NCBI GenBank assembly: GCA_021373015.1
Contig: JAJFTJ010000006.1
Location: 1 to 64,000 of the forward strand
Origin: Nitrospiraceae bacterium
GTDB taxonomy: Bacteria > Nitrospirota > Thermodesulfovibrionia > Thermodesulfovibrionales > UBA1546
Length of the DNA: 64,000 nucleotides
Reading direction: 5' to 3'
Shown here: positions 1 to 64,000 of the stretch, piece after piece
Layout of the letters: the number at the start of each line of letters is the position of its first letter
How positions within the stretch are numbered: position 1 is the stretch's first letter
Position numbers and translations under genes: made by a program
The notes under the pieces: model-generated
Told to the model about the DNA's origin: nothing
The model's input: the letters and a program-made list of their open reading frames with translations, nothing else
Database searches by the model: none

Positions 1-1
1 A

Positions 2-217
2 AGGCTTGGATATGCCTCTGCAAATTGTGCCAAGTGCAAGATATGTGAGAGGGTATGTTATATGGATGTTAAGATATCTGAACATGTTGATCAGAAGACT
101 TTAAGAGATATAAACTGCATCTATTGCGGCAGATGCTTGGATGCCTGCAACACTAAAACTAAATTGGTAAAAATGAGTTTGAGCTTTTCAAAAAAGAATT
201 CGAATTCAATATCTTAA
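2..217 (+). CDS. C-terminal end of a polyferredoxin-type 4Fe-4S protein (5' cut by window edge)
   Basis: Only the last 71 codons are in the window; the reading frame is open from base 2 to TAA at 215-217. Two cysteine clusters are visible, one of the form C-x2-C-x2-C-x3-C (Cys at about residues 9, 12, 15 and 19 of the visible part) and a second C-x2-C-x2-C-x3-C about 30 residues later, so it should bind two [4Fe-4S] clusters. This is the usual carboxy-terminal arrangement of NapH/CcoG-type membrane polyferredoxins, but the membrane part, if any, lies outside the window, so that family is inference. It ends 29 bases before the cation-efflux gene and is probably cotranscribed with it. Confidence 0.75.
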   Translation, partial: RLGYASANCAKCKICERVCYMDVKISEHVDQKTLRDINCIYCGRCLDACNTKTKLVKMSLSFSKKNSNSIS

Positions 218-246
218 ATGCCGTTCGTGACTGATAAAAGGCAAAT

Positions 247-1440
247 ATGTCGGATGTAATTGTATGTGAAGGGAAAAAATTAGCTTTTGCATCTTTAGCC
301 TTGAATGCCTTGTTTACTGCTTCAAAATTTTCTCTTTATCTCTTATCAGGCAGTTCAGCGCTTCTGGCTGAAACAGCGCATTCCCTTACTGATGTGATAG
401 GAAGTCTTTTGATAGTGGGAGGCATCTACCTTTCTGAAAGAAAGTCAGATATGTTTCCGTGGGGACTTTACAAAATCGAAAACCTTGTAGCTATCATTAC
501 AGCGGGAATGATATTTATTTCAGTTTTTGAGATAGGAAAGATGATATATCACCCCTCTGCTGAAGGGATACGAAATCTCGACATGACCATAATAATACTA
601 TCGCTCATGGCAATCCCTATAATTATTTTTTCAAGGTATGAGGCAAGACGAGCAAAAGAGATAAATTTCCCGTCTCTGATGGCTGATGCAGAACACTGGA
701 AAATGGATATTGCGCCTCTTGCTATTGTCATAGCAGGTATTTTAGGAACTCGATTTTCCTGCCCAAATTCAGACAGGATATCAGCATTACTCATACTTGT
801 TTTAATACTCAGAGCTGCATACGGTATTCTCAGAGATTCCATAAAAAGCCTTTTGGACGCATCAGTAGATAAATCAGTCATAAAAAAAATTGAAAAAATA
901 CTAAATGAGTTTCCCCGGGTTAAAACAGTTTCTATACAGGCAAGGAATTCCGGAAGGTTTATATTCGTCTATTTAGATATAAGCCTCTCACTCAAGAAAT
1001 TGAAAGAGTCTTCTGAGATTACAGAACAGATAGAAAAAAAGATAAAGGAACAAGTTCCATTTGTTGCACGCGTCATTACACAATACGAACCTGAAAAAAA
1101 AGATTTTCTCAGAATCGCTGTGCCTCTTGTTGAAAAGGACGGAGAAATTTCGGCTCACTTTGCCAGCGCACCTTATATTGCCCTGTTTGATATACAACAA
1201 TTAAACGTTCTGGCATCACCTCCAGAAATAATAAAAAATATTTTTGCGGCTATTGATAGAGGGAAAGGCATAAGGCTTGCGGAATTCTTAGTTGAAAAAG
1301 GAATTGATATCCTTTATATAAAAGAAGATTTCAAAGGAAATGGGCCCGAACACGTCTTTTCAGGTGCTGAAGTAGAGGTCAGAAAAACAAATTGCAAGTT
1401 TCTGGAAGAGTTAGTTAAAGAGGTCAAATACAAAAAATAA
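247..1440 (+). CDS. Cation diffusion facilitator fused to a NifX/NafY-like cofactor-binding domain
   Basis: Residues 1-285 are a cation diffusion facilitator: several hydrophobic helices carrying the paired HxxxD metal sites (H45/D49 in helix 2, H150/D154 in helix 5) expected of zinc/iron exporters, then the cytoplasmic ferredoxin-like dimer domain (about 205-285). Residues about 288-397 are a separate domain starting RIAVPL and containing a SAHFASAPY segment, the pattern of the dinitrogenase FeMo-cofactor (NifB/NifX/NafY) superfamily. The start ATG has AAAGG five bases upstream. An Mrp/NBP35 Fe-S ATPase, a zinc-ribbon protein, MoeA and DUF134 follow, which suggests a role in metal supply to Fe-S or molybdenum cofactors. 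Substrate metal is not determinable from the sequence. Confidence 0.85.
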   Translation: MSDVIVCEGKKLAFASLALNALFTASKFSLYLLSGSSALLAETAHSLTDVIGSLLIVGGIYLSERKSDMFPWGLYKIENLVAIITAGMIFISVFEIGKMIYHPSAEGIRNLDMTIIILSLMAIPIIIFSRYEARRAKEINFPSLMADAEHWKMDIAPLAIVIAGILGTRFSCPNSDRISALLILVLILRAAYGILRDSIKSLLDASVDKSVIKKIEKILNEFPRVKTVSIQARNSGRFIFVYLDISLSLKKLKESSEITEQIEKKIKEQVPFVARVITQYEPEKKDFLRIAVPLVEKDGEISAHFASAPYIALFDIQQLNVLASPPEIIKNIFAAIDRGKGIRLAEFLVEKGIDILYIKEDFKGNGPEHVFSGAEVEVRKTNCKFLEELVKEVKYKK

Positions 1441-1460
1441 AACATTTGAATGGGGAGATC

Positions 1461-2351
1461 ATGAATAAAAAGAAAACAACAGTTGAAGTAAAGAGGGAAT
1501 GTGGAGCAAAAAACAGCGCATCTCCTGAAAATCCCGAACAGGTAATTGAGATGATAGCTCTGAATTCGGCGGTCAACAAAATAAAACATAAGATTCTCGT
1601 GCTTTCAGGAAAAGGCGGCGTCGGGAAAAGCACAGTGGCCGCCAATATGGCTGTTGCCCTCTCATTAAAGGGCAAAAAGGTCGGACTAATGGACATCGAT
1701 GTCCACGGACCGAGTATTCCAAAGCTCCTGGGGCTTGAGGGACGCCCGATCAGGCAAACGCCCGACGGCTTACAGCCTATCGTATACAATGATAATTTGA
1801 AAGTGATCTCGATCGGCTTTATGCTGAAAAATGAAAAAGACGCGGTTATCTGGAGGGCCCCGCTCAAACATTCCTTGATTAAACAATTCCTGACTGACAT
1901 GGAATGGGGAGAGCTTGATTATCTTATCGTCGACTGCCCTCCGGGCACCGGCGACGAGCCGCTATCAATTATTCAGCTTCTCGGCAGTGTCGATGGAGGA
2001 GTTATTGTGACGACTCCCCAGGACGTTTCTCTTACCGATGTCCGCAAATCGATCACCTTTTGTCATCAGGTTAATATCCCTGTTTTAGGCTTGATCGAAA
2101 ACATGAGCGGATTTATCTGCCCCAATTGCGGAGAGAGGCACGACATATTCAAGAGCGGCGGCGGCGAGCGGCTCGCCTCTGAAATGAGGGTCGCATTCCT
2201 CGGCCGGATACCTTTGGAGCCCAGGCTTGTTGCATCAGGCGACGACGGCAAGCCGTATCTGGAATTTTCAAAAGATTCGCCAACTGCAATGGCCTTCAAC
2301 TTAGTCCTCGAACCGATTATCGCTCTTGCGAAAGATAAAAAAGAGGGCTGA
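1461..2351 (+). CDS. Mrp/NBP35-family P-loop ATPase, Fe-S cluster carrier
   Basis: A 296-residue ParA/MinD-fold ATPase with the deviant Walker A motif GKGGVGKS at about residues 50-57, the DIDVHGPSIPKLLG signature of the Mrp/NBP35 subfamily, the DCPPGTGDEP motif, and a CxxC (C-P-N-C) near residue 220 that would bridge an Fe-S cluster between two subunits. I start it at ATG 1461, behind GGGGAG; a TTG 15 bases upstream is also open. The stop overlaps the next start by one base (TGATG). Role: scaffold or carrier for [4Fe-4S] assembly on client proteins. The gene is visibly richer in G+C than those on either side (several stretches above 55 percent), as is the following gene. Confidence 0.93.
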   Translation: MNKKKTTVEVKRECGAKNSASPENPEQVIEMIALNSAVNKIKHKILVLSGKGGVGKSTVAANMAVALSLKGKKVGLMDIDVHGPSIPKLLGLEGRPIRQTPDGLQPIVYNDNLKVISIGFMLKNEKDAVIWRAPLKHSLIKQFLTDMEWGELDYLIVDCPPGTGDEPLSIIQLLGSVDGGVIVTTPQDVSLTDVRKSITFCHQVNIPVLGLIENMSGFICPNCGERHDIFKSGGGERLASEMRVAFLGRIPLEPRLVASGDDGKPYLEFSKDSPTAMAFNLVLEPIIALAKDKKEG

Positions 2352-2596
2352 TGGCTGCTTACGATTATAAATGCAACGCCTGCGGGTTTGTATTTGAAAA
2401 ACAACATGGGATGGATGAAAGCCCCTCTTTTGAGTGCCCGAAATGCAGGGGAAAGGCCAAAAGGATGATCTCGGGCGGAAGCGGTTTCATTGTAAAAGGG
2501 ACCCATTCGATAGCACCCGTGCAGACGAGGTGCGGGAAAGAGCAGACCTGCTGCGGTAGCACTACTCCCTGCGAAAACGGATGCGGCAATGATTAA
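2351..2596 (+). CDS. FmdB-family zinc ribbon protein
   Basis: An 81-residue protein opening with a YDYKCNACGFVFE segment, then CPKC about 23 residues on, the two CxxC knuckles of the FmdB/CxxC_CxxC_SSSS regulatory zinc ribbon. The family is named after a putative regulator of formylmethanofuran dehydrogenase and also includes small proteins of unknown role. A glycine-serine stretch and a Cys-rich tail (CGKEQTCCGSTTPCENGC) follow; the tail has eight more cysteines than the minimal domain and could bind additional metal. It overlaps the Mrp gene by one base and shares its raised G+C, so the two likely travelled together. Confidence 0.85.
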   Translation: MAAYDYKCNACGFVFEKQHGMDESPSFECPKCRGKAKRMISGGSGFIVKGTHSIAPVQTRCGKEQTCCGSTTPCENGCGND

Positions 2597-2606
2597 GGCA
2601 TAGATT

Positions 2607-3851
2607 ATGGAGATCATTTCTTACAGCGAAGCCTTACAGCATGTAAAAAATACTCTAAGACCTTTGGGTTCTGAAAGCCTTCAGGTCTTAGAGCTTGCTG
2701 GAAGAATCACGTGCGACGATATTTTTTCTCTCGTTGATTCGCCTTCTTCCGATATTTCTCTAAAAGACGGATACGCTGTCAGGTCTTCAGATATTGCTAG
2801 TGCTTCTGAATCAAATCCGGTAAAACTTAAATTGATCGGCAGTCTTACTGCAGGAGGTTCTGATACTCTGGAGATAATTCCCGGAACTGCTGTAACAATA
2901 ACATCAGGAACTTCGATTCCTGATGGAGCGGACGCTGTTATTTCACAGGAGTTCGCTTCTGACAACGGAAAATTTGTTACATCGAGAAATAATGCTCATC
3001 CCGGACGAAATATTTTAAGAAAAGGCACTGATGTTTCAATGTCAGAACTTATAATAAAAAAGAAAACTGTCCTCAGACCTGCACACATAGGACTGATAGC
3101 TGCTTCAGGTCATTCTTCAGCAAAGGTTTACAGAAACCCTGATGTGATAATAATCGCGACAGGAGACGAGATACTTCCTGTTGGAACCCCCGCTGTAAGC
3201 GGAAAAGTATTTGCGAGCAATCTTGTAACAATATCAGGATGGTGCAGAATTTACGGCATGAAATCAGAAAGCATTATAGTTGAAGACTCGGAAAAAGATA
3301 TAGCCGATGCCATAAAAAATAGTATTAACAGATGCGATTGTCTTATAACAATAGGAGGAGCCTGGAAAGGAAGTAAAGACTTTGTAGTTGGGATACTCGA
3401 CAATATGGGCTGGCAAAAATTTTTTCATAAAGTAAAGATGGGGCCGGGCAAAGCTGTAGGATTCGGATTGCTAGATTCAAAGCCTGTGTTCTGTCTGCCG
3501 GGCGGACCTCCATCAAATCAGATGGCTTTTATGCAGCTTGTCATCCCTGCTCTTATGATACTGGCAGGTCATAAAAGACAAGGGCTGGCTGAGACGACTG
3601 CTGTTGCAGGTACAGACCTGACAGGACAGGAAGACTGGACTCAGTTCATACACGGCACACTGTCGAGGCCGGATCACCTTATATTTAATCCGCTAAAAAT
3701 GGACAGCAGGCTCCAGTTCATGGCAAAGACAGAAGCCCTTGCATGCATTCCCAAAGGGATATCCAAGATCGATAAAGGAAGCAGTATAAAGATACAGATA
3801 ATTCCTGAATCTTTCATCTGCTATAATAATAAAAATGTCTCCAAGATATAA
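2607..3851 (+). CDS. moeA: Molybdopterin molybdenumtransferase MoeA
   Basis: A 414-residue MoeA/gephyrin-E domain protein that inserts molybdate (or tungstate) into adenylylated molybdopterin. Visible features are the N-terminal LKDGYAVRSSDI block (the family's DGYA motif), the GTAVTITSGTSIPDGADAV block, the ATGDEI motif of the central MoCF-like domain near residue 190, and LPGGPPSNQMAF near residue 305. Full length for the family. It lies 10 bases after the fmdB-like gene and its last 17 bases overlap the DUF134 gene. MOSC and MogA homologues lie at 19427-20343, so molybdenum cofactor use is well supported for this organism. Confidence 0.93.
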   Translation: MEIISYSEALQHVKNTLRPLGSESLQVLELAGRITCDDIFSLVDSPSSDISLKDGYAVRSSDIASASESNPVKLKLIGSLTAGGSDTLEIIPGTAVTITSGTSIPDGADAVISQEFASDNGKFVTSRNNAHPGRNILRKGTDVSMSELIIKKKTVLRPAHIGLIAASGHSSAKVYRNPDVIIIATGDEILPVGTPAVSGKVFASNLVTISGWCRIYGMKSESIIVEDSEKDIADAIKNSINRCDCLITIGGAWKGSKDFVVGILDNMGWQKFFHKVKMGPGKAVGFGLLDSKPVFCLPGGPPSNQMAFMQLVIPALMILAGHKRQGLAETTAVAGTDLTGQEDWTQFIHGTLSRPDHLIFNPLKMDSRLQFMAKTEALACIPKGISKIDKGSSIKIQIIPESFICYNNKNVSKI

Positions 3852-4164
3852 AAAACCAAGATTCTGCAAATGTCCTTTTAGAAAATTACGCGGACAGGTA
3901 TTTAAACCTACAGGGGTCCCTTTGACAGAACTCGAACTTATAACTGTATATCGGGATGAGCTTGAAGCAATGTGCTTATGTGACATCGACAATCTGACAC
4001 AGGAAGAAACAGGAGCTAAGATGGGCATTTCAAGAGGAACTGTGCAGCGTCTGCTTGAAGAAGGAAGGCGAAAGGTTTTAACGAGCATAATAAAAAAACA
4101 GGCTCTTGTTTTTCAAAAAGAAGGGAATGTTTCCGCAAAAAAGAAAAAATGCTGCAAGATATAA
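3835..4164 (+). CDS. DUF134 (UPF0251) helix-turn-helix protein
   Basis: A 109-residue basic protein with the DUF134 signature: a cysteine- and arginine-rich start (RYKKPRFCKCPFRKLRG) and a sigma-70-region-4-like helix-turn-helix (LTQEETGAKMGISRGTVQRLLEEGRRKV). Members are putative DNA-binding regulators often found beside NifX/NafY-like proteins, and here a NifX-like domain is encoded four genes upstream, which fits a regulator of this metal-cofactor cluster. The tail ends KKKKCCKI. The start lies inside moeA (17-base overlap), implying translational coupling. Target sites are unknown. Confidence 0.85.
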   Translation: MSPRYKKPRFCKCPFRKLRGQVFKPTGVPLTELELITVYRDELEAMCLCDIDNLTQEETGAKMGISRGTVQRLLEEGRRKVLTSIIKKQALVFQKEGNVSAKKKKCCKI

Positions 4165-4173
4165 TAAGGAAAG

Positions 4174-7098
4174 TTATTTATCGAGAATTTCCCTGACCTT
4201 TTTCAGAAGTTCAACAGGAAGAATCGGCTTTGAAGCAAAGTTTAATCCTTGTTCAAAATTCCCCTTTTTAAGCATAATATTTTCTGAATAACCGCTTACA
4301 AAAAGCGCTTTTATACCAGGTCTGATGTTATTTATCTTCTCAAAAACTTCTTTCCCATTCATTTTAGGCATTATTAGATCGCATATAATCATATCTATGA
4401 CACCAATGTTGTCCTTGAATTTTACAAGGGCATCTTCTCCGTCTGCTGCCTCGATTACTTTATAACCGTAAGCTTCAAGTATTGTTTTTGTCACAACTCT
4501 TACATCTTTTTCATCCTCGATGACAAGTATTGTTTCAGTACCGCCTATTGGTTCTTCAGTCATCTGCGCTCTTTCCTCCTTTTCATCTCCTTGTACTAAA
4601 GGCAGATAAATCTTGAATGTTGTGCCTTCACCTAAATGGCTGTAGACATTTATATGCCCATTATGCTGCTTCACTATACCATAAGCTATTGAAAGTCCAA
4701 GGCCAGTTCCTTTCCCAACCTCTTTTGTTGTAAAAAAAGGCTCAAAAATTCTCTCCTTTATTTTTTCATCGATACCTGCGCCTGAATCGGAAAAAGTTAT
4801 GCGCGCGTAAAGCCCTTTTTCCCAAAAGTTATACATTCTGACAAATTCATCATCCACATTAAACACGTCGGTGGTTATTGTAAGGTTACCGCCGTTTGGC
4901 ATTGCATCTTTTGCATTTGTAGCAAGATTTATCAAAACCTGTTCAATCTGAGTTTCATCAGCCTTGACTATCAGCTTTTTTTCTGCAAGAAAAGTCTTGA
5001 ACTCTATATCCTCTCCTATCATCATAGGGAAAAGCTTCTCTATGTCTTTTATAATCTGATTGATATCAACATTATTAACAGACATCGTTTGTTTTCTTCC
5101 AAAGACAAGAAGATTCTTTACCAGAGACGATGCCTTTCTTGAGGATTCTATAATATGTTTTATGTTCTCTTTTAGCGGGTCATTATCCTGCATCTTCATA
5201 TCAGTAATGCTCGCGTAGCCGATTATCGCGGTAAGGATATTATTAAAATCATGCGCTACTCCGCCTGCAAGCTGGCCGATTGCATCAAGCTTCTGAGAAT
5301 GAAGCAGCTGTTCCTCGATCTTCCTCTTTTCAGTAGCGTCAACAACCATTGACATATAACCTGTGAAATTGCCGTCAGGGTCACGCAAAGGGGTGTTATA
5401 CCACTCGCACCAGATCGTGCGTCCGTCCTTTGTTATGTTTTCGTTAAATCCGTGAGCAGTCAGATCACCGCTTTTCATCCTTGTCCTTATGTTTTCGACA
5501 TATTCTTTGACTGAGAGCGGGATAAACAAACTAAAAGGAGATTTCCCCAAAATTTCTTCTTTTGTGAATCCAAAAATCTTTTCTGCCGCAGGGCTCCAGT
5601 AAATGATATTAAAATCTTTGTCGTTTATAATGCATCCAACAGGCATTCGCTCAAGAATCAACTGAAGCCTCAAAAGCAGGTTGTCGCGTTCGATTGAGAT
5701 CTCTTTGGCCCTCTTTTCAGATTCTTTACGTTCTGTGATATCGCGTATAATGGCAAGAAAGAATTTATTTCCCTCTATATCAATCACCCTGTTGCTCACC
5801 TCGATAGGAAATACCGTGCCGTCCTTTTTCTTGTGAAGTGTTTCATATATCAAGCCGTCTGTCCCCTCGGACTCTTTTATCTTTTCATATACCTCTTGAC
5901 GGACATCTTCCGTCCTGAGGTCAAGAGCTTTAAGGCTGAGCATTTCTTCGTATGTGTAACCGTAGACCTGAAGAGCACGGTCATTTGCATCAACAATCGT
6001 TAAATCAGAGTCTGCAAGCATTATAATATCATTAGCATATTTTGTAAGACATTCATCTTTTTTCTTCATTATTTGATGTCTCAATTCTGTCTCATACTCC
6101 TGACGGTAATGTTCAGCGTTTTTCTGTTTCCACCATGAGATTACAGCTAATCCTGAAGCGGCAATTAGAAGAAGCATAAAAAATACTGTATCCCATGCAC
6201 GGTCGCGGATTGGCGCATATATTTCTTCTGTATCAACCTTCGCTACAAGAAACCATGGAGTTTCAGGAACAGGACGTATTGCCGCAAGCACAGATGCGTC
6301 TCTGTAATCCCTTCCTTCAATTATTCCTGTTTCACCAAGAACTGCCTGCACAGCCGGTAGTTCAGTCTTAGTAATAGGCTTTTTAAGATTTAAAGCAGTA
6401 TCTGTTTTGTGACGGAGTTCATTAAGAAATAAAACATTATCACCTTCACGCCGCACTAATAATGTCTCTGCTGTGTCGCTCTGCGTTGGCCACGATTGTA
6501 TCAAGGGATACAAAAAATCATATGGATCAACCCTTACAAGCAAGACTCCGGAAGCAACCTTTTCCCCCTGAGCAGACTTTAAAAGAGGCACAGCAAGATC
6601 CAGATGAATGTGCTCAATCTCTGTTATTTTGTGAAAATCCGAGAGCAGAACATTATTTGTATGTATTGACTTCTTGATGAGCTGTTTTGCATGAGAACCG
6701 ATTATTTTTGATTCAGTTGAAAATTTTACATTCCCCTTTATATCAACAAGCATAACGCTCATGAATTTGTATTGTTCTTTTATTGAATGCAGCCATTCGA
6801 GGATTTCATTTTCTGCTGAAGTCTCTGCCCCTTGGTTTAAAAATTTATCTATATAAAGCGCAATAAAAGGCGTTCTGGAGATTATTTCTCCGTAATTTAT
6901 GATTTCTCTTCTCCAACTGTTAATCTCGCTGACTTTCAAGTCAGCAATTGCGAGCAGTTGGTCTTCTCTGCTATCTTTTATCTTTTCTTTCTGGTAAGTG
7001 TAGTAAAAATAACCTCCAGTGATGATAATTACAATAAGAATTGTAAAAACAATAAGTAAATATAAAGGTATTTTGTCAGGTCTTTGTTTCGGAAGCAT
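4174..7098 (-). CDS. Hybrid sensor histidine kinase: Cache-like sensor, two PAS domains, HisKA, ATPase, receiver
   Basis: About 974 residues. An N-terminal membrane helix (about 10-35) is followed by a ~260-residue extracytoplasmic dCache-like sensor and a second membrane helix near residue 310. Two PAS domains follow (about 355-465 and 480-595), then an H box [10 protein letters not shown] with the phosphorylated His near residue 614, a GHKL ATPase domain (N box [11 protein letters not shown]1 DSGAGI, G2 GKGTGLGLS), and a C-terminal receiver domain with acceptor Asp near residue 909 ([10 protein letters not shown]). I prefer ATG 7098, with AAGG upstream; a GTG at 7131 is also open. No adjacent response regulator or output gene is seen, so the signal and target are unknown. 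It converges with the DUF134 gene. Confidence 0.92.
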
Positions 7099-7288
7099 AG
7101 GTATCTGCCTTTTTGAAAGATAAAAGAACACTAGATGCCGTAGTACGGTAAACTATCTCAGCATCCTTAATCATACTAAAAACCCTAGCACACAGTATTC
7201 CAGCTGTCAAGCGACCATGTCTCGAATTAAAATCCGGATTATTCGGGTTATAATAATCTGAAATAAAAAATCAAAGAAAGGCAGTCAT

Positions 7289-7693
7289 ATGAAAATCCGC
7301 GTAGTATGCGCTGGAACATTTGATCATCTTCATGCAGGACACATTGATTTTCTCAGACAGGCCCGTTCACTAGGCAATGAATTAATCGTCATTGTTGCCA
7401 GAGATGAGAATGTCAAGCGAATAAAAAAAATCCTACCTGGCAGCGATGAAAACAAAAGGAAAGAAGGTGTAACGAAAACAGGAATTGCTGAAAAGGTTAT
7501 TTTAGGATCTATCGATAAAGATATATTTGCAATAATTGGAGAGATTAACCCCAATATAATAGCATTGGGTTATGATCAGCGTGTTTCTGAAACAGCAATA
7601 AAAGACAGATTTCCTGATATCAAGGTTGTACGCCTGAATCCTTTTCATCCTGATAAATACAAGTCCTCAATATTCAGATCTAGGGCAAAGTAG
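7289..7693 (+). CDS. RibL-like FAD synthase / cytidylyltransferase-family nucleotidyltransferase
   Basis: A 134-residue nucleotidyltransferase with the HxGH motif (F-D-H-L-H-A-G-H, near residues 14-18) and a conserved VIVARDENVKRIK block. The pattern resembles the archaeal FAD synthetase RibL more than bacterial RibF or glycerol-3-phosphate cytidylyltransferase, but the latter remains possible. Expected reaction: transfer of a nucleotidyl group from ATP or CTP to a phosphorylated alcohol such as FMN. An AAAGG ribosome site precedes the ATG and TATAAT lies about 40 bases upstream. It is a single gene, followed by the convergent atpB-atpE pair. Confidence 0.75.
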   Translation: MKIRVVCAGTFDHLHAGHIDFLRQARSLGNELIVIVARDENVKRIKKILPGSDENKRKEGVTKTGIAEKVILGSIDKDIFAIIGEINPNIIALGYDQRVSETAIKDRFPDIKVVRLNPFHPDKYKSSIFRSRAK

Positions 7694-7716
7694 ATAAAAA
7701 AATTTGAACCAAACAA

Positions 7717-7745
7717 AAAAGGGTCAGCCAAGGCTGACCCTTTGA
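7717..7745 (-). terminator. Rho-independent terminator of the atpB-atpE unit
   Basis: Inverted repeat GGGTCAGCC / GGCTGACCC at 7721-7729 and 7732-7740. Read on the minus strand it is followed by TTTTTTG, the standard intrinsic terminator for atpE transcripts. On the plus strand only TTT follows, so it may also stop the preceding gene weakly. Confidence 0.85.
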
Positions 7746-7761
7746 AATAATCTAATTCTTT

Positions 7762-8106
7762 TTAGAAGAAAAGCTTCTGGTTAATCATAATACCAAGTGA
7801 TACAAGAAGAGCATAGATTGCAAGAGACTCAATCATTGCTAGACCGATAATAAGTATCATCTGGATTTTACCTGATGCGCCAGGGTTTCTAGCAACACCT
7901 TCACATGCCTTGCTAAGACCAATTCCCTGTCCAATGCCTGTGCCTAAAGCAGCAAGACCGATTGCAAGACCTGCTCCAATAGCCGCCATTGCCTTAACAT
8001 AATCACTTGATACCGCAGGCTTTGCAGCTTCCTGTGCAAAAACAACTGGAGCTGACAGGCAGATAAGAGCAAGCGCTATAAGCATTACAGAAAAAATCTT
8101 TTTCAT
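7762..8106 (-). CDS. atpE: F-type ATP synthase subunit c, with N-terminal signal-like extension
   Basis: 114 residues: a basic start and hydrophobic stretch ending V-F-A-Q (about residues 1-25) that looks like a cleavable signal sequence, then the two-helix hairpin of the F0 c subunit. Helix 1 has the GTGIGQGIG glycine motif; the loop is ARNPGASG; helix 2 holds the ion-carrying Glu in MIESLAIY. The Gln in helix 1 with Glu-Ser and Tyr in helix 2 is the ligand set seen in sodium-binding c rings, but the same residues occur in lineages where the ion is unproven. It follows atpB by 47 bases and ends at a terminator, so a and c form their own unit away from b and F1 genes. Confidence 0.95.
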   Translation of the reverse strand: MKKIFSVMLIALALICLSAPVVFAQEAAKPAVSSDYVKAMAAIGAGLAIGLAALGTGIGQGIGLSKACEGVARNPGASGKIQMILIIGLAMIESLAIYALLVSLGIMINQKLFF

Positions 8107-8153
8107 TAGTGCTACCTCCTTTCTACAAGACTTCTATTTAAAATTAATGATTA

Positions 8154-8834
8154 TTAGTGGCTTTCTTCTACAGAGCCGGCAAGATACAGCGTAGCCAGCA
8201 GTGTAAAAACAAACGCCTGTATGACGCTTACTAGAGTGCCAAGCGCCAATATAGCTGTAGGAATAATCCAAGGAGTAAGAATCGCCAGTACCCACAACAG
8301 TATATGTTTTGCCATCATGTTTCCGAAAAGTCTCACTGACAGCGTGACAGGTCTCAGCATGTGACCAATAAACTCTATTATGAACATCAGCGGGGCAAGC
8401 CACAACACTGGTCCAAGAAAGTGTTTTATATACTTTAGTCCATGCAGTCTGATGCCGTAATAATGTGTCGCAAGGAAGACTGGGACTGCCATTGCAGCGT
8501 TTGTGTTTATGTTGCTTGTTGGTGAATAAAACCCAGGGATCAATCCCATAAAATTACAGATTAATATGAACATGAATAACGTGCCTATCAAAGGAAACAA
8601 TCTTCTGCCCCATTCAAGCCCGATGTTTTCCTCTGAAAGTTTTAAAAATGAATCTATTACTATCTCCATAAAATTCTGCGTGCCTTTTGGCACTATTTTT
8701 ATAGTAGTTCTTATAGCAAGAGCAGTAGAAATCAATATAATAGACGCAAGAAATGCATAGGAAACATTGTGAGGTATTTTATTGGGATCTATTATTGCAT
8801 CAAGTAAAAGCACTTCCTGCATACCAGCTGCCAT
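8154..8834 (-). CDS. atpB: F-type ATP synthase subunit a
   Basis: A 226-residue polytopic membrane protein with the essential stator arginine in LSVRLFGNMMAKH and the conserved IEFIGHMLRPVTLSVR and QAFVFTLLATLYL segments of subunit a. It forms the ion half-channels against the c ring. Full length for the family. The start is preceded by GGAGG. Only atpE is downstream; no atpI, b, b' or F1 genes are nearby. Confidence 0.96.
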   Translation of the reverse strand: MAAGMQEVLLLDAIIDPNKIPHNVSYAFLASIILISTALAIRTTIKIVPKGTQNFMEIVIDSFLKLSEENIGLEWGRRLFPLIGTLFMFILICNFMGLIPGFYSPTSNINTNAAMAVPVFLATHYYGIRLHGLKYIKHFLGPVLWLAPLMFIIEFIGHMLRPVTLSVRLFGNMMAKHILLWVLAILTPWIIPTAILALGTLVSVIQAFVFTLLATLYLAGSVEESH

Positions 8835-9049
8835 TTTACTTCCTCCATTTTTAACTGCGGACTGATGAAAAAATCTTTGGTATGTTAATTTAAAACAGGT
8901 TGAAAGTCAAGCCTAAAGGCGTGTTTTTCCATCGTAAAGATATTAAAAATTCTGATATAATTCATTACAAATTCTAATTAGCTCTCAGACTTTATTGACG
9001 CTATTGTCTTGAAGCTGAAAAATTCAGTGATTTCATTAATAAAAGCAGA

Positions 9050-9066
9050 TATAATTCAGTAACATG
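9050..9066 (+). promoter_or_regulatory. -10 element positioned for a leaderless transcript of the lipid kinase gene
   Basis: A perfect TATAAT at 9050-9055 is followed by eight bases and the ATG at 9064. The predicted first transcribed base (seventh base after the hexamer, about 9062) leaves a leader of about two bases, and no Shine-Dalgarno sequence is present. The -35 region is poor. Confidence 0.55.
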
Positions 9067-9981
9067 AATAGAACAATTTTTCTTATCTGCAACCCTGTTT
9101 CCGGCAAAAATTCCTTAAAAAAAATCAGACAGGCAATTGAACTGATAAAAAACAGGGGGTTAGATGTTCATTTGATGCTCACTTCACAAAAAGGTGACGC
9201 TGAAATATTTGCAAAAAAGCTGGCGGAAACTTCGAATAAATCAGACAATCACGAATTACCATCGCTAATTATTGCTGTTGGAGGAGACGGCACATACAAT
9301 GAAGTCATTAATGGAATTGCCGATACAAACCTTCCCATGGCAATACTTCCATTAGGAACAACAAATGTGCTCGGGAAAGAACTCAACATACCTGAAAATA
9401 TCGAGGCTGCACTTGATATTGCCCTTACAAGAGATGCTCGTAAAGTCTCACTAGGAAAAATAACTTTTGAAGCAAAGAATCACGCGGATAAACCACATTC
9501 AAGATATTTTTGTCTCATGGCAGGCATCGGCTATGATGCAGCAGCTGTATATGGAGTCAACAGTTTTATGAAAAAATATTCAGGTAAAACTGCGTACATT
9601 TTTAATGGACTTAAGAAATTCATCCTTTGGAATCCTGATATGCTTGTTTTCAGCGTTGACGTCAAATCATATAATGGTTATTCCGCAATAATCAGCAATG
9701 TCTCGAAATATGCAGGAAACTTTCAGGTCGCACCTGATGCCCGTATCAAAGATAATGCGCTTTACTCTTTTATTATGCACGGCAGCAGACGGATGGACAT
9801 CCTCAAATACGCATTCGGAATAATTTTCAAAAAACATCTTTTATACAAAGATATAACATATGCAAAGGCTGAAAAGATTTTTATTAAAGGAAAAGCTCCA
9901 GTCCAGATAGACGGAGATTATGCAGGTTCAACTCCTGCATCTATTGAAGCAGTGCCAAATGCGCTGAATCTTGTTTATTAG
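9064..9981 (+). CDS. Diacylglycerol kinase-family lipid kinase
   Basis: 305 residues of the DAGK-catalytic/YegS-like family: NPVSGKN near residue 12, the nucleotide-binding VGGDGTYNEVINGI near 76-89 and LPLGTTNVLGKEL near 99, plus a C-terminal beta-sandwich ending with a DGD-type motif (QIDGDYAG). It should phosphorylate a lipid alcohol such as diacylglycerol with ATP on the inner membrane face; the actual lipid is not predictable. Monocistronic, with the gene on its right convergent. Confidence 0.9.
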   Translation: MNRTIFLICNPVSGKNSLKKIRQAIELIKNRGLDVHLMLTSQKGDAEIFAKKLAETSNKSDNHELPSLIIAVGGDGTYNEVINGIADTNLPMAILPLGTTNVLGKELNIPENIEAALDIALTRDARKVSLGKITFEAKNHADKPHSRYFCLMAGIGYDAAAVYGVNSFMKKYSGKTAYIFNGLKKFILWNPDMLVFSVDVKSYNGYSAIISNVSKYAGNFQVAPDARIKDNALYSFIMHGSRRMDILKYAFGIIFKKHLLYKDITYAKAEKIFIKGKAPVQIDGDYAGSTPASIEAVPNALNLVY

Positions 9982-10017
9982 ATTTTCTCCCCTGAGTTAA
10001 GAAAACGATACAAGAGG

Positions 10018-10566
10018 TTATTTTTTTTCTTTGAATCCCAGAAGAATATTGTACTTACTATGAAATAGTATCAATGCCTCTCTGAGTTTTTCTTTAGAGG
10101 CGTTTTTTTCCAAAAGCGCAATTATGTTGAATAACTCGGAATCAAGGTCTTTGCGAAATTTATCTTTATCAAGAACCTTGCATTCCTTGTCTAGTCTTTC
10201 CAATAATTTATTAACCTCCATTATGAAAGATCTTATATAGAAATCATCACTGTTTCTAACACACAACCGTCTGTGATAATTCCCGGCAAGTATGAGCTTA
10301 ATCTCCACCTTGAGTCTTTCAAATGGACCTATGAAACGATGAGCAAAAAATATTGCCAGAACAACTACAACCATAATATAACCGACAAAAACTCCTATAA
10401 AAGACGGGACAATAGACAACCCGCCTTTTTCTGCTCTTATACCCAGTTCTTTTGTAATATATGCGAATAGTATTCCAGCCAGGAGTGAACAGATAACTAT
10501 AATAGCTATAGAGAGCTGGAGCTCTTTAGCCATAAAAAATCTTTGCTTTGCTTTTTTAATATCCAT
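10018..10566 (-). CDS. Two-helix membrane protein with HAMP-like region, function unknown
   Basis: 182 residues with membrane helices at about 17-37 and 53-77, followed by a segment (RFIGPFERLKVEIKLILAGN) that resembles the connector of HAMP domains, and then a charged, helical C-terminal part. There is no kinase, cyclase or methyl-accepting domain, so it is a HAMP-type membrane protein without visible output. I do not recognise a named family. It is transcribed divergently from the nuclease gene across a 70-base gap; both appear leaderless. Confidence 0.7.
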   Translation of the reverse strand: MDIKKAKQRFFMAKELQLSIAIIVICSLLAGILFAYITKELGIRAEKGGLSIVPSFIGVFVGYIMVVVVLAIFFAHRFIGPFERLKVEIKLILAGNYHRRLCVRNSDDFYIRSFIMEVNKLLERLDKECKVLDKDKFRKDLDSELFNIIALLEKNASKEKLREALILFHSKYNILLGFKEKK

Positions 10567-10602
10567 TTTTTTATTTTAACACTGAAAAGCTCTAAATACC
10601 AA
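10567..10602 (-). promoter_or_regulatory. Promoter for leaderless transcript of the HAMP-like gene
   Basis: On the minus strand TTGGTA (10602-10597), 18-base spacer, TAAAAT (10578-10573), then six A residues and ATG at 10566. The predicted transcription start coincides with the start codon. No Shine-Dalgarno sequence. Confidence 0.55.
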
Positions 10603-10630
10603 TAAAAACATTAATTGCAGCTTTATTGTA

Positions 10631-10645
10631 TATAATATGCAAGTG
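10631..10645 (+). promoter_or_regulatory. -10 element abutting the nuclease start
   Basis: TATAAT at 10631-10636 is directly followed by ATG 10637 and then an in-frame GTG at 10643. The seventh base after the hexamer is the G of GTG 10643, so the mRNA would begin at that codon and could not include the ATG. The -35 box is weak. Confidence 0.5.
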
Positions 10646-11185
10646 AACAGAAAATATCTCAAACTCATAACACTCTTTGCTGCCTTAATATTACTGTTGG
10701 GTTACAGCTCATATGACAGAAAGGACGCAGAATCAAGATCATATGACACTGCATATAAAAAAGTCCTGAGGGTAAGCGACGGCGATACTATAAAAATCAT
10801 TTTTAATAAAAAAAGAACAAGCGTAAGGCTTATAGGCATCGATGCTCCTGAACTAAAACAAAAACCATGGGGACAGAGATCAAAAAAACATCTTCAAGAA
10901 CTTCTGAAAGCATCCGACTGGCAGGTGAGGCTTGAGTTTGATGTTGATAAAAGAGACAGATACGACCGTCTGCTCTGCTATGTTTATACCAAAGACGGGG
11001 ATATGATTAATGCCAAAATGTTGAGCGACGGATATGCAGTGCTCTATACGATCACTCCAAATGTAAAATATGTGGAGCAATTAAGAGATGCCCAGCTCAA
11101 GGCTAGAGAGCAGAAACTCGGAATATGGGGAAGTGATGGACTGACAGAAAAACCATCTGATTATAGAAAAAAACATAAAAATTAA
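10643..11185 (+). CDS. Thermonuclease (SNase-family) secreted or membrane-anchored nuclease
   Basis: About 180 residues: an N-terminal hydrophobic anchor or signal (about 10-25), then the staphylococcal-nuclease fold with VSDGDTIKI, the VRLIGIDAPEL strand carrying the catalytic Arg, the calcium/catalytic Asp/Glu region and the second Arg in KRDRYDRLL, ending LGIWG. It should cut DNA and RNA outside the cytoplasm. I choose GTG 10643 over ATG 10637 (two codons longer) because a perfect -10 box ends at 10636, so a transcript is unlikely to contain the ATG. Single gene before the arsenic-type operon. Confidence 0.88.
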   Translation: MNRKYLKLITLFAALILLLGYSSYDRKDAESRSYDTAYKKVLRVSDGDTIKIIFNKKRTSVRLIGIDAPELKQKPWGQRSKKHLQELLKASDWQVRLEFDVDKRDRYDRLLCYVYTKDGDMINAKMLSDGYAVLYTITPNVKYVEQLRDAQLKAREQKLGIWGSDGLTEKPSDYRKKHKN

Positions 11186-11210
11186 ATCCCCCTTGACTTA
11201 CCGCAGAAAT

Positions 11211-11249
11211 TTGTGATATATATAAAATGCTTTATATATTAAACCAATG
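11211..11249 (+). promoter_or_regulatory. Promoter of the arsenic-type operon, leaderless geometry
   Basis: TTGTGA (11211-11216), 18-base spacer, TATATT (11235-11240), six bases, ATG 11247. The predicted start base is the A of the ATG. An alternative promoter TTGACT (11193-11198) with TATATA (11217-11222) would give a leader of about 18 bases without a Shine-Dalgarno site. Confidence 0.5.
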
Positions 11250-12197
11250 TTGAAAAAAATCTCGGAATACATAGTCTACGATTTAATAAGCCTTGAGAAG
11301 GGATCACGTCTTTCAGGATCTCTGGAGTTCTTTGTCTATGACACTATAAAGATATTCCTGCTGCTTGCAGCAGTCATATTTGCAGTCTCAATAATAAGAA
11401 GCTACTTCTCTCCAGAGCGGACAAGAAGAATCTTATCGCATAAAAAAGAATTTATAGGAAATACCCTCGCAGCCCTGCTTGGAGTTGTAACTCCGTTTTG
11501 TTCGTGTTCTGCAGTGCCTTTGTTCATCGGTTTTGTGGAGGCAGGCATCCCTCTTGGAGTTACATTCTCATTTCTTATCGCATCGCCCATGGTAAATGAG
11601 ATCGCTGTTGTTCTGCTATGGGGACTGCTCGGCTGGAAGCTAACAGCACTTTATATAGGGACAGGACTTATAGTCGCAATACTAAGCGGCATCATTATCG
11701 GAAAACTGAGACTCGAAAAATGGGTAGAAGAATATGTATACAAAATCCACTCTTCTGAGAATCTTGAGTCTCCAAAGCTGATATTCAGGGAGAGAATTCA
11801 ATACGCCAGGCTGAATACAATAGACATTCTCAAACGGATATGGCTTTTTATTCTCATTGCCATCGGCATCGGCAGCTTCATACACGGATATGTTCCTGAG
11901 GATTTTTTACTTAAATACGCAGGCTCTGATAATCTATTTGCAGTTCCATTGGCAGTTATTATCGGAGTTCCGCTTTATTCAAATGCTGCAGGAATAATAC
12001 CGATTGTTTCAGCCCTGATAAGCAAGGGACTTGCTGTAGGCACAGTGCTCGCATTTATGATGGCAGTCACTGCATTATCTCTGCCTGAAATGATAATTTT
12101 AAGAAAAGTTATTAAACTGCCTCTGCTTGCTGTATTTGTCGGCATAATGACCATAACAATAATACTGGTTGGATATCTGTTCAACGCAATACTATAA
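11247..12197 (+). CDS. ArsP/YraQ-family permease (DUF318), probable metalloid efflux
   Basis: 316 residues with about eight to ten membrane helices arranged as two repeats. The first repeat holds the family motif TPFCSCSAVPLF (near residue 88) whose cysteines are proposed to bind trivalent organoarsenicals in ArsP; the second holds an equivalent GVPLYSNAAGIIP block without cysteines. It is the first gene of an operon with DUF2703, thioredoxin, ArsR and ACR3 genes, so arsenic or antimony export is the best guess. Copper or zinc export, as proposed for the SO_0444 branch, is the alternative. It abuts the next gene with no gap. Confidence 0.82.
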   Translation: MLKKISEYIVYDLISLEKGSRLSGSLEFFVYDTIKIFLLLAAVIFAVSIIRSYFSPERTRRILSHKKEFIGNTLAALLGVVTPFCSCSAVPLFIGFVEAGIPLGVTFSFLIASPMVNEIAVVLLWGLLGWKLTALYIGTGLIVAILSGIIIGKLRLEKWVEEYVYKIHSSENLESPKLIFRERIQYARLNTIDILKRIWLFILIAIGIGSFIHGYVPEDFLLKYAGSDNLFAVPLAVIIGVPLYSNAAGIIPIVSALISKGLAVGTVLAFMMAVTALSLPEMIILRKVIKLPLLAVFVGIMTITIILVGYLFNAIL

Positions 12198-12593
12198 ATG
12201 AAAACTCTCACCATCACATGGCAGCGTCTGCTCATCAACAATAACCAGACCTGCGATAGATGCGGATCAACTGAAGAGGAGATCGAAAAAGCATATCTTC
12301 TATTGAAAAAATCCCTCTCTCATCTGGATATAGATGTTGTTCTGGAAAAGTCTGTTATGGATATATCCGCCTTTAAGAAAACGCCTTTGGAATCCAACTC
12401 CATATTGATTGCAGAAAGGCCGCTTGAGTACTGGATAAAGGCTGATGTTGGGCAGAGGCCATGCTGCGGTCCATGCGGGGACAATGAATGCAGAACGATT
12501 AAATTCAATAACCAAACATACGAGACAATCCCCTCTGAGCTGATCATTAAGGCAGGGCTTCTTGCTGCAGCTGAGATGATACATAACAAATAA
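12198..12593 (+). CDS. DUF2703 protein of the arsenic-type operon
   Basis: 131 residues with an N-terminal CDRCGSTEEE motif (CxxC) and a second Cys cluster C-C-G-P-C-G-D-N-E-C near residue 92. These features and the IAERPLEYW segment match DUF2703, a family repeatedly seen in arsenic resistance loci but without a proven role. The cysteines could bind a thiophilic metalloid or act in thiol redox chemistry with the thioredoxin-like protein encoded next. Start codon immediately follows the permease stop. Confidence 0.75.
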   Translation: MKTLTITWQRLLINNNQTCDRCGSTEEEIEKAYLLLKKSLSHLDIDVVLEKSVMDISAFKKTPLESNSILIAERPLEYWIKADVGQRPCCGPCGDNECRTIKFNNQTYETIPSELIIKAGLLAAAEMIHNK

Positions 12594-12606
12594 AATGGAG
12601 GAAATT

Positions 12607-12846
12607 ATGATAATAAAAATATTGGGACCGGGCTGTGCAAACTGTTACAAAATGGAAGAGATGACAAAAGCAGCCTTAAAGCAGATAGGAATAGACGCAA
12701 AGGTTGAGAAAATAACAGATATAGCTGAAATCATGAAATATACGCTCTCAACTCCAGGACTTCTGATAAACAAAAAGCTAAAACATTCGGGCAAGCCTTT
12801 GCCAGATGTCAAAAAAATTATAGAACTCATCAAATCAGAAATGTAA
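12607..12846 (+). CDS. Small thioredoxin-like protein (redox-active disulfide protein type)
   Basis: 79 residues: beta strand [10 protein letters not shown], active-site CANC near residues 10-13, and [10 protein letters not shown] containing the cis-proline of the thioredoxin fold. This is the short Thioredoxin_3 type found beside ArsP/permease genes. The start is ATG 12607, which has GGAGG five bases upstream; an in-frame ATG 12 bases earlier overlaps that site and is unlikely. Probably supplies or accepts electrons for arsenical handling by neighbouring proteins. Confidence 0.85.
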
Positions 12847-12851
12847 CCATC

Positions 12852-13241
12852 ATGCAGGACATACTCAATATATTAAAAGCTTTATCCGACAAAACCAGAC
12901 TCAGAATATTAAAGCTTCTCGGTAATGAAGAATTGTGTGTCTGCGATATCGTGGCAGCTCTGAATCTCATTCAGCCCAAGATATCTTTTCATCTGAACAT
13001 ATTAAAAAAAGCAGGGCTGATTAAAGACAGAAAACAGGGCAAATGGATTCATTATAGGATCGATAATTCAGATATGTTTAAAAGATTTTTGATCCTTTCA
13101 GTTATAGAGAAAATCCCTGAAGAAGCAGCCAAAAAAGACATGAAGAGACTTGAGGATTTTCTCAAAAAGAAATCGTCAATAATAGAAGTCAGCAAGATTA
13201 AAAATAAAATTCATTTTATGGAAAGAATAAAAAATGCTTAG
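12852..13241 (+). CDS. arsR: ArsR-family metalloregulatory repressor
   Basis: 129 residues of the winged-helix ArsR/SmtB family with the metal-sensing ELCVCDI motif in the DNA-recognition region (helix alpha-3), the arsenite/antimonite sensor site, followed by the recognition helix [17 protein letters not shown]. It should repress the operon until trivalent arsenic binds the two cysteines. Its last eight bases overlap the ACR3 gene, implying coupled translation. The C-terminal tail is longer and more basic than in minimal ArsR proteins. The operator was not located with confidence. Confidence 0.9.
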
Positions 13242-14280
13242 AAGATTTTTTGAGAAGCTCCATAATTTCAGACTTCTTCCTGCTTTTGTAATTGCGAGCA
13301 TGATTATCGGTATTGCAATCGGCAAGTGGTACGGGATTTCAAATTTTGAACTCACGCCGCCTATTGATGCGATCAAATCAATCTTTCATGGCACATACCA
13401 ATTCAGCATACCAAACACTCTGGCGCTCGGAGTAGTCGTCGGTCTCTTCATGATGATGTATCCTGCGATGGCAAATATCAGATTTGAAGACCTCGGCAAA
13501 GCAGCAAAATCTCCAAAACAGCTTGTGATCGTAATGTTCTTCAACTATGCTGTAGCGCCGTTTTTCATGCTGCTGCTCGCAAAGTTATTCCTTGGCAGCG
13601 AGCCTGATCTTTATACAGGGCTTGTTCTCTATGGGCTTGCGCCCTGTATTGCAATGGTGATTGTCTTTACATATCTTTCAGCAGGCAACGGCCCTCTCGC
13701 AATAATACTTGTAGCGCTGAACTCGATAATCCAGATGCTGCTCATCCCTGTCTACGCAAAGTTACTGCTCGGTGAGCTGAACTTTGATGTATGGGTTGTT
13801 GCAGAAAGCGTAGTTCTTTATCTCGGCATTCCGCTTGCAGCCGGCATATTCACAAGACTTATTGGAGTGAAAAAGTTTGGTGAGCAGTGGTTCAGCAGGC
13901 TCAAGTTTCATCTCGATACCATATCCATATCAGGCCTGCTTTTCACGCTTATAGTAATGTTCGCGCTGAAAGGCGATTTAATACTCGAAAGACCGTTTTT
14001 GATCGTGCAGATGGCAATACCAATGACGCTCTTTTTCTGGATAATGTTTGTGGTTGTGTATCTTGTAAGCTGGAAACTCGGATTTAACTACAAAGATTCC
14101 GTTGCAGTCGGTTTTAATTCAACAGGAAGAGACTTTGAGATAGCAATCGCAATAGCCATAACAGCATTTAATTCAACTGTCGCACTTGCAACTGTCATCG
14201 GGCCGTTGATAGAAGTGCCTGTAATGCTCGCGCTCGTATGGTTTGCAAGAAAGACAGAGGCGAAACTATTCAGGCAATAA
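13234..14280 (+). CDS. acr3: ACR3-family arsenite efflux transporter
   Basis: 348 residues with ten predicted membrane helices of the bile acid:sodium symporter/ACR3 superfamily. The helix-4 motif GLAPCIAMV carries the Cys that is essential in ACR3 transporters, and [18 protein letters not shown] matches the conserved second discontinuous-helix motif. It exports arsenite using the membrane potential. Encoded last in the operon directly behind arsR. No arsenate reductase arsC is nearby. Confidence 0.9.
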
Positions 14281-14300
14281 ATATATTTTCAGGGGGACTT

Positions 14301-14598
14301 TTGAAAAGGCTACTTTTTATTAACCTTAGTCTTTGCAGCACAAAAGAGGTGAAGACACAGATGAGAAAGATCGAGTCCTGAAAGTTCGGGCCAAAAGACA
14401 TAGATCTCTTTCAGGAGCTCCAGTGGGCATACGCAAAACGCATGGGCAACAGGCCGCTTAAAGAATCATTATTATTCAGGAGATAAAGGACTTCAAATGG
14501 CCCGGGTCTGTCTGCAAAGACATGGGCAAAAGAAGAGACAATGACTACAAAGATGTACCGATAAGATACCCACTTATTAAAAAAAGGAGAAAACAATG
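14301..14598 (+). pseudogene. Broken or recoded small ORF after acr3 (in-frame TGA, then frame change)
   Basis: The 315-base stretch between acr3 and the DUF4405 gene is not empty. A TTG at 14301 preceded by AGGGGG opens a frame of 26 codons, hits TGA at 14379, and continues with protein-like sequence (KFGPKDIDLFQELQWAYAK) to TAA at 14484. A second frame then reads IIIQEIKDFKWPGSVCKDMG and on to 14598. The TGA sits in one arm of a perfect 9-base inverted repeat (14376-14384 with 14408-14416). This looks like a decayed gene with one nonsense and one frame change; selenocysteine recoding at the TGA is a less likely alternative. I do not recognise the family. Confidence 0.45.
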
Positions 14599-15474
14599 AC
14601 AGAAAGAAAATTTCACACAAAAGGATTTATAAGTCTTCTTACAGCACTTAGCACTATCTTCATGACTATCTCAGGGATTGTACTTTATTTTGTGCCGGCC
14701 GGCAGAATAGCATACTGGACAAAATGGAAATTCTTTTTTCTCACAAAAGAAAACTGGATAGATATGCATGTACTGACAAGCCTGCTTTTTATTATTGGAG
14801 CCGTATACCACATCTATCTTAACTGGGCTGTGTTCACAACCTACATTGTAAAAAAGGCAGAGCGCGTATTGTCCTTAAAAAAAGAGATGGCAATTGCATC
14901 TGTGATAACAGCTATATTTGTTATAGCGTCGATTTACACTATTCCTCCTCTCAACTATGTAATAAAATTCAGCGATTATCTTAAAAATTCATGGGTCACA
15001 AGCAAAGAACTGGAGCCTCCCTTTGGTCATGCAGAACTTCTCTCCTTGAAATCATTTGCTAAAAAAATGGATATGGATCTAAATCTTGCAGTCGAAGAGC
15101 TCAAAAAAAATGGATTTAAGATTGAATCATCAAATGATTCTATAGAAAAAATAGCAAAAAATCACAACACTTCTCCGCTCGAGATTTATAAAATCATAAA
15201 AAAATACGAGAAGAAAGATACAGCAGGTGAAATAATAAGCTACACCCCTGAACAAGTAGATGAAAAGTTCGCAGGCACAGGGCTCGGGAGAAAAACACTG
15301 AAGCAGATCATCGAAGAAAACAAGTTGGATATCAATAAAGCGAAGAAAAAACTGTCTGAGAAAAATATTCAGACAAAAGAAGGAGAAACCCTTAAACAAG
15401 CAGCTGACAGGCACAATACAACACCTATCGATATAATGAAAATAATTCTTGTTGATGAAAAAAGAAACAGATAA
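14596..15474 (+). CDS. DUF4405-type membrane protein with a duplicated C-terminal helical repeat
   Basis: 292 residues. The first ~115 hold three membrane helices with histidines suitably placed for haem (DMHVLTS near 59 and VYHIYLNW near 73), matching DUF4405, a cytochrome-b-like family. The remaining cytoplasmic or periplasmic part holds two copies of a ~55-residue unit: one with the segment HNTSPLEIYKIIKK and one with HNTTPIDIMKIILV, each preceded by LDxNxAxxxL-type helices. The repeat resembles small peptide- or DNA-binding helical folds but I cannot name it. A clear AGGAG precedes ATG 14596. Confidence 0.75.
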   Translation: MTERKFHTKGFISLLTALSTIFMTISGIVLYFVPAGRIAYWTKWKFFFLTKENWIDMHVLTSLLFIIGAVYHIYLNWAVFTTYIVKKAERVLSLKKEMAIASVITAIFVIASIYTIPPLNYVIKFSDYLKNSWVTSKELEPPFGHAELLSLKSFAKKMDMDLNLAVEELKKNGFKIESSNDSIEKIAKNHNTSPLEIYKIIKKYEKKDTAGEIISYTPEQVDEKFAGTGLGRKTLKQIIEENKLDINKAKKKLSEKNIQTKEGETLKQAADRHNTTPIDIMKIILVDEKRNR

Positions 15475-15590
15475 AATATTACACTGATATGATTTTGAGC
15501 GTAGAATAAAGAACTCTGTTAAAGTATAATAAACAGTTGTGTTAAAAGTAAAAATTCAATACATACTATTTCCCCGGAGATAGATTTGAG

Positions 15591-17603
15591 ATGAACCTGC
15601 CTGAGATTGATACCATAATATTCCGGTTTGTAAACGTTTCAATTCAGAATAGTTTTTTTGATGTAGCTATGCCTTTTATCTCAAGATATTACTTCCTGTT
15701 TATTTTGGTTACTATGGCATGGCTAATAAGCAAAGATAAAAAAAATGCGCTTATTCCGATATTTCTTACTATAGTATCCATGCTGCTCACAGATTGGGGC
15801 TCGAATTTAGTTAAACACATCTTCGAACGTATAAGGCCGTGCAATTCTTTAGAAAACATAAGACTATTGGTCGGCTGCACTGGTTCTTTTTCAATGCCTT
15901 CAAACCATGCTGCAAATTCCTCTGCCATTATATTTGCTCTGTCATATCACAGATCTATTCAAAGAACATTTCTTAAATGGATTTTAATAGCAATCGCTTT
16001 TCTGGTCGGACTTTCAAGAGTATATATTGGAGTACATTATCCATCCGACGTTATAGCCGGAGCATTGATCGGTATTCTAATCTCTTTAATCGTAATCTTT
16101 TGTTATAAAAAATTATCCGCAAGATATAAATCAAAACCTTACAGTACTCTATTTATTTCATTTCTGGCTGCAATAAGTCTATTCAGGATTTACTTCATTT
16201 CTAGCGGAATCGTTGACCTGAGTCCTGACGAAGCACAATACTGGGAATGGTCCAGAAGGCTCGACTTAAGCTATTACTCAAAAGGGCCGATGATCGCATA
16301 TCTTATAGCGCTTGGAACAGCAGTTTTCGGAGATAATGTTTTTGGAATACGTGTTATGGCCGTCGTGTTTTCCACGCTCAGCAGTATTGTTTTATATATC
16401 CTAGGCAAAAAACTCTACAATGAAAGGACAGGACTAATTGCAGGAATACTAATGCAGGTCGTCCCTCTTTATTCAGTATACGGAGTAATCTTTACAATAG
16501 ACTCACCATTTATATTTTTCTGGATATTGTCGCTCTTTCTCTTCTGGAAAGCCATCGAGAACAACAGCTCTGCTTACTGGATTTATCTGGGTTTATCAAC
16601 AGGCGCTGGACTTCTTACTAAATACACCATGGCTTTATTTTTCACCTGCGCATTAATATTCCTGCTAACCTCGAAACAGCACCGACGCCTTTTATTTTCA
16701 AAATGGCCTTACATCAGTCTTGTTCTTAGCGCAATTATTTTCAGCCCTGTAATATACTGGAATGCAGCTAATGATTGGGTCACATTCAAACATACTGCAG
16801 GCCAAACACATATAGCTGAGGGCTTGCAATGGTCTATTAAAACTTTTGGAGAATTTTTGGGCTCGCAAATACTGCTGGCAACGCCTGTAATATTTGTTCT
16901 GATGTTTTATTCATTTTACAAATTAAAAACTGACACAAAGGGAAAATTCTTATTATGTTTTTCTGTGCCTGTAATTTTGTTCTTTATCCTTAAGAGCATT
17001 CAGGCAAAGGTTCAGTCAAACTGGGCATTAACCGGATATGCGTCGGGATTCATCGCATTCTCAGCATATTTCATAACAAGATGGGAAACTCTGAAAAATT
17101 CTCTGAAATGGACAATAATTGCAGGAGCTGCTTTAGCAGTTCTTTTTACTGCTTTTGCTCACTATTCACAAGTCCTTAAGCTGCCGGTAAAATTAGATCC
17201 TAGCTCCAGAATAATAGGATGGAAAGAACTCGGCAAGGAAGTCAGCGTTATTTCAGAGGAACTTTCAAAAAAGGGTGATTTCTTCATATTTTCCGACAGA
17301 TATCAAGTTACAAGCGAACTTGCATTTTATGTAAAAGGCAGACCTGTTACATACTGCATAAATCTCGGAAGGAGAATGAATCAGTACGACCTCTGGCCGG
17401 GCTTTGAAAACTTCATTCATTCAAATGCAATTTTTGTTACAATAGATGAAATCGCAATGCCAGATGCCCTTTTAAAGGGATTCGCAAAATGCGAGAAAAA
17501 GCTTTTAACTGTTAATGTAAAAGGCAGGGCAATCAGAAAATACACAATATTTGCATGCAATGATTTTAAGGGAATACAAAAACAAAGGATAACTAGCTAC
17601 TGA
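15591..17603 (+). CDS. PAP2 phosphatase fused to a GT39/ArnT-like membrane glycosyltransferase
   Basis: 670 residues with two enzymes in one chain. Residues 1-180 are a PAP2 phosphatase with the three-part active site: K75-x6-R82-P83, P103-S-N-H106, and S142-R-x5-H149 followed by D153. Residues 185-670 are a GT39/PMT-type polytopic transferase with the extracytoplasmic acidic pair D213-E214 in SPDEAQYW, as in ArnT. The second half should move a sugar from a polyprenyl-phosphate donor to lipid A, lipid or protein on the outer leaflet; the first could dephosphorylate a polyprenyl or lipid phosphate. It overlaps the GT2 gene by one base and heads a three-gene set. Confidence 0.88.
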   Translation: MNLPEIDTIIFRFVNVSIQNSFFDVAMPFISRYYFLFILVTMAWLISKDKKNALIPIFLTIVSMLLTDWGSNLVKHIFERIRPCNSLENIRLLVGCTGSFSMPSNHAANSSAIIFALSYHRSIQRTFLKWILIAIAFLVGLSRVYIGVHYPSDVIAGALIGILISLIVIFCYKKLSARYKSKPYSTLFISFLAAISLFRIYFISSGIVDLSPDEAQYWEWSRRLDLSYYSKGPMIAYLIALGTAVFGDNVFGIRVMAVVFSTLSSIVLYILGKKLYNERTGLIAGILMQVVPLYSVYGVIFTIDSPFIFFWILSLFLFWKAIENNSSAYWIYLGLSTGAGLLTKYTMALFFTCALIFLLTSKQHRRLLFSKWPYISLVLSAIIFSPVIYWNAANDWVTFKHTAGQTHIAEGLQWSIKTFGEFLGSQILLATPVIFVLMFYSFYKLKTDTKGKFLLCFSVPVILFFILKSIQAKVQSNWALTGYASGFIAFSAYFITRWETLKNSLKWTIIAGAALAVLFTAFAHYSQVLKLPVKLDPSSRIIGWKELGKEVSVISEELSKKGDFFIFSDRYQVTSELAFYVKGRPVTYCINLGRRMNQYDLWPGFENFIHSNAIFVTIDEIAMPDALLKGFAKCEKKLLTVNVKGRAIRKYTIFACNDFKGIQKQRITSY

Positions 17604-18547
17604 TGACACTTTCTATTGTAGTGCCGATTTATAACGAAGAAGAAAATGTAATTATTCTTCATCAAAAAATCAAAGATGTTCTGGATAAACTGGGTCTTGA
17701 ATATGAAATTATTTTCATTGATGACGGGAGCACAGACAAGACACTCAGCTTGCTTGAAAATATACAATCAAAAGATAAGAATGTCGTAATTTTGAGCCTC
17801 AGAAGGAATTTCGGCCAGACAGCTGCTTTTGCAGCAGGTTTTGATTTTGCAAAGGGAGATGTAATTATCACAATGGACGGAGATCTCCAGAATGATCCTG
17901 CAGACATACCTAAGTTTTTGGAACTTATGAAAGACAATGACCTTGTAAGCGGCTGGAGGAAAAAAAGAAAAGACAAATTTTTTACAAGAAGACTTCCCTC
18001 TATGATCGCTAATTTTATAATCAGCAAGGTTACAGGCGTTAATCTCCATGATTACGGCTGCTCTTTAAAGGCGTACAGAAGAGATGTAATAAAAAACTTA
18101 AAACTTTATGGTGAGATGCACAGGTTCATTCCTGCTGTTGCAAGCTGGTATGGCGTCAGAATCGCAGAGGTCGAGACAACTCATCATCCGAGATTAAGAG
18201 GAAAATCAAAATACGGCCTATCCAGAACGATTAAGGTTATTTTAGATCTTATAAATGTAAAGTTTCTTCAGAGTTTTTCTACAAAGCCTTTGCAGTTTTT
18301 CGGTCCAATCGGCTTATTCAGCAGCATTCTTGGATTTCTTATCTCGCTTTATTTGAGTATAGACAAGATATTTTTTGGCACACCAATAGGCGGCAGACCA
18401 ATGCTTTTGCTTGGGGTGCTGTTGATAATAGTAGGAATTCAACTTGTAGGTATGGGGCTCCTCGGCGAGATGCTGGTAAGGGTGTACCATGAAAGCCAGA
18501 GAAAACCAATCTACATAATAAAGAGAGTCCTTGGCCCCGGGAATTAA
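17603..18547 (+). CDS. GT2 polyprenyl-phosphate glycosyltransferase (ArnC/DPM1-like)
   Basis: 314 residues: a GT-A domain with VPIYNEEENV at the start, DDGSTDKT near residue 41, MDGDLQNDP near residue 92 (metal-binding D-x-D type) and the RRNFGQTAAFAAGFD block, then two C-terminal membrane helices (about 235-260 and 268-295). It should load a sugar onto undecaprenyl or polyprenyl phosphate at the inner face, making the donor for the GT39 half of the preceding gene. It is tightly packed between its partners (1-base and 17-base overlaps). Confidence 0.92.
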   Translation: MTLSIVVPIYNEEENVIILHQKIKDVLDKLGLEYEIIFIDDGSTDKTLSLLENIQSKDKNVVILSLRRNFGQTAAFAAGFDFAKGDVIITMDGDLQNDPADIPKFLELMKDNDLVSGWRKKRKDKFFTRRLPSMIANFIISKVTGVNLHDYGCSLKAYRRDVIKNLKLYGEMHRFIPAVASWYGVRIAEVETTHHPRLRGKSKYGLSRTIKVILDLINVKFLQSFSTKPLQFFGPIGLFSSILGFLISLYLSIDKIFFGTPIGGRPMLLLGVLLIIVGIQLVGMGLLGEMLVRVYHESQRKPIYIIKRVLGPGN

Positions 18548-19430
18548 GAAAATACTTTTGCTGATAATAAAGCTGGCAGTAAGTTCCGGTCTGCTTTATT
18601 ATGTTTTGTCAAATGCAGGAACAGACAAAGTATTTTCTATCATGAAAACAATAAATCCATCTGCCTTCTTACTGACAATTCTTTTATATGTCTTTTCCAT
18701 TTATATATCAACAATAAGATGGAGGATGCTTCTCCCAGAAGAATTCAGGACAAAAAAACTTTTTTCCTATTATCTGATAGGTTCTTTTTTCAATACATTT
18801 CTCCCCGGCCTTATAGGAGGAGATGCTGTAAAGACCTATTATTTATACAAGGATATCAACTGCGGAAGCACAAGTCTGGCCTCTGTCTTTATGGACAGAT
18901 ATGTGGGATTTGCAGCAATTATGTTGATCGCAATTTTTTCCTATATTGCAGGCTACAGCTACATTAAAGGCACTCTTATAGAATGGCTTCTGCCTGTAAT
19001 CATCATCTCATTTATTATTGTCAGCCTGATGATATTCGGGCTGCGTTTCGGCAAAAAAATAAAAATTATTTCAGATTTTTACAATTATTTCGACGAATAC
19101 AAAAACAGCAGAAGCCTTATATTAAAAACACTTTTACTCTCCTTGTTAATTCAGATAATAAGCACCTTTTCCCTGTATGTAATTTCACTCGGATTAGGAC
19201 AGGAAATTCCCCTTATATACTTTTTTATTTTCTTTCCGATAATAATCACTATCTCAACTCTGCCTGTCTCGATCTCAGGACTTGGAATAAGAGAATGGTC
19301 TTTTGTACTTTTATTCGGGCTTATTGGTATAGGAGCAGAGACAGCTACAGCAATGTCTTTCGCATGGTTTTTAGCCCTGGCATGCGGCGGACTTGCAGGA
19401 CTAATTGAATATCTAAGGTTAAAGAAATGA
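18531..19430 (+). CDS. Flippase-like integral membrane protein (LPG synthase TM / UPF0104 family)
   Basis: 299 residues with about eight membrane helices and the family motifs RWRMLLP near residue 63, GSFFNTFLPGLIGGDAVKTY (near 85-104), MDRYVGF and ISGLGIREW. The start is TTG 18531 inside the GT2 gene. Families with this fold (MprF membrane part, AglD-type) are proposed lipid flippases; beside a polyprenyl-sugar synthase and a GT39 transferase it may flip the lipid-linked sugar. It overlaps the MOSC gene by four bases (ATGA). Confidence 0.82.
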   Translation: MAPGIKKILLLIIKLAVSSGLLYYVLSNAGTDKVFSIMKTINPSAFLLTILLYVFSIYISTIRWRMLLPEEFRTKKLFSYYLIGSFFNTFLPGLIGGDAVKTYYLYKDINCGSTSLASVFMDRYVGFAAIMLIAIFSYIAGYSYIKGTLIEWLLPVIIISFIIVSLMIFGLRFGKKIKIISDFYNYFDEYKNSRSLILKTLLLSLLIQIISTFSLYVISLGLGQEIPLIYFFIFFPIIITISTLPVSISGLGIREWSFVLLFGLIGIGAETATAMSFAWFLALACGGLAGLIEYLRLKK

Positions 19431-19861
19431 AAGGGAAAATAATTGCAATCAACATAAGCGCTAAGAAAAGTGTCCGCAAAAAACCGATTCAAGAGGCTGT
19501 AATCCGGACAAACTATGGGATAGAAGGCGATGCACATGCATCAGGTGAATGGCACAGGCAGATAAGCCTGCTTGCAATCGAGAGCATCAAAAAAATGCAG
19601 GCTCTTGGACTGAAAGTAAATCCCGGAGACTTTGCCGAGAATCTGACAACCGAAGGGATTGTTCTCCCAGAACTGCCGATTGGGACAAAGATGAGAATAG
19701 GCAATGTTGAGCTGGAAGTCAGTCAGATAGGCAAAGAATGCCACACGAGGTGCAGCATATATTATCAGGCAGGCGACTGTGTAATGCCCAAGGAAGGCAT
19801 CTTCGTCAAGGTTTTAAAAGGCGGCAGGATAAAAACAGGCGATGAGGTCATTGTAGGATGA
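19427..19861 (+). CDS. MOSC-domain protein
   Basis: 144 residues of a minimal MOSC domain: GIEGDAHA near residue 30, WHRQISLLAIESI, PGDFAENLTTEGI, and the key conserved Cys in GKECHTRCSIY near residues 100-106. MOSC domains bind molybdenum cofactor and act in sulfur carrier or detoxification reactions. ATGA overlaps with genes on both sides link it in one transcript to MogA and, oddly, to the glycosyltransferase set upstream. Confidence 0.88.
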   Translation: MKGKIIAINISAKKSVRKKPIQEAVIRTNYGIEGDAHASGEWHRQISLLAIESIKKMQALGLKVNPGDFAENLTTEGIVLPELPIGTKMRIGNVELEVSQIGKECHTRCSIYYQAGDCVMPKEGIFVKVLKGGRIKTGDEVIVG

Positions 19862-20343
19862 TAAGCGTTGCCATACTCACACTGAGTGATAAAGGTTCAA
19901 GGGGTGAGAGAGAGGATTTAAGCGGTCCTGCGATTAAGGAAACACTCAAATCAATTCAGGCGGAGATCAAATATTATGATATTATCCCTGATGAAAAAAA
20001 TCTGATTAAAAACAAATTGCTCGAATATTCCGACAAAGTCGACCTTATAATAACAACAGGCGGGACAGGACTTTCACCTAGAGATGTTACTCCGGATGCA
20101 ACGCTTGAGGTCATTGAAAAAGAGATACCCGGCATCCCGGAAATAATGAGAATAGAAGGCCTTAAAAAAACAAGGAGATCAATGCTTTCAAGAGCAGTTG
20201 CCGGTGTAAAGGGAAAGACATTAATAATAAACCTGCCGGGAAGTCCCAAGGCAGTAAAAGAGAATCTCGCCGCGGTATTGGATGTAATTCAGCACGCAGT
20301 AGAAAAGATCAAAGGCGATACTTCTGAATGCGGCGGGATATAA
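19858..20343 (+). CDS. MogA/MoaB-family molybdopterin adenylyltransferase
   Basis: 161 residues of the MoCF-binding fold: LSDKGSRGEREDLSGP at the start, TTGGTGLSPRDVTPDAT near residues 61-77 and LPGSPKAV near residue 129. The enzyme adenylylates molybdopterin before MoeA inserts molybdate; moeA is at 2607. Members of this family cannot be split into MogA and MoaB by eye. It overlaps the MOSC gene by four bases. Confidence 0.9.
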   Translation: MISVAILTLSDKGSRGEREDLSGPAIKETLKSIQAEIKYYDIIPDEKNLIKNKLLEYSDKVDLIITTGGTGLSPRDVTPDATLEVIEKEIPGIPEIMRIEGLKKTRRSMLSRAVAGVKGKTLIINLPGSPKAVKENLAAVLDVIQHAVEKIKGDTSECGGI

Positions 20344-20371
20344 AATAAATCTTTAAAAAGAAAGGTTGACT

Positions 20372-21097
20372 ATGAAAGATGTCTCAGTATCCTTTGCATT
20401 TATAGCAGGTCTTTTGTCATTCCTGTCTCCATGCGTTCTTCCTCTGCTTCCATCATACATCTCTTTTATAACCGGCATTTCTTTTGAGGAATTAACTGCT
20501 GATGCAGACAAAAAAAGAATCAGAACACTCACTATTAAACATTCATTATTATTCATAGCAGGATTTTCTCTAATATTCATCCTGCTGGGCGCTTCATCTT
20601 CTTATCTAGGGAGAGTTTTATTTGAATATAAAGACTGGATCAGGATTGTAGGCGGGGTTGTAATCATCATCTTCGGACTCTCAATATCAGGGATTCTCAA
20701 TATAAGTCTGCTAATGAGAGAGAAAAAAATACATCTGAGCAGCAAACCTGCTGGATATTTAGGAACGGTTATTGTAGGAATGACATTTGCAACAGGATGG
20801 ACCCCATGCATAGGTCCGATACTTGGAACAATCCTTATTTATGCCGGATCAAAAGCCTCGATGCTTGAGGGGATAAAATTGCTGGCTATATATTCCGCAG
20901 GCCTTGCGCTCCCCTTTCTGGCCGCATCGCTTGCCATCAACAGTTTTCTGAATTACTCAAAAAAACTCCAACGCTATCTGCGTTTCGTGATGACAGCAGG
21001 CGGAGTTATACTTATTCTTTTCGGCATATTGCTCGTTACAGATCAGCTTAGAATAATAGCGGCGCTCGTGCCAAGTTTAGAGATAAGTTCATTTTAG
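20372..21097 (+). CDS. ccdA: CcdA/DsbD-type transmembrane thiol-redox transporter
   Basis: 241 residues, six membrane helices, with the two redox cysteines in SPCVLPLLPSY (helix 1) and WTPCIGPILG (helix 4). It carries reducing equivalents from cytoplasmic thioredoxin across the inner membrane, for cytochrome c maturation or periplasmic disulfide reduction. ATG 20372 is chosen because AAAGG lies six bases upstream; a TTG two codons earlier is open. No ResA/CcmG partner is adjacent. Confidence 0.9.
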   Translation: MKDVSVSFAFIAGLLSFLSPCVLPLLPSYISFITGISFEELTADADKKRIRTLTIKHSLLFIAGFSLIFILLGASSSYLGRVLFEYKDWIRIVGGVVIIIFGLSISGILNISLLMREKKIHLSSKPAGYLGTVIVGMTFATGWTPCIGPILGTILIYAGSKASMLEGIKLLAIYSAGLALPFLAASLAINSFLNYSKKLQRYLRFVMTAGGVILILFGILLVTDQLRIIAALVPSLEISSF

Positions 21098-21131
21098 ATT
21101 TTTATCAAAATTTTTAGCTGAAAGAGGCCGA

Positions 21132-21956
21132 ATGCAATTTTCTGAATCAGACAGTGATGAACAAAACAGAAAAATAAAAGAAGAAATAAGTCATAGGGTA
21201 AAAATCCTTAATCGTATTTACATCTTTATAGTTTTTGCTATCCTTCTCCTGATTGCAAGATTTTTATATTCACCTTCAGGTCATACTGAAACTCTTTTTG
21301 CTATAACTGTCATGTGCATTGCTGCATTGTTGATTGTAGCAGCGCTATACCAAACCAGAGATATTACGAAAAATGCCTTGGATAAAATAGACGACCATAA
21401 AATCCAGCTGAGAAATCTATTAAAACCGGCACAGGACATCAGAGACATTGATCATGGTGAAGTACTCCTTGAAAGCATTGTTGAATATGCTGTTGAGACT
21501 ATAAAAGCTGACGCAGCCTCACTTCTTTTTATTGAAAAAGACAGGCTTGTATTCAGAATAGTTGTCGGAAGCAAAAGGGCTGCTTTGTTAGGGCTTGCAA
21601 TCCCTAAATCTCAGGGCATAGGAGGATGGATTGTCGAGAAAAACAGCATTGTAAGCATTAATAATGTTATGGAAGATTCAAGATTCTATCCTGATGTAGA
21701 TAAGATTACAGGTTACAAAACAAATTCCATACTATGTGCGCCTGTATTCAAAGATTCTACAACAATAGGAGTCCTGGAATTAATAAATAAAAAACACGGC
21801 TCCTTCAGCGACGAAGACAAAAAATTAATTGCGTACTATGCTGACCAGATATCCATAGCAATCGGAAAAGACTTTCTTTACAAGGAGCAGCAGCGTAATA
21901 AAAAATATATTGAAAATATTCTTGATATTATAGAAGAAGCAAATGACGAAGCTTAG
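21132..21956 (+). CDS. Membrane-anchored GAF-domain protein
   Basis: 274 residues: an amphipathic start, two membrane helices (about 25-48 and 56-75), a short helical linker and one GAF domain (about 105-255) with the segment SQGIGGWIVEKNS. No catalytic output is attached. It is a clear paralogue of the first 260 residues of the GAF-HD-GYP protein at 25087, sharing the DKITGYKTNSIL-type motif. The start has AGAGG upstream. Its last four bases overlap the stop of the convergent tsaC gene. Confidence 0.82.
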   Translation: MQFSESDSDEQNRKIKEEISHRVKILNRIYIFIVFAILLLIARFLYSPSGHTETLFAITVMCIAALLIVAALYQTRDITKNALDKIDDHKIQLRNLLKPAQDIRDIDHGEVLLESIVEYAVETIKADAASLLFIEKDRLVFRIVVGSKRAALLGLAIPKSQGIGGWIVEKNSIVSINNVMEDSRFYPDVDKITGYKTNSILCAPVFKDSTTIGVLELINKKHGSFSDEDKKLIAYYADQISIAIGKDFLYKEQQRNKKYIENILDIIEEANDEA

Positions 21957-22576
21957 ACAAAAATTTTTCCAATAGCCGATTCCTCAACTGTGCCCTTCCT
22001 GAGAATTTTAATATTCTCTTCGCTTACATCAACTATTGTTGACGGCATTCTGCCAGAAGTCTTTCCTCCATCTATAACTATATCGATTCTTTTTTTAAAA
22101 TATTCTATTACCTCATCTGCGGATCCAGCAGGTTTTGACGCTGAAAGATTAGCGCTCGTAGTCGTTATCGGAAACCCTGACAATTCAGCAAACCTCAATG
22201 CTATAGACTCTCCGGGAATCCTCACCGCGACTTTGCCTGTTTTTCCAGTTATATAGATCGAGAGCTCCTTTTTTGCCTTGAATACAAGAGTAAGAGGGCC
22301 CGGCCAGAATTTTTTAATCAGCAATTCAGCTTTGTCGTTCACATCTTCCGTAAGCAAAGAAAGCATTTTTTTACTGCCAATTATCAAAGGAAAAGGTTTA
22401 TCATCTTCTCTGCTTTTTAATTCATACAGCCTTTTTAAGGCGTTTTCATTATCGAACTTTGCGCCGAGGCCATAAAATGTTTCTGTGGGATATGCTACGA
22501 TGCCGCCTTTGTGCAAAACAGCAGCAGCTTCTTTCAAAACCTCTTCAAGATTATCTTCAGTGATCTTTATGAGCAT
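21953..22576 (-). CDS. tsaC: L-threonylcarbamoyladenylate synthase (TsaC/Sua5/YrdC)
   Basis: 207 residues with the YrdC fold: GGIVAYPTETFYGLG near residues 24-38, KSREDDKPFPLII, a WPGPLTLVFKAK segment, TGKVAVRIP, and TTTSANLSASKPAG. It makes threonylcarbamoyl-AMP from threonine, bicarbonate and ATP for the universal t6A37 tRNA modification. The short form without the Sua5 C-terminal domain. Convergent, overlapping the GAF gene by four bases. Confidence 0.93.
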   Translation of the reverse strand: MLIKITEDNLEEVLKEAAAVLHKGGIVAYPTETFYGLGAKFDNENALKRLYELKSREDDKPFPLIIGSKKMLSLLTEDVNDKAELLIKKFWPGPLTLVFKAKKELSIYITGKTGKVAVRIPGESIALRFAELSGFPITTTSANLSASKPAGSADEVIEYFKKRIDIVIDGGKTSGRMPSTIVDVSEENIKILRKGTVEESAIGKIFV

Positions 22577-22691
22577 TGGTTTTTATCTCCGTGAAAATTG
22601 TTTTATAATATCATAAATTGCGAGAGCATGAGTAGAGGGATTTCCTTCATATAACGCAGAAGCATAAGATTATTTTAGCTCTGAAGTTTTC

Positions 22692-22720
22692 TTGACAAAA
22701 CTTATCGACAGATATAGAAT
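22692..22720 (+). promoter_or_regulatory. Strong sigma-70-like promoter
   Basis: TTGACA (22692-22697), 17-base spacer, TAGAAT (22715-22720). It lies 55 bases before the small membrane protein gene at 22776, in a 199-base gap otherwise without recognisable features. Confidence 0.65.
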
Positions 22721-22775
22721 CATAAAAAAAAATAAACATGCGCCATAAAAAATGCATTAATTATCACCGGCTAAT

Positions 22776-23111
22776 ATGAATAATATCGATAAACTTCTTG
22801 TTGAGGAAAAGGCCAAATCTGATCTGCAGAGCTTAAAACAAAGAAAAATCTTACGGATAATTGCGATATTCCTGTTACCTATATTTCTTGGCATTGGTTT
22901 TTTTTCATTCCTCTCGTTATTTAAGGCATTATCCAAACAAAAATTTATTGCTATATCTGCCATAATCATAATATATTCGTTACTGGCAGGCTTGGTTGAA
23001 TATATAATAAAAACCAAAACAAAGAATCAAAATAAAATATTATCTTTTATTGTTCAGGTCGTCCTATTCGGGCTCTTGTCAGTCATAATGATAAGATTAA
23101 TTGAAAACTAA
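22776..23111 (+). CDS. Small membrane protein, function unknown
   Basis: 111 residues: a charged, helical first 30 residues rich in Lys and Glu, then three hydrophobic helices (about 27-48, 51-73 and 84-108). No recognised motif. No Shine-Dalgarno sequence is obvious. Codon use looks like its neighbours. It follows a good promoter and is the first of two small membrane proteins between tsaC and hisD. Confidence 0.6.
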   Translation: MNNIDKLLVEEKAKSDLQSLKQRKILRIIAIFLLPIFLGIGFFSFLSLFKALSKQKFIAISAIIIIYSLLAGLVEYIIKTKTKNQNKILSFIVQVVLFGLLSVIMIRLIEN

Positions 23112-23221
23112 AATGAAGGTGACATTTAACAAAAAAATTGCAACTGATAATAAACTGACGGTTAAAGCAGGCCTCTGTGCCCTGGCGGCTGATGGCTGTC
23201 GTTTTGTGAGGATAATAATCA

Positions 23222-23536
23222 ATGTTTGATAATTCAATAATTAAAAAGACACGTCAAATGTGGAAGCTGAATTTAGCCTTCATTTTAATTCTTCTAGGCA
23301 CTGTTGCACTGTTCGGCGGCATTACAATAGCAGATACAACGCTAACTGCTCTGACTGCAATATTAATAATCGGTGGCATTATCATCAGTCTACTAAGCTT
23401 AATATTTTTGATTGTTGCCTTACGCTGCCCAAATTGTAGGGCAGCTTGGTTCTGGCATGGCATCAGCGGTCATAGCCCGAGTAATTGGTTATTCTGGCTG
23501 ATGTCACGAACTGAATGCCCGAACTGCAAAAAATGA
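23222..23536 (+). CDS. Small membrane protein with C-terminal zinc-ribbon cysteines
   Basis: 104 residues, two membrane helices (about 14-36 and 39-63), then two CxxC pairs (CPNC near residue 67 and CPNC near residue 99) that would form a zinc ribbon on the membrane surface, separated by a Trp-rich segment (WFWHGISGHSPSNWLFW). I do not recognise the family. GATAAT five bases before the ATG makes a leaderless transcript possible, but AGGAT is also present, so this is undecided. Confidence 0.6.
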   Translation: MFDNSIIKKTRQMWKLNLAFILILLGTVALFGGITIADTTLTALTAILIIGGIIISLLSLIFLIVALRCPNCRAAWFWHGISGHSPSNWLFWLMSRTECPNCKK

Positions 23537-23647
23537 TTTGCAAATCAATGACAAAAATGTAACGTTCGCATAAAGGAAAACTAGAGACACTTCCCGCATT
23601 TTATTGATAAGCCGAAACATGAGAAAAACTAAATAATGAATCAGCTG

Positions 23648-24967
23648 TTATTTCTTCTTTTTTCTCACTCTTATCGTATTACCATGCGCTTCGAGCCCTT
23701 CTGCGTCAGCGATTGATTCTACTGTAGAGGCGAGTTTATCGAATCCTTTTTTTGAGAATGAGAGCAGGCTTGTGCGTTTGATGAAATCATAAACTCCAAG
23801 CGGAGATGAAAATCTTGCTGTTCTGCCTGTTGGAAGCGTGTGATTAGGCCCTGCAGAATAATCTCCAAGAGCTTCTGGTGTCCATTGTCCAATAAAAACT
23901 GCTCCTGCATTTTTTATCATTGGAATAACATATTCAGGCTTTTTGATTATAATCTCAAGATGCTCAGGTGCAATTTCATTAGAGATCGAAACAGCATCTT
24001 TTATATTTTTTGTGATAATAACAGCTCCGTACTTATCGATGGATTTGTACGCAATCGTATTTCTTTTCAATTTTAAAAGCTGAATTTCGAGCTCCTTCGT
24101 CACCCTTTGAGCAAAATTTTCAGAATCTGTAACAAGAACTGAAGACGCAAATTCATCATGCTCTGCCTGGCTCAGCAAATCTGCTGCAACAAATGACGGA
24201 ACAGCAGATTTATCCGCTATTATTAAAATCTCACTGGGACCTGCAATCATATCAATGTCCACATCGCCAAAAACAATTTTCTTTGCAGTAGCAACATAAA
24301 TATTCCCGGGACCTGCGATCTTATCGACTTTTTTTATCGTCTTTGTCCCGTAAGCCATTGCTCCGATCGCCTGCGCCCCTCCGATTTTATAAACTTCATT
24401 GACTCCGAGCATTTTTATTGCTGTCATTACATAGGGATTTATTTCACCTTTAGGTGTTGGAAAGCATATCGCAATCTCTTTGACGCCTGCTACCTGAGCT
24501 GGTATCACATTCATCAAAACGCTGGACGGATAAGACGCCTTTCCTCCGGGCACATAAACTCCGGCTCTTTCAATCGGTTGAATTATCTGGCCAAGAATGT
24601 TTGAACTAAGATTGATTTTAGATAAGAAACGTTTTTTATAAATATTATCCTGAATAATCCAGGATTCTTCTTTCTGCAGTTCGTGAAATTTTCTTATTCT
24701 TTTTGCGGAAATCTCCAGAGCCTTAACTATTTTTTTGTCAGCCTTGCGTGAAAATCTTAAAATCTCAGCTTTTGAGAATGCCAGGCTCTTTGCATTAGGG
24801 TCATCAAATTTTCTAGTATATTTAAGAACAGCGCTGTCTTCATTCTTCTTCACATCACTAAGTATTGCCCTGACTGTTTTTTCTATCAGAGGAGTAATAC
24901 CTGAAGCTCTATGTTCAAGAAGTTTAAGGAAAGTTTTAATTTCATTTGTTTGTCTCAAAATTCTCAT
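23648..24967 (-). CDS. hisD: Histidinol dehydrogenase
   Basis: 439 residues, full length. Visible family signatures include ERAGVYVPGGKASYPSSVLM, GGAQAIGAMAYGT, KIAGPGNIYVATAK and the PSEILIIAD block, with the catalytic EHDEFA(S) and APEHLEI motifs. It performs the last two oxidations of histidine synthesis (L-histidinol to L-histidine, NAD and zinc dependent). No other his genes are near; it has its own promoter and appears leaderless. A second, non-overlapping copy of the operon elsewhere cannot be excluded. Confidence 0.96.
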   Translation of the reverse strand: MRILRQTNEIKTFLKLLEHRASGITPLIEKTVRAILSDVKKNEDSAVLKYTRKFDDPNAKSLAFSKAEILRFSRKADKKIVKALEISAKRIRKFHELQKEESWIIQDNIYKKRFLSKINLSSNILGQIIQPIERAGVYVPGGKASYPSSVLMNVIPAQVAGVKEIAICFPTPKGEINPYVMTAIKMLGVNEVYKIGGAQAIGAMAYGTKTIKKVDKIAGPGNIYVATAKKIVFGDVDIDMIAGPSEILIIADKSAVPSFVAADLLSQAEHDEFASSVLVTDSENFAQRVTKELEIQLLKLKRNTIAYKSIDKYGAVIITKNIKDAVSISNEIAPEHLEIIIKKPEYVIPMIKNAGAVFIGQWTPEALGDYSAGPNHTLPTGRTARFSSPLGVYDFIKRTSLLSFSKKGFDKLASTVESIADAEGLEAHGNTIRVRKKKK

Positions 24968-25002
24968 AGAATAATTTTATATTTTAGGCGTTCATTATTC
25001 AA
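24968..25002 (-). promoter_or_regulatory. hisD promoter, leaderless geometry
   Basis: On the minus strand TTGAAT (25002-24997), exactly 17 bases, TAAAAT (24979-24974), six bases, ATG 24967. Predicted start base is the A of the ATG; no Shine-Dalgarno sequence. Confidence 0.65.
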
Positions 25003-25048
25003 GCTTTAATTGTTTTTTGAGTTTTCTTATGTTTATCTTAAAAAATTA

Positions 25049-25077
25049 TTGACATTATCAATTAATTGCTCGATAAT
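25049..25077 (+). promoter_or_regulatory. Strong promoter just upstream of the GAF-HD-GYP gene
   Basis: Consensus TTGACA (25049-25054), 17-base spacer, GATAAT (25072-25077). Predicted transcription start is about 25084, three bases before ATG 25087. This rules out the in-frame TTG at 25066, which lies inside the spacer. Confidence 0.75.
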
Positions 25078-25086
25078 TATAAAAAT

Positions 25087-26421
25087 ATGCTTGAATCTTC
25101 AGGAGAAAAAAAAGCAGTAGTTGATTCAATAAAACACTCCATAAGAGTTCTAAACGGCATAGTTTTACTTATCGTTTATACCCTGCTTTTTCTGATCGTC
25201 AGATTTTTATATCTATTGCTCGAATATATACCAATGCCTTCTATTATAACGATTCTCTCAATTGTTGCAGGGCTTGTCGTGTTAGGGCTTTACATCGCAA
25301 ATATAGCTTCCAGAAACGCAATAAGAACAATAGATGAATACAGCAATAAACTAAATATCCTTCTTACAACAACCAGAAACATGAGAGAAATCGCACACAG
25401 CGATTTGCTTCTCGAAAATATTATGGAGAGTGCCTTGAAGATAACAGGAGCTGATGCAGGCTCAATCCTGCTTCTTGAAAATGACAGGCTTGTGTTCAGA
25501 ATTGTAAAAGGAAGCCAATCCAGCAAACTTCTAGGATTTTCCATTCAAAAGTCTCAAGGCATTGCCGGATGGGTTTTGGAAAACAAGGCGATTATACGCA
25601 TTGATAATGCCAGGGATGACATGCGCTTTGATTCAGAGATAGACAAAATAACAGGATACGAAACCAGGTCAATTATGTCTGCTCCTCTCAGGCTGAGCAC
25701 AGGAGCTATAGGAGTGCTCCAGATCATCAATAAAAAGAAAGGTTTTTTCAACCTTGAAGACGAAGAATTAATGTCTTATTTTGCTGATCAGGCTGCAATT
25801 GCAATCACAAAAGCAAAATTTTCTGAAGATCAGAAAAACTACGAGATACACCTTACAAATATACTTGTTGACACTATGGACAGTCTGATAAATGATAAAC
25901 GCGGACACTCAAAGCGCGTTGCAAAATATTGTTTGCTGATGGCACGAATGATTAATATGTCTGAAGAAGAAAAGAAAAGGCTATATCTGGCATGCCTGCT
26001 GCACGACATCGGCTTTTTAAAACTTAGAATTAATGAAATAAAATCCACTGAAGATTACAAAGATCATTCTAAATATGCATATGATATACTGTACCCTATA
26101 AATTTCTATTCTGATATTGCTCCGATGGTCATGTATCATCATGAAAGATATGACGGCAAAGGTTATCCTGCAGGGCTTAAGGGAGAGGCTATCCCCATGG
26201 AATCACGTATGATAGCAATTGCTGAAGCCTTTGATTCTATGATGAACAGAAATTCATACAGATATATAGGAAAATTTTTTCATAAACAAGCAACCCTGCC
26301 TAATTATGGATTTCGCAATGCCATAGAGGAATTGAAAAAAAATGCAGGCACACAATTCGATCCTGAACTCGTGGATCTGTTTACAAGAAATATTACTGAA
26401 AGCTATGTAGAAGGAAACTAG
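25087..26421 (+). CDS. Membrane-anchored GAF and HD-GYP domain protein, probable cyclic-di-GMP phosphodiesterase
   Basis: 444 residues: two membrane helices (about 18-40 and 48-70), a GAF domain (about 100-250), then an HD-GYP domain with HSKRVAKY, LLHDIG near residue 304, HHERYDGKGYPAGLKGE and AIAEAFDSM. The HD pair and the HHExYDGxGYP loop are intact, so hydrolysis of c-di-GMP (or a related dinucleotide) is expected. The GAF part is a paralogue of the protein at 21132, which lacks the output domain. ATG 25087 is the start because a strong promoter ends ten bases upstream; there is no ribosome site. Confidence 0.9.
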   Translation: MLESSGEKKAVVDSIKHSIRVLNGIVLLIVYTLLFLIVRFLYLLLEYIPMPSIITILSIVAGLVVLGLYIANIASRNAIRTIDEYSNKLNILLTTTRNMREIAHSDLLLENIMESALKITGADAGSILLLENDRLVFRIVKGSQSSKLLGFSIQKSQGIAGWVLENKAIIRIDNARDDMRFDSEIDKITGYETRSIMSAPLRLSTGAIGVLQIINKKKGFFNLEDEELMSYFADQAAIAITKAKFSEDQKNYEIHLTNILVDTMDSLINDKRGHSKRVAKYCLLMARMINMSEEEKKRLYLACLLHDIGFLKLRINEIKSTEDYKDHSKYAYDILYPINFYSDIAPMVMYHHERYDGKGYPAGLKGEAIPMESRMIAIAEAFDSMMNRNSYRYIGKFFHKQATLPNYGFRNAIEELKKNAGTQFDPELVDLFTRNITESYVEGN

Positions 26422-26499
26422 TCTTACAGATACTTTTACAGCCTCTTTTGTTTTTTATTAATCTTGACCAATGAATAAGCTTGATTTAATTATATCTGC

Positions 26500-27267
26500 A
26501 TGAGAAATATTAAACTTGTCATACAATACGATGGGACTAACTACCATGGCTGGCAGATACAAAATAGCGACAAAACCATACAGGGAATATTAGAAGAAAA
26601 ATTATCAAATATCACCGGTGAAAAAATCAGTTTGACAAGCGCATCAAGAACTGATGCAGGCGTGCACGCATTTGCACAGGTTGCTTCTTTTCTTACAGCT
26701 TCCAATCTTGAGACATTGAAATTACAAAAGGCGCTAAATTCTTTACTTCCAGAAGACATAAAAATTATTGAGGCTGAAGAAGCATCTTCAGATTTTCATC
26801 CACGATATGATTCATTAGGAAAAACCTATTTTTACTTGATATCAAATACACCCTATTCTTCGGCATTTTTATACAGATACGCCTGGCATCTGCCTTTCAG
26901 TCTTGACCTCTCACAAATGAAAAAAGCAGGAAGGTTCTTTAAGGGAAGGCATGACTTCTCATCTTTCAGAGGTTCTGGATGCGGTGCAAAAACTCCCATA
27001 CGAGAAATAACCTCGCTTAAAATCGAAAAAATTAAGAGAATTGATTTCATGACCGCAAGTTTCAAAGGCGACTATATAAAAATTACGATAGAGGCAAATG
27101 CCTTTCTCAGACATATGGTGAGAAACATCGTTGGCACACTGGTTGAAGCAGGAAGAGGAAAAATCAGTCCCGATTATGTTAAAAAAATACTTCTATTAAA
27201 AGATAGAAAAGCGGCCGGAATCAATGCTCCTGCAAAAGGTCTTTTTCTCGAAAAAATTCATTACTGA
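26500..27267 (+). CDS. truA: tRNA pseudouridine(38-40) synthase TruA
   Basis: 255 residues, full length, with the catalytic D52 in SRTDAGVHA, FHPRYDSLGKTYFY, and the C-terminal FLRHMVRNIVGTL block. It isomerises uridines 38-40 in the anticodon stem. TTGACC with a weak AATTAT box six bases before the ATG hints at a leaderless message. The stop codon directly abuts the convergent DksA-like stop, with no intergenic base. Confidence 0.95.
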   Translation: MRNIKLVIQYDGTNYHGWQIQNSDKTIQGILEEKLSNITGEKISLTSASRTDAGVHAFAQVASFLTASNLETLKLQKALNSLLPEDIKIIEAEEASSDFHPRYDSLGKTYFYLISNTPYSSAFLYRYAWHLPFSLDLSQMKKAGRFFKGRHDFSSFRGSGCGAKTPIREITSLKIEKIKRIDFMTASFKGDYIKITIEANAFLRHMVRNIVGTLVEAGRGKISPDYVKKILLLKDRKAAGINAPAKGLFLEKIHY

Positions 27268-27864
27268 TCATGTCAAAGGCGATGCTTTTTCTATTGCCTC
27301 TAATTCCTCTATCTTTTCCTGACAGTCCCTGCAGTTTATTGCAAAAGGCAATACCTTTAATCTTTGTTCGCTTATCCCCTCGCCGCAGATTTCACATATC
27401 CCATATGAGCCTTCATCCAGTTTACGTAATGATTCGTCTATCTTAAGCAATTTTTCCCTTTGCGCACTGAGCTGCCTCAGGCTTATATCCTCCGAGATAT
27501 CGACAACTGACCAGTCACCGTCATCCAGCGCAGTATCGACAAGCTGCCTGTTTTCGCCTTTTATATATTTTGATGTCTCTTGTTTTATTTCTTTGAGAAT
27601 TTCTTCGCGTTTCTGTAAGAGGATTTTTTTCAGATACTTATTTTTTGCATCAAGATCCTTAACAACCCGCGTTTGAACAGGCTTAAAATTTTTACTTATT
27701 TTTTTCTTTTGTTTTGCCTTGACAACTTTTTTTATTATTTTTTTTGTTTTAACAGTTTTTGCTCTTTTGGTTATTAATTTCTTTTGCACAGTTTTTTTAG
27801 CTGGTCTAATTGCTTTTTTAGCGGGTTTTTTAGCTTGCTTTTTTGGTTCTTTCTTTCTCGCCAT
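27268..27864 (-). CDS. DksA/TraR zinc-finger protein with lysine-rich histone H1-like N-terminus
   Basis: 198 residues. The first ~66 are almost entirely Lys, Ala, Pro, Thr and Val (KKxAKKxxxPAKK-type repeats) like histone H1 tails. Residues 72-198 are a DksA/TraR-type protein: a coiled-coil-forming helix pair, DGDWSVVD near 115-122, and the zinc finger C157-x2-C160 ... C178-x2-C181. Such proteins bind the RNA polymerase secondary channel; the tail could bind DNA or RNA. Last gene of the rpsB operon; its ATG overlaps the stop of a small gene upstream (TAATG). Confidence 0.85.
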   Translation of the reverse strand: MARKKEPKKQAKKPAKKAIRPAKKTVQKKLITKRAKTVKTKKIIKKVVKAKQKKKISKNFKPVQTRVVKDLDAKNKYLKKILLQKREEILKEIKQETSKYIKGENRQLVDTALDDGDWSVVDISEDISLRQLSAQREKLLKIDESLRKLDEGSYGICEICGEGISEQRLKVLPFAINCRDCQEKIEELEAIEKASPLT

Positions 27865-28004
27865 TACTTTGTCTCATCAGATTTTTCTTCTTCTTTATAA
27901 ATCTCGATAATGCTCTTAACTTTTATATCTGCTTGCTTAAGTGCATTCTGGATGTCAGTGAGCTTAGCGTCAACTGTTTTAATGATAAAATTATTACTAG
28001 TCAC
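27864..28004 (-). CDS. Small unlisted protein of 46 residues between frr and the DksA-like gene
   Basis: A GTG-initiated frame with a strong GGAGG seven bases upstream (inside the end of frr) and a stop overlapping the next ATG by one base. The product runs from TSNNFIIKTVDAKLTDIQ to a tail EEEKSDETK; it is charged and predicted helical, with heptad-like spacing of hydrophobic residues. Ribosome site, tight packing (one base after the frr stop) and both junctions argue that it is translated. I recognise no family; it might bind the adjacent DksA-like factor or the ribosome, which is speculation. Confidence 0.6.
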   Translation of the reverse strand: MTSNNFIIKTVDAKLTDIQNALKQADIKVKSIIEIYKEEEKSDETK

Positions 28005-28005
28005 C

Positions 28006-29287
<1,282 letters not shown>

Positions 29288-29295
29288 TTAAGCTG

Positions 29296-29892
29296 TTATT
29301 TTTCTCCGAGTTGGAATCTTACAAAACGCTTAACAACAATATTCTCCCCAAGCTTGGCAATCTTTTCTGTAACAAGGTCTTTTATCTTGAGTTTCTGCTC
29401 AGTGTCTTTAACAAATATCTGTTCAAGCAGACACTGCTCTCCGAAGAACTTGTCGAGTTTTCCTTCAACAATTTTTTCGATGACCTCTTTTGGCTTGTTT
29501 GTCGTCTGAGTCCTGTATATCTCTTTTTCTCTCTCGACAACATCTCCGGGAACATCTTCGCTAGAAAGATAAGAGGGATTTGCAGCAGCGACATGCAGAC
29601 ATATATCTTTTACAAGTCCCTTAAAATCATCTGTCTTTGCTACAAAGTCTGTTTCACAATTTATCTCAAGCAGAACTCCTATCTTGTCCATATGAATATA
29701 TGAACCAATAAGCCCTTCTGATGCCTGCCTGCCTGATTTTTTTGCGGCAGTTGCAAGCCCTTTCTGCCTAAGACAGTCTATTGCTTTTTCAAAATTACCA
29801 CCAGCCTCAGCAAGCGCCTTTTTACAATCCATCATCCCAGCGCCGGTTTTTTCTCTTAGTTCTTTGACTATATCAGCAGAAATAGCCGTCAT
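29296..29892 (-). CDS. tsf: Elongation factor Ts (short form)
   Basis: 198 residues. The N-terminal UBA-like domain has [16 protein letters not shown], and the core has the EF-Tu contact [10 protein letters not shown]. It is about 80 residues shorter than E. coli EF-Ts, having a single core subdomain like the short forms known in several phyla. It exchanges GDP on EF-Tu. The ATG overlaps rpsB by four bases, behind GGAGG. Confidence 0.96.
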
Positions 29893-30662
29893 TCTTTTCC
29901 CTCCTCGACTGCTTCTTTCTCTTCCTCTTCTTTCTTAACTTCTATAGTTTTTGTTTCTGCTGTTTCAGCTTCAGCCTTCGATATAGCTGTCCTTCCCTCA
30001 ATTATAGCCTCTGCCATCTTTGATGCAAGAAGCTTTATTGCCCTTATAGCATCATCATTGCCAGGGATAACATAATCAATTTCATCAGGGTCGCAGTTTG
30101 TATCAACAACAGCAACTATTGGTATTGAAAGTTTTTTCGCCTCTGCAACAGCTATTTTTTCCTTCTTTGGATCTATGATAAATACAGCTGCCGGCAGTAC
30201 ATTCATATCCTTTATTCCGCTGAGAATCTTTTCAAGTTTACCGCGCTCTTTTTCCAGAGCAGATACTTCTTTTTTAGGAAGGAGATCATAAGTCCCGTTT
30301 TCCTTCATCGTCTCAATCTCTTTAAGTCTCTCTATGCTTTTTCTTATTGTTGAAAAATTAGTGAGCATTCCGCCAAGCCATCTCTGGTTAACATGGAATG
30401 TGCCTGCTCTCTGCGCCTCTTCAAGCACTGAATCCTGAGCCTGCTTCTTTGTGCCTATGAAAAGAATCGAGCCTTTATTAGCAGAGGTTTGTTTGACAAA
30501 ATTGTAGGCTTCTTCAAGTCCCTTCATTGTCTTTTGAAGATCGATTATGTAGATACCGTTTCTCTCTCCAAAGATATATCTCTTCATCTTTGGATTCCAG
30601 CGTTTTACCTGATGGCCAAAATGAACTCCGGCCTCAAGCAGTTCCTTCATTGTTGCTACCAT
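29889..30662 (-). CDS. rpsB: 30S ribosomal protein S2
   Basis: 257 residues, full length, with the [19 protein letters not shown] start, [16 protein letters not shown] near residue 90 and [10 protein letters not shown] near the end, then an acidic tail ([17 protein letters not shown]) longer than usual. First gene of the rpsB-tsf-pyrH-frr-small ORF-DksA-like operon; AAAGGAGG precedes the ATG. Confidence 0.97.
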
Positions 30663-30710
30663 ATTTCCTCCTTTGGTTTTTCCTCCGCCTTTTTCTCTAT
30701 ACCCTATGGG

Positions 30711-30773
30711 CTTTAATCCCTAATTAAGGACCAGATAGAGAAAAGTTGATGGCGTGTGTTTTAGGGGTTAAAG
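30711..30773. promoter_or_regulatory. Inverted repeat in the leader region of the rpsB operon
   Basis: CTTTAATCCCTAA (30711-30723) faces TTAGGGGTTAAAG (30761-30773), a 13-base stem with one imperfect pair and a 37-base loop. On the plus strand the odd pair is a U-G wobble, on the minus strand a C-A mismatch. It lies about 50 bases upstream of rpsB, between it and the dehydrogenase stop, where S2-dependent autoregulatory leaders occur in other bacteria; it may instead be a terminator remnant. Confidence 0.35.
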
Positions 30774-30816
30774 AATAACATATAAGAGTGGTTTTTTCAA
30801 GCAGAAGAGTATGAAG

Positions 30817-31833
30817 TTAAGGGATGATTAAATATTTAATACCTCTGCCTTCAGACAGGTTTTTAAATGCCTTTTCTGTATGCTTTAGAGGGTACCTGCC
30901 TGAAATAAGTTTTTTGATTGGCATCTTCCCCATCTTTAATATTTTATAAGCCTCTTTAACATCCGATGGAGTAAAGTGAAAAACACCTTTAATCGTAATC
31001 TCATCATAATGAAGCCTGCCCGTGTCATAAGTAACAGTAGTCCCCGATTTACAGCCGCCAAACATAACAGCAGTGCCTCCCCTTCTTAGATGCTCAACAG
31101 AAGACTGCCATACATCAGGCTGTCCAGTGCATTCAAAAACATAATCAACACCAAGACCTTTAGTAATTTTTTTAACAGCTGCTTGAAGTTTATCAGGCAT
31201 AACAGCAAGTTTTGCCCCTAGTTTTTTTGCCAAATTCAATCTTTCCTTTTCTAATCCAGCAACAATTACATTAACTCCCTTGTCTTTCAAGAGAATAAGA
31301 TGGAGAAGACCTATAGGCCCAGCGCCTAAAACAAGGGCCGTATCATTTTTTCTAATATACTTACCATACATACCATGGACAACACAGGACAGAGGCTCTA
31401 GGAACACAGCCTGTTCAAAACTAAGATTCTTGGGTTTATGAAAGACATTCTGTTTTACTATATGCGAAGGAAGAAGAACATATTCTGCAAATGCCCCGAG
31501 AACTTTTGTATCCATTATATTTTCGCAGAGATTATAGAGCTTCTTTTTACAGTAAATGCATTTTAGGCAGGGTGCGCTGTGAACAGCCATAATCTCATCG
31601 CCTTTTTTAAAACTCTTCACTCCTCTGCCTGCCTCAGCAACTATACCTGAAAACTCATGCCCGAATAATCCTGGCATAGGAATAACATGATGACCTTGTC
31701 TGTACGCTTTCAGATCTGTGCCGCAGGTAAGCGCTGCTTTAACTTTTACAAGAAGTTCTCCCTTAGACGGTTTTGGGGTCTTAACCTCAGAGAACTCAAG
31801 TTTGCCAGGCTTTAGAATTAAGGTTGCCTTCAA
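30817..31833 (-). CDS. Zinc-dependent medium-chain dehydrogenase (alcohol/threonine/sorbitol dehydrogenase-like)
   Basis: 338 residues of the MDR superfamily. CGTDLKAYRQGHH near residue 38 supplies the catalytic zinc Cys, GHEFSGIVAEAG near 59-70 the His and Glu, and the structural zinc loop is C-L-K-C-I-Y-C-x7-C near residues 96-107. A Rossmann motif GAGPIGL lies near residue 171. The NAD(P)-binding sugar or amino-alcohol substrate cannot be assigned. It abuts the small membrane protein gene and sits in a minus-strand unit with folD. Confidence 0.87.
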   Translation of the reverse strand: MKATLILKPGKLEFSEVKTPKPSKGELLVKVKAALTCGTDLKAYRQGHHVIPMPGLFGHEFSGIVAEAGRGVKSFKKGDEIMAVHSAPCLKCIYCKKKLYNLCENIMDTKVLGAFAEYVLLPSHIVKQNVFHKPKNLSFEQAVFLEPLSCVVHGMYGKYIRKNDTALVLGAGPIGLLHLILLKDKGVNVIVAGLEKERLNLAKKLGAKLAVMPDKLQAAVKKITKGLGVDYVFECTGQPDVWQSSVEHLRRGGTAVMFGGCKSGTTVTYDTGRLHYDEITIKGVFHFTPSDVKEAYKILKMGKMPIKKLISGRYPLKHTEKAFKNLSEGRGIKYLIIP

Positions 31834-32082
31834 CTAAAACTCCATTTTGCCTCCCCATATCTGACCGGCTATTGCTGCAACGGCAAATACAGGGATATAC
31901 ACTATCTCAACCTGGGATAAAAATCTGACGAGGAAAACAAAAGGGACAGGCAGATGTATGTAAAGAAACCATTTGAAAGAAAATTTTATGCTCTTTCCCC
32001 TGAAATAACCGAAAAAAATATTCAACAGGAACGTAAAAATAAAAATGATTATTACAATGGCAGGTTTTGAATTAAAATCCAT
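31834..32082 (-). CDS. Small membrane protein, function unknown
   Basis: 82 residues with two or three hydrophobic helices (about 7-26, 37-52 and 60-76) and a conserved-looking GYFRGKS turn. It begins one base after the folD stop and ends immediately before the dehydrogenase start, so it is part of that transcript. No named family recognised. Confidence 0.6.
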   Translation of the reverse strand: MDFNSKPAIVIIIFIFTFLLNIFFGYFRGKSIKFSFKWFLYIHLPVPFVFLVRFLSQVEIVYIPVFAVAAIAGQIWGGKMEF

Positions 32083-32083
32083 C

Positions 32084-32950
32084 TTATATTTCTATCTTCA
32101 TTCCAGCAGCCATCTTTGCAGACAGAACAGTGTTATACATAAGCATCGCTATTGTCATAGGTCCTGCTCCGCCTGGCACCGGGGTGATAAAAGCTGCGCG
32201 TTCTTTTGCCGATTCAAAATCAACATCACCAACGATCTTGCCTTCAGGAGTAACATTTATCCCAATATCTATTACAGTTGCGCCCTTCTTGACCATATCG
32301 CCGGTTACTGTCTTAGCCTTTCCGATCGCAACACAAAGAATATCAGCGCTAAGGCATTCTTCTTTTAGAGTCGCAGTCTTGCTGTGGCAGATAGTGACTG
32401 TTGCATTTTTTCTTAGAAGAAGCAGAGCTAACGGCTTGCCGACAATAACGCTTCTTCCGATAATAACAGCCTTTTTGCCTTTCGGGTCAATTCCGTATGC
32501 CTCAAGCATTTTTATTGCGCCATGAGGAGTGCAGGCAACAAAACCAGGCTCATCCATAACAAGTCTGCCTAGAGATTCAGGCCCAAATCCATCTACATCT
32601 TTAGCAGGTGATATTTTATACATCACCTCTTTTTCATCCAGATTTTTTGGAAGAGGAAGCTGTACTAATATTCCGTGAATGTTTTTGTCAGAATTCAGAT
32701 TATCTATAAGCTTTATCAGTTCTTCCTGTTTTGTTGTATCAGCAAGCTTATATGTAAAGCTTCTTATGCCAATATCCTCACAAGCTTTTTCCTTTGAAGC
32801 AACATATTTTTTTGATGCAGGATTTTCCCCAACCAATATAACAGCCAGTCCGGGCTGCATCCCCTTTGTTTTCATATCTGCAATATCTTTTTTAAGGGAC
32901 TCTCTTATATCTGCCGCTACTTTCTTTCCGTCAATCAATTGTGCTGACAT
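32084..32950 (-). CDS. folD: Bifunctional methylene-THF dehydrogenase / methenyl-THF cyclohydrolase
   Basis: 288 residues, full length, with the active-site YVASKEKACEDIGI (Tyr and Lys), the GILVQLPLP motif near residue 95, KDVDGFGPESLGRL, and the Rossmann motif GRSVIVGKPLALLL. It interconverts 5,10-methylene-, methenyl- and 10-formyl-THF. In this organism it would supply the methylene-THF that the MetFV complex at 45056-46602 reduces. AAGGAGG precedes the ATG. Confidence 0.97.
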   Translation of the reverse strand: MSAQLIDGKKVAADIRESLKKDIADMKTKGMQPGLAVILVGENPASKKYVASKEKACEDIGIRSFTYKLADTTKQEELIKLIDNLNSDKNIHGILVQLPLPKNLDEKEVMYKISPAKDVDGFGPESLGRLVMDEPGFVACTPHGAIKMLEAYGIDPKGKKAVIIGRSVIVGKPLALLLLRKNATVTICHSKTATLKEECLSADILCVAIGKAKTVTGDMVKKGATVIDIGINVTPEGKIVGDVDFESAKERAAFITPVPGGAGPMTIAMLMYNTVLSAKMAAGMKIEI

Positions 32951-32991
32951 CCTTCCTCCTTACTGCAATATCTGCTTCTTATTAATGAAAA

Positions 32992-33555
32992 TCAATCTCT
33001 GCGCTTGATTAATTCCAGAAGCTCTTCTCTTGTTGATTCCTTTGTTCTGAATATGCCCCTGACAGCAGATGTCACTGTCCTTGCGCCCGGCTTTTTAAGA
33101 CCGCGCATGCTAAGACACAGATGTTCTGCATCAATTATAACCATTGCACCTTTTGGCTTTAGTTTTTCCATTAAAAGATCTGCAAGCTGAGCAGTAAGAC
33201 GCTCCTGAACCTGCGGTCTTTTTGCCAGCACTTCGACCGCCCTTGCAAGTTCGCCAATCCCTGCGATCTTTCCAGAACTTGGTATATATGCAACATGTGC
33301 CTTTCCTATAAAAGGCAAAAGATGATGTTCACATACAGAATAGAATGGAATATCTTTTAACAAAACCATCTCATCGTGGCTCTCGCCTTCGATGTGTTTT
33401 AGAATCTCTTCTGTTGGCGTTTCAAGGCCTGAGAAAATCTCTTCGTACATCTTTGCAACACGCAAAGGCGTATCTTTCAGCCCTGCCCTGTCCGGATTTT
33501 CGCCGACTCCTTCAAGGATAAGCCTGACGCCTTTTTCTATCTTTTTTATATCCAC
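32992..33555 (-). CDS. folE: GTP cyclohydrolase I
   Basis: 187 residues, full length, with the zinc/catalytic CEHHLLPF motif near residue 75, [22 protein letters not shown], and [14 protein letters not shown] providing the third zinc Cys. It makes 7,8-dihydroneopterin triphosphate for folate synthesis. It starts at GTG behind AAGGGG. The distance to folD is 41 bases; folP is at 59349. Confidence 0.96.
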
Positions 33556-33659
33556 AAATATCCCCTTTTAGCAGATGGCTCAAAAAGTCTACCATTAAAA
33601 AATAGCATGTGTCAAAACTAAATTACTTATCTTTTTATATGAATATTTTATAGGGAAAA

Positions 33660-34238
33660 CTAAGATTTTGCACAATTAATAAATCGATTGTCAGTGACAA
33701 TTTTATGCATCTTAATATCGTGAATTTCGAAGGGGATGTTCGCAATAATCTGTTCTTCAAATCCAAGCGCTATAAATGAACAATCTTTTTTTGCTTTTGA
33801 TAAAAGCTTGTCATAATAACCTCCGCCATAACCAATCCTGTAACCATTAATATCAAATGCAGCTCCGGGAACAATAAAAAGGTCTATGTCGCCCGCCTCT
33901 ATCAATCTGTCTTCTGTTACATCGGGTTCAAGTATCCCTATAGCACCCAGTGCAAGCTCACCAATATTTTTTACTTCGTAGAGTTTTAATTTTTTGAGTT
34001 CATTATCAACCTTTGGGAGTGCAACATGCTTACTGCCCAGCAATGACTTGATCATCTCGATTGTCTCTACTTCACTTCTGAAAGATGCGTAAATAGACAG
34101 TGTCCTTGCATCCTTGAATTCAGAGAGGCTCTTAGTCTGTTCTGCTATCATGGCTGACTTTGCTTTTCTTACTTCTGCTGGGATTGCATCTCTTTTTTTA
34201 AGCGCATGCTGGCGAATCTCATTCTTGTTGTTATCCAT
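33660..34238 (-). CDS. 5-formyltetrahydrofolate cyclo-ligase
   Basis: 192 residues with an N-terminal basic helix (RQHALKKRDAIP) and the C-terminal ATP/folate-binding GYRIGYGGGYYDKLL motif near residues 134-148. It converts 5-formyl-THF to 5,10-methenyl-THF with ATP, rescuing an inhibitory folate form. Its first eight bases overlap the cooC end. Third folate C1 gene in this stretch. Confidence 0.92.
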   Translation of the reverse strand: MDNNKNEIRQHALKKRDAIPAEVRKAKSAMIAEQTKSLSEFKDARTLSIYASFRSEVETIEMIKSLLGSKHVALPKVDNELKKLKLYEVKNIGELALGAIGILEPDVTEDRLIEAGDIDLFIVPGAAFDINGYRIGYGGGYYDKLLSKAKKDCSFIALGFEEQIIANIPFEIHDIKMHKIVTDNRFINCAKS

Positions 34239-35013
34239 TTAATATGCTAGAAATCTTATCCTTAATATTTTTTACCTCATTCAAAATCTCGGTAGAATTT
34301 TTGTACGGCGCTATTCCTTTGATATCAGCCTCCATTATCGAATTGTTGAAATTGATATGACCAAGAAATTTTATGTCTTTTATTCCATTCTTTATAAAAT
34401 CAATATCCTCTGCATTCCTGACTTTATTAGCAACAACAAAAACCTCTTTTACTCCAAGTGTCTTTGCCATGTCTTTTACAATCCCTGCTGTCTGAATGCT
34501 TCTCTGCCCGGGCTCGACAACAACTATGAATGCGTCCACTGCCTCTGCTGTACCGCGTGTGAGATGTTCAATCCCTGCCTCCATATCAACAATCACAACC
34601 TCATCTCTCTCAGTTACCAGATACTTGAGAAGCCGCCTTAAAAAAATATTCTCAGGGCAATAGCAGCCTGATGATGCATCCTTTGATTTTCCTGTTCTAA
34701 GAAGCAATATCTTAGGATCAATTTTATAACCATACTCCTCAGGAATGTCATCTACTTTTGGATTAATCTTAAAAACTCCGCCTGATGTCCCGGGTTTTGC
34801 TCCGGTCCTCTCTTCGATCAAACCTTGGATGTCAGTTATCGGTTTTATTTTTGCTGCAATATCCTTGTCTATGCCAAATGCTGATGCCAGATTGGCATCA
34901 GGGTCTGCATCAACAGCAATAACCCTTCTGCCTTCTAAAGCAAAAAGATATGACAAGACAGCAGAAAGAGTTGTCTTGCCTACACCGCCTTTTCCTGTTA
35001 CTGAAATTTTCAT
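34231..35013 (-). CDS. cooC: CooC-type nickel-insertion ATPase for CO dehydrogenase
   Basis: 260 residues of the MinD/CooC family: Walker A GKGGVGKTT at residues 7-15, DADPDANLASAFG near residue 36, and the CooC-type metal site region SSGCYCPEN (C-x-C). It ATP-dependently matures the Ni-Fe-S C-cluster of CO dehydrogenase, implying a CODH/ACS in the genome. I place the start at ATG 35013, not the upstream ATG 35031, because a perfect TATAAT box lies between the two. It overlaps the 5-FCL gene by eight bases. Confidence 0.87.
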   Translation of the reverse strand: MKISVTGKGGVGKTTLSAVLSYLFALEGRRVIAVDADPDANLASAFGIDKDIAAKIKPITDIQGLIEERTGAKPGTSGGVFKINPKVDDIPEEYGYKIDPKILLLRTGKSKDASSGCYCPENIFLRRLLKYLVTERDEVVIVDMEAGIEHLTRGTAEAVDAFIVVVEPGQRSIQTAGIVKDMAKTLGVKEVFVVANKVRNAEDIDFIKNGIKDIKFLGHINFNNSIMEADIKGIAPYKNSTEILNEVKNIKDKISSILNG

Positions 35014-35025
35014 CTTGGTATTATA
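35014..35025 (-). promoter_or_regulatory. -10 element of the cooC leaderless transcript
   Basis: TATAAT on the minus strand (35025-35020), then ACCAAG and ATG 35013. The predicted start base is the A of the ATG. The -35 hexamer is weak (TTTTTA at 17 bases). Confidence 0.55.
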
Positions 35026-35070
35026 ACTCATCCTATCACATATAAAAATCCTTTAAAATCAGCGGAAAAT

Positions 35071-35107
35071 TTGATTTTTCCTTCATTTTTCGTTATTATC
35101 TCACATG
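35071..35107 (+). promoter_or_regulatory. argD promoter, leaderless geometry
   Basis: TTGATT (35071-35076), 17-base spacer, TATTAT (35094-35099), five bases, ATG 35105. The predicted start base falls on the ATG. It is divergent to the cooC promoter, 70 bases away. Confidence 0.6.
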
Positions 35108-36304
35108 GAAACCAAAAAATTTATTGATGAGTCAGCCGAGTTTATAATGAACACCTACAACAGGTTTCCGATTGTACTGCGTAAAGGCCGCGGCATAAAA
35201 GTATGGGACACCGAAGGCAAAGAATATCTGGATTTTATCGGTGGAATTGCAGTCAACATACTCGGACACTGCCATCCTAAAATAGTTATTGCATTACAGA
35301 AACAGACACAGAGGCTGATGCATGTCTCGAATCTCTATCATATAGAACCCCAGATAAAACTTGCAAAACTCCTCGTTAGCCATTCTTTTGCAGACAAGGT
35401 TTTTTTCTGCAATTCTGGAGCAGAGGCTAATGAGGCGGCAATAAAATTAGCGCGTAAATATGCCAAGGAACATCTTGGAAAAGATAAGTTTGAAATAATA
35501 ACAGCGCTCAATTCTTTCCATGGACGCACACTGGCAACAGTTGCAGCAACCGGGCAGGAGAAGTTCCAGAAAGGTTTCGAGCCTTTGATGCCCGGATTTC
35601 AATATGTGCCTTTTAATGATATAGATGCGCTTAAAAAAGCTGTAAATGGAAAGACATGTGCTGTGATGCTTGAGCCTGTTCAGGGTGAAGGAGGAATAAA
35701 GATCCCTGATCTGGATTATCTTAAAAATGTACGTGAACTTTGTGACAAGAATAATATTCTACTGATATTCGATGAGGTTCAAACAGGCATTGGCCGCACA
35801 GGGAAACTTTTTGCTTACGAAAATTTTAATGTCATTCCTGACATAATGACACTTGCCAAAGGTCTGGGCAACGGATTCCCTATTGGCGCAATGCTTGCAA
35901 CCGACAAGATTGCTTCAGCATTTGTGCCGGGATCTCATGCATCAACATTCGGAGGAAATCCGCTTGCATGCACTGCTGCAATCGCAACCATCGAAACACT
36001 TCTTGAAGACGGATTTCTTCTTGACCAGTGCAAGAGGATGGGTGAATACATGAAAAATGAATTCAGGAAATTTCATGAAGAATTCCCTAATCTCATAGTC
36101 GATGTAAGAGGCATGGGACTTCTCATTGGAATTGAGTTCACAAGGGATTGTGCAGAGATTGTTAAAGCATGTCTGACAAAAGGACTGCTGATAAATTGCA
36201 CAGCAGGCAATGTGCTTCGCTTTGCTCCGCCATTAATCGTTCAGGAAAAAGATATAGATGCTATGACCGACATACTCGGGGAGATATTAAGCAGTCTGCA
36301 TTAA
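35105..36304 (+). CDS. argD: Acetylornithine aminotransferase
   Basis: 399 residues of class-III PLP aminotransferases: FCNSGAEANEAAIKLARK near residue 101, SFHGRTLATVAATGQ near 140, FDEVQTGIGRTG near 222, and the PLP lysine in TLAKGLGNGFPIGA near 251. Followed 14 bases later by argF, which supports the ornithine branch over succinylornithine or GABA transaminases. It converts N-acetylglutamate semialdehyde to N-acetylornithine. Confidence 0.95.
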   Translation: METKKFIDESAEFIMNTYNRFPIVLRKGRGIKVWDTEGKEYLDFIGGIAVNILGHCHPKIVIALQKQTQRLMHVSNLYHIEPQIKLAKLLVSHSFADKVFFCNSGAEANEAAIKLARKYAKEHLGKDKFEIITALNSFHGRTLATVAATGQEKFQKGFEPLMPGFQYVPFNDIDALKKAVNGKTCAVMLEPVQGEGGIKIPDLDYLKNVRELCDKNNILLIFDEVQTGIGRTGKLFAYENFNVIPDIMTLAKGLGNGFPIGAMLATDKIASAFVPGSHASTFGGNPLACTAAIATIETLLEDGFLLDQCKRMGEYMKNEFRKFHEEFPNLIVDVRGMGLLIGIEFTRDCAEIVKACLTKGLLINCTAGNVLRFAPPLIVQEKDIDAMTDILGEILSSLH

Positions 36305-36318
36305 AAGGATAACTATCA

Positions 36319-37230
36319 ATGAAAAAACATTTCCTAACTCTTTTTGATTTAACTGCAGAAGAAATAGAAAAACTATTAAACAGATCTCTTGAGATGAAAT
36401 CAGGAGTCGATGTAAATAAATGTCCGCTTATCGGAAAAAGCATAGGTCTGCTTTTTGAGAAGGCATCTACAAGGACAAGGGTTTCATTCGAAGTTGGCAT
36501 ATACCAGCTTGGAGCGCATCCAGTATATCTCACTCCAAACGAGATCCAACTCGGAAGGGGAGAAACAATTTCTGATACTGCAAAAACCCTTTCAAGGTAT
36601 CTTGATGCTGTTGTCATCAGGACATTCGGACACAAACTGCTTTCTGAGTTTGCCTCTGCTTCTTCTGTTCCTGTGATCAATGGTTTAAGTGATCTACACC
36701 ATCCATGCCAAGTGCTTTCTGACATGCTTACAATTCTTGAAAACAAAGGCAGGCTCAAAGACATCAATCTGGCTTACATTGGCGACGGCAATAATGTTGC
36801 AAACTCTCTTGTTCAGGCATCGGCGCTCATGGGAATTAATCTCACGATTGCATGTCCCGAAGGATATGAGCCTAATGCCGAGCTGCTTAGAAATGCAAAG
36901 GCTCATGCAAAAAATGAGATAAAAATAACTCGTGATCCTCAACAAGCTGTATCAGATGCTGATGCTGTTTACACAGATGTCTGGGTCAGCATGGGGCAGG
37001 AACAAGAGACAAAAACAAAAAAGAAAAAACTCAAAGACTATCAGATAAACAGCAAAATCCTCTCGCATGCAAAAAAAGATGCTATTGTTCTTCATTGTCT
37101 TCCAGCGCACAGGGGCGAAGAGATAACAGATGAGATAATGGATGGAACTCAAAGTGTTGTTTTCACACAGGCAGAAAACAGGCTCCACGCTCAGAAAGCT
37201 TTGCTCGAGATGCTGTTAGGGAAAAACTAG
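36319..37230 (+). CDS. argF: Ornithine carbamoyltransferase
   Basis: 303 residues, full length: carbamoyl-phosphate motif FEKASTRTRVSFE near residue 53, HPCQ near 133, DVWVSMGQE near 224 and the catalytic HCLPAHRG near 263. It makes citrulline from ornithine and carbamoyl phosphate. A pair with argD; the gene is convergent with larC (five-base gap). Confidence 0.97.
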   Translation: MKKHFLTLFDLTAEEIEKLLNRSLEMKSGVDVNKCPLIGKSIGLLFEKASTRTRVSFEVGIYQLGAHPVYLTPNEIQLGRGETISDTAKTLSRYLDAVVIRTFGHKLLSEFASASSVPVINGLSDLHHPCQVLSDMLTILENKGRLKDINLAYIGDGNNVANSLVQASALMGINLTIACPEGYEPNAELLRNAKAHAKNEIKITRDPQQAVSDADAVYTDVWVSMGQEQETKTKKKKLKDYQINSKILSHAKKDAIVLHCLPAHRGEEITDEIMDGTQSVVFTQAENRLHAQKALLEMLLGKN

Positions 37231-37235
37231 AACTG

Positions 37236-38420
37236 TTATTTAGTTTTAACTGCCCTTAAATTAATTTCTTTTATAACCTCCAGCAATGGCATTTTCAGTT
37301 TCTTTGCAATTCTTTTGCAGTCTTCATATTCAGGAGTTGCATGAACAATCTCATTCTCAAGCCTTGAGATTTTTATCCTGACTTTCCCAAGTTTTGTATT
37401 TACCTCTTTTATCTCGCGTGCTAATGTCTTTCTTCCTGCCTCATAAAATCTCAGGCCGATTGCAGTTGTCTCTTTGAGGATTATCCTCATTAAATCTTCT
37501 TTGGTTTCATTATTGCAAAGCACAGTGAGTTTTATTCCGGGTCTGGATTTTTTCATTATTATCTGCATGAGATAAACATCAAGCGCTCCTGCTTCAAAAA
37601 GCCTCTGTATCACATGTTCATAAATCTGCGGGTTCATGTCATCTATATTCGTTTCGATGACTGTTATATTTTTGGAGTCTTCTTTTAAACCATGAGAATC
37701 TTTGCCTATAAACATTCTTAAAACATTCGGTCTGCTCTTAAAATCCTGTCCTCCAGCGCCAGTCCCGATTTTTTCAACTATCATTTCAGGCATATCGCCA
37801 AACCCGATTACAGTCTCTTTTAATATCGCAGCTCCTGTCGGTGTTGTGAGTTCAAAATCAGTTCCGTCAGAATAAATCAAAGCGCGTTTGAGAAGTTCTG
37901 CTGTTGCAGGCGCAGGCACTGGGAGGATCCCATGCTTAGTTTTTACAAAACCGTTTCCTGTATTTACAGCAGACGCATATACTTTTTCTATGCCCAGAAT
38001 ATTAAGCCCTATTATCGTGCCAAATATATCAACTATGCAGTCAACCGCGCCTAATTCATGCAGATGTATCTTGTTCAAAGGCTCTCCATGAACCTTTGCC
38101 TCTGCTTCAAAAAGATTTCTGAAAATTCTCAAACCTTTATTTTTTATGTGAGGATTCAGGGAAGATTTTTTTATTAAATTCTCAATATCTTTCCATTTTT
38201 TTGAATTTTGTTTTTTTGATTTTAAATCGATTAATACATCAACCTTTGTTGCAGCAATACTAGAGCGTTTAATCTTTCTTGCGCTTAATTTATATCCTCT
38301 GACAGGGATTTTTTTAAGTTCTTTTTCGAGTCTTTTAAGAGGTATGCCTGCATCGACAAGCGCGCCCAAGCACATGTCTCCGCTTATGCCTGAAGAACAG
38401 TCAAGATATACTATTTTCAA
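37236..38420 (-). CDS. larC: LarC: nickel-pincer cofactor (CTP-dependent nickel insertase) protein
   Basis: 394 residues with the family start KIVYLDCSSGISGDMCLGAL, KIHLHELGAVDCIVDIFGT (His-rich) near residue 118, and TTPTGAAIL near residue 197. LarC inserts nickel into the pyridinium dithiodicarboxylate mononucleotide cofactor of lactate racemase-type enzymes. In Lactobacillus it needs a programmed frameshift; here it is a single unbroken frame. The start is TTG 38420 with GGAGG five bases upstream; the neighbouring TTG 38423 is only two bases from that site. No larA, larB or larE is nearby. Confidence 0.93.
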   Translation of the reverse strand: MKIVYLDCSSGISGDMCLGALVDAGIPLKRLEKELKKIPVRGYKLSARKIKRSSIAATKVDVLIDLKSKKQNSKKWKDIENLIKKSSLNPHIKNKGLRIFRNLFEAEAKVHGEPLNKIHLHELGAVDCIVDIFGTIIGLNILGIEKVYASAVNTGNGFVKTKHGILPVPAPATAELLKRALIYSDGTDFELTTPTGAAILKETVIGFGDMPEMIVEKIGTGAGGQDFKSRPNVLRMFIGKDSHGLKEDSKNITVIETNIDDMNPQIYEHVIQRLFEAGALDVYLMQIIMKKSRPGIKLTVLCNNETKEDLMRIILKETTAIGLRFYEAGRKTLAREIKEVNTKLGKVRIKISRLENEIVHATPEYEDCKRIAKKLKMPLLEVIKEINLRAVKTK

Positions 38421-38536
38421 CAAAGCCTCCTTACCATCTGTTACTGAAGGATTATATCATCCAGTCATACGATTAGTAATTAAATAGTTATCGGCTTATA
38501 ACTTATATTTATTTTATTTTAAGCGCTTTTTCCATT

Positions 38537-38594
38537 TATAATAAACAACAGGCTGGACGCCGTATGTAAAATCCAGTTCGAAGGTGATGTTTTA
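38537..38594 (+). promoter_or_regulatory. Probable promoter and leader of the hdr-met operon
   Basis: TATAAT at 38537-38542 gives a predicted start near 38549 and a ~45-base leader with GAAGGTGA ahead of hdrC. A short inverted repeat CTGGA (38553-38557) / TCCAG (38572-38576) lies in the leader. The -35 match is poor, so an activator may be needed. Confidence 0.4.
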
Positions 38595-39193
38595 TGAAAG
38601 AGACAACTGTTGAATTAAGACCGATACTCTTAAGTGATCTGGCAAAAGAAGTTGTCGAGAGATCAGGTCAGAATATTTATTCATGCTATCAGTGCAGACG
38701 CTGCGCTTCAGGCTGTCCTGTGGGTGAAGAGTCAGGAATAACTCCTGACAGGCTTATACGCTGCATACTGCTTGGAGACCGAGAGAGCGCACTGAATAAT
38801 CTTCTTGTCTGGAAATGCCTTGCCTGTTATACATGCGGCCAGCGCTGCCCGAACAACATCCAGACCGCACGCATCACAGAAACCCTCAAACAGATGTCAA
38901 AAAAAGAGCATCTTGTTCCTCTTGAGTCTGGAGTTGCTGCTTTTCACAATGCTTTCATGAAATCAGTATCTCACTTTGGAAAAGTAAATGAGATTGAACT
39001 CGGCGGACTTTATCAGCTTAAAAAAACCGTTATTGATATAAAAAAAGGACTGTTTAAAGACATAATTAAAACTTTTGCCGAACAGCTGAGGCTAGGGATG
39101 AAAATGCTGAAGAAAAAACGCATGCATATTGCTTTTTTTTCAATAAAGGGATTTTCTGAAATAAAAAATATTTTCAGAAAATCAGGGACTTAA
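38594..39193 (+). CDS. hdrC: Heterodisulfide reductase-like subunit C
   Basis: 199 residues with two [4Fe-4S] motifs: SCYQCRRCASGCPVG near residues 30-45 and KCLACYTCGQRCPN near residues 75-90, as in HdrC/GlpC. It passes electrons between HdrA and the HdrB catalytic clusters. The C-terminal ~80 residues are basic and longer than in minimal HdrC. It ends one base before the hdrB start. Confidence 0.93.
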   Translation: MKETTVELRPILLSDLAKEVVERSGQNIYSCYQCRRCASGCPVGEESGITPDRLIRCILLGDRESALNNLLVWKCLACYTCGQRCPNNIQTARITETLKQMSKKEHLVPLESGVAAFHNAFMKSVSHFGKVNEIELGGLYQLKKTVIDIKKGLFKDIIKTFAEQLRLGMKMLKKKRMHIAFFSIKGFSEIKNIFRKSGT

Positions 39194-39194
39194 A

Positions 39195-40088
39195 ATGACA
39201 GATAAGAAATTGGAACAGGTCGCTTATTATCCCGGATGTTCGCTCCATCTTTCATCGCAGTTCTATGATCTGCAGAACAAGCTTATCTTTCCTAAACTAG
39301 GGATCGAACTTAAAGAGATAGACGACTGGAACTGCTGCGGCGCAACCTCAGCGAGCAAGACAGATGATTTTTTATCAATAGCCCTGCCTGCAAGGAATCT
39401 GGGAATTGCCGATGCAACAGGCCTTTCCGATATATTTATTCCCTGCTCTTCCTGTTACAGCAGGATGCTTACATCCCAGACAACATTAAAAAATGATGCT
39501 GTTCTAAAAAATAGGATAAACAAATATCTGGCAAAAAAAAACGAGGGGAGGATAGAAATAAAAAGCATACTTGAGGTACTGCTTCCCTTGGTTGAATCCG
39601 GAGATATCTCGAATAAAATTACAAAAAAATTAAATGGTTTAAAACCTGTTTGTTATTATGGATGTTTATTGACGCGTTTTCCCAAAGATATTGCTGTGAA
39701 TGATGATGCTGAAAACCCCCAGTCAATGGAAAAAATATGCAATGTGCTTGGCGCTGAACCTTTGGACTGGAATTACAAGACTGACTGCTGCGGAGCTTCT
39801 GCTGCAATTAATGACACCGAGACATCCTTAATCTTAATGTCAAAAATAATAAAAGACGCCGAAGCCTATGGCGCAAATTGTTTTGTAACTACATGCCCTA
39901 TGTGCCATATGAATCTCGATGCGTATCAGGACAGGATACGCTCGAACTATGGCATCAGCGGACATCTGCCTGTATATCTGCTTACTGAACTTATAGGGAT
40001 AGCAATGGGCATAAGCCCTGAAGAGCTTCAGATGGACAGGCACTTTACAGAGGCGGTTAAATTACTAAGGGATATTAAAATAATATGA
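39195..40088 (+). CDS. hdrB: Heterodisulfide reductase-like subunit B
   Basis: 297 residues with both CCG domains: Cys15, then C47-C48-G49 with a downstream CSSCYSRM, and in the second half YYGCLLTR, DCCGASAAI and TTCPMCHMNLD. These ligate the two noncubane [4Fe-4S] clusters of HdrB, so the full cofactor set appears present. In the methanogen enzyme this subunit cleaves CoM-S-S-CoB; the partner here is unknown, since bacteria lack that substrate. It overlaps hdrA by four bases. Confidence 0.93.
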   Translation: MTDKKLEQVAYYPGCSLHLSSQFYDLQNKLIFPKLGIELKEIDDWNCCGATSASKTDDFLSIALPARNLGIADATGLSDIFIPCSSCYSRMLTSQTTLKNDAVLKNRINKYLAKKNEGRIEIKSILEVLLPLVESGDISNKITKKLNGLKPVCYYGCLLTRFPKDIAVNDDAENPQSMEKICNVLGAEPLDWNYKTDCCGASAAINDTETSLILMSKIIKDAEAYGANCFVTTCPMCHMNLDAYQDRIRSNYGISGHLPVYLLTELIGIAMGISPEELQMDRHFTEAVKLLRDIKII

Positions 40089-43000
40089 GTGCAGATAAAA
40101 AAAATAAAATTGGTTCTGTCTTAATCGTTGGCGGCGGTATCGGAGGGATGCAGGCAGCACTTGATCTTGCTGACAGCGAATTCAAAGTCCATATTGTCCA
40201 GAAAGAATCTTCGATAGGCGGCACAATGTCGATGCTGGACAAAACCTTTCCAACAGGCGACTGCGCCATGTGCATGATATCGCCAAAGATGGTCGAGGTC
40301 GGCAGGCACAGGAATATTGATGTACACGCCACCGCAGAACTTATTGAGCTAAAAGGCAGCGAAGGTGATTTCACTGCAAGGATACGCCAGAAAGCCCGCT
40401 ATGTAGATATCAGTAAATGCACTGGGTGTGAAGAATGTGTAAAAAAATGTCCTGTTGAATCTGACAGTGATTATAATCAGGGTCTCGCAAAAAAAACTGC
40501 TATAAATCGTCGCTATGCCCAAGCAGTCCCTGGAGCAGTTGCAATAGATAAGCTCGGCACATCGCCCTGCAGGATTGATTGCCCTGGAGAAGTTAATGCT
40601 CATGCTTATGTTGCACTTACTGCCAAAGGAAGATTTGCTGAAGCCCTTGAGGTGATCAGGCGAACAAATCCTTTCCCTGCAGCATGTGGAAGGGTATGCA
40701 CACATCCATGCGAAGACGCATGTAGGAGAAAAGACCTTGATGAGGCTGTCTCGATCTGTTATCTGAAACGATTCCTCACTGACTGGGAAGACAGAAACGG
40801 CGGTTTTCAGAAGCCTGTAATTCCTGAACAGAAACTGGAAAAAGTTGCTGTAATCGGTGCTGGTCCAGGCGGATTAACATGCGCAAGAGACCTAGCGTTA
40901 AAGGGTTATAAAGTAACTGTGTTCGAAAAAGAAAAAATCGCCGGAGGCGCACTCGCACTCTACATCCCAGAGTATCGTCTTCCAAAAGATGTGCTTAAAA
41001 GAGAGATTGACACTATTCTGTCCTATGGTATAGAGCTTAAACTCAATCAAACACTGGGTAAGGACTTTACCATAGATTCCCTTAAGAAGCAGGGATATAA
41101 GGCTATATTCGTAGCCATCGGAACACATCGCCCGATGAAACTCAATGTTCCAGGAGAAGACAAACAAGGTGTCTGGGACAGCCTGGCCTTTCTCAAAAAA
41201 GCAAACACAGAAGGCAATATAGATAAAATGACAGGAGAAAAAGTGCTGGTCATCGGAGGCGGCAATGCAGCAATAGATTCTGCGCGAGCAGCTAAACGTA
41301 TGGGCGCTGATGTTACTATTATCTATCGCAGAAGCTGTGAGGAGATGCCATGCAGCCCGTTGGAGCTTGAAGAATCAGAGATAGAGGGGGTACATCTTCA
41401 CACTCTTGCTTCACCAATCAAGATATTGGGCGAGGGAAAAGTAACCGGCATCGAGTGTTTAAAAATGCATCTCTCTGAGCCTGATGAGTCAGGGCGTTTA
41501 TGCCCTGTTCCTGTTAATGGCAGCAACTTTACCATAGACTGCGATATTGTTATTACTGCAATAAGCCAGCAAACAGAACATGAGACTATTGAGCAGTCAG
41601 GCATTACTACTAATAAATGGAAATGCATATCTATAGATGAAAACACACTCGCCACAAACATTGACGGAGTTTTTGCTGGAGGTGATGTTGTTACTGGGCC
41701 TTCGACTGTTATTGAAGCCATTGGCATGGGAAGCCGTGCAGCTAAATCCATACACAAATATCTTAGCGGTTCAGACCTGATGGAAGGACTTAAGCAAATC
41801 AAAGACCGTCCTAAGTTTTTAAAAAATGTTGAGGGACTGAAAAAAATTTCTCGCAGGGCTATTATGAAGCTTCTGCCGTCAGAGCGTGAAAGCAACTTCA
41901 AAGAAGTAGAACTTGGATTTAATGAAAAAGATGCGGTTCTGGAAGCACAACGCTGTCTTAACTGCACAGAATGCTGCGAGTGTTATCTATGCGTTGATGC
42001 TTGCGAGGCAAAGGCAATCGATCACGATATGGCTACATCAGAAGATATGGATATCAAAGTAGGCTCTGTAATCTTGAGTCCCGGACTCGACCGTTATGAT
42101 GCGCGTCTCCGAGGAGAACTAGGATATGGCCGCTGGCCTAATGTTGTGACTTCGCTGCAATTCGAACGCATTCTCTCCGCATCTGGACCTTATAAAGGCG
42201 TTGTACAGAGACCGAGCGACAAAAAACATCCTCGCAAAGTTGCATGGATACAGTGCGTAGGTTCAAGGGATTCGCACAATGCAAATCCTTGGTGCTCTTC
42301 TGTCTGCTGTATGTATGCAACAAAACAGGCGATAATCGCCAAAGAACATGATAAGAATATAGAGCCCGCGATCTTTTTCATGGAGATGAGAACATTCGGA
42401 AAAGATTTTGATAAATATGTTGAGCGCGCAAAGAATGAATACGATGTCCGTTACCAGCGGGCAATGGTCTCTGCAGTGCGTGAAGAACCATCTACAGGAA
42501 ATCTTGTTATGCGTTATGCAAAAGAAGACGGCGCTCTCGTAGATGAAATATTTGACATGGTAGTGCTCTCAGTAGGGTTGCAGCCGCACAAAGATGCAAA
42601 AGAACTTGCCGAACTCTGCGGCATAGATACAGACATTTATAATTTTCCAAAGACAAGCAGGCTTGCTCCTGTTGATTCTTCGCGTAAAGGTGTATTTGTC
42701 ACAGGAATTTACCAAGGACCAAAAGATATACCTGAGACTGTAATGCAGGGCAGCGCTGTCGCAGGAAGGGTAATGTCGCTTCTTTCAGAAGCCAGAGGCA
42801 CAGAGACAAAGATCAAAGAGATTCCTGATGAAAAAAATACAGCAGACCAAGAGCCTAGAATCGGAGTTTTCGTATGCCATTGTGGAACAAATATCGCAGG
42901 AACAGTAGATGTTAAAAAGATCGTCGAAGAGATTAAAGATATGCAAGGAGTAGTCTATGCCGAGGACTTGATGTATTCATGCGCGCAGGACAGTCAGGAA

Positions 43001-44515
43001 AAGATCAAACATCTTGTGAGAGAAAAAAATCTTAACAGGGTGCTCGTTGCTTCATGCACTCCTAGGACGCATGAACCTCTTTTCCAGGAAACGATACAAG
43101 ACGCAGGATTGAATAAATATCTATTCGATCTTGCTGATATCAGAGAGCAGTGTTCGTGGTGCCACATGGGCAGGAATAAAGAAGCTACTGAAAAAGCTTT
43201 AAAGATAGTAAAAATGGAACTTGCAAAAACTCGTCTTCTTGAACCTCTTAAAACAGATTCTGTGGGTGTTGTTCATGCTTGCATGATAATCGGAGGCGGA
43301 GTAGCGGGAATGACTGCTGCGCTCTCATTGGCTGATCAAGGATTCGATGTACATATAGTTGAAAAAGAGAATCAGCTCGGAGGATTGGTCAAGAAAGTTT
43401 ATCGCAATATTGAAGGAGATAATATTCAGGAGTTTCTCAAAAAAACGATTACTGCTGTTTCCCTGCATAAAAAAATAACAGTTCATACAGGAGTTGAGAT
43501 CAAAAAAACCGAAGGGTTTGTGGGAAATTTCAAAACTACGCTTACAGATAATGCTGAATTTGAACACGGAGCAATCATTGTAGCAACTGGAGGAGTTGAA
43601 TATACGCCTGTGGAATACTTATACAAAAAAAATGATAAGGTTGTCACACAAAGAGAACTTGAAGAGGAACTCGCTCAAGGGAGAATCTTTAATGCCGATG
43701 AATCTATTGTCATGATCCAGTGTGTTGGTTCCCGCGAAGAACCAAATCAATACTGCTCTCGCATCTGCTGTCAGGATGCTGTTAAAAATGCAATAGCAAT
43801 AAAAGAAAAAAATCCTCATACTGCTGTAATAGTGCTGTATCGCGACATAAGAACTTACGGCCTTAAAGAGGATTATTACAAAAAAGCACGCGACTCAGGC
43901 GTGATATTCATAAGATACGATGTCGATAAAAAACCTGAAGTGCAGCAGACCGGAGATAACCTGTTCGTAAAAACATGGGACTACATTCTTAATAAAGAAA
44001 TAATTCTTAATTCTGACCTGCTGGTTCTTTCTACTGGATTCAGGCCGCACCCAACGAATGATAAGGTCGGAGAGATGTATAAACTCACACGGAACGCAGA
44101 CGGTTATTTTCTTGAAGCGCATGTAAAACTTCGCCCTGTGGATTTCCCAAGCGAAGGAGTATTTGTCTGCGGTCTTGCACATGCGCCAAAAAATATCGAA
44201 GAAACGATCGCACAGGCACAGGCAGCTGCAGGACGCGCCGGAGTTATTCTCTCGCATAAGCGGCTGGCGGTTTCAGGGATTGTTGCAAAACACAATAAAA
44301 ATTTGTGCATGTCCTGTCTTACATGTTTCAGACTCTGTCCTTTTGGTTCGCCTTATATAGATGAAAACGGCAAAATCTCACATAATGAAGTGAAATGCAT
44401 GGGATGCGGTATCTGCGCAGGCATCTGCCCTGCCAAGGCATTCCATGTTAATAATTTTCGTGATGATCAAATACTTGCAATGATCGATTCAGCAGCAGAA
44501 AATAACAAGGATTAA
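40085..44515 (+). CDS. hdrA: Giant HdrA: two HdrA units with an inserted GltD-like NAD(P)H:flavin module
   Basis: 1476 residues, against about 650 for methanogen HdrA. Order: FAD-binding GGGIGG (17-22) with GDCAMCMISPKMVEVGRH; [4Fe-4S] motif C112-C115-C118-C122; GltD-like insert about 155-560 with Cys-rich CGRVCTHPCEDACRR (201-215), FAD site GAGPGG (258-263) and NAD(P)H site GGGNAA (391-396), EMPC, and DGVFAGGD; Fe-S motif about 624-640; rest of the first HdrA unit (IQCVGSRD 722-729); second HdrA unit from 926 with VCHCGTN, SCTPRTHEP, FAD GGGVAG (1070-1075), IQCVGSREE (1211-1219), and two C-terminal ferredoxin motifs (1408-1418, 1438-1448). It should be the flavin bifurcation hub and the pyridine nucleotide entry point. 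Confidence 0.95.
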   Translation: MSADKKNKIGSVLIVGGGIGGMQAALDLADSEFKVHIVQKESSIGGTMSMLDKTFPTGDCAMCMISPKMVEVGRHRNIDVHATAELIELKGSEGDFTARIRQKARYVDISKCTGCEECVKKCPVESDSDYNQGLAKKTAINRRYAQAVPGAVAIDKLGTSPCRIDCPGEVNAHAYVALTAKGRFAEALEVIRRTNPFPAACGRVCTHPCEDACRRKDLDEAVSICYLKRFLTDWEDRNGGFQKPVIPEQKLEKVAVIGAGPGGLTCARDLALKGYKVTVFEKEKIAGGALALYIPEYRLPKDVLKREIDTILSYGIELKLNQTLGKDFTIDSLKKQGYKAIFVAIGTHRPMKLNVPGEDKQGVWDSLAFLKKANTEGNIDKMTGEKVLVIGGGNAAIDSARAAKRMGADVTIIYRRSCEEMPCSPLELEESEIEGVHLHTLASPIKILGEGKVTGIECLKMHLSEPDESGRLCPVPVNGSNFTIDCDIVITAISQQTEHETIEQSGITTNKWKCISIDENTLATNIDGVFAGGDVVTGPSTVIEAIGMGSRAAKSIHKYLSGSDLMEGLKQIKDRPKFLKNVEGLKKISRRAIMKLLPSERESNFKEVELGFNEKDAVLEAQRCLNCTECCECYLCVDACEAKAIDHDMATSEDMDIKVGSVILSPGLDRYDARLRGELGYGRWPNVVTSLQFERILSASGPYKGVVQRPSDKKHPRKVAWIQCVGSRDSHNANPWCSSVCCMYATKQAIIAKEHDKNIEPAIFFMEMRTFGKDFDKYVERAKNEYDVRYQRAMVSAVREEPSTGNLVMRYAKEDGALVDEIFDMVVLSVGLQPHKDAKELAELCGIDTDIYNFPKTSRLAPVDSSRKGVFVTGIYQGPKDIPETVMQGSAVAGRVMSLLSEARGTETKIKEIPDEKNTADQEPRIGVFVCHCGTNIAGTVDVKKIVEEIKDMQGVVYAEDLMYSCAQDSQEKIKHLVREKNLNRVLVASCTPRTHEPLFQETIQDAGLNKYLFDLADIREQCSWCHMGRNKEATEKALKIVKMELAKTRLLEPLKTDSVGVVHACMIIGGGVAGMTAALSLADQGFDVHIVEKENQLGGLVKKVYRNIEGDNIQEFLKKTITAVSLHKKITVHTGVEIKKTEGFVGNFKTTLTDNAEFEHGAIIVATGGVEYTPVEYLYKKNDKVVTQRELEEELAQGRIFNADESIVMIQCVGSREEPNQYCSRICCQDAVKNAIAIKEKNPHTAVIVLYRDIRTYGLKEDYYKKARDSGVIFIRYDVDKKPEVQQTGDNLFVKTWDYILNKEIILNSDLLVLSTGFRPHPTNDKVGEMYKLTRNADGYFLEAHVKLRPVDFPSEGVFVCGLAHAPKNIEETIAQAQAAAGRAGVILSHKRLAVSGIVAKHNKNLCMSCLTCFRLCPFGSPYIDENGKISHNEVKCMGCGICAGICPAKAFHVNNFRDDQILAMIDSAAENNKD

Positions 44516-44543
44516 TTTTTTAAACTTACGCAGGAGAAGGAAT

Positions 44544-45059
44544 ATGGAAAAAATCGATGTTCTAAATGCACAGAATGAAGGCTCCTCTATAGAGAAACCT
44601 GGGCAGAGACCCGAAAACTGGGAACCGAATATTCTGGCATTTGCGTGTCATTACTGCGCATTTGCAGCTGCCGACCTGGCAGGAGTGATGAGGCTTTCTT
44701 ATCCGACTAATGTAAAGATAGTCCGTTTGCCTTGCACAGGCAAGCTGGATCATATTCATGTACTGCATGCTTTTGAAAAAGGCATAGATGGAGTTTTTGC
44801 TGCCGGCTGACTGAAAGGCCAATGTCATTACCTGGAAGGTAATACGAATGCTGAAAAAAGAGTCAACTACATCAAGACCCTGCTTGCAAAGGTGGGAATT
44901 GATCCGCAGCGATTGGAAATATACAACCTCTCTGCGGCAATGGGGCAGAGATGGGCTGACATATGCACAGAGTTTACAGAAAGGATACGCAGGCTTGGAC
45001 CGTCTCCGGTATGGCTGGGTTTGAATATGAAGTCTGCAAAAAAAGGTGAGAAGAAATGA
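44544..45059 (+). CDS. mvhD: MvhD-family electron-transfer subunit, selenocysteine-containing (in-frame TGA at 44808)
   Basis: Read through TGA 44808-44810 the gene codes for 171 residues with Sec at position 89. Before it: ACHYCAFAAADLAG, the [2Fe-2S] MvhD/FlpD signature. Around it: GVFAAG-Sec-LKGQCHYLEGN, which in relatives is AGC. After it: NAEKRVNYIKTLL, LEIYNLSAAMGQRWADI, all conserved family sequence. The stop (45057-45059) overlaps the metV start by four bases. A six-base-pair hairpin (44827-44843) starts 16 bases after the TGA. Function: carries electrons between a dehydrogenase partner, here MetFV, and HdrA. Ribosome site GGAGAAGG. A plain truncation is unlikely because the whole downstream frame is conserved. 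Confidence 0.9.
44808..44843 (+). promoter_or_regulatory. SECIS-like element after the mvhD TGA
   Basis: TGA at 44808-44810, 16 bases, then ATTACC (44827-44832) and GGTAAT (44838-44843) pairing around the five-base loop TGGAA. The distance from TGA to the loop (22 bases) and a G in the second loop position agree with the published bacterial SECIS pattern (16-37 bases, G in the first two loop bases). Confidence 0.75.
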
Positions 45060-45724
45060 TAGTTGCTACTCAGAAACCTATTGATGAAATATGGGCGATG
45101 GTGAAAAAACATAAAAAGATACTTGTGTTTGGATGTAATACATGCGTTGCCGTCTGCCATGCAGGCGGGAAAAAAGAGGCAGAGATACTGGCCTCTTTGC
45201 TCAGGATAAAAGCTGCGCAGGAAGGATTGGATATCGAGATATCCGACAATGCAGTCGAGAGACACTGCGAAAAAGAATTTTTTGATCCTGTTATCGAAGA
45301 TGTAAAAAAACACGATGCAATCCTGTCAACAGCTTGCGGAGTGGGAGTAAATTTTCTAGCAGAACTTCTTGCCGACATCCCTGTTCTTCCCGGATTGAAC
45401 ACACAGTTCTTCGGAGCTGTAAAAGAACCAGGAGTATTTACAGAACTCTGCGCAGGATGTGGTGAATGCATACTGCACCTTACAGGCGGGATATGTCCTG
45501 TCGCAACATGCGCAAAGGGGCTGCTCAATGGTCCATGCGGAGGATGTAAAGACGGCAGCTGCGAGATAAGCCCTGATATAAAATGCGCTTGGGTAAGAAT
45601 CTATGAAAGGATGAAAAAACTTAACAGGCTCGATGAATTCCGTGAAAATATCTTGGAAGCAAAAGACTGGTCTGCTGCGCAAAAACCAAGAACTATCGTA
45701 ACCAGCGAGGAGAAAAGAAGATGA
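45056..45724 (+). CDS. metV: MetV: methylene-THF reductase C-terminal-domain Fe-S protein
   Basis: 222 residues. The front has FGCNTCVAVCHAGGKKE and CGVGVNFLAEL; the back has a cysteine array, LCAGCGECILHLTGGICPVATC followed by GPCGGCKDGSCE. That pairing is the MTHFR_C/MetV family, the Fe-S partner that MetF needs in the Moorella-type methylene-THF reductase. It begins inside the end of mvhD and overlaps metF by four bases, so all three are probably translated in step. Confidence 0.92.
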   Translation: MIVATQKPIDEIWAMVKKHKKILVFGCNTCVAVCHAGGKKEAEILASLLRIKAAQEGLDIEISDNAVERHCEKEFFDPVIEDVKKHDAILSTACGVGVNFLAELLADIPVLPGLNTQFFGAVKEPGVFTELCAGCGECILHLTGGICPVATCAKGLLNGPCGGCKDGSCEISPDIKCAWVRIYERMKKLNRLDEFRENILEAKDWSAAQKPRTIVTSEEKRR

Positions 45725-46602
45725 GCTTTAAAGAGGCAATGAATTCAGGGAAATTTGTTGTTACAGCAGAGGCTGGTCCGCCTAAGGGAACTGACATAAA
45801 GGAACTGCTTCATCATCTTGATATTCTCAAAGGCAAGGTAGATGGATTAAATGTAACAGATAATCAGTCGGCTGTGATGAGGATTAATTCTTTGTCTGTG
45901 TGCAAGATTGCGCTCGATAAAGGACTCGACCCTATTTTCCAGATGACATGCCGTGACCGTAATAGAATTGCTATCCAGTCGGATATACTCGGCGCAAGCA
46001 TACTTGGCATTAAAAATATCTTATGCATAACAGGAGACCATGTATCGGCAGGAGACCATAAGGGAGCAAAACCTGTTTATGACATAGAATCAGTCCAACT
46101 GCTGAAGGCAGTGGACGGACTCAACAATGGAAAAGATATGTCAGGCAATGAACTAAAAGGCGCAACAGACTTTTATCAGGGCGCAGTAGTTACACCTGAG
46201 TCAAATCCACTCGAGCCCCAGCTTATGAAGTTCGAAAAGAAAATAAAAGCAGGAGCAAAGTTTTTCCAGACACAGGCTGTTTACGATATGAAAAAATTCA
46301 AAGAGTTCATGAAATACGCAAGAAAATTTCCAATAAAAATTCTGGCGGGCTTTGTTGTGCTTAAATCTGTTGGTATGGCTTCATTCTTAAATAAAAACGT
46401 CCCGGGCATAAGAGTGCCTCAGGAATTGATAGATGAACTTAAAGCTGCAGGGAAAGAGAAAGCGCTCGACACAGGAATAAATATTACAGCCAGACATATA
46501 AAAGAACTGAAAGAAGAAAATGTCTGTGACGGCGTGCATATCATGGCAATCGGCATGGAAGAAAAAATACCTTTGATAATGGAGCGCGCCGGGCTTCTGT
46601 AA
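45721..46602 (+). CDS. metF: MetF-type 5,10-methylenetetrahydrofolate reductase
   Basis: 293 residues with a TIM-barrel fold: FVVTAEAGPPKGTD near the start, GLNVTDNQSAVMR near residue 40, TCRDRNRIAIQSDILGA near residue 79, ITGDH near residue 104, and FFQTQAVYD near residue 180. It carries FMN/FAD and reduces methylene-THF to methyl-THF. Here it is the last gene of the hdr operon. Coupling to Hdr would let the exergonic methylene-THF reduction drive flavin-based electron bifurcation, as proposed for acetogens. Confidence 0.94.
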   Translation: MSFKEAMNSGKFVVTAEAGPPKGTDIKELLHHLDILKGKVDGLNVTDNQSAVMRINSLSVCKIALDKGLDPIFQMTCRDRNRIAIQSDILGASILGIKNILCITGDHVSAGDHKGAKPVYDIESVQLLKAVDGLNNGKDMSGNELKGATDFYQGAVVTPESNPLEPQLMKFEKKIKAGAKFFQTQAVYDMKKFKEFMKYARKFPIKILAGFVVLKSVGMASFLNKNVPGIRVPQELIDELKAAGKEKALDTGINITARHIKELKEENVCDGVHIMAIGMEEKIPLIMERAGLL

Positions 46603-46664
46603 TCTATATAAAAACTCGTCTTTATATCTTCTCGATAAGTCTGTTATTTATATTCGTAATTCAA

Positions 46665-46691
46665 ATAACCATTTTTTTATGATATGGTTAT
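46665..46691 (+). promoter_or_regulatory. Perfect inverted repeat between metF and pfkA
   Basis: ATAACCAT (46665-46672) and ATGGTTAT (46684-46691) with an 11-base T-rich gap. It lies 44 bases before the phosphofructokinase start and 62 after metF. It could be an operator for a dimeric regulator, or a hairpin at the end of the metF transcript (no following T run). Confidence 0.4.
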
Positions 46692-46734
46692 ATCTAAGAT
46701 CAATGCTTTCCAAGATGTTAGCGGAGGGATAGAT

Positions 46735-47820
46735 ATGGAACAAAAACTGAAGATAGCAATAAACACCGGAGGCGGCGACGCACCCGGTCTGAATGCTGTA
46801 ATAGAAGCAGTAGCCATGTCAGCTTATAACAGAAACTGGGAAGTCTACGGAATAAAAAACGGTTACACAGGGCTTATTGATACAGAAGAAATAATACATC
46901 TCACGCCTGATAAAGTCAGGCACATATCAAATCTAGGCGGCACGATCATAGGGACAACAAACAAAGGCAATCCTTTTCACATGCCGATAACAAATAAATC
47001 CGGTCAAATCGAATATCAGGATTTATCAGACACAGTCATCGAGAACTTCAAAAAACTCTGTTTTGACTGCCTCATTGCTGTCGGAGGCGACGGGAGCATG
47101 AAGATAGCATATGATTTTTACAAAAAAGGCATACCTGTAATCTGTCTGCCAAAAACAATAGACAATGACCTGACTGAGACAGTAGTAACCTTTGGATTTG
47201 ACACAGCAGTAAGCATTGCCACTGAGGCAATCGACCGCCTTCATTCAACAGCACAGTCTCACGACAGGGTAATGGTCGTTGAAGTAATGGGAAGAAATTC
47301 AGGATGGATTGCGCTTAACAGCGGAATTTCAGGTGATGCAGATGTAATACTAATACCGGAAATACCTTTTGATATTGAAAAAGTCTGCAAGCACATTATG
47401 TCAGCTGAATTGAACGGCCAGAGATATGCTATAGTTGTTGTTGCTGAAGGCGCAGCTCCAATAGGCAGCGAGCCTTTATACAAACAAACCAGCGGCAAAG
47501 AAAAGGTTCTTGGAGGAATCGGAGAATTTGTTGCAGCAAAGATCGCTGAGAAAACAGGCAAGGATACAAGGTCTATCGTCCTTGGACATCTTCAGCGCGG
47601 TGGCTCGCCAACAACATTTGACAGATTGATATCCCTTCGTTTTGGCGCTGCTGCAATACGCATGATTGCAGACAAACAATTCGGAATTATGGTTGCGCTA
47701 GATCCTCCTGATATCAAGGCAGTTCCAATAGAAAAGGTAATAGGGAAAATCAAACATGTACCGCTTGACTGCGATTCTATCAAGACAGCAAGAAATATCG
47801 GTATTTCTTTCGGAGACTAA
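46735..47820 (+). CDS. pfkA: 6-phosphofructokinase, mixed-type (Gly104/Lys124-like) PFK-A family
   Basis: 361 residues: NTGGGDAPGLNAVI at the start, VGGDGSMK near residue 100, PKTIDNDLTETVVTFGFDTA near 123-142, and VMGRNSGW near 168. GGDGS is the ATP-type nucleotide site (Gly at E. coli position 104) while PKTIDND carries the Lys typical of PPi-using enzymes, the combination of the group III or mixed PFKs. The phosphoryl donor is therefore open; ATP is favoured. ATG 46735 is chosen because GGAGGG lies seven bases upstream. Confidence 0.92.
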   Translation: MEQKLKIAINTGGGDAPGLNAVIEAVAMSAYNRNWEVYGIKNGYTGLIDTEEIIHLTPDKVRHISNLGGTIIGTTNKGNPFHMPITNKSGQIEYQDLSDTVIENFKKLCFDCLIAVGGDGSMKIAYDFYKKGIPVICLPKTIDNDLTETVVTFGFDTAVSIATEAIDRLHSTAQSHDRVMVVEVMGRNSGWIALNSGISGDADVILIPEIPFDIEKVCKHIMSAELNGQRYAIVVVAEGAAPIGSEPLYKQTSGKEKVLGGIGEFVAAKIAEKTGKDTRSIVLGHLQRGGSPTTFDRLISLRFGAAAIRMIADKQFGIMVALDPPDIKAVPIEKVIGKIKHVPLDCDSIKTARNIGISFGD

Positions 47821-47824
47821 AAAA

Positions 47825-47852
47825 ATGCTGATTTCTTTTCAGAAATCAGCAT
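47825..47852 (-). terminator. Rho-independent terminator between pfkA and the DUF3617 gene
   Basis: ATGCTGATTTC (47825-47835) and GAAATCAGCAT (47842-47852) with a six-base loop. On the minus strand it is followed by a run of T residues, so it ends the DUF3617 transcript; it may also stop pfkA transcripts. Confidence 0.8.
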
Positions 47853-47878
47853 CAGAATAATATTATTAGCAAAACATT

Positions 47879-48292
47879 TTACTTGCAAGGTCCAATACGT
47901 TTGCCGTCCATCCTGCTCTTAATCTTCATCGTCTGTCCACCCTGATTAACAGTGGTAATGGAAGTTCCGTCAAATTTATCTCCTGAATAAATTACCATAC
48001 CTTCACTAACAACTCCTCCATTTTTGCAGCTGACATCCCATGCAACTGTATTGCCTGATATCTTTGAACTTGTGACTTTACAGTCCGAGTCTTTTTGCTT
48101 AGGAACAGCATCGCTCTTAGTAAGGCAGGATTTTTGCTTTACGGGCTTGGACATTCCAGCAGGCATGCCTGGGATATCAGTGGTGGTAGTTATTTCCCAT
48201 AATCCGTCTTGCATATTAGGCGCACTAAAAACCGGAACTGCTGATAAAACAAAACCTAAAACAATAAGAACAACAAAGCTTGATCTGATCAT
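47879..48292 (-). CDS. DUF3617-family secreted protein
   Basis: 137 residues: a signal peptide (about 1-23, ending V-F-S-A), then PNMQDGLWEITTTTDIPGMP, the DUF3617 start, cysteines at CLTKSDAV, DCKVTS and DVSCKNGG, and CK at the end. DUF3617 proteins are periplasmic and of unknown function; the even spacing of cysteines suggests disulfides. AGGAG precedes the ATG. Confidence 0.85.
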   Translation of the reverse strand: MIRSSFVVLIVLGFVLSAVPVFSAPNMQDGLWEITTTTDIPGMPAGMSKPVKQKSCLTKSDAVPKQKDSDCKVTSSKISGNTVAWDVSCKNGGVVSEGMVIYSGDKFDGTSITTVNQGGQTMKIKSRMDGKRIGPCK

Positions 48293-48308
48293 AATTTAAT
48301 TCTCCTTT

Positions 48309-49610
48309 CTAAAACTGATCACCTATCTTCATGACATGTTCCCCATCAGGGGTATTGATCTTGAAACACTTGAACATGATATTCCCTCCGAGCCGTACAT
48401 TGGGGCAATTAATATTACATTCTTTTTTATCCGGGTATATCTCCTGCGTCTTGCCACAGCGCCAGCAGCCGTTTTTTGTTTTTGTTATCTTTTCAAGAAG
48501 GACTTTTAGTATCTTGATCTGCTGTGCATATGCTTCCATGTCTTCTTTTACTTCGCCTCTGGCTGTGGGAATAAAAGGACCTTTATTTTCTTTTAATTTT
48601 TCCGCCCTTTCCATGCATCTTGTCTTATGATATGACTCATGTATACGGGATGCTTCATAAAGTTCTTTGCAGGGGAGCGCCTTCTCAACTTCTTTCATAC
48701 TGCTTTCATCAATTTGACAGAAAAGCGGATCGGTCTTCGCAGTTAAACTGCCAGTCACATCAATCCGGCAATTTTTCTTCACGTCTTCTACTAATTTCCT
48801 GTCTATTCTCGTTCTAAACTCAGACCAAAAATCAACTCGTTGTTTATTAAATTCATCTATTGCTTCTTTTTTTGCTTCAGGACTTATTAAAGCGCTTAAA
48901 TCGAAAAAGTCTTCGCCTTCTTTCTCGATATTCCCCCAGTTCTTTTCTGTGGCAGCCTTTTGAAATTCTTTGATATATGCTTCTCTCAACTTTATAAAAC
49001 TTTTGATGCACTTAATGTATTTGCATTGTTCGCATGTCTCTTTGGAATTTTCATTGTCCGTAGATGATTTGTCGTCTTTCAATGCTTTATTATTGTCAGA
49101 GTCTTTATCAATTTTTTCATTCTGAGCAGCTTTTTTATCAAGATCATCAGACATTAAATTAGACGCCTTGTCTTGTGTCAGACTGTTGGTATCCTTTCCT
49201 GAACATCCAGCGTCATTCTTAATCCATGCTGATGTGCCTGGTCCAGGACTGCCGCTTAGCGCCTTAAAAGGCAGAGTCAGCGTACAGCCGTCAAATACAA
49301 AAGGTTTCTTCTTTGCCTCCCATTCCATTTCATTGAATGTTATTGTGATTAACTTTCCATTTATCGAATATTTCCCTATGTCTTCAACTACTTCTCCAGG
49401 CCTCTCTGCAAGCAGAGATATCGAACCTGAGTTCTTGCCCTTAAAGGTAATGACTACGCTTGCATTTTTTAAAGGGGTTGTGCCGTCAGAATCTTTTATC
49501 AGAGAGTAACTTCCTGCAAGCTCAACAGCATAACTGTGCGCAAAGAAAACAAACAGCAAAAAGAACAAGACTAATCCAAAAGAGCAAAACTTCTTATTAC
49601 GAAAAATCAT
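48309..49610 (-). CDS. Large secreted protein with a zincin-like HExxH motif, unknown function
   Basis: 433 residues from ATG 49610 (GGAGAAG upstream; an earlier in-frame ATG lies inside the next gene). Residues 1-28 are a signal peptide (FFLLFVFFAHSYA). A beta-rich domain (about 30-130, starting LAGSYSL) follows, then a Ser/Asp/Lys/Asn-rich linker (145-190), then a Cys-rich helical domain with HESYH (324-328) and a Glu about 30 residues on in EDMEAYAQQ (near 359). HExxH with a downstream Glu is the gluzincin metallopeptidase layout, so a secreted peptidase is possible. The C-terminus has eight more cysteines. No family recognised. Confidence 0.6.
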   Translation of the reverse strand: MIFRNKKFCSFGLVLFFLLFVFFAHSYAVELAGSYSLIKDSDGTTPLKNASVVITFKGKNSGSISLLAERPGEVVEDIGKYSINGKLITITFNEMEWEAKKKPFVFDGCTLTLPFKALSGSPGPGTSAWIKNDAGCSGKDTNSLTQDKASNLMSDDLDKKAAQNEKIDKDSDNNKALKDDKSSTDNENSKETCEQCKYIKCIKSFIKLREAYIKEFQKAATEKNWGNIEKEGEDFFDLSALISPEAKKEAIDEFNKQRVDFWSEFRTRIDRKLVEDVKKNCRIDVTGSLTAKTDPLFCQIDESSMKEVEKALPCKELYEASRIHESYHKTRCMERAEKLKENKGPFIPTARGEVKEDMEAYAQQIKILKVLLEKITKTKNGCWRCGKTQEIYPDKKECNINCPNVRLGGNIMFKCFKINTPDGEHVMKIGDQF

Positions 49611-49626
49611 TCTCTCTTCTCCAGTT

Positions 49627-50163
49627 TTAATCTTCCTTGTTTTTTGAATCATGGTTCTTGCCAATTACAAAAAGCGCTATTGATATAAACAATATTCCGG
49701 CGCTGAGATACAGCAGATTCTGTATTGAATCGTACTTGAAATTCACGGCATATTTGAAAAAAGTAACAATAAGAACCATTACTATCACCTTTGCCAGCTT
49801 TTCCTTTAGCTGGTCAAGCGTGTGTATAACAAGTATTTTCGATGATCTGCTGTCTTTTTCAGCACGCTCTATTTTGCTTATAAAGAGTTCATACAATCCA
49901 ATCCCGAATATAAGAAGAACTGTGGCTATTAGATAGGAATCAATTGCGCTTATGATATGCGTGATTGAATCCTGATGAAATAAATCGTATGCTTCTTTGC
50001 TGGAAAATGAATGTAAAGCCTCTTCAATAACAAGGTAAACATCAAAGCACCCTATTACCACCAGCATTATTGCAGAAAGAATGCTTGCCACAACCGCGAA
50101 AAATACTACAAGTCTGCTTTCCCATAAAATAAATTCAATTATGTGTTCAATTTTGCGAAGCAT
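49627..50163 (-). CDS. UPF0114/YqhA-family membrane protein
   Basis: 178 residues with four membrane helices; FILWESRLVVFFAVVASI near the start and DSYLIATVLLIFGIGLYELF in the middle match the YqhA/UPF0114 family. The function is unproven; structurally related to ion-channel-like proteins. GGAGAG lies just before the ATG. It runs into the following secreted protein on the same strand. Confidence 0.85.
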   Translation of the reverse strand: MLRKIEHIIEFILWESRLVVFFAVVASILSAIMLVVIGCFDVYLVIEEALHSFSSKEAYDLFHQDSITHIISAIDSYLIATVLLIFGIGLYELFISKIERAEKDSRSSKILVIHTLDQLKEKLAKVIVMVLIVTFFKYAVNFKYDSIQNLLYLSAGILFISIALFVIGKNHDSKNKED

Positions 50164-50267
50164 ATACTCTCCTTAAATTTTAAGGTTACCAAAACCTTTA
50201 AAGCTAGAATATTCTAGCATATGTGAATACTTTGACCTTGTGATTTTTCAAAATTGACTGCCTGCAA

Positions 50268-50840
50268 TTATTCATTTTCCAGAAGCTGCCAATCATAGTC
50301 GTCATCTTTGACATGAACCCAGTAAAGACAGCCTGATTTTCTCCATGCATCCAGAACAAGTCCTTCTTTGAAAACCCCGCCTTTTGCTGTCACCACAACA
50401 CTGCTATGATCAAGCCTCCATGGCGCAATGGGTCTTGCGACCGCCCAGTAAAAGTCAAAAGTCTTCAGATTAAGACTGCGAAGTTTTTTGAGGATATCCT
50501 CTGTCCAGTGCACACATAAGCCTCTTTCTTTTAATCCAATATTAACCAGAAAATTATGTATTGTCGGCGGCTTTATTAATTCGTATTCATCGATCAGAGA
50601 AAGAGCAGCGTGAACTGCGGTTTCTGCTGTTAACTCAGCCTCTTTTTCATCAGTATTGCTGCCCAGACTCATAAGCTGGCTTTTAAGCTTCGCTGTCTTA
50701 GCAGGGAGTGTCTGCTCAAAAGATATTTCTGAGGCATATTTTTCATGTCCGCAGAAATCAGGGTCTTTTGTCTGAACATGGCTGCACCCGCTTGCTAAAA
50801 GGATCATGCTGACAGCTGCGTATAATTTAATATTATTCAT
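50268..50840 (-). CDS. Lipoprotein with a possible Cys-His-Asp catalytic triad
   Basis: 190 residues. A lipobox L-A-S-G-C puts lipidated Cys at 19. In the mature part C109 (ERGLCVHWTED), H145 (RLDHSSVVV) and D164 (LVLDAWRKSG) are spaced as in transglutaminase-like or papain-like folds, with the DHSSVVV strand typical of such His positions. No family recognised; the enzymatic reading is inference. It begins a minus-strand set of membrane and secreted proteins (50840-47879). Confidence 0.65.
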   Translation of the reverse strand: MNNIKLYAAVSMILLASGCSHVQTKDPDFCGHEKYASEISFEQTLPAKTAKLKSQLMSLGSNTDEKEAELTAETAVHAALSLIDEYELIKPPTIHNFLVNIGLKERGLCVHWTEDILKKLRSLNLKTFDFYWAVARPIAPWRLDHSSVVVTAKGGVFKEGLVLDAWRKSGCLYWVHVKDDDYDWQLLENE

Positions 50841-51076
50841 CTTTTACTTTTTAAAAATCCGTGAAAATAAAAACTCTCAATAATTATTGCATAATATTTT
50901 AGGAATATTCTAAGGATTAGTCCAATGCATTAGTTTTTTGCCAATAGACAATTAATAGTTAAAGCATTTTAGATGTGCTACAATCTTTAAAAGCAAATAT
51001 AAAATAATGACGATAAATAATCATTTGTAATACAGCTGCCTGAATATATGGTTTCGCAAATTGGTGCGGAGGCCTG

Positions 51077-53290
51077 ATGAACATAAGTAAGTCTTACAGG
51101 CTGTATGCTGTCACGATCATCCTGCTTCTTACAAGCATCGGTGTCATTGCTTTCAAGGCTGCTTATATGCATGATGATGTTGTCAAGAGTGAAAAACATC
51201 GTTTTCGATCGTTTAAGCTCGCTATGGAATTATTTCAAAGCTCTGAAGACCTGACCCGCATGGCGCGCAGTTATGTCTCAACAGGCAATCCTGTTTATAA
51301 AAAACGCTATTTCGAAATACTGGATATTCGTAATGGCAAAGTTGCTCGTCCTAAAAATTATTTAGCCACATTCTGGTATCTCGCCGGCACAGGCAAGGGT
51401 GTTGTTGAGCTTGGCGAGCCTATAGCTCTGCAGGAATTAATGCGGCGTGAAGGTTTTACAGAACAGGAATTTACCCTGTTGAGAGAATCTCAGGCGAATT
51501 CAGATCATCTGGTCAAAATGGAAAAACAGGCTTTTGCCGCTGTAAAAGGACTATATGATAACGGCAAAGGAAATTTCACAGTTCGTCGTGCGCCGGACCG
51601 CGCATATGCAGTAAGCCTTATGTTTAGCAAGAAATACTACGATGAAAAAGCACAGATAATGGCTCCGATCCAGAAATTTATGGATTTGGTAGATGAGCGT
51701 ACTAAAGTTGAATTAAGCACTAACACATCAAAGCTGCGTCGATATATTTTACTTATTCAACTCTTGATCATCCTTACATTGTTAGTAGTGGCAATAAAAA
51801 TCAAACAAATGTATCGCAATGTCCTGCATCCTCTTGCCCGCTTGAGCAGACAGATATCTGAATTTGCCAAGGGCAACTACACTGCGCGCTCTGACATCTC
51901 TTCTGCTGATGAAATAGGAGAGCTGTGCAGATATTTCAACAATATGGCTGATACTCTCGAATCAGACATTAAACGAAGAATAAATGCAGAAGATGTATTA
52001 AGAAAAAGCGAAGAGCAGCAGCGCCTTCTGCTTAACTCTACTGGAGAGGCAATTTACGGCATTGACCTGCAAGGCAACTGCACCTTTGCAAATCCATCAT
52101 GTTTGAGAACACTAGGATATTCAGATTTGAAGCAGCTGCTCGGCAAAAACATGCATCGACTGATACATCATTCATATTCGGATGGAAATCCGATGCCTGT
52201 TGAAGTCTGCAGAATATATAAGGCATTCCACGTGGGGAAAGGCGAACACGTTGACGATGAAGTTTTGTGGAGGGCAAACGGCACCAGTTTTCCTGCAGAA
52301 TACTGGTCGTATCCTCAGATAGAAGACGGCAATGTATGCGGCGCAGTGGTTGCATTTGTTGATATAACTGAACGCAAACAGGCGGAAGAAAAGATAAAGC
52401 ATAGCGAAGAAAAACTGAAAGAAGCACAGCATATTGCGCAAATGGGGAATTGGGAATTAGATATAATGAAGAAGACACTTCTATGGTCGGATGGCATATA
52501 CGAAATATTTGAAATCAATCCCATAAAATTTGGAGCTTCGTACGAGGCTTTCTTAGATTTAATTCATCCTGATGACCGTGAGATGGTTGATCAGACTTAT
52601 ACCAAGTCATTGAAGAAAAGAACTCCTTATGAAATCTCGCATCGTTTATTAATGAAAGACGGACGGATCAAGTGGGTAAACGAAATCTGCCGTACCGAGT
52701 ACGACAGACAGGGTAATCCGCTAAAATCCTTTGGAATTGTTCAGGATATCACAGAGCAAAAACAGTCTGAAGAAAAGATACAGTACATGGCTACCCATGA
52801 CACCTTGACAGACCTGCCGAGTCTGAGACTGGCAAAAGACAGACTGCATATGGCGATTAATTCAGCGCGAAGGTATAACAAATTGTCTGGTGTAATGTTC
52901 ATTGACCTTGACGGATTCAAAAATGTTAATGATACTTTTGGTCATGAAGCAGGTGATGATGTGCTGAGGCAAGTGGCAAAACGGCTCAGTCTTTGTATCC
53001 GCAAAACTGATACTGCCGCTCGCGTTGGAGGAGATGAGTTCTTAATAATCTTAACAGAACTGCAAAAGCCTGAGGATGCTGAGATTATTGCTAAAAAAAT
53101 TATAAAACTTATATCAGAGCCATACATTCTTGCAAAAGATAAGGCTTTTATAGGAGCCAGTATCGGCATATCCATATTTCCGGAAGATGCTGATGATATT
53201 GAGAGTCTGATCAAACTTGCTGACGAAGCAATGTATAAAATCAAGAACTCCGGTAAAAACAATTACTTATTTGCAGGTCATGCAAAATAA
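51077..53290 (+). CDS. Membrane sensor diguanylate cyclase (HAMP-PAS-PAS-GGDEF)
   Basis: 737 residues: membrane helix about 10-30, a ~190-residue extracytoplasmic sensor, a second helix about 225-243, HAMP (about 245-300), two PAS domains with PAC-type ends (IVQDITEQKQ near 552), and a C-terminal GGDEF domain with intact R-V-G-G-D-E-F and an RKTD inhibitory site five residues before it. It should make cyclic di-GMP in response to a signal sensed outside or by the PAS domains, and is the counterpart of the HD-GYP protein at 25087. GGAGG precedes the ATG. Confidence 0.93.
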   Translation: MNISKSYRLYAVTIILLLTSIGVIAFKAAYMHDDVVKSEKHRFRSFKLAMELFQSSEDLTRMARSYVSTGNPVYKKRYFEILDIRNGKVARPKNYLATFWYLAGTGKGVVELGEPIALQELMRREGFTEQEFTLLRESQANSDHLVKMEKQAFAAVKGLYDNGKGNFTVRRAPDRAYAVSLMFSKKYYDEKAQIMAPIQKFMDLVDERTKVELSTNTSKLRRYILLIQLLIILTLLVVAIKIKQMYRNVLHPLARLSRQISEFAKGNYTARSDISSADEIGELCRYFNNMADTLESDIKRRINAEDVLRKSEEQQRLLLNSTGEAIYGIDLQGNCTFANPSCLRTLGYSDLKQLLGKNMHRLIHHSYSDGNPMPVEVCRIYKAFHVGKGEHVDDEVLWRANGTSFPAEYWSYPQIEDGNVCGAVVAFVDITERKQAEEKIKHSEEKLKEAQHIAQMGNWELDIMKKTLLWSDGIYEIFEINPIKFGASYEAFLDLIHPDDREMVDQTYTKSLKKRTPYEISHRLLMKDGRIKWVNEICRTEYDRQGNPLKSFGIVQDITEQKQSEEKIQYMATHDTLTDLPSLRLAKDRLHMAINSARRYNKLSGVMFIDLDGFKNVNDTFGHEAGDDVLRQVAKRLSLCIRKTDTAARVGGDEFLIILTELQKPEDAEIIAKKIIKLISEPYILAKDKAFIGASIGISIFPEDADDIESLIKLADEAMYKIKNSGKNNYLFAGHAK

Positions 53291-53320
53291 ATCTGTTGAA
53301 GAATGGGGATTTCGTTTTAT

Positions 53321-53396
53321 TGGCGGTCCCAACGGGATTCGAACCCGTGTTTCGGCCTTGAGAGGGCCACGTCCTAGGCCTCTAGACGATGGGACC
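53321..53396 (-). tRNA. tRNA-Glu (CTC)
   Basis: Minus-strand cloverleaf with acceptor stem GGTCCCA/TGGGACC, anticodon loop CTCTCAA giving anticodon CTC, T-arm with GGTTCGAATCCC, and an encoded 3' CCA. The transcript order on this strand is tRNA-Gln first, then this tRNA, five bases apart. Confidence 0.93.
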
Positions 53397-53401
53397 AATA
53401 T

Positions 53402-53475
53402 TGGCTGGGGAGAGAGGATTTGAACCCCTATAAGCAGATCCAGAGTCTGCCGTCCTGCCATTGGACGACTCCCCA
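53402..53475 (-). tRNA. tRNA-Gln (CTG)
   Basis: Minus-strand cloverleaf with acceptor stem TGGGGAG/CTCCCCA, D-arm TCCAATGGCAGGA, anticodon stem GCAGA/TCTGC around CTCTGGA giving anticodon CTG, T-arm with GGTTCAAATCC, and encoded CCA. Confidence 0.93.
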
Positions 53476-53559
53476 AAGAGCTTTATTTTATATCACAAAA
53501 CCCGGCTCTTTGTAAACTTAGGTTGAAAAACATCCTCTTGATATGTGAAATTATATGTT

Positions 53560-54558
53560 ATGAAAAAGACGATGCTGGTTTCTATTGTTTCCTTAGTATT
53601 AGTTTCAAGTGTTTTCAGTCAGGTAAAAACAAATGTGACTGTAAGGGCAGGGAAGCATATTTCGCCTGCTGGGGAGATCACTCGTATTGTTTTTGAGACT
53701 GAGGATGAATCTTTCATAAAAAACTCCACTGTAAAAATATCGGGAACTCAGCTCGTTATTGAATTCTCAAAACCTTTTGGAATAACTCCACAAAAAAATT
53801 TCCAGTTTGAGACATCGATAAAAGATCGTATGCTTACAGTTGACCTCGCCAAACCATTCGAGGCAAAAGTCATGAGACTGAATGCTCCTCCCCGTCTTGT
53901 AGTGGACATCCTGCCGTCACAGCCAAAAACAGCTGCTGATCAAAAGCCTGTTGTTACAGACATAATTCCAAAAACAGATATGGCTGCTGCGCAAAGGGTT
54001 ATTGTGATTGATCCGGGACACGGAGGATATGACGCTGGATTAATAAGCAATGTTACCAAGGAAAAAGACGCAGCGCTCGCAATTGCAAAAGATATTGAGA
54101 GTCTTTTAGTAAAAAGAGGCAAGGCTGTTTTTCTTACAAGAAGAAGCGACCAATATGTATCTATCAGAGACAGGGCGTTGTCTGCAAATCAAAGGGTCCC
54201 CGAAATATTTATAAGCATACATTTTTCCAAGTCTGACAATTTCGTTTTATACTCTCCAAAAATTTCATATTTCATAAGAGAATTAACTCTGTCTGAGGCA
54301 TACAGTCTGGGACTGAGGCAGAAACAATTTTTGAAAAAGAGTAAGATGCTTGCAGATGCCATGACCAAGGCGATTAAGGAGGAATACGGCAGCATAGGGG
54401 TTGCACAAAGAGATATGCCTCTTCCTATACTAAATTCAGTAGGCGGACCTGCTATACTCATTGAGATCCCTGTCTCAAGATTCGCAAATCTGGATCAAAA
54501 GGTGCGTGCAAAGATTGCAGAAACAATCATCAAGGGATTTTCATATTATGTTCAATAA
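53560..54558 (+). CDS. N-acetylmuramoyl-L-alanine amidase with AMIN domain
   Basis: 332 residues: signal peptide (VSLVLVSSVFS), AMIN domain (about 25-110) that binds peptidoglycan, a Lys/Pro/Ala linker, then an amidase_3 domain (about 150-330) with the zinc ligands DPGHGGYD, Glu of TKEKDAA, SIHFS, and the catalytic Glu in ILIEIP. It cleaves the stem peptide from muramic acid in cell separation. I choose ATG 53560; a GTG 15 bases earlier is open. It overlaps the GerMN gene by 11 bases. Confidence 0.9.
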   Translation: MKKTMLVSIVSLVLVSSVFSQVKTNVTVRAGKHISPAGEITRIVFETEDESFIKNSTVKISGTQLVIEFSKPFGITPQKNFQFETSIKDRMLTVDLAKPFEAKVMRLNAPPRLVVDILPSQPKTAADQKPVVTDIIPKTDMAAAQRVIVIDPGHGGYDAGLISNVTKEKDAALAIAKDIESLLVKRGKAVFLTRRSDQYVSIRDRALSANQRVPEIFISIHFSKSDNFVLYSPKISYFIRELTLSEAYSLGLRQKQFLKKSKMLADAMTKAIKEEYGSIGVAQRDMPLPILNSVGGPAILIEIPVSRFANLDQKVRAKIAETIIKGFSYYVQ

Positions 54559-55147
54559 AAAACATTCACTTAAAATAATTATCGTACTCCTGATAGCAGG
54601 AATGGTTCTGGGGTATATCTTTTTTTCCAAGAAAACAAAAACTGACATATTGCGCTCTGACAATGCCTCTACAAAAACCGCAGCAGGAGATATAGATAAG
54701 ATAATGGCAGCGCTTGAAGAGACTATTACAATAAGATTATCTTTTCCTTTAAATGAAAAACTAAGGATAGAGGAAAGAAAAATTCGTATCAAGACAGCAA
54801 AGATGTCATTAGTGCAGACAGTTGTTGAAGAATTTCTAAAAGGCCCGTCAAACATAAAAGATTCTGGCATGCCGAAAGATACAAAGCTTCTCGGCATATA
54901 CAAAGGAGAAGACGGCATTCTTTATATTGACCTTTCTGATGATGTAAGAAGAAACTTCGGAGGAGACGCAATCTCGGAATTTTTACTCCTTAAGGGATTT
55001 TATGAAAGCATCATGTCAAATGTGCCGGATATTGCAGATATAAAACTTGTTGTGGAAGGCAGAGAGATGGAGACACTTGGAGGACACATTTATATAATCT
55101 ACCCTCTGAAAGAAACTGTAGCTCAGGATATCGGAGGTCTCAGATAG
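54548..55147 (+). CDS. Membrane-anchored GerMN-domain protein
   Basis: 199 residues: one N-terminal membrane helix (about 8-26), then a GerMN domain (about 80-185) with VVEEFLKGPSN and LYIDLSDDVRRNFGGDA. GerMN domains are periplasmic, linked to cell-wall enzymes, and here the gene overlaps an amidase, suggesting a partner role. I choose the internal ATG 54548 because the longer frame would overlap most of the amidase's conserved C-terminus. Confidence 0.82.
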   Translation: MFNKKHSLKIIIVLLIAGMVLGYIFFSKKTKTDILRSDNASTKTAAGDIDKIMAALEETITIRLSFPLNEKLRIEERKIRIKTAKMSLVQTVVEEFLKGPSNIKDSGMPKDTKLLGIYKGEDGILYIDLSDDVRRNFGGDAISEFLLLKGFYESIMSNVPDIADIKLVVEGREMETLGGHIYIIYPLKETVAQDIGGLR

Positions 55148-55149
55148 AA

Positions 55150-55959
55150 ATGACAGACAAGAACAGTCCGATCGGAGTTTTTGATTCTGGAATCGGAGGT
55201 CTCACAGTTTTAAAAGAAATATTCAGGTCGCTTCCTGAAGAAAGCACAATATATCTCGGAGATACTGCAAGAGTTCCTTACGGCATAAGGTCTCCTGAGA
55301 CTGTAATGAGATATTCATTCGAGAATACGCAGTTTCTTGTCTCGAAAGGAATAAAGCTGCTTGTAATTGCATGCAACACTGTATCATCAATCAGCCTTGA
55401 TGCGATAAGGGATAAAGTATCCATACCTGTTATAGGAGTTATCGAACCCGGAGCTTATGCAGCTTTCAAGACTACGAAAAATAAAAAGATAGGAATTATT
55501 GGAACAGAGGCAACAATACAAAGTAATGCTTATAAAAAAGCGGTAAATGCTATTGACAGCAGGATTGAGGTTACAGGAATACCCTGCCCCATGTTTGTGC
55601 CTCTGGTTGAAGAAGGATGGACCGATGGAGCTATTGCAGAAATGATCGCAGAAGAATATTTAAAATTCATAAAACAGAGGGGAATTGATACCTTAGTGCT
55701 TGGATGTACACATTATCCATTGCTTAAGAATGTAATTTCAAAGGTAATGGGAAACAGTGTCAGCCTCATCGACTCTGCTGTTGAAACAGCAAAAAACACA
55801 TCAGATGTTTTAACGAATAAAACAATTAAAGCATTTTCAGGGGGAAAGGTATACAGAGAATTTTATGTAACAGACTCTCCTGAAAGATTTATAAAAGTAG
55901 GCGAAAGATTTCTTGAACAAAAGATTGAACATATAGAAAAGATAAACCTAGGAGGATAG
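55150..55959 (+). CDS. murI: Glutamate racemase
   Basis: 269 residues, full length: PIGVFDSGIGGLTVLKEI near the start, the catalytic IACNTVSSI (Cys75) and LGCTHYPLL (Cys near 187), and YLGDTARVPYG. It makes D-glutamate for peptidoglycan. Two bases separate it from the GerMN gene, and rph starts at the next base after its stop. Confidence 0.96.
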   Translation: MTDKNSPIGVFDSGIGGLTVLKEIFRSLPEESTIYLGDTARVPYGIRSPETVMRYSFENTQFLVSKGIKLLVIACNTVSSISLDAIRDKVSIPVIGVIEPGAYAAFKTTKNKKIGIIGTEATIQSNAYKKAVNAIDSRIEVTGIPCPMFVPLVEEGWTDGAIAEMIAEEYLKFIKQRGIDTLVLGCTHYPLLKNVISKVMGNSVSLIDSAVETAKNTSDVLTNKTIKAFSGGKVYREFYVTDSPERFIKVGERFLEQKIEHIEKINLGG

Positions 55960-56697
55960 ATGAGGCCTGATAACAGAAAAAACTCAGAGCTGAGGCAGCT
56001 TAAGATAACAAGGAATTTTGTGGACAGCGCTGACGGTTCTGTATTTATCGAGATGGGAAAAACAAGGGTTATCTGCACAGCATCTCTGGAAGAAAAAGTT
56101 CCTCAGTTTCTTAAAGACCAGAAAAGAGGATGGGTGACTGCAGAATACTCAATGCTTCCCAAATCATCACAGATAAGAATATTCAGGGAATCAACTGCTG
56201 GAAAGATCGGCGGAAGGACTCATGAAATTCAGCGTTTTATTGGAAGGGCATTGAGGTCGGTTGTTAATCTGGAGATGCTTGGTGAAAGAACAGTCTGGAT
56301 AGACTGCGATGTTATACAGGCAGACGGAAGCACAAGGACAGCAAGCATTACAGGGGCATTCATATGCATGGCTGATGCATTAAATAATGCTTATAAGAGG
56401 GGAATCATACAAAAACTGCCGCTTAGGGATTACCTTGCAGCAGTAAGTGTTGGGGTTGTCAACGGCGAACCTGTTCTTGATCTGACATATGTAGAGGATT
56501 CCAATGCAGAGGTTGACATGAACGTAGTAATGACAGGAAGCGAGAAAATAGTCGAGGTACAGGGCGCTGCAGAAGGAATGCCTTTTTCAAAAAAAACACT
56601 GGATGAATTAATTCTTCTCGCATCAAGCGGGATAAAAGAACTCATCGAAATTCAAAGAAGCTTGCTAGAAATCGACAATAACATTCTCTCCTTTTAG
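55960..56697 (+). CDS. rph: Ribonuclease PH
   Basis: 245 residues with [19 protein letters not shown] at the start, [38 protein letters not shown] near 91-132, and the phosphate-binding loop intact. It trims tRNA 3' ends by phosphorolysis. Its start directly follows the murI stop. Confidence 0.96.
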
Positions 56698-56727
56698 AAT
56701 GTGTTAAAATAATTCCAGGAGGAAATA

Positions 56728-58548
56728 TTGAATAAGTACAGAAGTCTCTTCGTCTGGTTTTTAATGATAGCAACAATGATTCTCATCTTTAACTTTTTGA
56801 GCGTACCAAAAAAAGCTGAAGAAGAGGTAATATTTTCTGATTTTATGTCAAAGGTTGATTCAGGAGAGGTCGATGAAGTTATCATAAAGGAAAATCAAAT
56901 TATAGGCCGTTTTAAAAATACAAAAAGATTTAAAGTGTTTCTTCCGGAATATCCTGACCTTGTAAAAGATTTGCGTGCTAAAAAAGTAAAAATAACAGTT
57001 AAAATCCCTGAACAAAACCCATGGTACTGGAATCTGCTTCTTTCATGGGGACCGATAATTCTGCTGGTATTTCTATGGGTAATGTTTATGCGCCAAATGC
57101 AGAGTGGAGGAAACAAGGCTTTATCATTTGGTAAAAGCAGGGCAAAGCTTGTATCTGACAAGGCAGTGAAGATAACATTTGCGGATGTTGCCGGGATCGA
57201 AGAAGCAAAAGAAGAAGTGCAGGAGATAATAGATTTTCTGAAATCTCCGCAAAAGTTCTCTAAGCTTGGCGGAAAGATCCCGAAAGGCGTACTTCTTGTC
57301 GGCGCTCCCGGAACAGGAAAAACCTTGCTTGCAAAAGCGATAGCAGGAGAGGCAAGTGTGCCTTTTTTTTCAATATCAGGTTCGGATTTTGTCGAGATGT
57401 TTGTCGGAGTGGGTGCATCAAGAGTAAGAGATTTATTTGAACAAGCAAAGAAAAGCGCTCCGTGCATTGTTTTTATAGATGAGATAGATGCTGTTGGACG
57501 ACACAGGGGCGCGGGACTTGGAGGAGGTCATGATGAAAGAGAACAGACACTCAACCAGCTCCTTGTAGAAATGGACGGCTTTGAAGGAACTGAGGGTGTA
57601 ATTTTAATTGCTGCAACAAACCGACCTGATGTGCTTGACCCTGCACTCCTGAGACCAGGACGTTTTGACAGACAGGTAGTTGTGCCTGTGCCTGATGTCA
57701 AAGGAAGACTTGAGATATTAAAAGTACATGCTAAGAATATCCCTCTTGATGAGAATGTAAAGCTTGAAGTTATTGCAAGAGGAACACCCGGTTTTTCAGG
57801 CGCAGACCTTGCAAATCTCGTAAATGAGGCTGCCCTGCTTGCTGCCAGAAAATCAAAATCAAATGTTGATATGAGTGATATTGAATTTGCAAAAGACAAG
57901 GTTATGATGGGCGCTGAAAGAAAAAGCATGATAATAAGCGATACTGAGAAAAAAAATACCGCCTACCATGAAGCAGGACACGCTCTTGTCGCAAAATTTA
58001 CCCCTGGCACTGATCCAATACACAAAGTAAGTATCATCCCTCGAGGAAGAGCTTTGGGTGTTACACAGCAGCTTCCGATCGATGACAAATACACTTATTC
58101 AAAAGACTACTTAACAAACACGCTTAAGGTTCTTCTAGGAGGCAGGGCTGCTGAAGAAATTGCTCTTCATCACATGACAACCGGCGCTGGAAATGACCTT
58201 GAACGCGCAACAGATCTGGCAAGAAGAATGGTCACTGAATGGGGAATGAGCGAAAAACTTGGGCCGCTCACGTTCGGCAAAAAAGAAGAACAGATTTTCC
58301 TTGGCAGAGAGATTGCAAGACATAAGGATTACAGTGAAAAGATTGCAGAAGAGATAGATGAAGAGGTTAAGCATTTAGTAATGAGCGCTTATGAAGATGC
58401 AAAGGGACTTCTCATAAACAATGTTGACATCCTTGAAAAATTTGCAAGCACTCTGCTTGAAAAAGAGACTGTAAATGCTTCAGAGATCGATGAAATTGTA
58501 GAGAGTGTTAAGAGCCCAAAGACTGAAGCCGAGATTGCGCCTGAATAA
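56728..58548 (+). CDS. ftsH: ATP-dependent membrane protease FtsH
   Basis: 606 residues: two membrane helices (about 5-25 and 100-122), the AAA domain with Walker [17 protein letters not shown] near 194, Walker [12 protein letters not shown], second region of homology RFDRQVVVP, and the peptidase zinc site HEAGH near 416. It degrades membrane and regulatory proteins. The start is TTG 56728, not ATG, decided by AGGAGG six bases upstream and the expected N-terminal helix. Confidence 0.97.
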
Positions 58549-58562
58549 AACTTAGATTGAGA

Positions 58563-59225
58563 TTATTCAATCCAGCGTGAAAATTTATTTGCATCTATTC
58601 TCTCGCTTGTAAAAATCTTTGATGCATCAAGAACTTGAGGATACCCTATGGAGATTCCAAGAAGAAGTCTTTTGGAATCAGGGATAGCAAGAAATTTTTT
58701 AATTTGTTTTGAATAATCCGTGAGAAATGCCTGAGGCACAGTTCCCAGCCCTTTAGCGTGTGCTGCAAGCATAAGGCTTTGTGCGAACATGCCTGCATCC
58801 ATAATAGACCATTGAGTCAGAGATGCGTCTTGAAAAATAAAAATTCCATGAGGCGCGTTATAAAACTTGAAGTTTAAGATTTTTGCTTTTTTTCTTACTT
58901 CAGGAGAATTTAAGTCAATCCCGAGCTTGAGCCCTCTTTTATTAAGATTATCCTGTATCCTTGCTTCGATATCAGAGGGCCATGTTTTAGGTTCAGGCAT
59001 GTCAGGTTCCGCCTCTATACCTTTTTCAAAAATTTCTATCAGAAGTTTGGACAATTCTTCTTTCTTTTTTCCTGAAACAATAATAATTTCCCATGGCTGG
59101 CTGTTCTTGTATGAAGGACTATGTCTAGCAGCATCAATTATTTCAAAAAGCATATTTTTTGACACAGGCTCAGGTTTGAATCTCCTTACGCTTAATCTGG
59201 TTTTGACACATTCGATTGTATCCAT
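58563..59225 (-). CDS. Nitroreductase-family FMN oxidoreductase
   Basis: 220 residues: RRFKPEPVSK near the start, APSYKNSQPWE-type block (RHSPSYKNSQPWE), and WSIMDAGMFAQSLMLAAHAKGLGTVPQ in the middle. FMN-dependent reduction of nitro compounds, quinones or related substrates; the true substrate is not deducible. AGGAG precedes the ATG. The gene converges with ftsH. Confidence 0.9.
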   Translation of the reverse strand: MDTIECVKTRLSVRRFKPEPVSKNMLFEIIDAARHSPSYKNSQPWEIIIVSGKKKEELSKLLIEIFEKGIEAEPDMPEPKTWPSDIEARIQDNLNKRGLKLGIDLNSPEVRKKAKILNFKFYNAPHGIFIFQDASLTQWSIMDAGMFAQSLMLAAHAKGLGTVPQAFLTDYSKQIKKFLAIPDSKRLLLGISIGYPQVLDASKIFTSERIDANKFSRWIE

Positions 59226-59348
59226 AAATTCTCCTGTAATTAATATATTATTGATTTATGTTTTGATTATACTGCTTTTTATAAATAAATTCTTTTATAG
59301 AACAAATCGGTTAAAATAATATTCAAAATTCAATAATAGGAGTATGAA

Positions 59349-60197
59349 TTGAAAATTGAATGGCTTGACTTCTCGCTTGATTTCACAAAAAAAACTTACA
59401 TTATGGGCATACTTAATGTAACTCCTGATTCATTTTCTGACGGAGGCAGTTTCTTTGACAAGAATACTGCAGTAAAACGTGCAGTGCAGATGGTTGAAGA
59501 CGGAGCTGACATTATAGACATCGGAGGCGAATCCACCAGACCCGGTGCTGAACCTGTTGAGCTTGAAGAGGAGATAAGAAGAACAATCCCTGTTATTGAG
59601 TTGATAGCAAAAAAAATAAACATTCCTGTTTCTATAGATACATATAAGTCAGAAGTTGCAAGAAGAGCTGTTGATGCAGGAGCTTCCATTATTAATGACA
59701 TAAGCGGATTGAGATATGATAAAAAGATGTCCGAAATTGCGGCAAAGCAAAATATTCCTGTAGTTATAATGCATATGAAAGGCAGACCCAAAGATATGCA
59801 GCAAGCTCCGTCTTATGAGGCGCTTATACCTGAGATAATGGACTATTTCAGACAGAGCATTGATATTGCTTTAAAATCCGGGATTCCACAAGACAAGATC
59901 ATAATAGATCCCGGTATTGGTTTTGGAAAAAACTTCGATCATAATCTTGAAATAATAAACAGGCTCAGCGAGTTCAGACTGCTGGGCAAGCCGCTGCTTA
60001 TAGGACATTCAAGAAAGGCATTTATCGGAGAGATACTTGATAATGCCCCTGTTTCTCAAAGACTCTATGGCACTGCTGCTGTTGCTGCGATCTCAATTCT
60101 AAATGGAGCAAATATAATAAGAGCACATGATGTTAAGGAAATGGCTGATGTCGTTAAAGTTGCAGACGCTGTTTTGAGAGAAAAAATTAACCAATAA
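59349..60197 (+). CDS. folP: Dihydropteroate synthase
   Basis: 282 residues, full length, with both loop motifs: MGILNVTPDSFSDGG near residue 19 and DIGGESTRPGA near residue 57, and the third site GHSRKAFIGE near 219. It joins p-aminobenzoate to dihydropterin pyrophosphate. The start is TTG 59349 with AGGAG seven bases upstream; an upstream ATG is out of frame. folE and folD are at 32084-33555. Confidence 0.96.
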   Translation: MKIEWLDFSLDFTKKTYIMGILNVTPDSFSDGGSFFDKNTAVKRAVQMVEDGADIIDIGGESTRPGAEPVELEEEIRRTIPVIELIAKKINIPVSIDTYKSEVARRAVDAGASIINDISGLRYDKKMSEIAAKQNIPVVIMHMKGRPKDMQQAPSYEALIPEIMDYFRQSIDIALKSGIPQDKIIIDPGIGFGKNFDHNLEIINRLSEFRLLGKPLLIGHSRKAFIGEILDNAPVSQRLYGTAAVAAISILNGANIIRAHDVKEMADVVKVADAVLREKINQ

Positions 60198-60231
60198 AAA
60201 AGGCGGATCTTTTAGTCTCCGCCTTTTTTTG
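60196..60231. terminator. Bidirectional Rho-independent terminator between folP and ompH
   Basis: AAGGCGGA and TCCGCCTT form a stem around a ten-base loop, flanked by an A run on the left and a T run on the right, so it works for both convergent genes. Confidence 0.9.
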
Positions 60232-60245
60232 CTTTTAATTAATTC

Positions 60246-60806
60246 CTATTTCTTGGATTTTGACTTTGACTTTGTTTTTTCTTTTGTTTCAGACTTCATG
60301 CCTTTTGACTCATTCAGCTTATTGATAATTATATCTGTAAGATCAATATCTTTTTTGGCGTGTATTACTACCTCACTGCGGACTATCATTGAGTAGTCAT
60401 TCTCTTTGCCAAAAGCATCAATAATCTCGACCGCTTCTTTGAGAATTGATTCAGTAAGTTCTGCTTCTTTTTTCTGAAGCTCTTCTCTTATATCAGCAAC
60501 CAGTCTCTGTATGTCTCTTTTCATCCTTTCAAGTTCTTCTTCTTTTGACTTCTTTGCATCTGCTGAGAGCACAGAAGACTGTTTTTTGAGCTCGTCTTCA
60601 ATCTTGCCCATTGCTTTAAGTTTCTCATCAAGAATCGATTTTTTTGATTTTTCAAGAGTCTCCAAATCAATCTTTGCTTTTTTCCCTGCTTCTGATTCAA
60701 GAACTACGCGCTGAATATTGATAAACCCAATCTTATCAGCAGCAAGCGCACTAACTGCGAATAACATTCCTGCAATCAATATTAGTAAAAAAATCTTTTT
60801 CATCAC
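60246..60806 (-). CDS. OmpH/Skp-family periplasmic chaperone
   Basis: 186 residues with a signal peptide (ILIAGMLFAVSALA), the GFINIQRVVLESEAGKKAKIDLE start of the OmpH family, and a long charged coiled coil (about 45-135) that forms the tentacles of the trimer. It shields unfolded outer-membrane proteins. The C-terminal end is a very basic SerLys tail (SKSKSKK). It is directly downstream of bamA, the usual pairing. Confidence 0.92.
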   Translation of the reverse strand: MMKKIFLLILIAGMLFAVSALAADKIGFINIQRVVLESEAGKKAKIDLETLEKSKKSILDEKLKAMGKIEDELKKQSSVLSADAKKSKEEELERMKRDIQRLVADIREELQKKEAELTESILKEAVEIIDAFGKENDYSMIVRSEVVIHAKKDIDLTDIIINKLNESKGMKSETKEKTKSKSKSKK

Positions 60807-60846
60807 TTCCTCCTGTTATCTAACTATTTTCTATTTATTATTATCT

Positions 60847-63096
60847 TTAAAAGAATGATCCTATTGTAAACTCAAATCTGCTCTTGCCTTCCCCTTCTTT
60901 TGGTTTTAGATTATATCCCCATTCAATTCTTAATGGGCCCACAGGTGATATCCATCTAAAACCAAGACCTGTTGTATATCTCAATTCAGCTTCCTTTAAA
61001 GAATCATATGCCATCCCACTATCAAAGAAAACAAGTCCTTTCAATTTTAATTCGCTGATCAGCGGATAAATAAATTCTGTATTAAAAAGTATCTGCTGCT
61101 TTCCTCCCATTGGGTCTCCACTGCTGTCCTTCGGCCCTCCTTCACCAAAACCAAGGCCTCTGATCGTATAAATTCCTCCTACATAATATCTCTCATATAA
61201 AGGCAGCTTTTTCCCATTCACTCCTTCTCCAAACCCGTAACGGCCTCTTATTGAAAATGTATTGTCGTAAATCGGGAAAAACCATGCTGAATCAAGATTA
61301 ACTTTTACAAAATAATTATCACCGCCTACTCCTGCATAAGTAACGTAAAAAGCATTCTTCGAGCCCTTGTGCGGATCAAGATAATTGTCTCTGGAATCCC
61401 TTACAAGCCCGGGAGTTATACTGCTTGTTATTTTTTTCCCTTGTTGTTCTTTTACAAGTTCCGAGGCATCTGGATCAATGTTCGATATATCTGCATTTTC
61501 AAAATTATACGTAATGCTGCCCTTCACATATTCTGAAAAATCCTTTCCAAAAGACACATCAAAACCTGTAGCCTTTTTGTCATATTGGCCGTATTGACGG
61601 GTAGTCCTATATATGCTGGCGCCAAATGATATAGGCTTGTCCATAAACCATGGATCTCTGAAAGCAAGTTCATAATATGTAACTCTGGTGCCAAGCTCAC
61701 TTCTTAATCTAATGTACTGTCCTCTGCCAAATAAGTTCCCCTGTGTGACATCAAACATCCCCATCGCTCCGTCAACCGAGCTGTAACCGCCGCCTACGCT
61801 TATTGATCCTGTGGGTCTTTCCTTAACCTTGATATCAACGTCCAAGACCTTTTCCTCTTGTTTCGGCTTAGGAACCAGATCAACAGTCTCGAAATATTGA
61901 AGATTTGTTATTCTTTCATAGCTTCTCTTCAAAAGCTTGCTGTTAAATTTATCTCCTTCATCAAGACGAACCTCTCTTCTTATAACCTTATCTATAGTCT
62001 TTGTGTTTCCTGATATCTCTATCCTGCCTATGTTGTATACAGCGCCTTCTTCAATTTTATAAGTGATCTTTACATTAAGTTTGGAATCATCAGGTAAAAC
62101 CTCGGGAGAAACACTCGCAAGTGCATATCCCTTTTCTGAATAGGCTTCTGTGAGTTCATTAATATCCTGTCTTAAAATTCTTCTGTTGAACACATCATTG
62201 GCTTTAAGTTCAATAAGAGGCTTTAACTCTTCTTCCTTATACGCCTTGTAACCCGTTATATTTACAGAAGCCACTTTATACTGTTTGCCTTCAGAGACTG
62301 TTATGGTAATTACCATCCTGTCTTTGCCTTTATTAAGCTCTATCTTAGGCTCTGAAACTGCGATATTTATAAAACCCTTGTTGTAATAGAGGTCTTTTAT
62401 CTTTTCAACATCTGAATTCATCTCAGCCTTTTTGTAGTAACCAGAAGATGTGATAAAAGAGAATATCCACCAGTCCGTCGTCTTTATAGCCTTTTTTATC
62501 TCTTTTTTTGATATTTCCTTGTTACCTTCAATAACAACATCTTTTATCTTTATCTTTGGACCTTCATCTATCTGGTATGTTAAGGTCACTTCGTCATCAT
62601 TAACTCTTTTTATTACAGGAACCACCTTTGCAAGCCAATATCCCTCTTCTTCATAAAATGAATGCAGTTTCTCTGCATTATCCTGTATCAGAACAGTATC
62701 AGCGATTGCCCCTGCTGTTACAGTAATCTTCTCCTTTAATTTCGCGTCTTCGAATTCATCGTTGCCCTGGAAGTCCAGCTTTATAATTGTGGGTTTTTCC
62801 CTGATAAGATAAATAAGTTTGACACCGCCTTCAAAAGGTTCTACCTCCACGCTCACATCATCAAAATAACCCATTTTGTAAATGTTCTTTATATCATTTG
62901 TAGTTTTTTCATTTGCCAGACTCTCGCCTGTTTTGTGGGTTATCTTTGCCTTAACAGCGCCCTCTTCAATCCGCTTTAGTCCCCTGACTTCTATTGAATT
63001 GACCATTGGAAGTCCTTGAGCAAAAATATTAGATATGTCTGCTGCAAGAATAATAATTGTGAAGACAGATATGATAACTATTAGTTTTTTCACCAT
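60847..63096 (-). CDS. bamA: Outer membrane protein assembly factor BamA
   Basis: 749 residues: signal peptide (about 1-26), five POTRA repeats (about 30-360, each starting with patterns such as VNSIEVRG or YNIGRIEISG), and a C-terminal 16-strand barrel (about 400-749) ending in Phe, with the loop-6 VRGF-type motif as IRGLGFGEGGP. It inserts barrel proteins in the outer membrane, so the cell is diderm. I choose ATG 63096 with AAGGA upstream; an earlier GTG at 63120 is also open. Confidence 0.96.
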   Translation of the reverse strand: MVKKLIVIISVFTIIILAADISNIFAQGLPMVNSIEVRGLKRIEEGAVKAKITHKTGESLANEKTTNDIKNIYKMGYFDDVSVEVEPFEGGVKLIYLIREKPTIIKLDFQGNDEFEDAKLKEKITVTAGAIADTVLIQDNAEKLHSFYEEEGYWLAKVVPVIKRVNDDEVTLTYQIDEGPKIKIKDVVIEGNKEISKKEIKKAIKTTDWWIFSFITSSGYYKKAEMNSDVEKIKDLYYNKGFINIAVSEPKIELNKGKDRMVITITVSEGKQYKVASVNITGYKAYKEEELKPLIELKANDVFNRRILRQDINELTEAYSEKGYALASVSPEVLPDDSKLNVKITYKIEEGAVYNIGRIEISGNTKTIDKVIRREVRLDEGDKFNSKLLKRSYERITNLQYFETVDLVPKPKQEEKVLDVDIKVKERPTGSISVGGGYSSVDGAMGMFDVTQGNLFGRGQYIRLRSELGTRVTYYELAFRDPWFMDKPISFGASIYRTTRQYGQYDKKATGFDVSFGKDFSEYVKGSITYNFENADISNIDPDASELVKEQQGKKITSSITPGLVRDSRDNYLDPHKGSKNAFYVTYAGVGGDNYFVKVNLDSAWFFPIYDNTFSIRGRYGFGEGVNGKKLPLYERYYVGGIYTIRGLGFGEGGPKDSSGDPMGGKQQILFNTEFIYPLISELKLKGLVFFDSGMAYDSLKEAELRYTTGLGFRWISPVGPLRIEWGYNLKPKEGEGKSRFEFTIGSFF

Positions 63097-63204
63097 ACAT
63101 TCCTTTTTAGGCATAATCACAGATTGATAGTATATCTTCTTAAAAGCCTGCCTGTAAATAAAAAAATAAGCGACTGGATTGACTTTTTCATGTAAAATTA
63201 TACT

Positions 63205-64000
63205 GTGGCAGAAATAAGGGAAATAAATATAAAAAATCAGGATTCAGGGAAAAGAATTGATATAGCAGCTGCTGAAACTACAGGTATAAGCCGTTCAAAA
63301 ATTCAAAGACTGATAAAAGATAAAGCAGTATCAGTTAATTCAAGACCTGTTGTTTCGAATTACCGTCTGCAAACAGGAGATATTGTTTCTATTAATATAC
63401 CTGAAGAAAAAGAAACAACCCTTGTTCCTGAAGATCTGCCGATAAAAATAATACATAAAGATGACTATGTCGTTGTATGCGACAAACCTCCTGGGATGGT
63501 TGTTTACCCTGCGCCAGGACATAATTCAGGAACACTCATGAATGCAGTTCTATTTCATTGCAAAAAACTTGCGAATATAGGATGTCCCTTAAGACCTGGA
63601 GTTGTTCACAGACTTGACAAGGACACATCTGGAGTAATGGTAATAGCCCTGAATGACAGAGCATATTACAGTCTTGCAGAACAGTTCAAAAACAGGACTA
63701 TCGAAAAAATATATATAGCACTGGTTTATGGAAATATAAAAGGTGAACAGGGAGAGATAAATCTTAGCATTGGTCGGTCTGAATCCGACAGAAAAAAAAT
63801 GTCAACCAGAGCAAGAAAATGGAAAGAGGCTTTAACTTCATGGAAAGTGCTTGAGAGATTCGGCAATGCAGCACTTGTTGAAGCGACGATTAAAACAGGC
63901 AGGACTCACCAGATCAGAGTTCATTTTGCATCAATAGGACATCCTGTGCTTGGAGACAGCACATATGGTAAAAAATTAGAGATAGACATACCAGATAAGG
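63205..64000 (+). CDS. RluA/RluD-family 23S rRNA pseudouridine synthase (3' end beyond window)
   Basis: 265 codons visible from GTG 63205, running off the right edge. An S4-like domain (GISRSKIQRLIKDKAVSVN, about 33-51) is followed by the catalytic domain with VCDKPPGMVVYPAPG near residue 93 and HRLDKDTSG (catalytic Asp near 137), then TGRTHQIRVH near 234. It isomerises uridines in the 23S rRNA. The start has no Shine-Dalgarno sequence; TAAAAT lies seven bases upstream, so a leaderless start is possible. It is divergent to bamA. Confidence 0.92.
   Translation, partial: MAEIREINIKNQDSGKRIDIAAAETTGISRSKIQRLIKDKAVSVNSRPVVSNYRLQTGDIVSINIPEEKETTLVPEDLPIKIIHKDDYVVVCDKPPGMVVYPAPGHNSGTLMNAVLFHCKKLANIGCPLRPGVVHRLDKDTSGVMVIALNDRAYYSLAEQFKNRTIEKIYIALVYGNIKGEQGEINLSIGRSESDRKKMSTRARKWKEALTSWKVLERFGNAALVEATIKTGRTHQIRVHFASIGHPVLGDSTYGKKLEIDIPDK

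Follow-up and report, generated by a model that had tools for sequence, protein, structure and literature searches.

The mvhD gene of a Nitrospiraceae bacterium is almost certainly a selenoprotein gene, in which the in-frame UGA at 44808 would be decoded as selenocysteine (Sec). The gene is located in a stretch of 64,000 nucleotides (hereafter the window) of contig C6 of a 1.69 Mb genome that consists of 22 contigs and is reported to be 100% complete. The selenoprotein reading follows from a frame that is open through the UGA, a Sec machinery encoded in the genome, Cys at the corresponding position of relatives and a constrained SECIS hairpin. That a Sec-MvhD family exists in bacteria is already known; what is added here, for the sequences compared, is that Sec-MvhD is fixed in one operon class of type IV methylene-THF reductase, in a genome that yielded a single MvhD and a single MetF. 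The features of the locus are given in Table 1.

Table 1. Genes and elements of the mvhD locus in the window
Feature	Coordinates	Strand	Remarks
HdrC-like iron-sulfur protein	38594..39193	+	Fer4 domains; HdrC family matches below curated cut-offs
HdrB-like protein, two CCG domains	39195..40088	+	PF02754; HdrB/SdhE family matches below cut-off
HdrA-like flavoprotein, 1476 aa	40085..44515	+	inserted GltD-like NAD(P)H-oxidoreductase module at ~residues 156-640; no in-frame TGA
mvhD (FlpD/MvhD, PF02662)	44544..45059	+	171 aa including Sec89; translated with TGA=U
Putative recoded UGA codon (Sec89)	44808..44810	+	TGA in nearest orthologs, Cys in Cys-type MvhDs
SECIS hairpin ATTACC-TGGAA-GGTAAT	44827..44843	+	synonymous freezing and compensatory A-U/U-A pair
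metV (MTHFR C-terminal family)	45056..45724	+	PF12225, 2.5e-35
metF, methylene-THF reductase	45721..46602	+	PF02219, 2.1e-41; the genome's only PF02219 match

The mvhD reading frame, its orthologs and the Sec machinery

Preceded by the Shine-Dalgarno-like AGGAGAAGG, the mvhD frame runs from the ATG at 44544 through 88 codons to the TGA at 44808-44810, its sole interruption, and continues through 82 sense codons to a terminal TGA (45057-45059), which overlaps the metV ATG at 45056 by 4 bases (ATGA). The whole frame matched PF02662 over profile positions 1-123 of 123 (1e-47, 161.6 bits, cut-off 22.3). Its two halves also matched separately and contiguously, with residues 30-88 corresponding to profile positions 1-59 and the part after the TGA to positions 62-123. 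Residue 89 is Cys in other MvhDs (motif VAGC-HPGDCHY), and alignment of the orthologs revealed that the invariant Cys/Sec positions of the MvhD region are 35, 38, 64, 89 and 94. With the NCBIfam VhuD exception model NF045873 the product scored 143.5 bits, below the cut-off of 215; by its sequence it is a relative of MvhD and not the hydrogenase-associated archaeal VhuD proper.

A preliminary description of this DNA had claimed an in-frame TGA at 44808 with MvhD sequence on both sides, Cys at this position in relatives and a 4-base overlap with metV, all of which our analyses bear out. It had also anticipated that standard gene calling would split the gene, as it does, yielding an ORF of 88 aa. 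Its count of 83 codons after the TGA is correct as to the continuing frame, but reaches 83 only if the stop is counted.

The ortholog set was composed of the 80 closest relatives from a scan of named genomes and 4 further loci, a sample that is biased by design toward the nearest clade, and TGA was found at the Sec89 codon in 84/84 of these nearest orthologs (Nitrospirota and sulfate-reducing Thermodesulfobacteriota, the latter making up most of those outside Nitrospirota). At nearly all of the ortholog loci, mvhD is preceded by a gene for HdrA and followed by one for MetV, and in most cases by one for MetF as well. A family search of 148 genomes of the phylum identified 8, the source genome included, with one TGA inside mvhD, all at the identical codon. 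MvhD is conserved on both sides of the TGA, with a mean column identity of 79% across the eight aligned rows.

The preliminary description had proposed a search for selA, selB, selC and selD as a test capable of refuting the Sec reading, and all four were found in the genome. The tRNA-Sec is encoded on contig C12 (69 bits, gathering score 47; ARAGORN tRNA-SeC, anticodon tca), and SelA, SelB and SelD were detected with 610.7, 382.8 and 333.9 bits, respectively. An Rfam scan of the whole window returned two tRNAs only. SelD (locus L017, G000:C14:134970-135890) carries its own in-frame TGA in the N-terminal loop (MDYRLTEKVKAAGUAGKVG), and SelD with this UxxK motif is a known Sec form (PMC13188914). 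A hairpin, AGGTCC-GGC-GGACCT, is visible after the SelD TGA; it differs from the minimum-energy fold and was set aside as proof.

SelB was above cut-off in 21 of the 24 ortholog genomes tested, and the three genomes without such a match are possibly incomplete assemblies. Across the phylum, SelB was found in 59/148 genomes and in 8/8 of the TGA-bearing ones, a co-occurrence with a probability of ~5e-4 on the assumption, not valid here, that genomes are independent of one another. Within the window's own order this co-occurrence is weak evidence, because almost every genome there has SelB.

The hairpin downstream of the UGA and other explanations of the interruption

Beginning 16 nt 3' of the TGA, a six-pair stem (44827-44832 with 44838-44843) encloses a small apical loop, UGGAA (44833-44837), which carries a G. 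This agrees with the six-pair hairpin, loop TGGAA and spacing given in the preliminary description, whose claim of a bacterial SECIS layout is much strengthened by covariation and frozen synonymous codons. In archaea, the SECIS element is located in the untranslated region. The folding energy of the mvhD hairpin alone was unremarkable (z -0.8 to -1.6), and mean hairpin energies after codons 38 and 89 did not cleanly separate the Sec and Cys groups; energy was therefore dropped in favor of codon freezing and covariation.

Codons +4 to +11 are synonymously frozen, with a mean same-codon fraction of 0.83 vs. 0.39 (sd 0.12) at 110 other positions, and are the top eight-codon stretch of mvhD by this measure. 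Invariant features of this stretch are the His codon CAT, the Leu codon CTG and, at the aromatic codon, the restriction to TTC or TAC. The stem pair of columns 23 and 33 is A-U where Tyr TAC occurs with Gly GGT (33 sequences) and U-A where Phe TTC occurs with Gly GGA (51 sequences), with 0 mixed cases; the Tyr/Phe change is matched by a synonymous GGT/GGA change at Gly. Across an alignment of 22 sequences, pairing was seen in 98.5% of cells, compared to 90.3% in shuffles and ≤66% when the helix is slid, and RNAalifold found the identical helix unaided. The Tyr/Phe swap tracks the split between Nitrospirota and sulfate reducers, and this is the only stem pair that varies. Parsimony on the protein tree, which is poorly resolved, gave 3 changes at this pair, and the change is possibly a single event between lineages. 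Given the TGA conserved in the orthologs, the frozen synonymous sites and the compensatory pair, the predicted hairpin is far beyond chance; its support comes from evolution and not from energy.

If the TGA were a nonsense mutation or a base-calling error, mvhD would be a pseudogene or an artifact that codes for an 88-residue fragment, which is what standard ORF calling delivers. However, the TGA is present at the matching codon in all 84 nearest orthologs, which come from independent assemblies, the protein is conserved on either side of it at the identity given above, and the hairpin covaries. The orthologs refute this explanation, which we regard as exceedingly improbable. Separate translation of the two halves, by a stop at the TGA and a restart behind it, would accord with the ability of each half to score alone against PF02662. 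However, reinitiation would not restore MvhD, because the first in-frame ATG past the TGA (44940) comes only after the most conserved stretch; an in-frame GTG at 44892 is likewise behind that stretch and has no clear Shine-Dalgarno-like sequence. Moreover, a stop and restart has no need for TGA specifically, for a Cys-replacing position or for a frozen hairpin. Given the late start codons, the conserved TGA at a Cys site and the frozen hairpin, it was rejected, its probability being negligible.

Any readthrough, whether by insertion of another amino acid (e.g., Trp) or by low-level suppression, would formally give the same frame as Sec insertion. Against such decoding, the neighboring genes at 39195-40088 and 45056-45724 use TGA as stop, the homologues among the sequences examined have Cys and never Trp, and genes for the full Sec machinery are present. 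On these grounds this explanation was rejected as well, as very unlikely, and Sec remains the preferred reading of UGA 44808.

Sec at residue 89 or 38 and known Sec-MvhD proteins

The branch that joins the MetVF-linked MvhD forms comprised 110 sequences: 85 with Sec89 and Cys38, 12 with Sec38 and Cys89 and 13 with Cys at both sites. The Sec89 forms are one clade (SH-aLRT 97); in their next-nearest MetVF-linked relatives, either both sites are Cys or residue 38 is Sec. TGA at residue 38 (CxxU), and not at 89, was observed in the sister MetVF-linked MvhDs of loci L158-L162, L164 and L168-L173. In most of the 12 Sec38 genes the UGA is followed by a hairpin of the GGACC-TGGCA-GGTTC type, whose loop style is shared with the Sec89 genes; this hairpin is weaker evidence, because the stretch also encodes a conserved DLAG motif. 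We suggest, with somewhat less than even confidence, that Sec has moved between residues 38 and 89 in MetVF-linked MvhD, each position having its own SECIS with a ACCTGGNAGGT-like core, and that it became fixed in the Sec89 clade, which would make the methyl branch of C1 metabolism selenium-dependent in Nitrospirota and some sulfate reducers.

Deep-branching Sec89 MvhDs were also noticed beside MetV at L151 and L166, where the hdrC/hdrB order differs and the ATTACCTGGAAGGTAAT hairpin is shared. Other MvhD homologues, in genomes G217, G296, G312, G336, G360 and G365, contain two in-frame TGAs and are possibly double-Sec bacterial forms. A sequence search of solved structures found MvhD chains, among which PDB 9sfi_K has X exactly at the positions aligned with 38 and 89, which is consistent with Sec at both.

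The preliminary description was right that Sec forms of MvhD are on record in bacteria, where they are an established family (PMC1794560, PMC2702500, PMC13188914). A 2006 catalogue lists 19 bacterial Sec-FrhD (MvhD) members, those of Syntrophobacter, Syntrophus and Moorella among them, and stresses operons of the form hdrA-frhD-frhG-frhA with hydrogenase subunits (PMC1794560). A 2026 review includes Sec-MvhD among the verified families, with the motif CxxU and two Sec, and places Sec hydrogenase-type proteins in sulfate reducers and methanogens only (PMC13188914). The mvhD of the window is like these in family, in Sec for a conserved Cys, in a bacterial SECIS just past the UGA and in its hdrA neighbor. 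Unlike the 2006 operons, its cluster is without hydrogenase and the partners are metV-metF, and, unlike the reviewed CxxU/two-Sec motif, it has Sec at 89 only and keeps CxxC. Desulfobacterium autotrophicum HRM2 has four Sec-MvhDs (mvhD1, 2, 3, and 5) beside hdrA or hdrL (PMC2702500), an adjacency similar to that in the window, but it has multiple mvhD copies, some with Cys, whereas the source genome has a single match. The archaeal VhuD of Methanococcus is likewise a Sec-MvhD homologue (PMC2933860, PMC11097638), and 9sfi_K has X at the position aligned with 89; it differs in having X also at aligned 38, and archaeal VhuD works with the Vhu hydrogenase.

The type IV methylene-THF reductase cluster and the proposed role of Sec89

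All six genes of a type IV methylene-THF reductase cluster (HdrABC-MvhD-MetVF) are present at 38594-46602 of the window, and their set and order are shared with the type IV reductase of Moorella thermoacetica and Sporomusa ovata (PMC9430772, PMC8760232); the paper on the S. ovata enzyme contains no mention of selenium. One PF02662 match and one PF02219 match were detected in the genome, both within the mvhD operon, and no selenium-free second MvhD or second MetF was found by these profiles. No other methylene-tetrahydrofolate reductase gene cluster appears to exist in this bacterium. With a single MvhD and a single MetF detected, the type IV complex probably depends on selenium.

In methanogen complexes MvhD hands electrons to HdrA (PMC9012536), and it is also counted among the subunits of HdrCBA-MvhD-MetVF, the type IV methylene-THF reductase proposed for Moorella and Sporomusa (PMC9430772, PMC8760232). 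We propose that SelB with Sec-tRNA-Sec would bind the UGGAA-loop hairpin, leading to insertion of Sec at residue 89, and that MvhD, as in homologous complexes, would then pass electrons by way of its [2Fe-2S] cluster into the HdrA of the type IV HdrABC-MvhD-MetVF reductase. Sec89 may be a ligand of, or adjoin, the [2Fe-2S] cluster and tune its potential or its oxidation resistance, a role to which we give about an even chance; our literature search found no paper in which the ligands of the MvhD [2Fe-2S] cluster are assigned. Rather more doubtful is an alternative in which Sec89, instead of being an Fe-S ligand, forms a selenenylsulfide redox pair with Cys38 or Cys94, and electron transfer is gated by this pair. 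Residues 38 and 89 may be partners, given that relatives have Sec at one or the other and that a single solved chain apparently has it at the two together. Sec is commoner as a redox-active residue than as a cluster ligand, and this general tendency also favors a redox pair.

Whichever role Sec89 has, automatic gene calling that is blind to Sec halves the MvhD subunit of a complex that is central to autotrophic or acetate-oxidizing C1 metabolism in uncultured Nitrospirota and sulfate reducers. Operon-linked MvhD occurs naturally in Cys/Cys, Sec38 and Sec89 forms, which offer a clean comparison for the contribution of selenium to an electron-transfer subunit as opposed to a catalytic site. Our literature search found no description of Sec-MvhD as a fixed feature of the MetVF operon class or of Nitrospirota, which is weak evidence of novelty.

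Unlike those of the Moorella and Sporomusa type IV clusters, the HdrA of the window contains an inserted GltD-like module, which suggests direct NAD(P)H input. With this insert it resembles HdrL of D. autotrophicum. Full-length matches to this HdrA, of ~4.36-4.40 kb, were observed at loci L056/L091, L074, and L122; the match is shorter in most orthologs, and the HdrA of locus L059 is 1018 aa.
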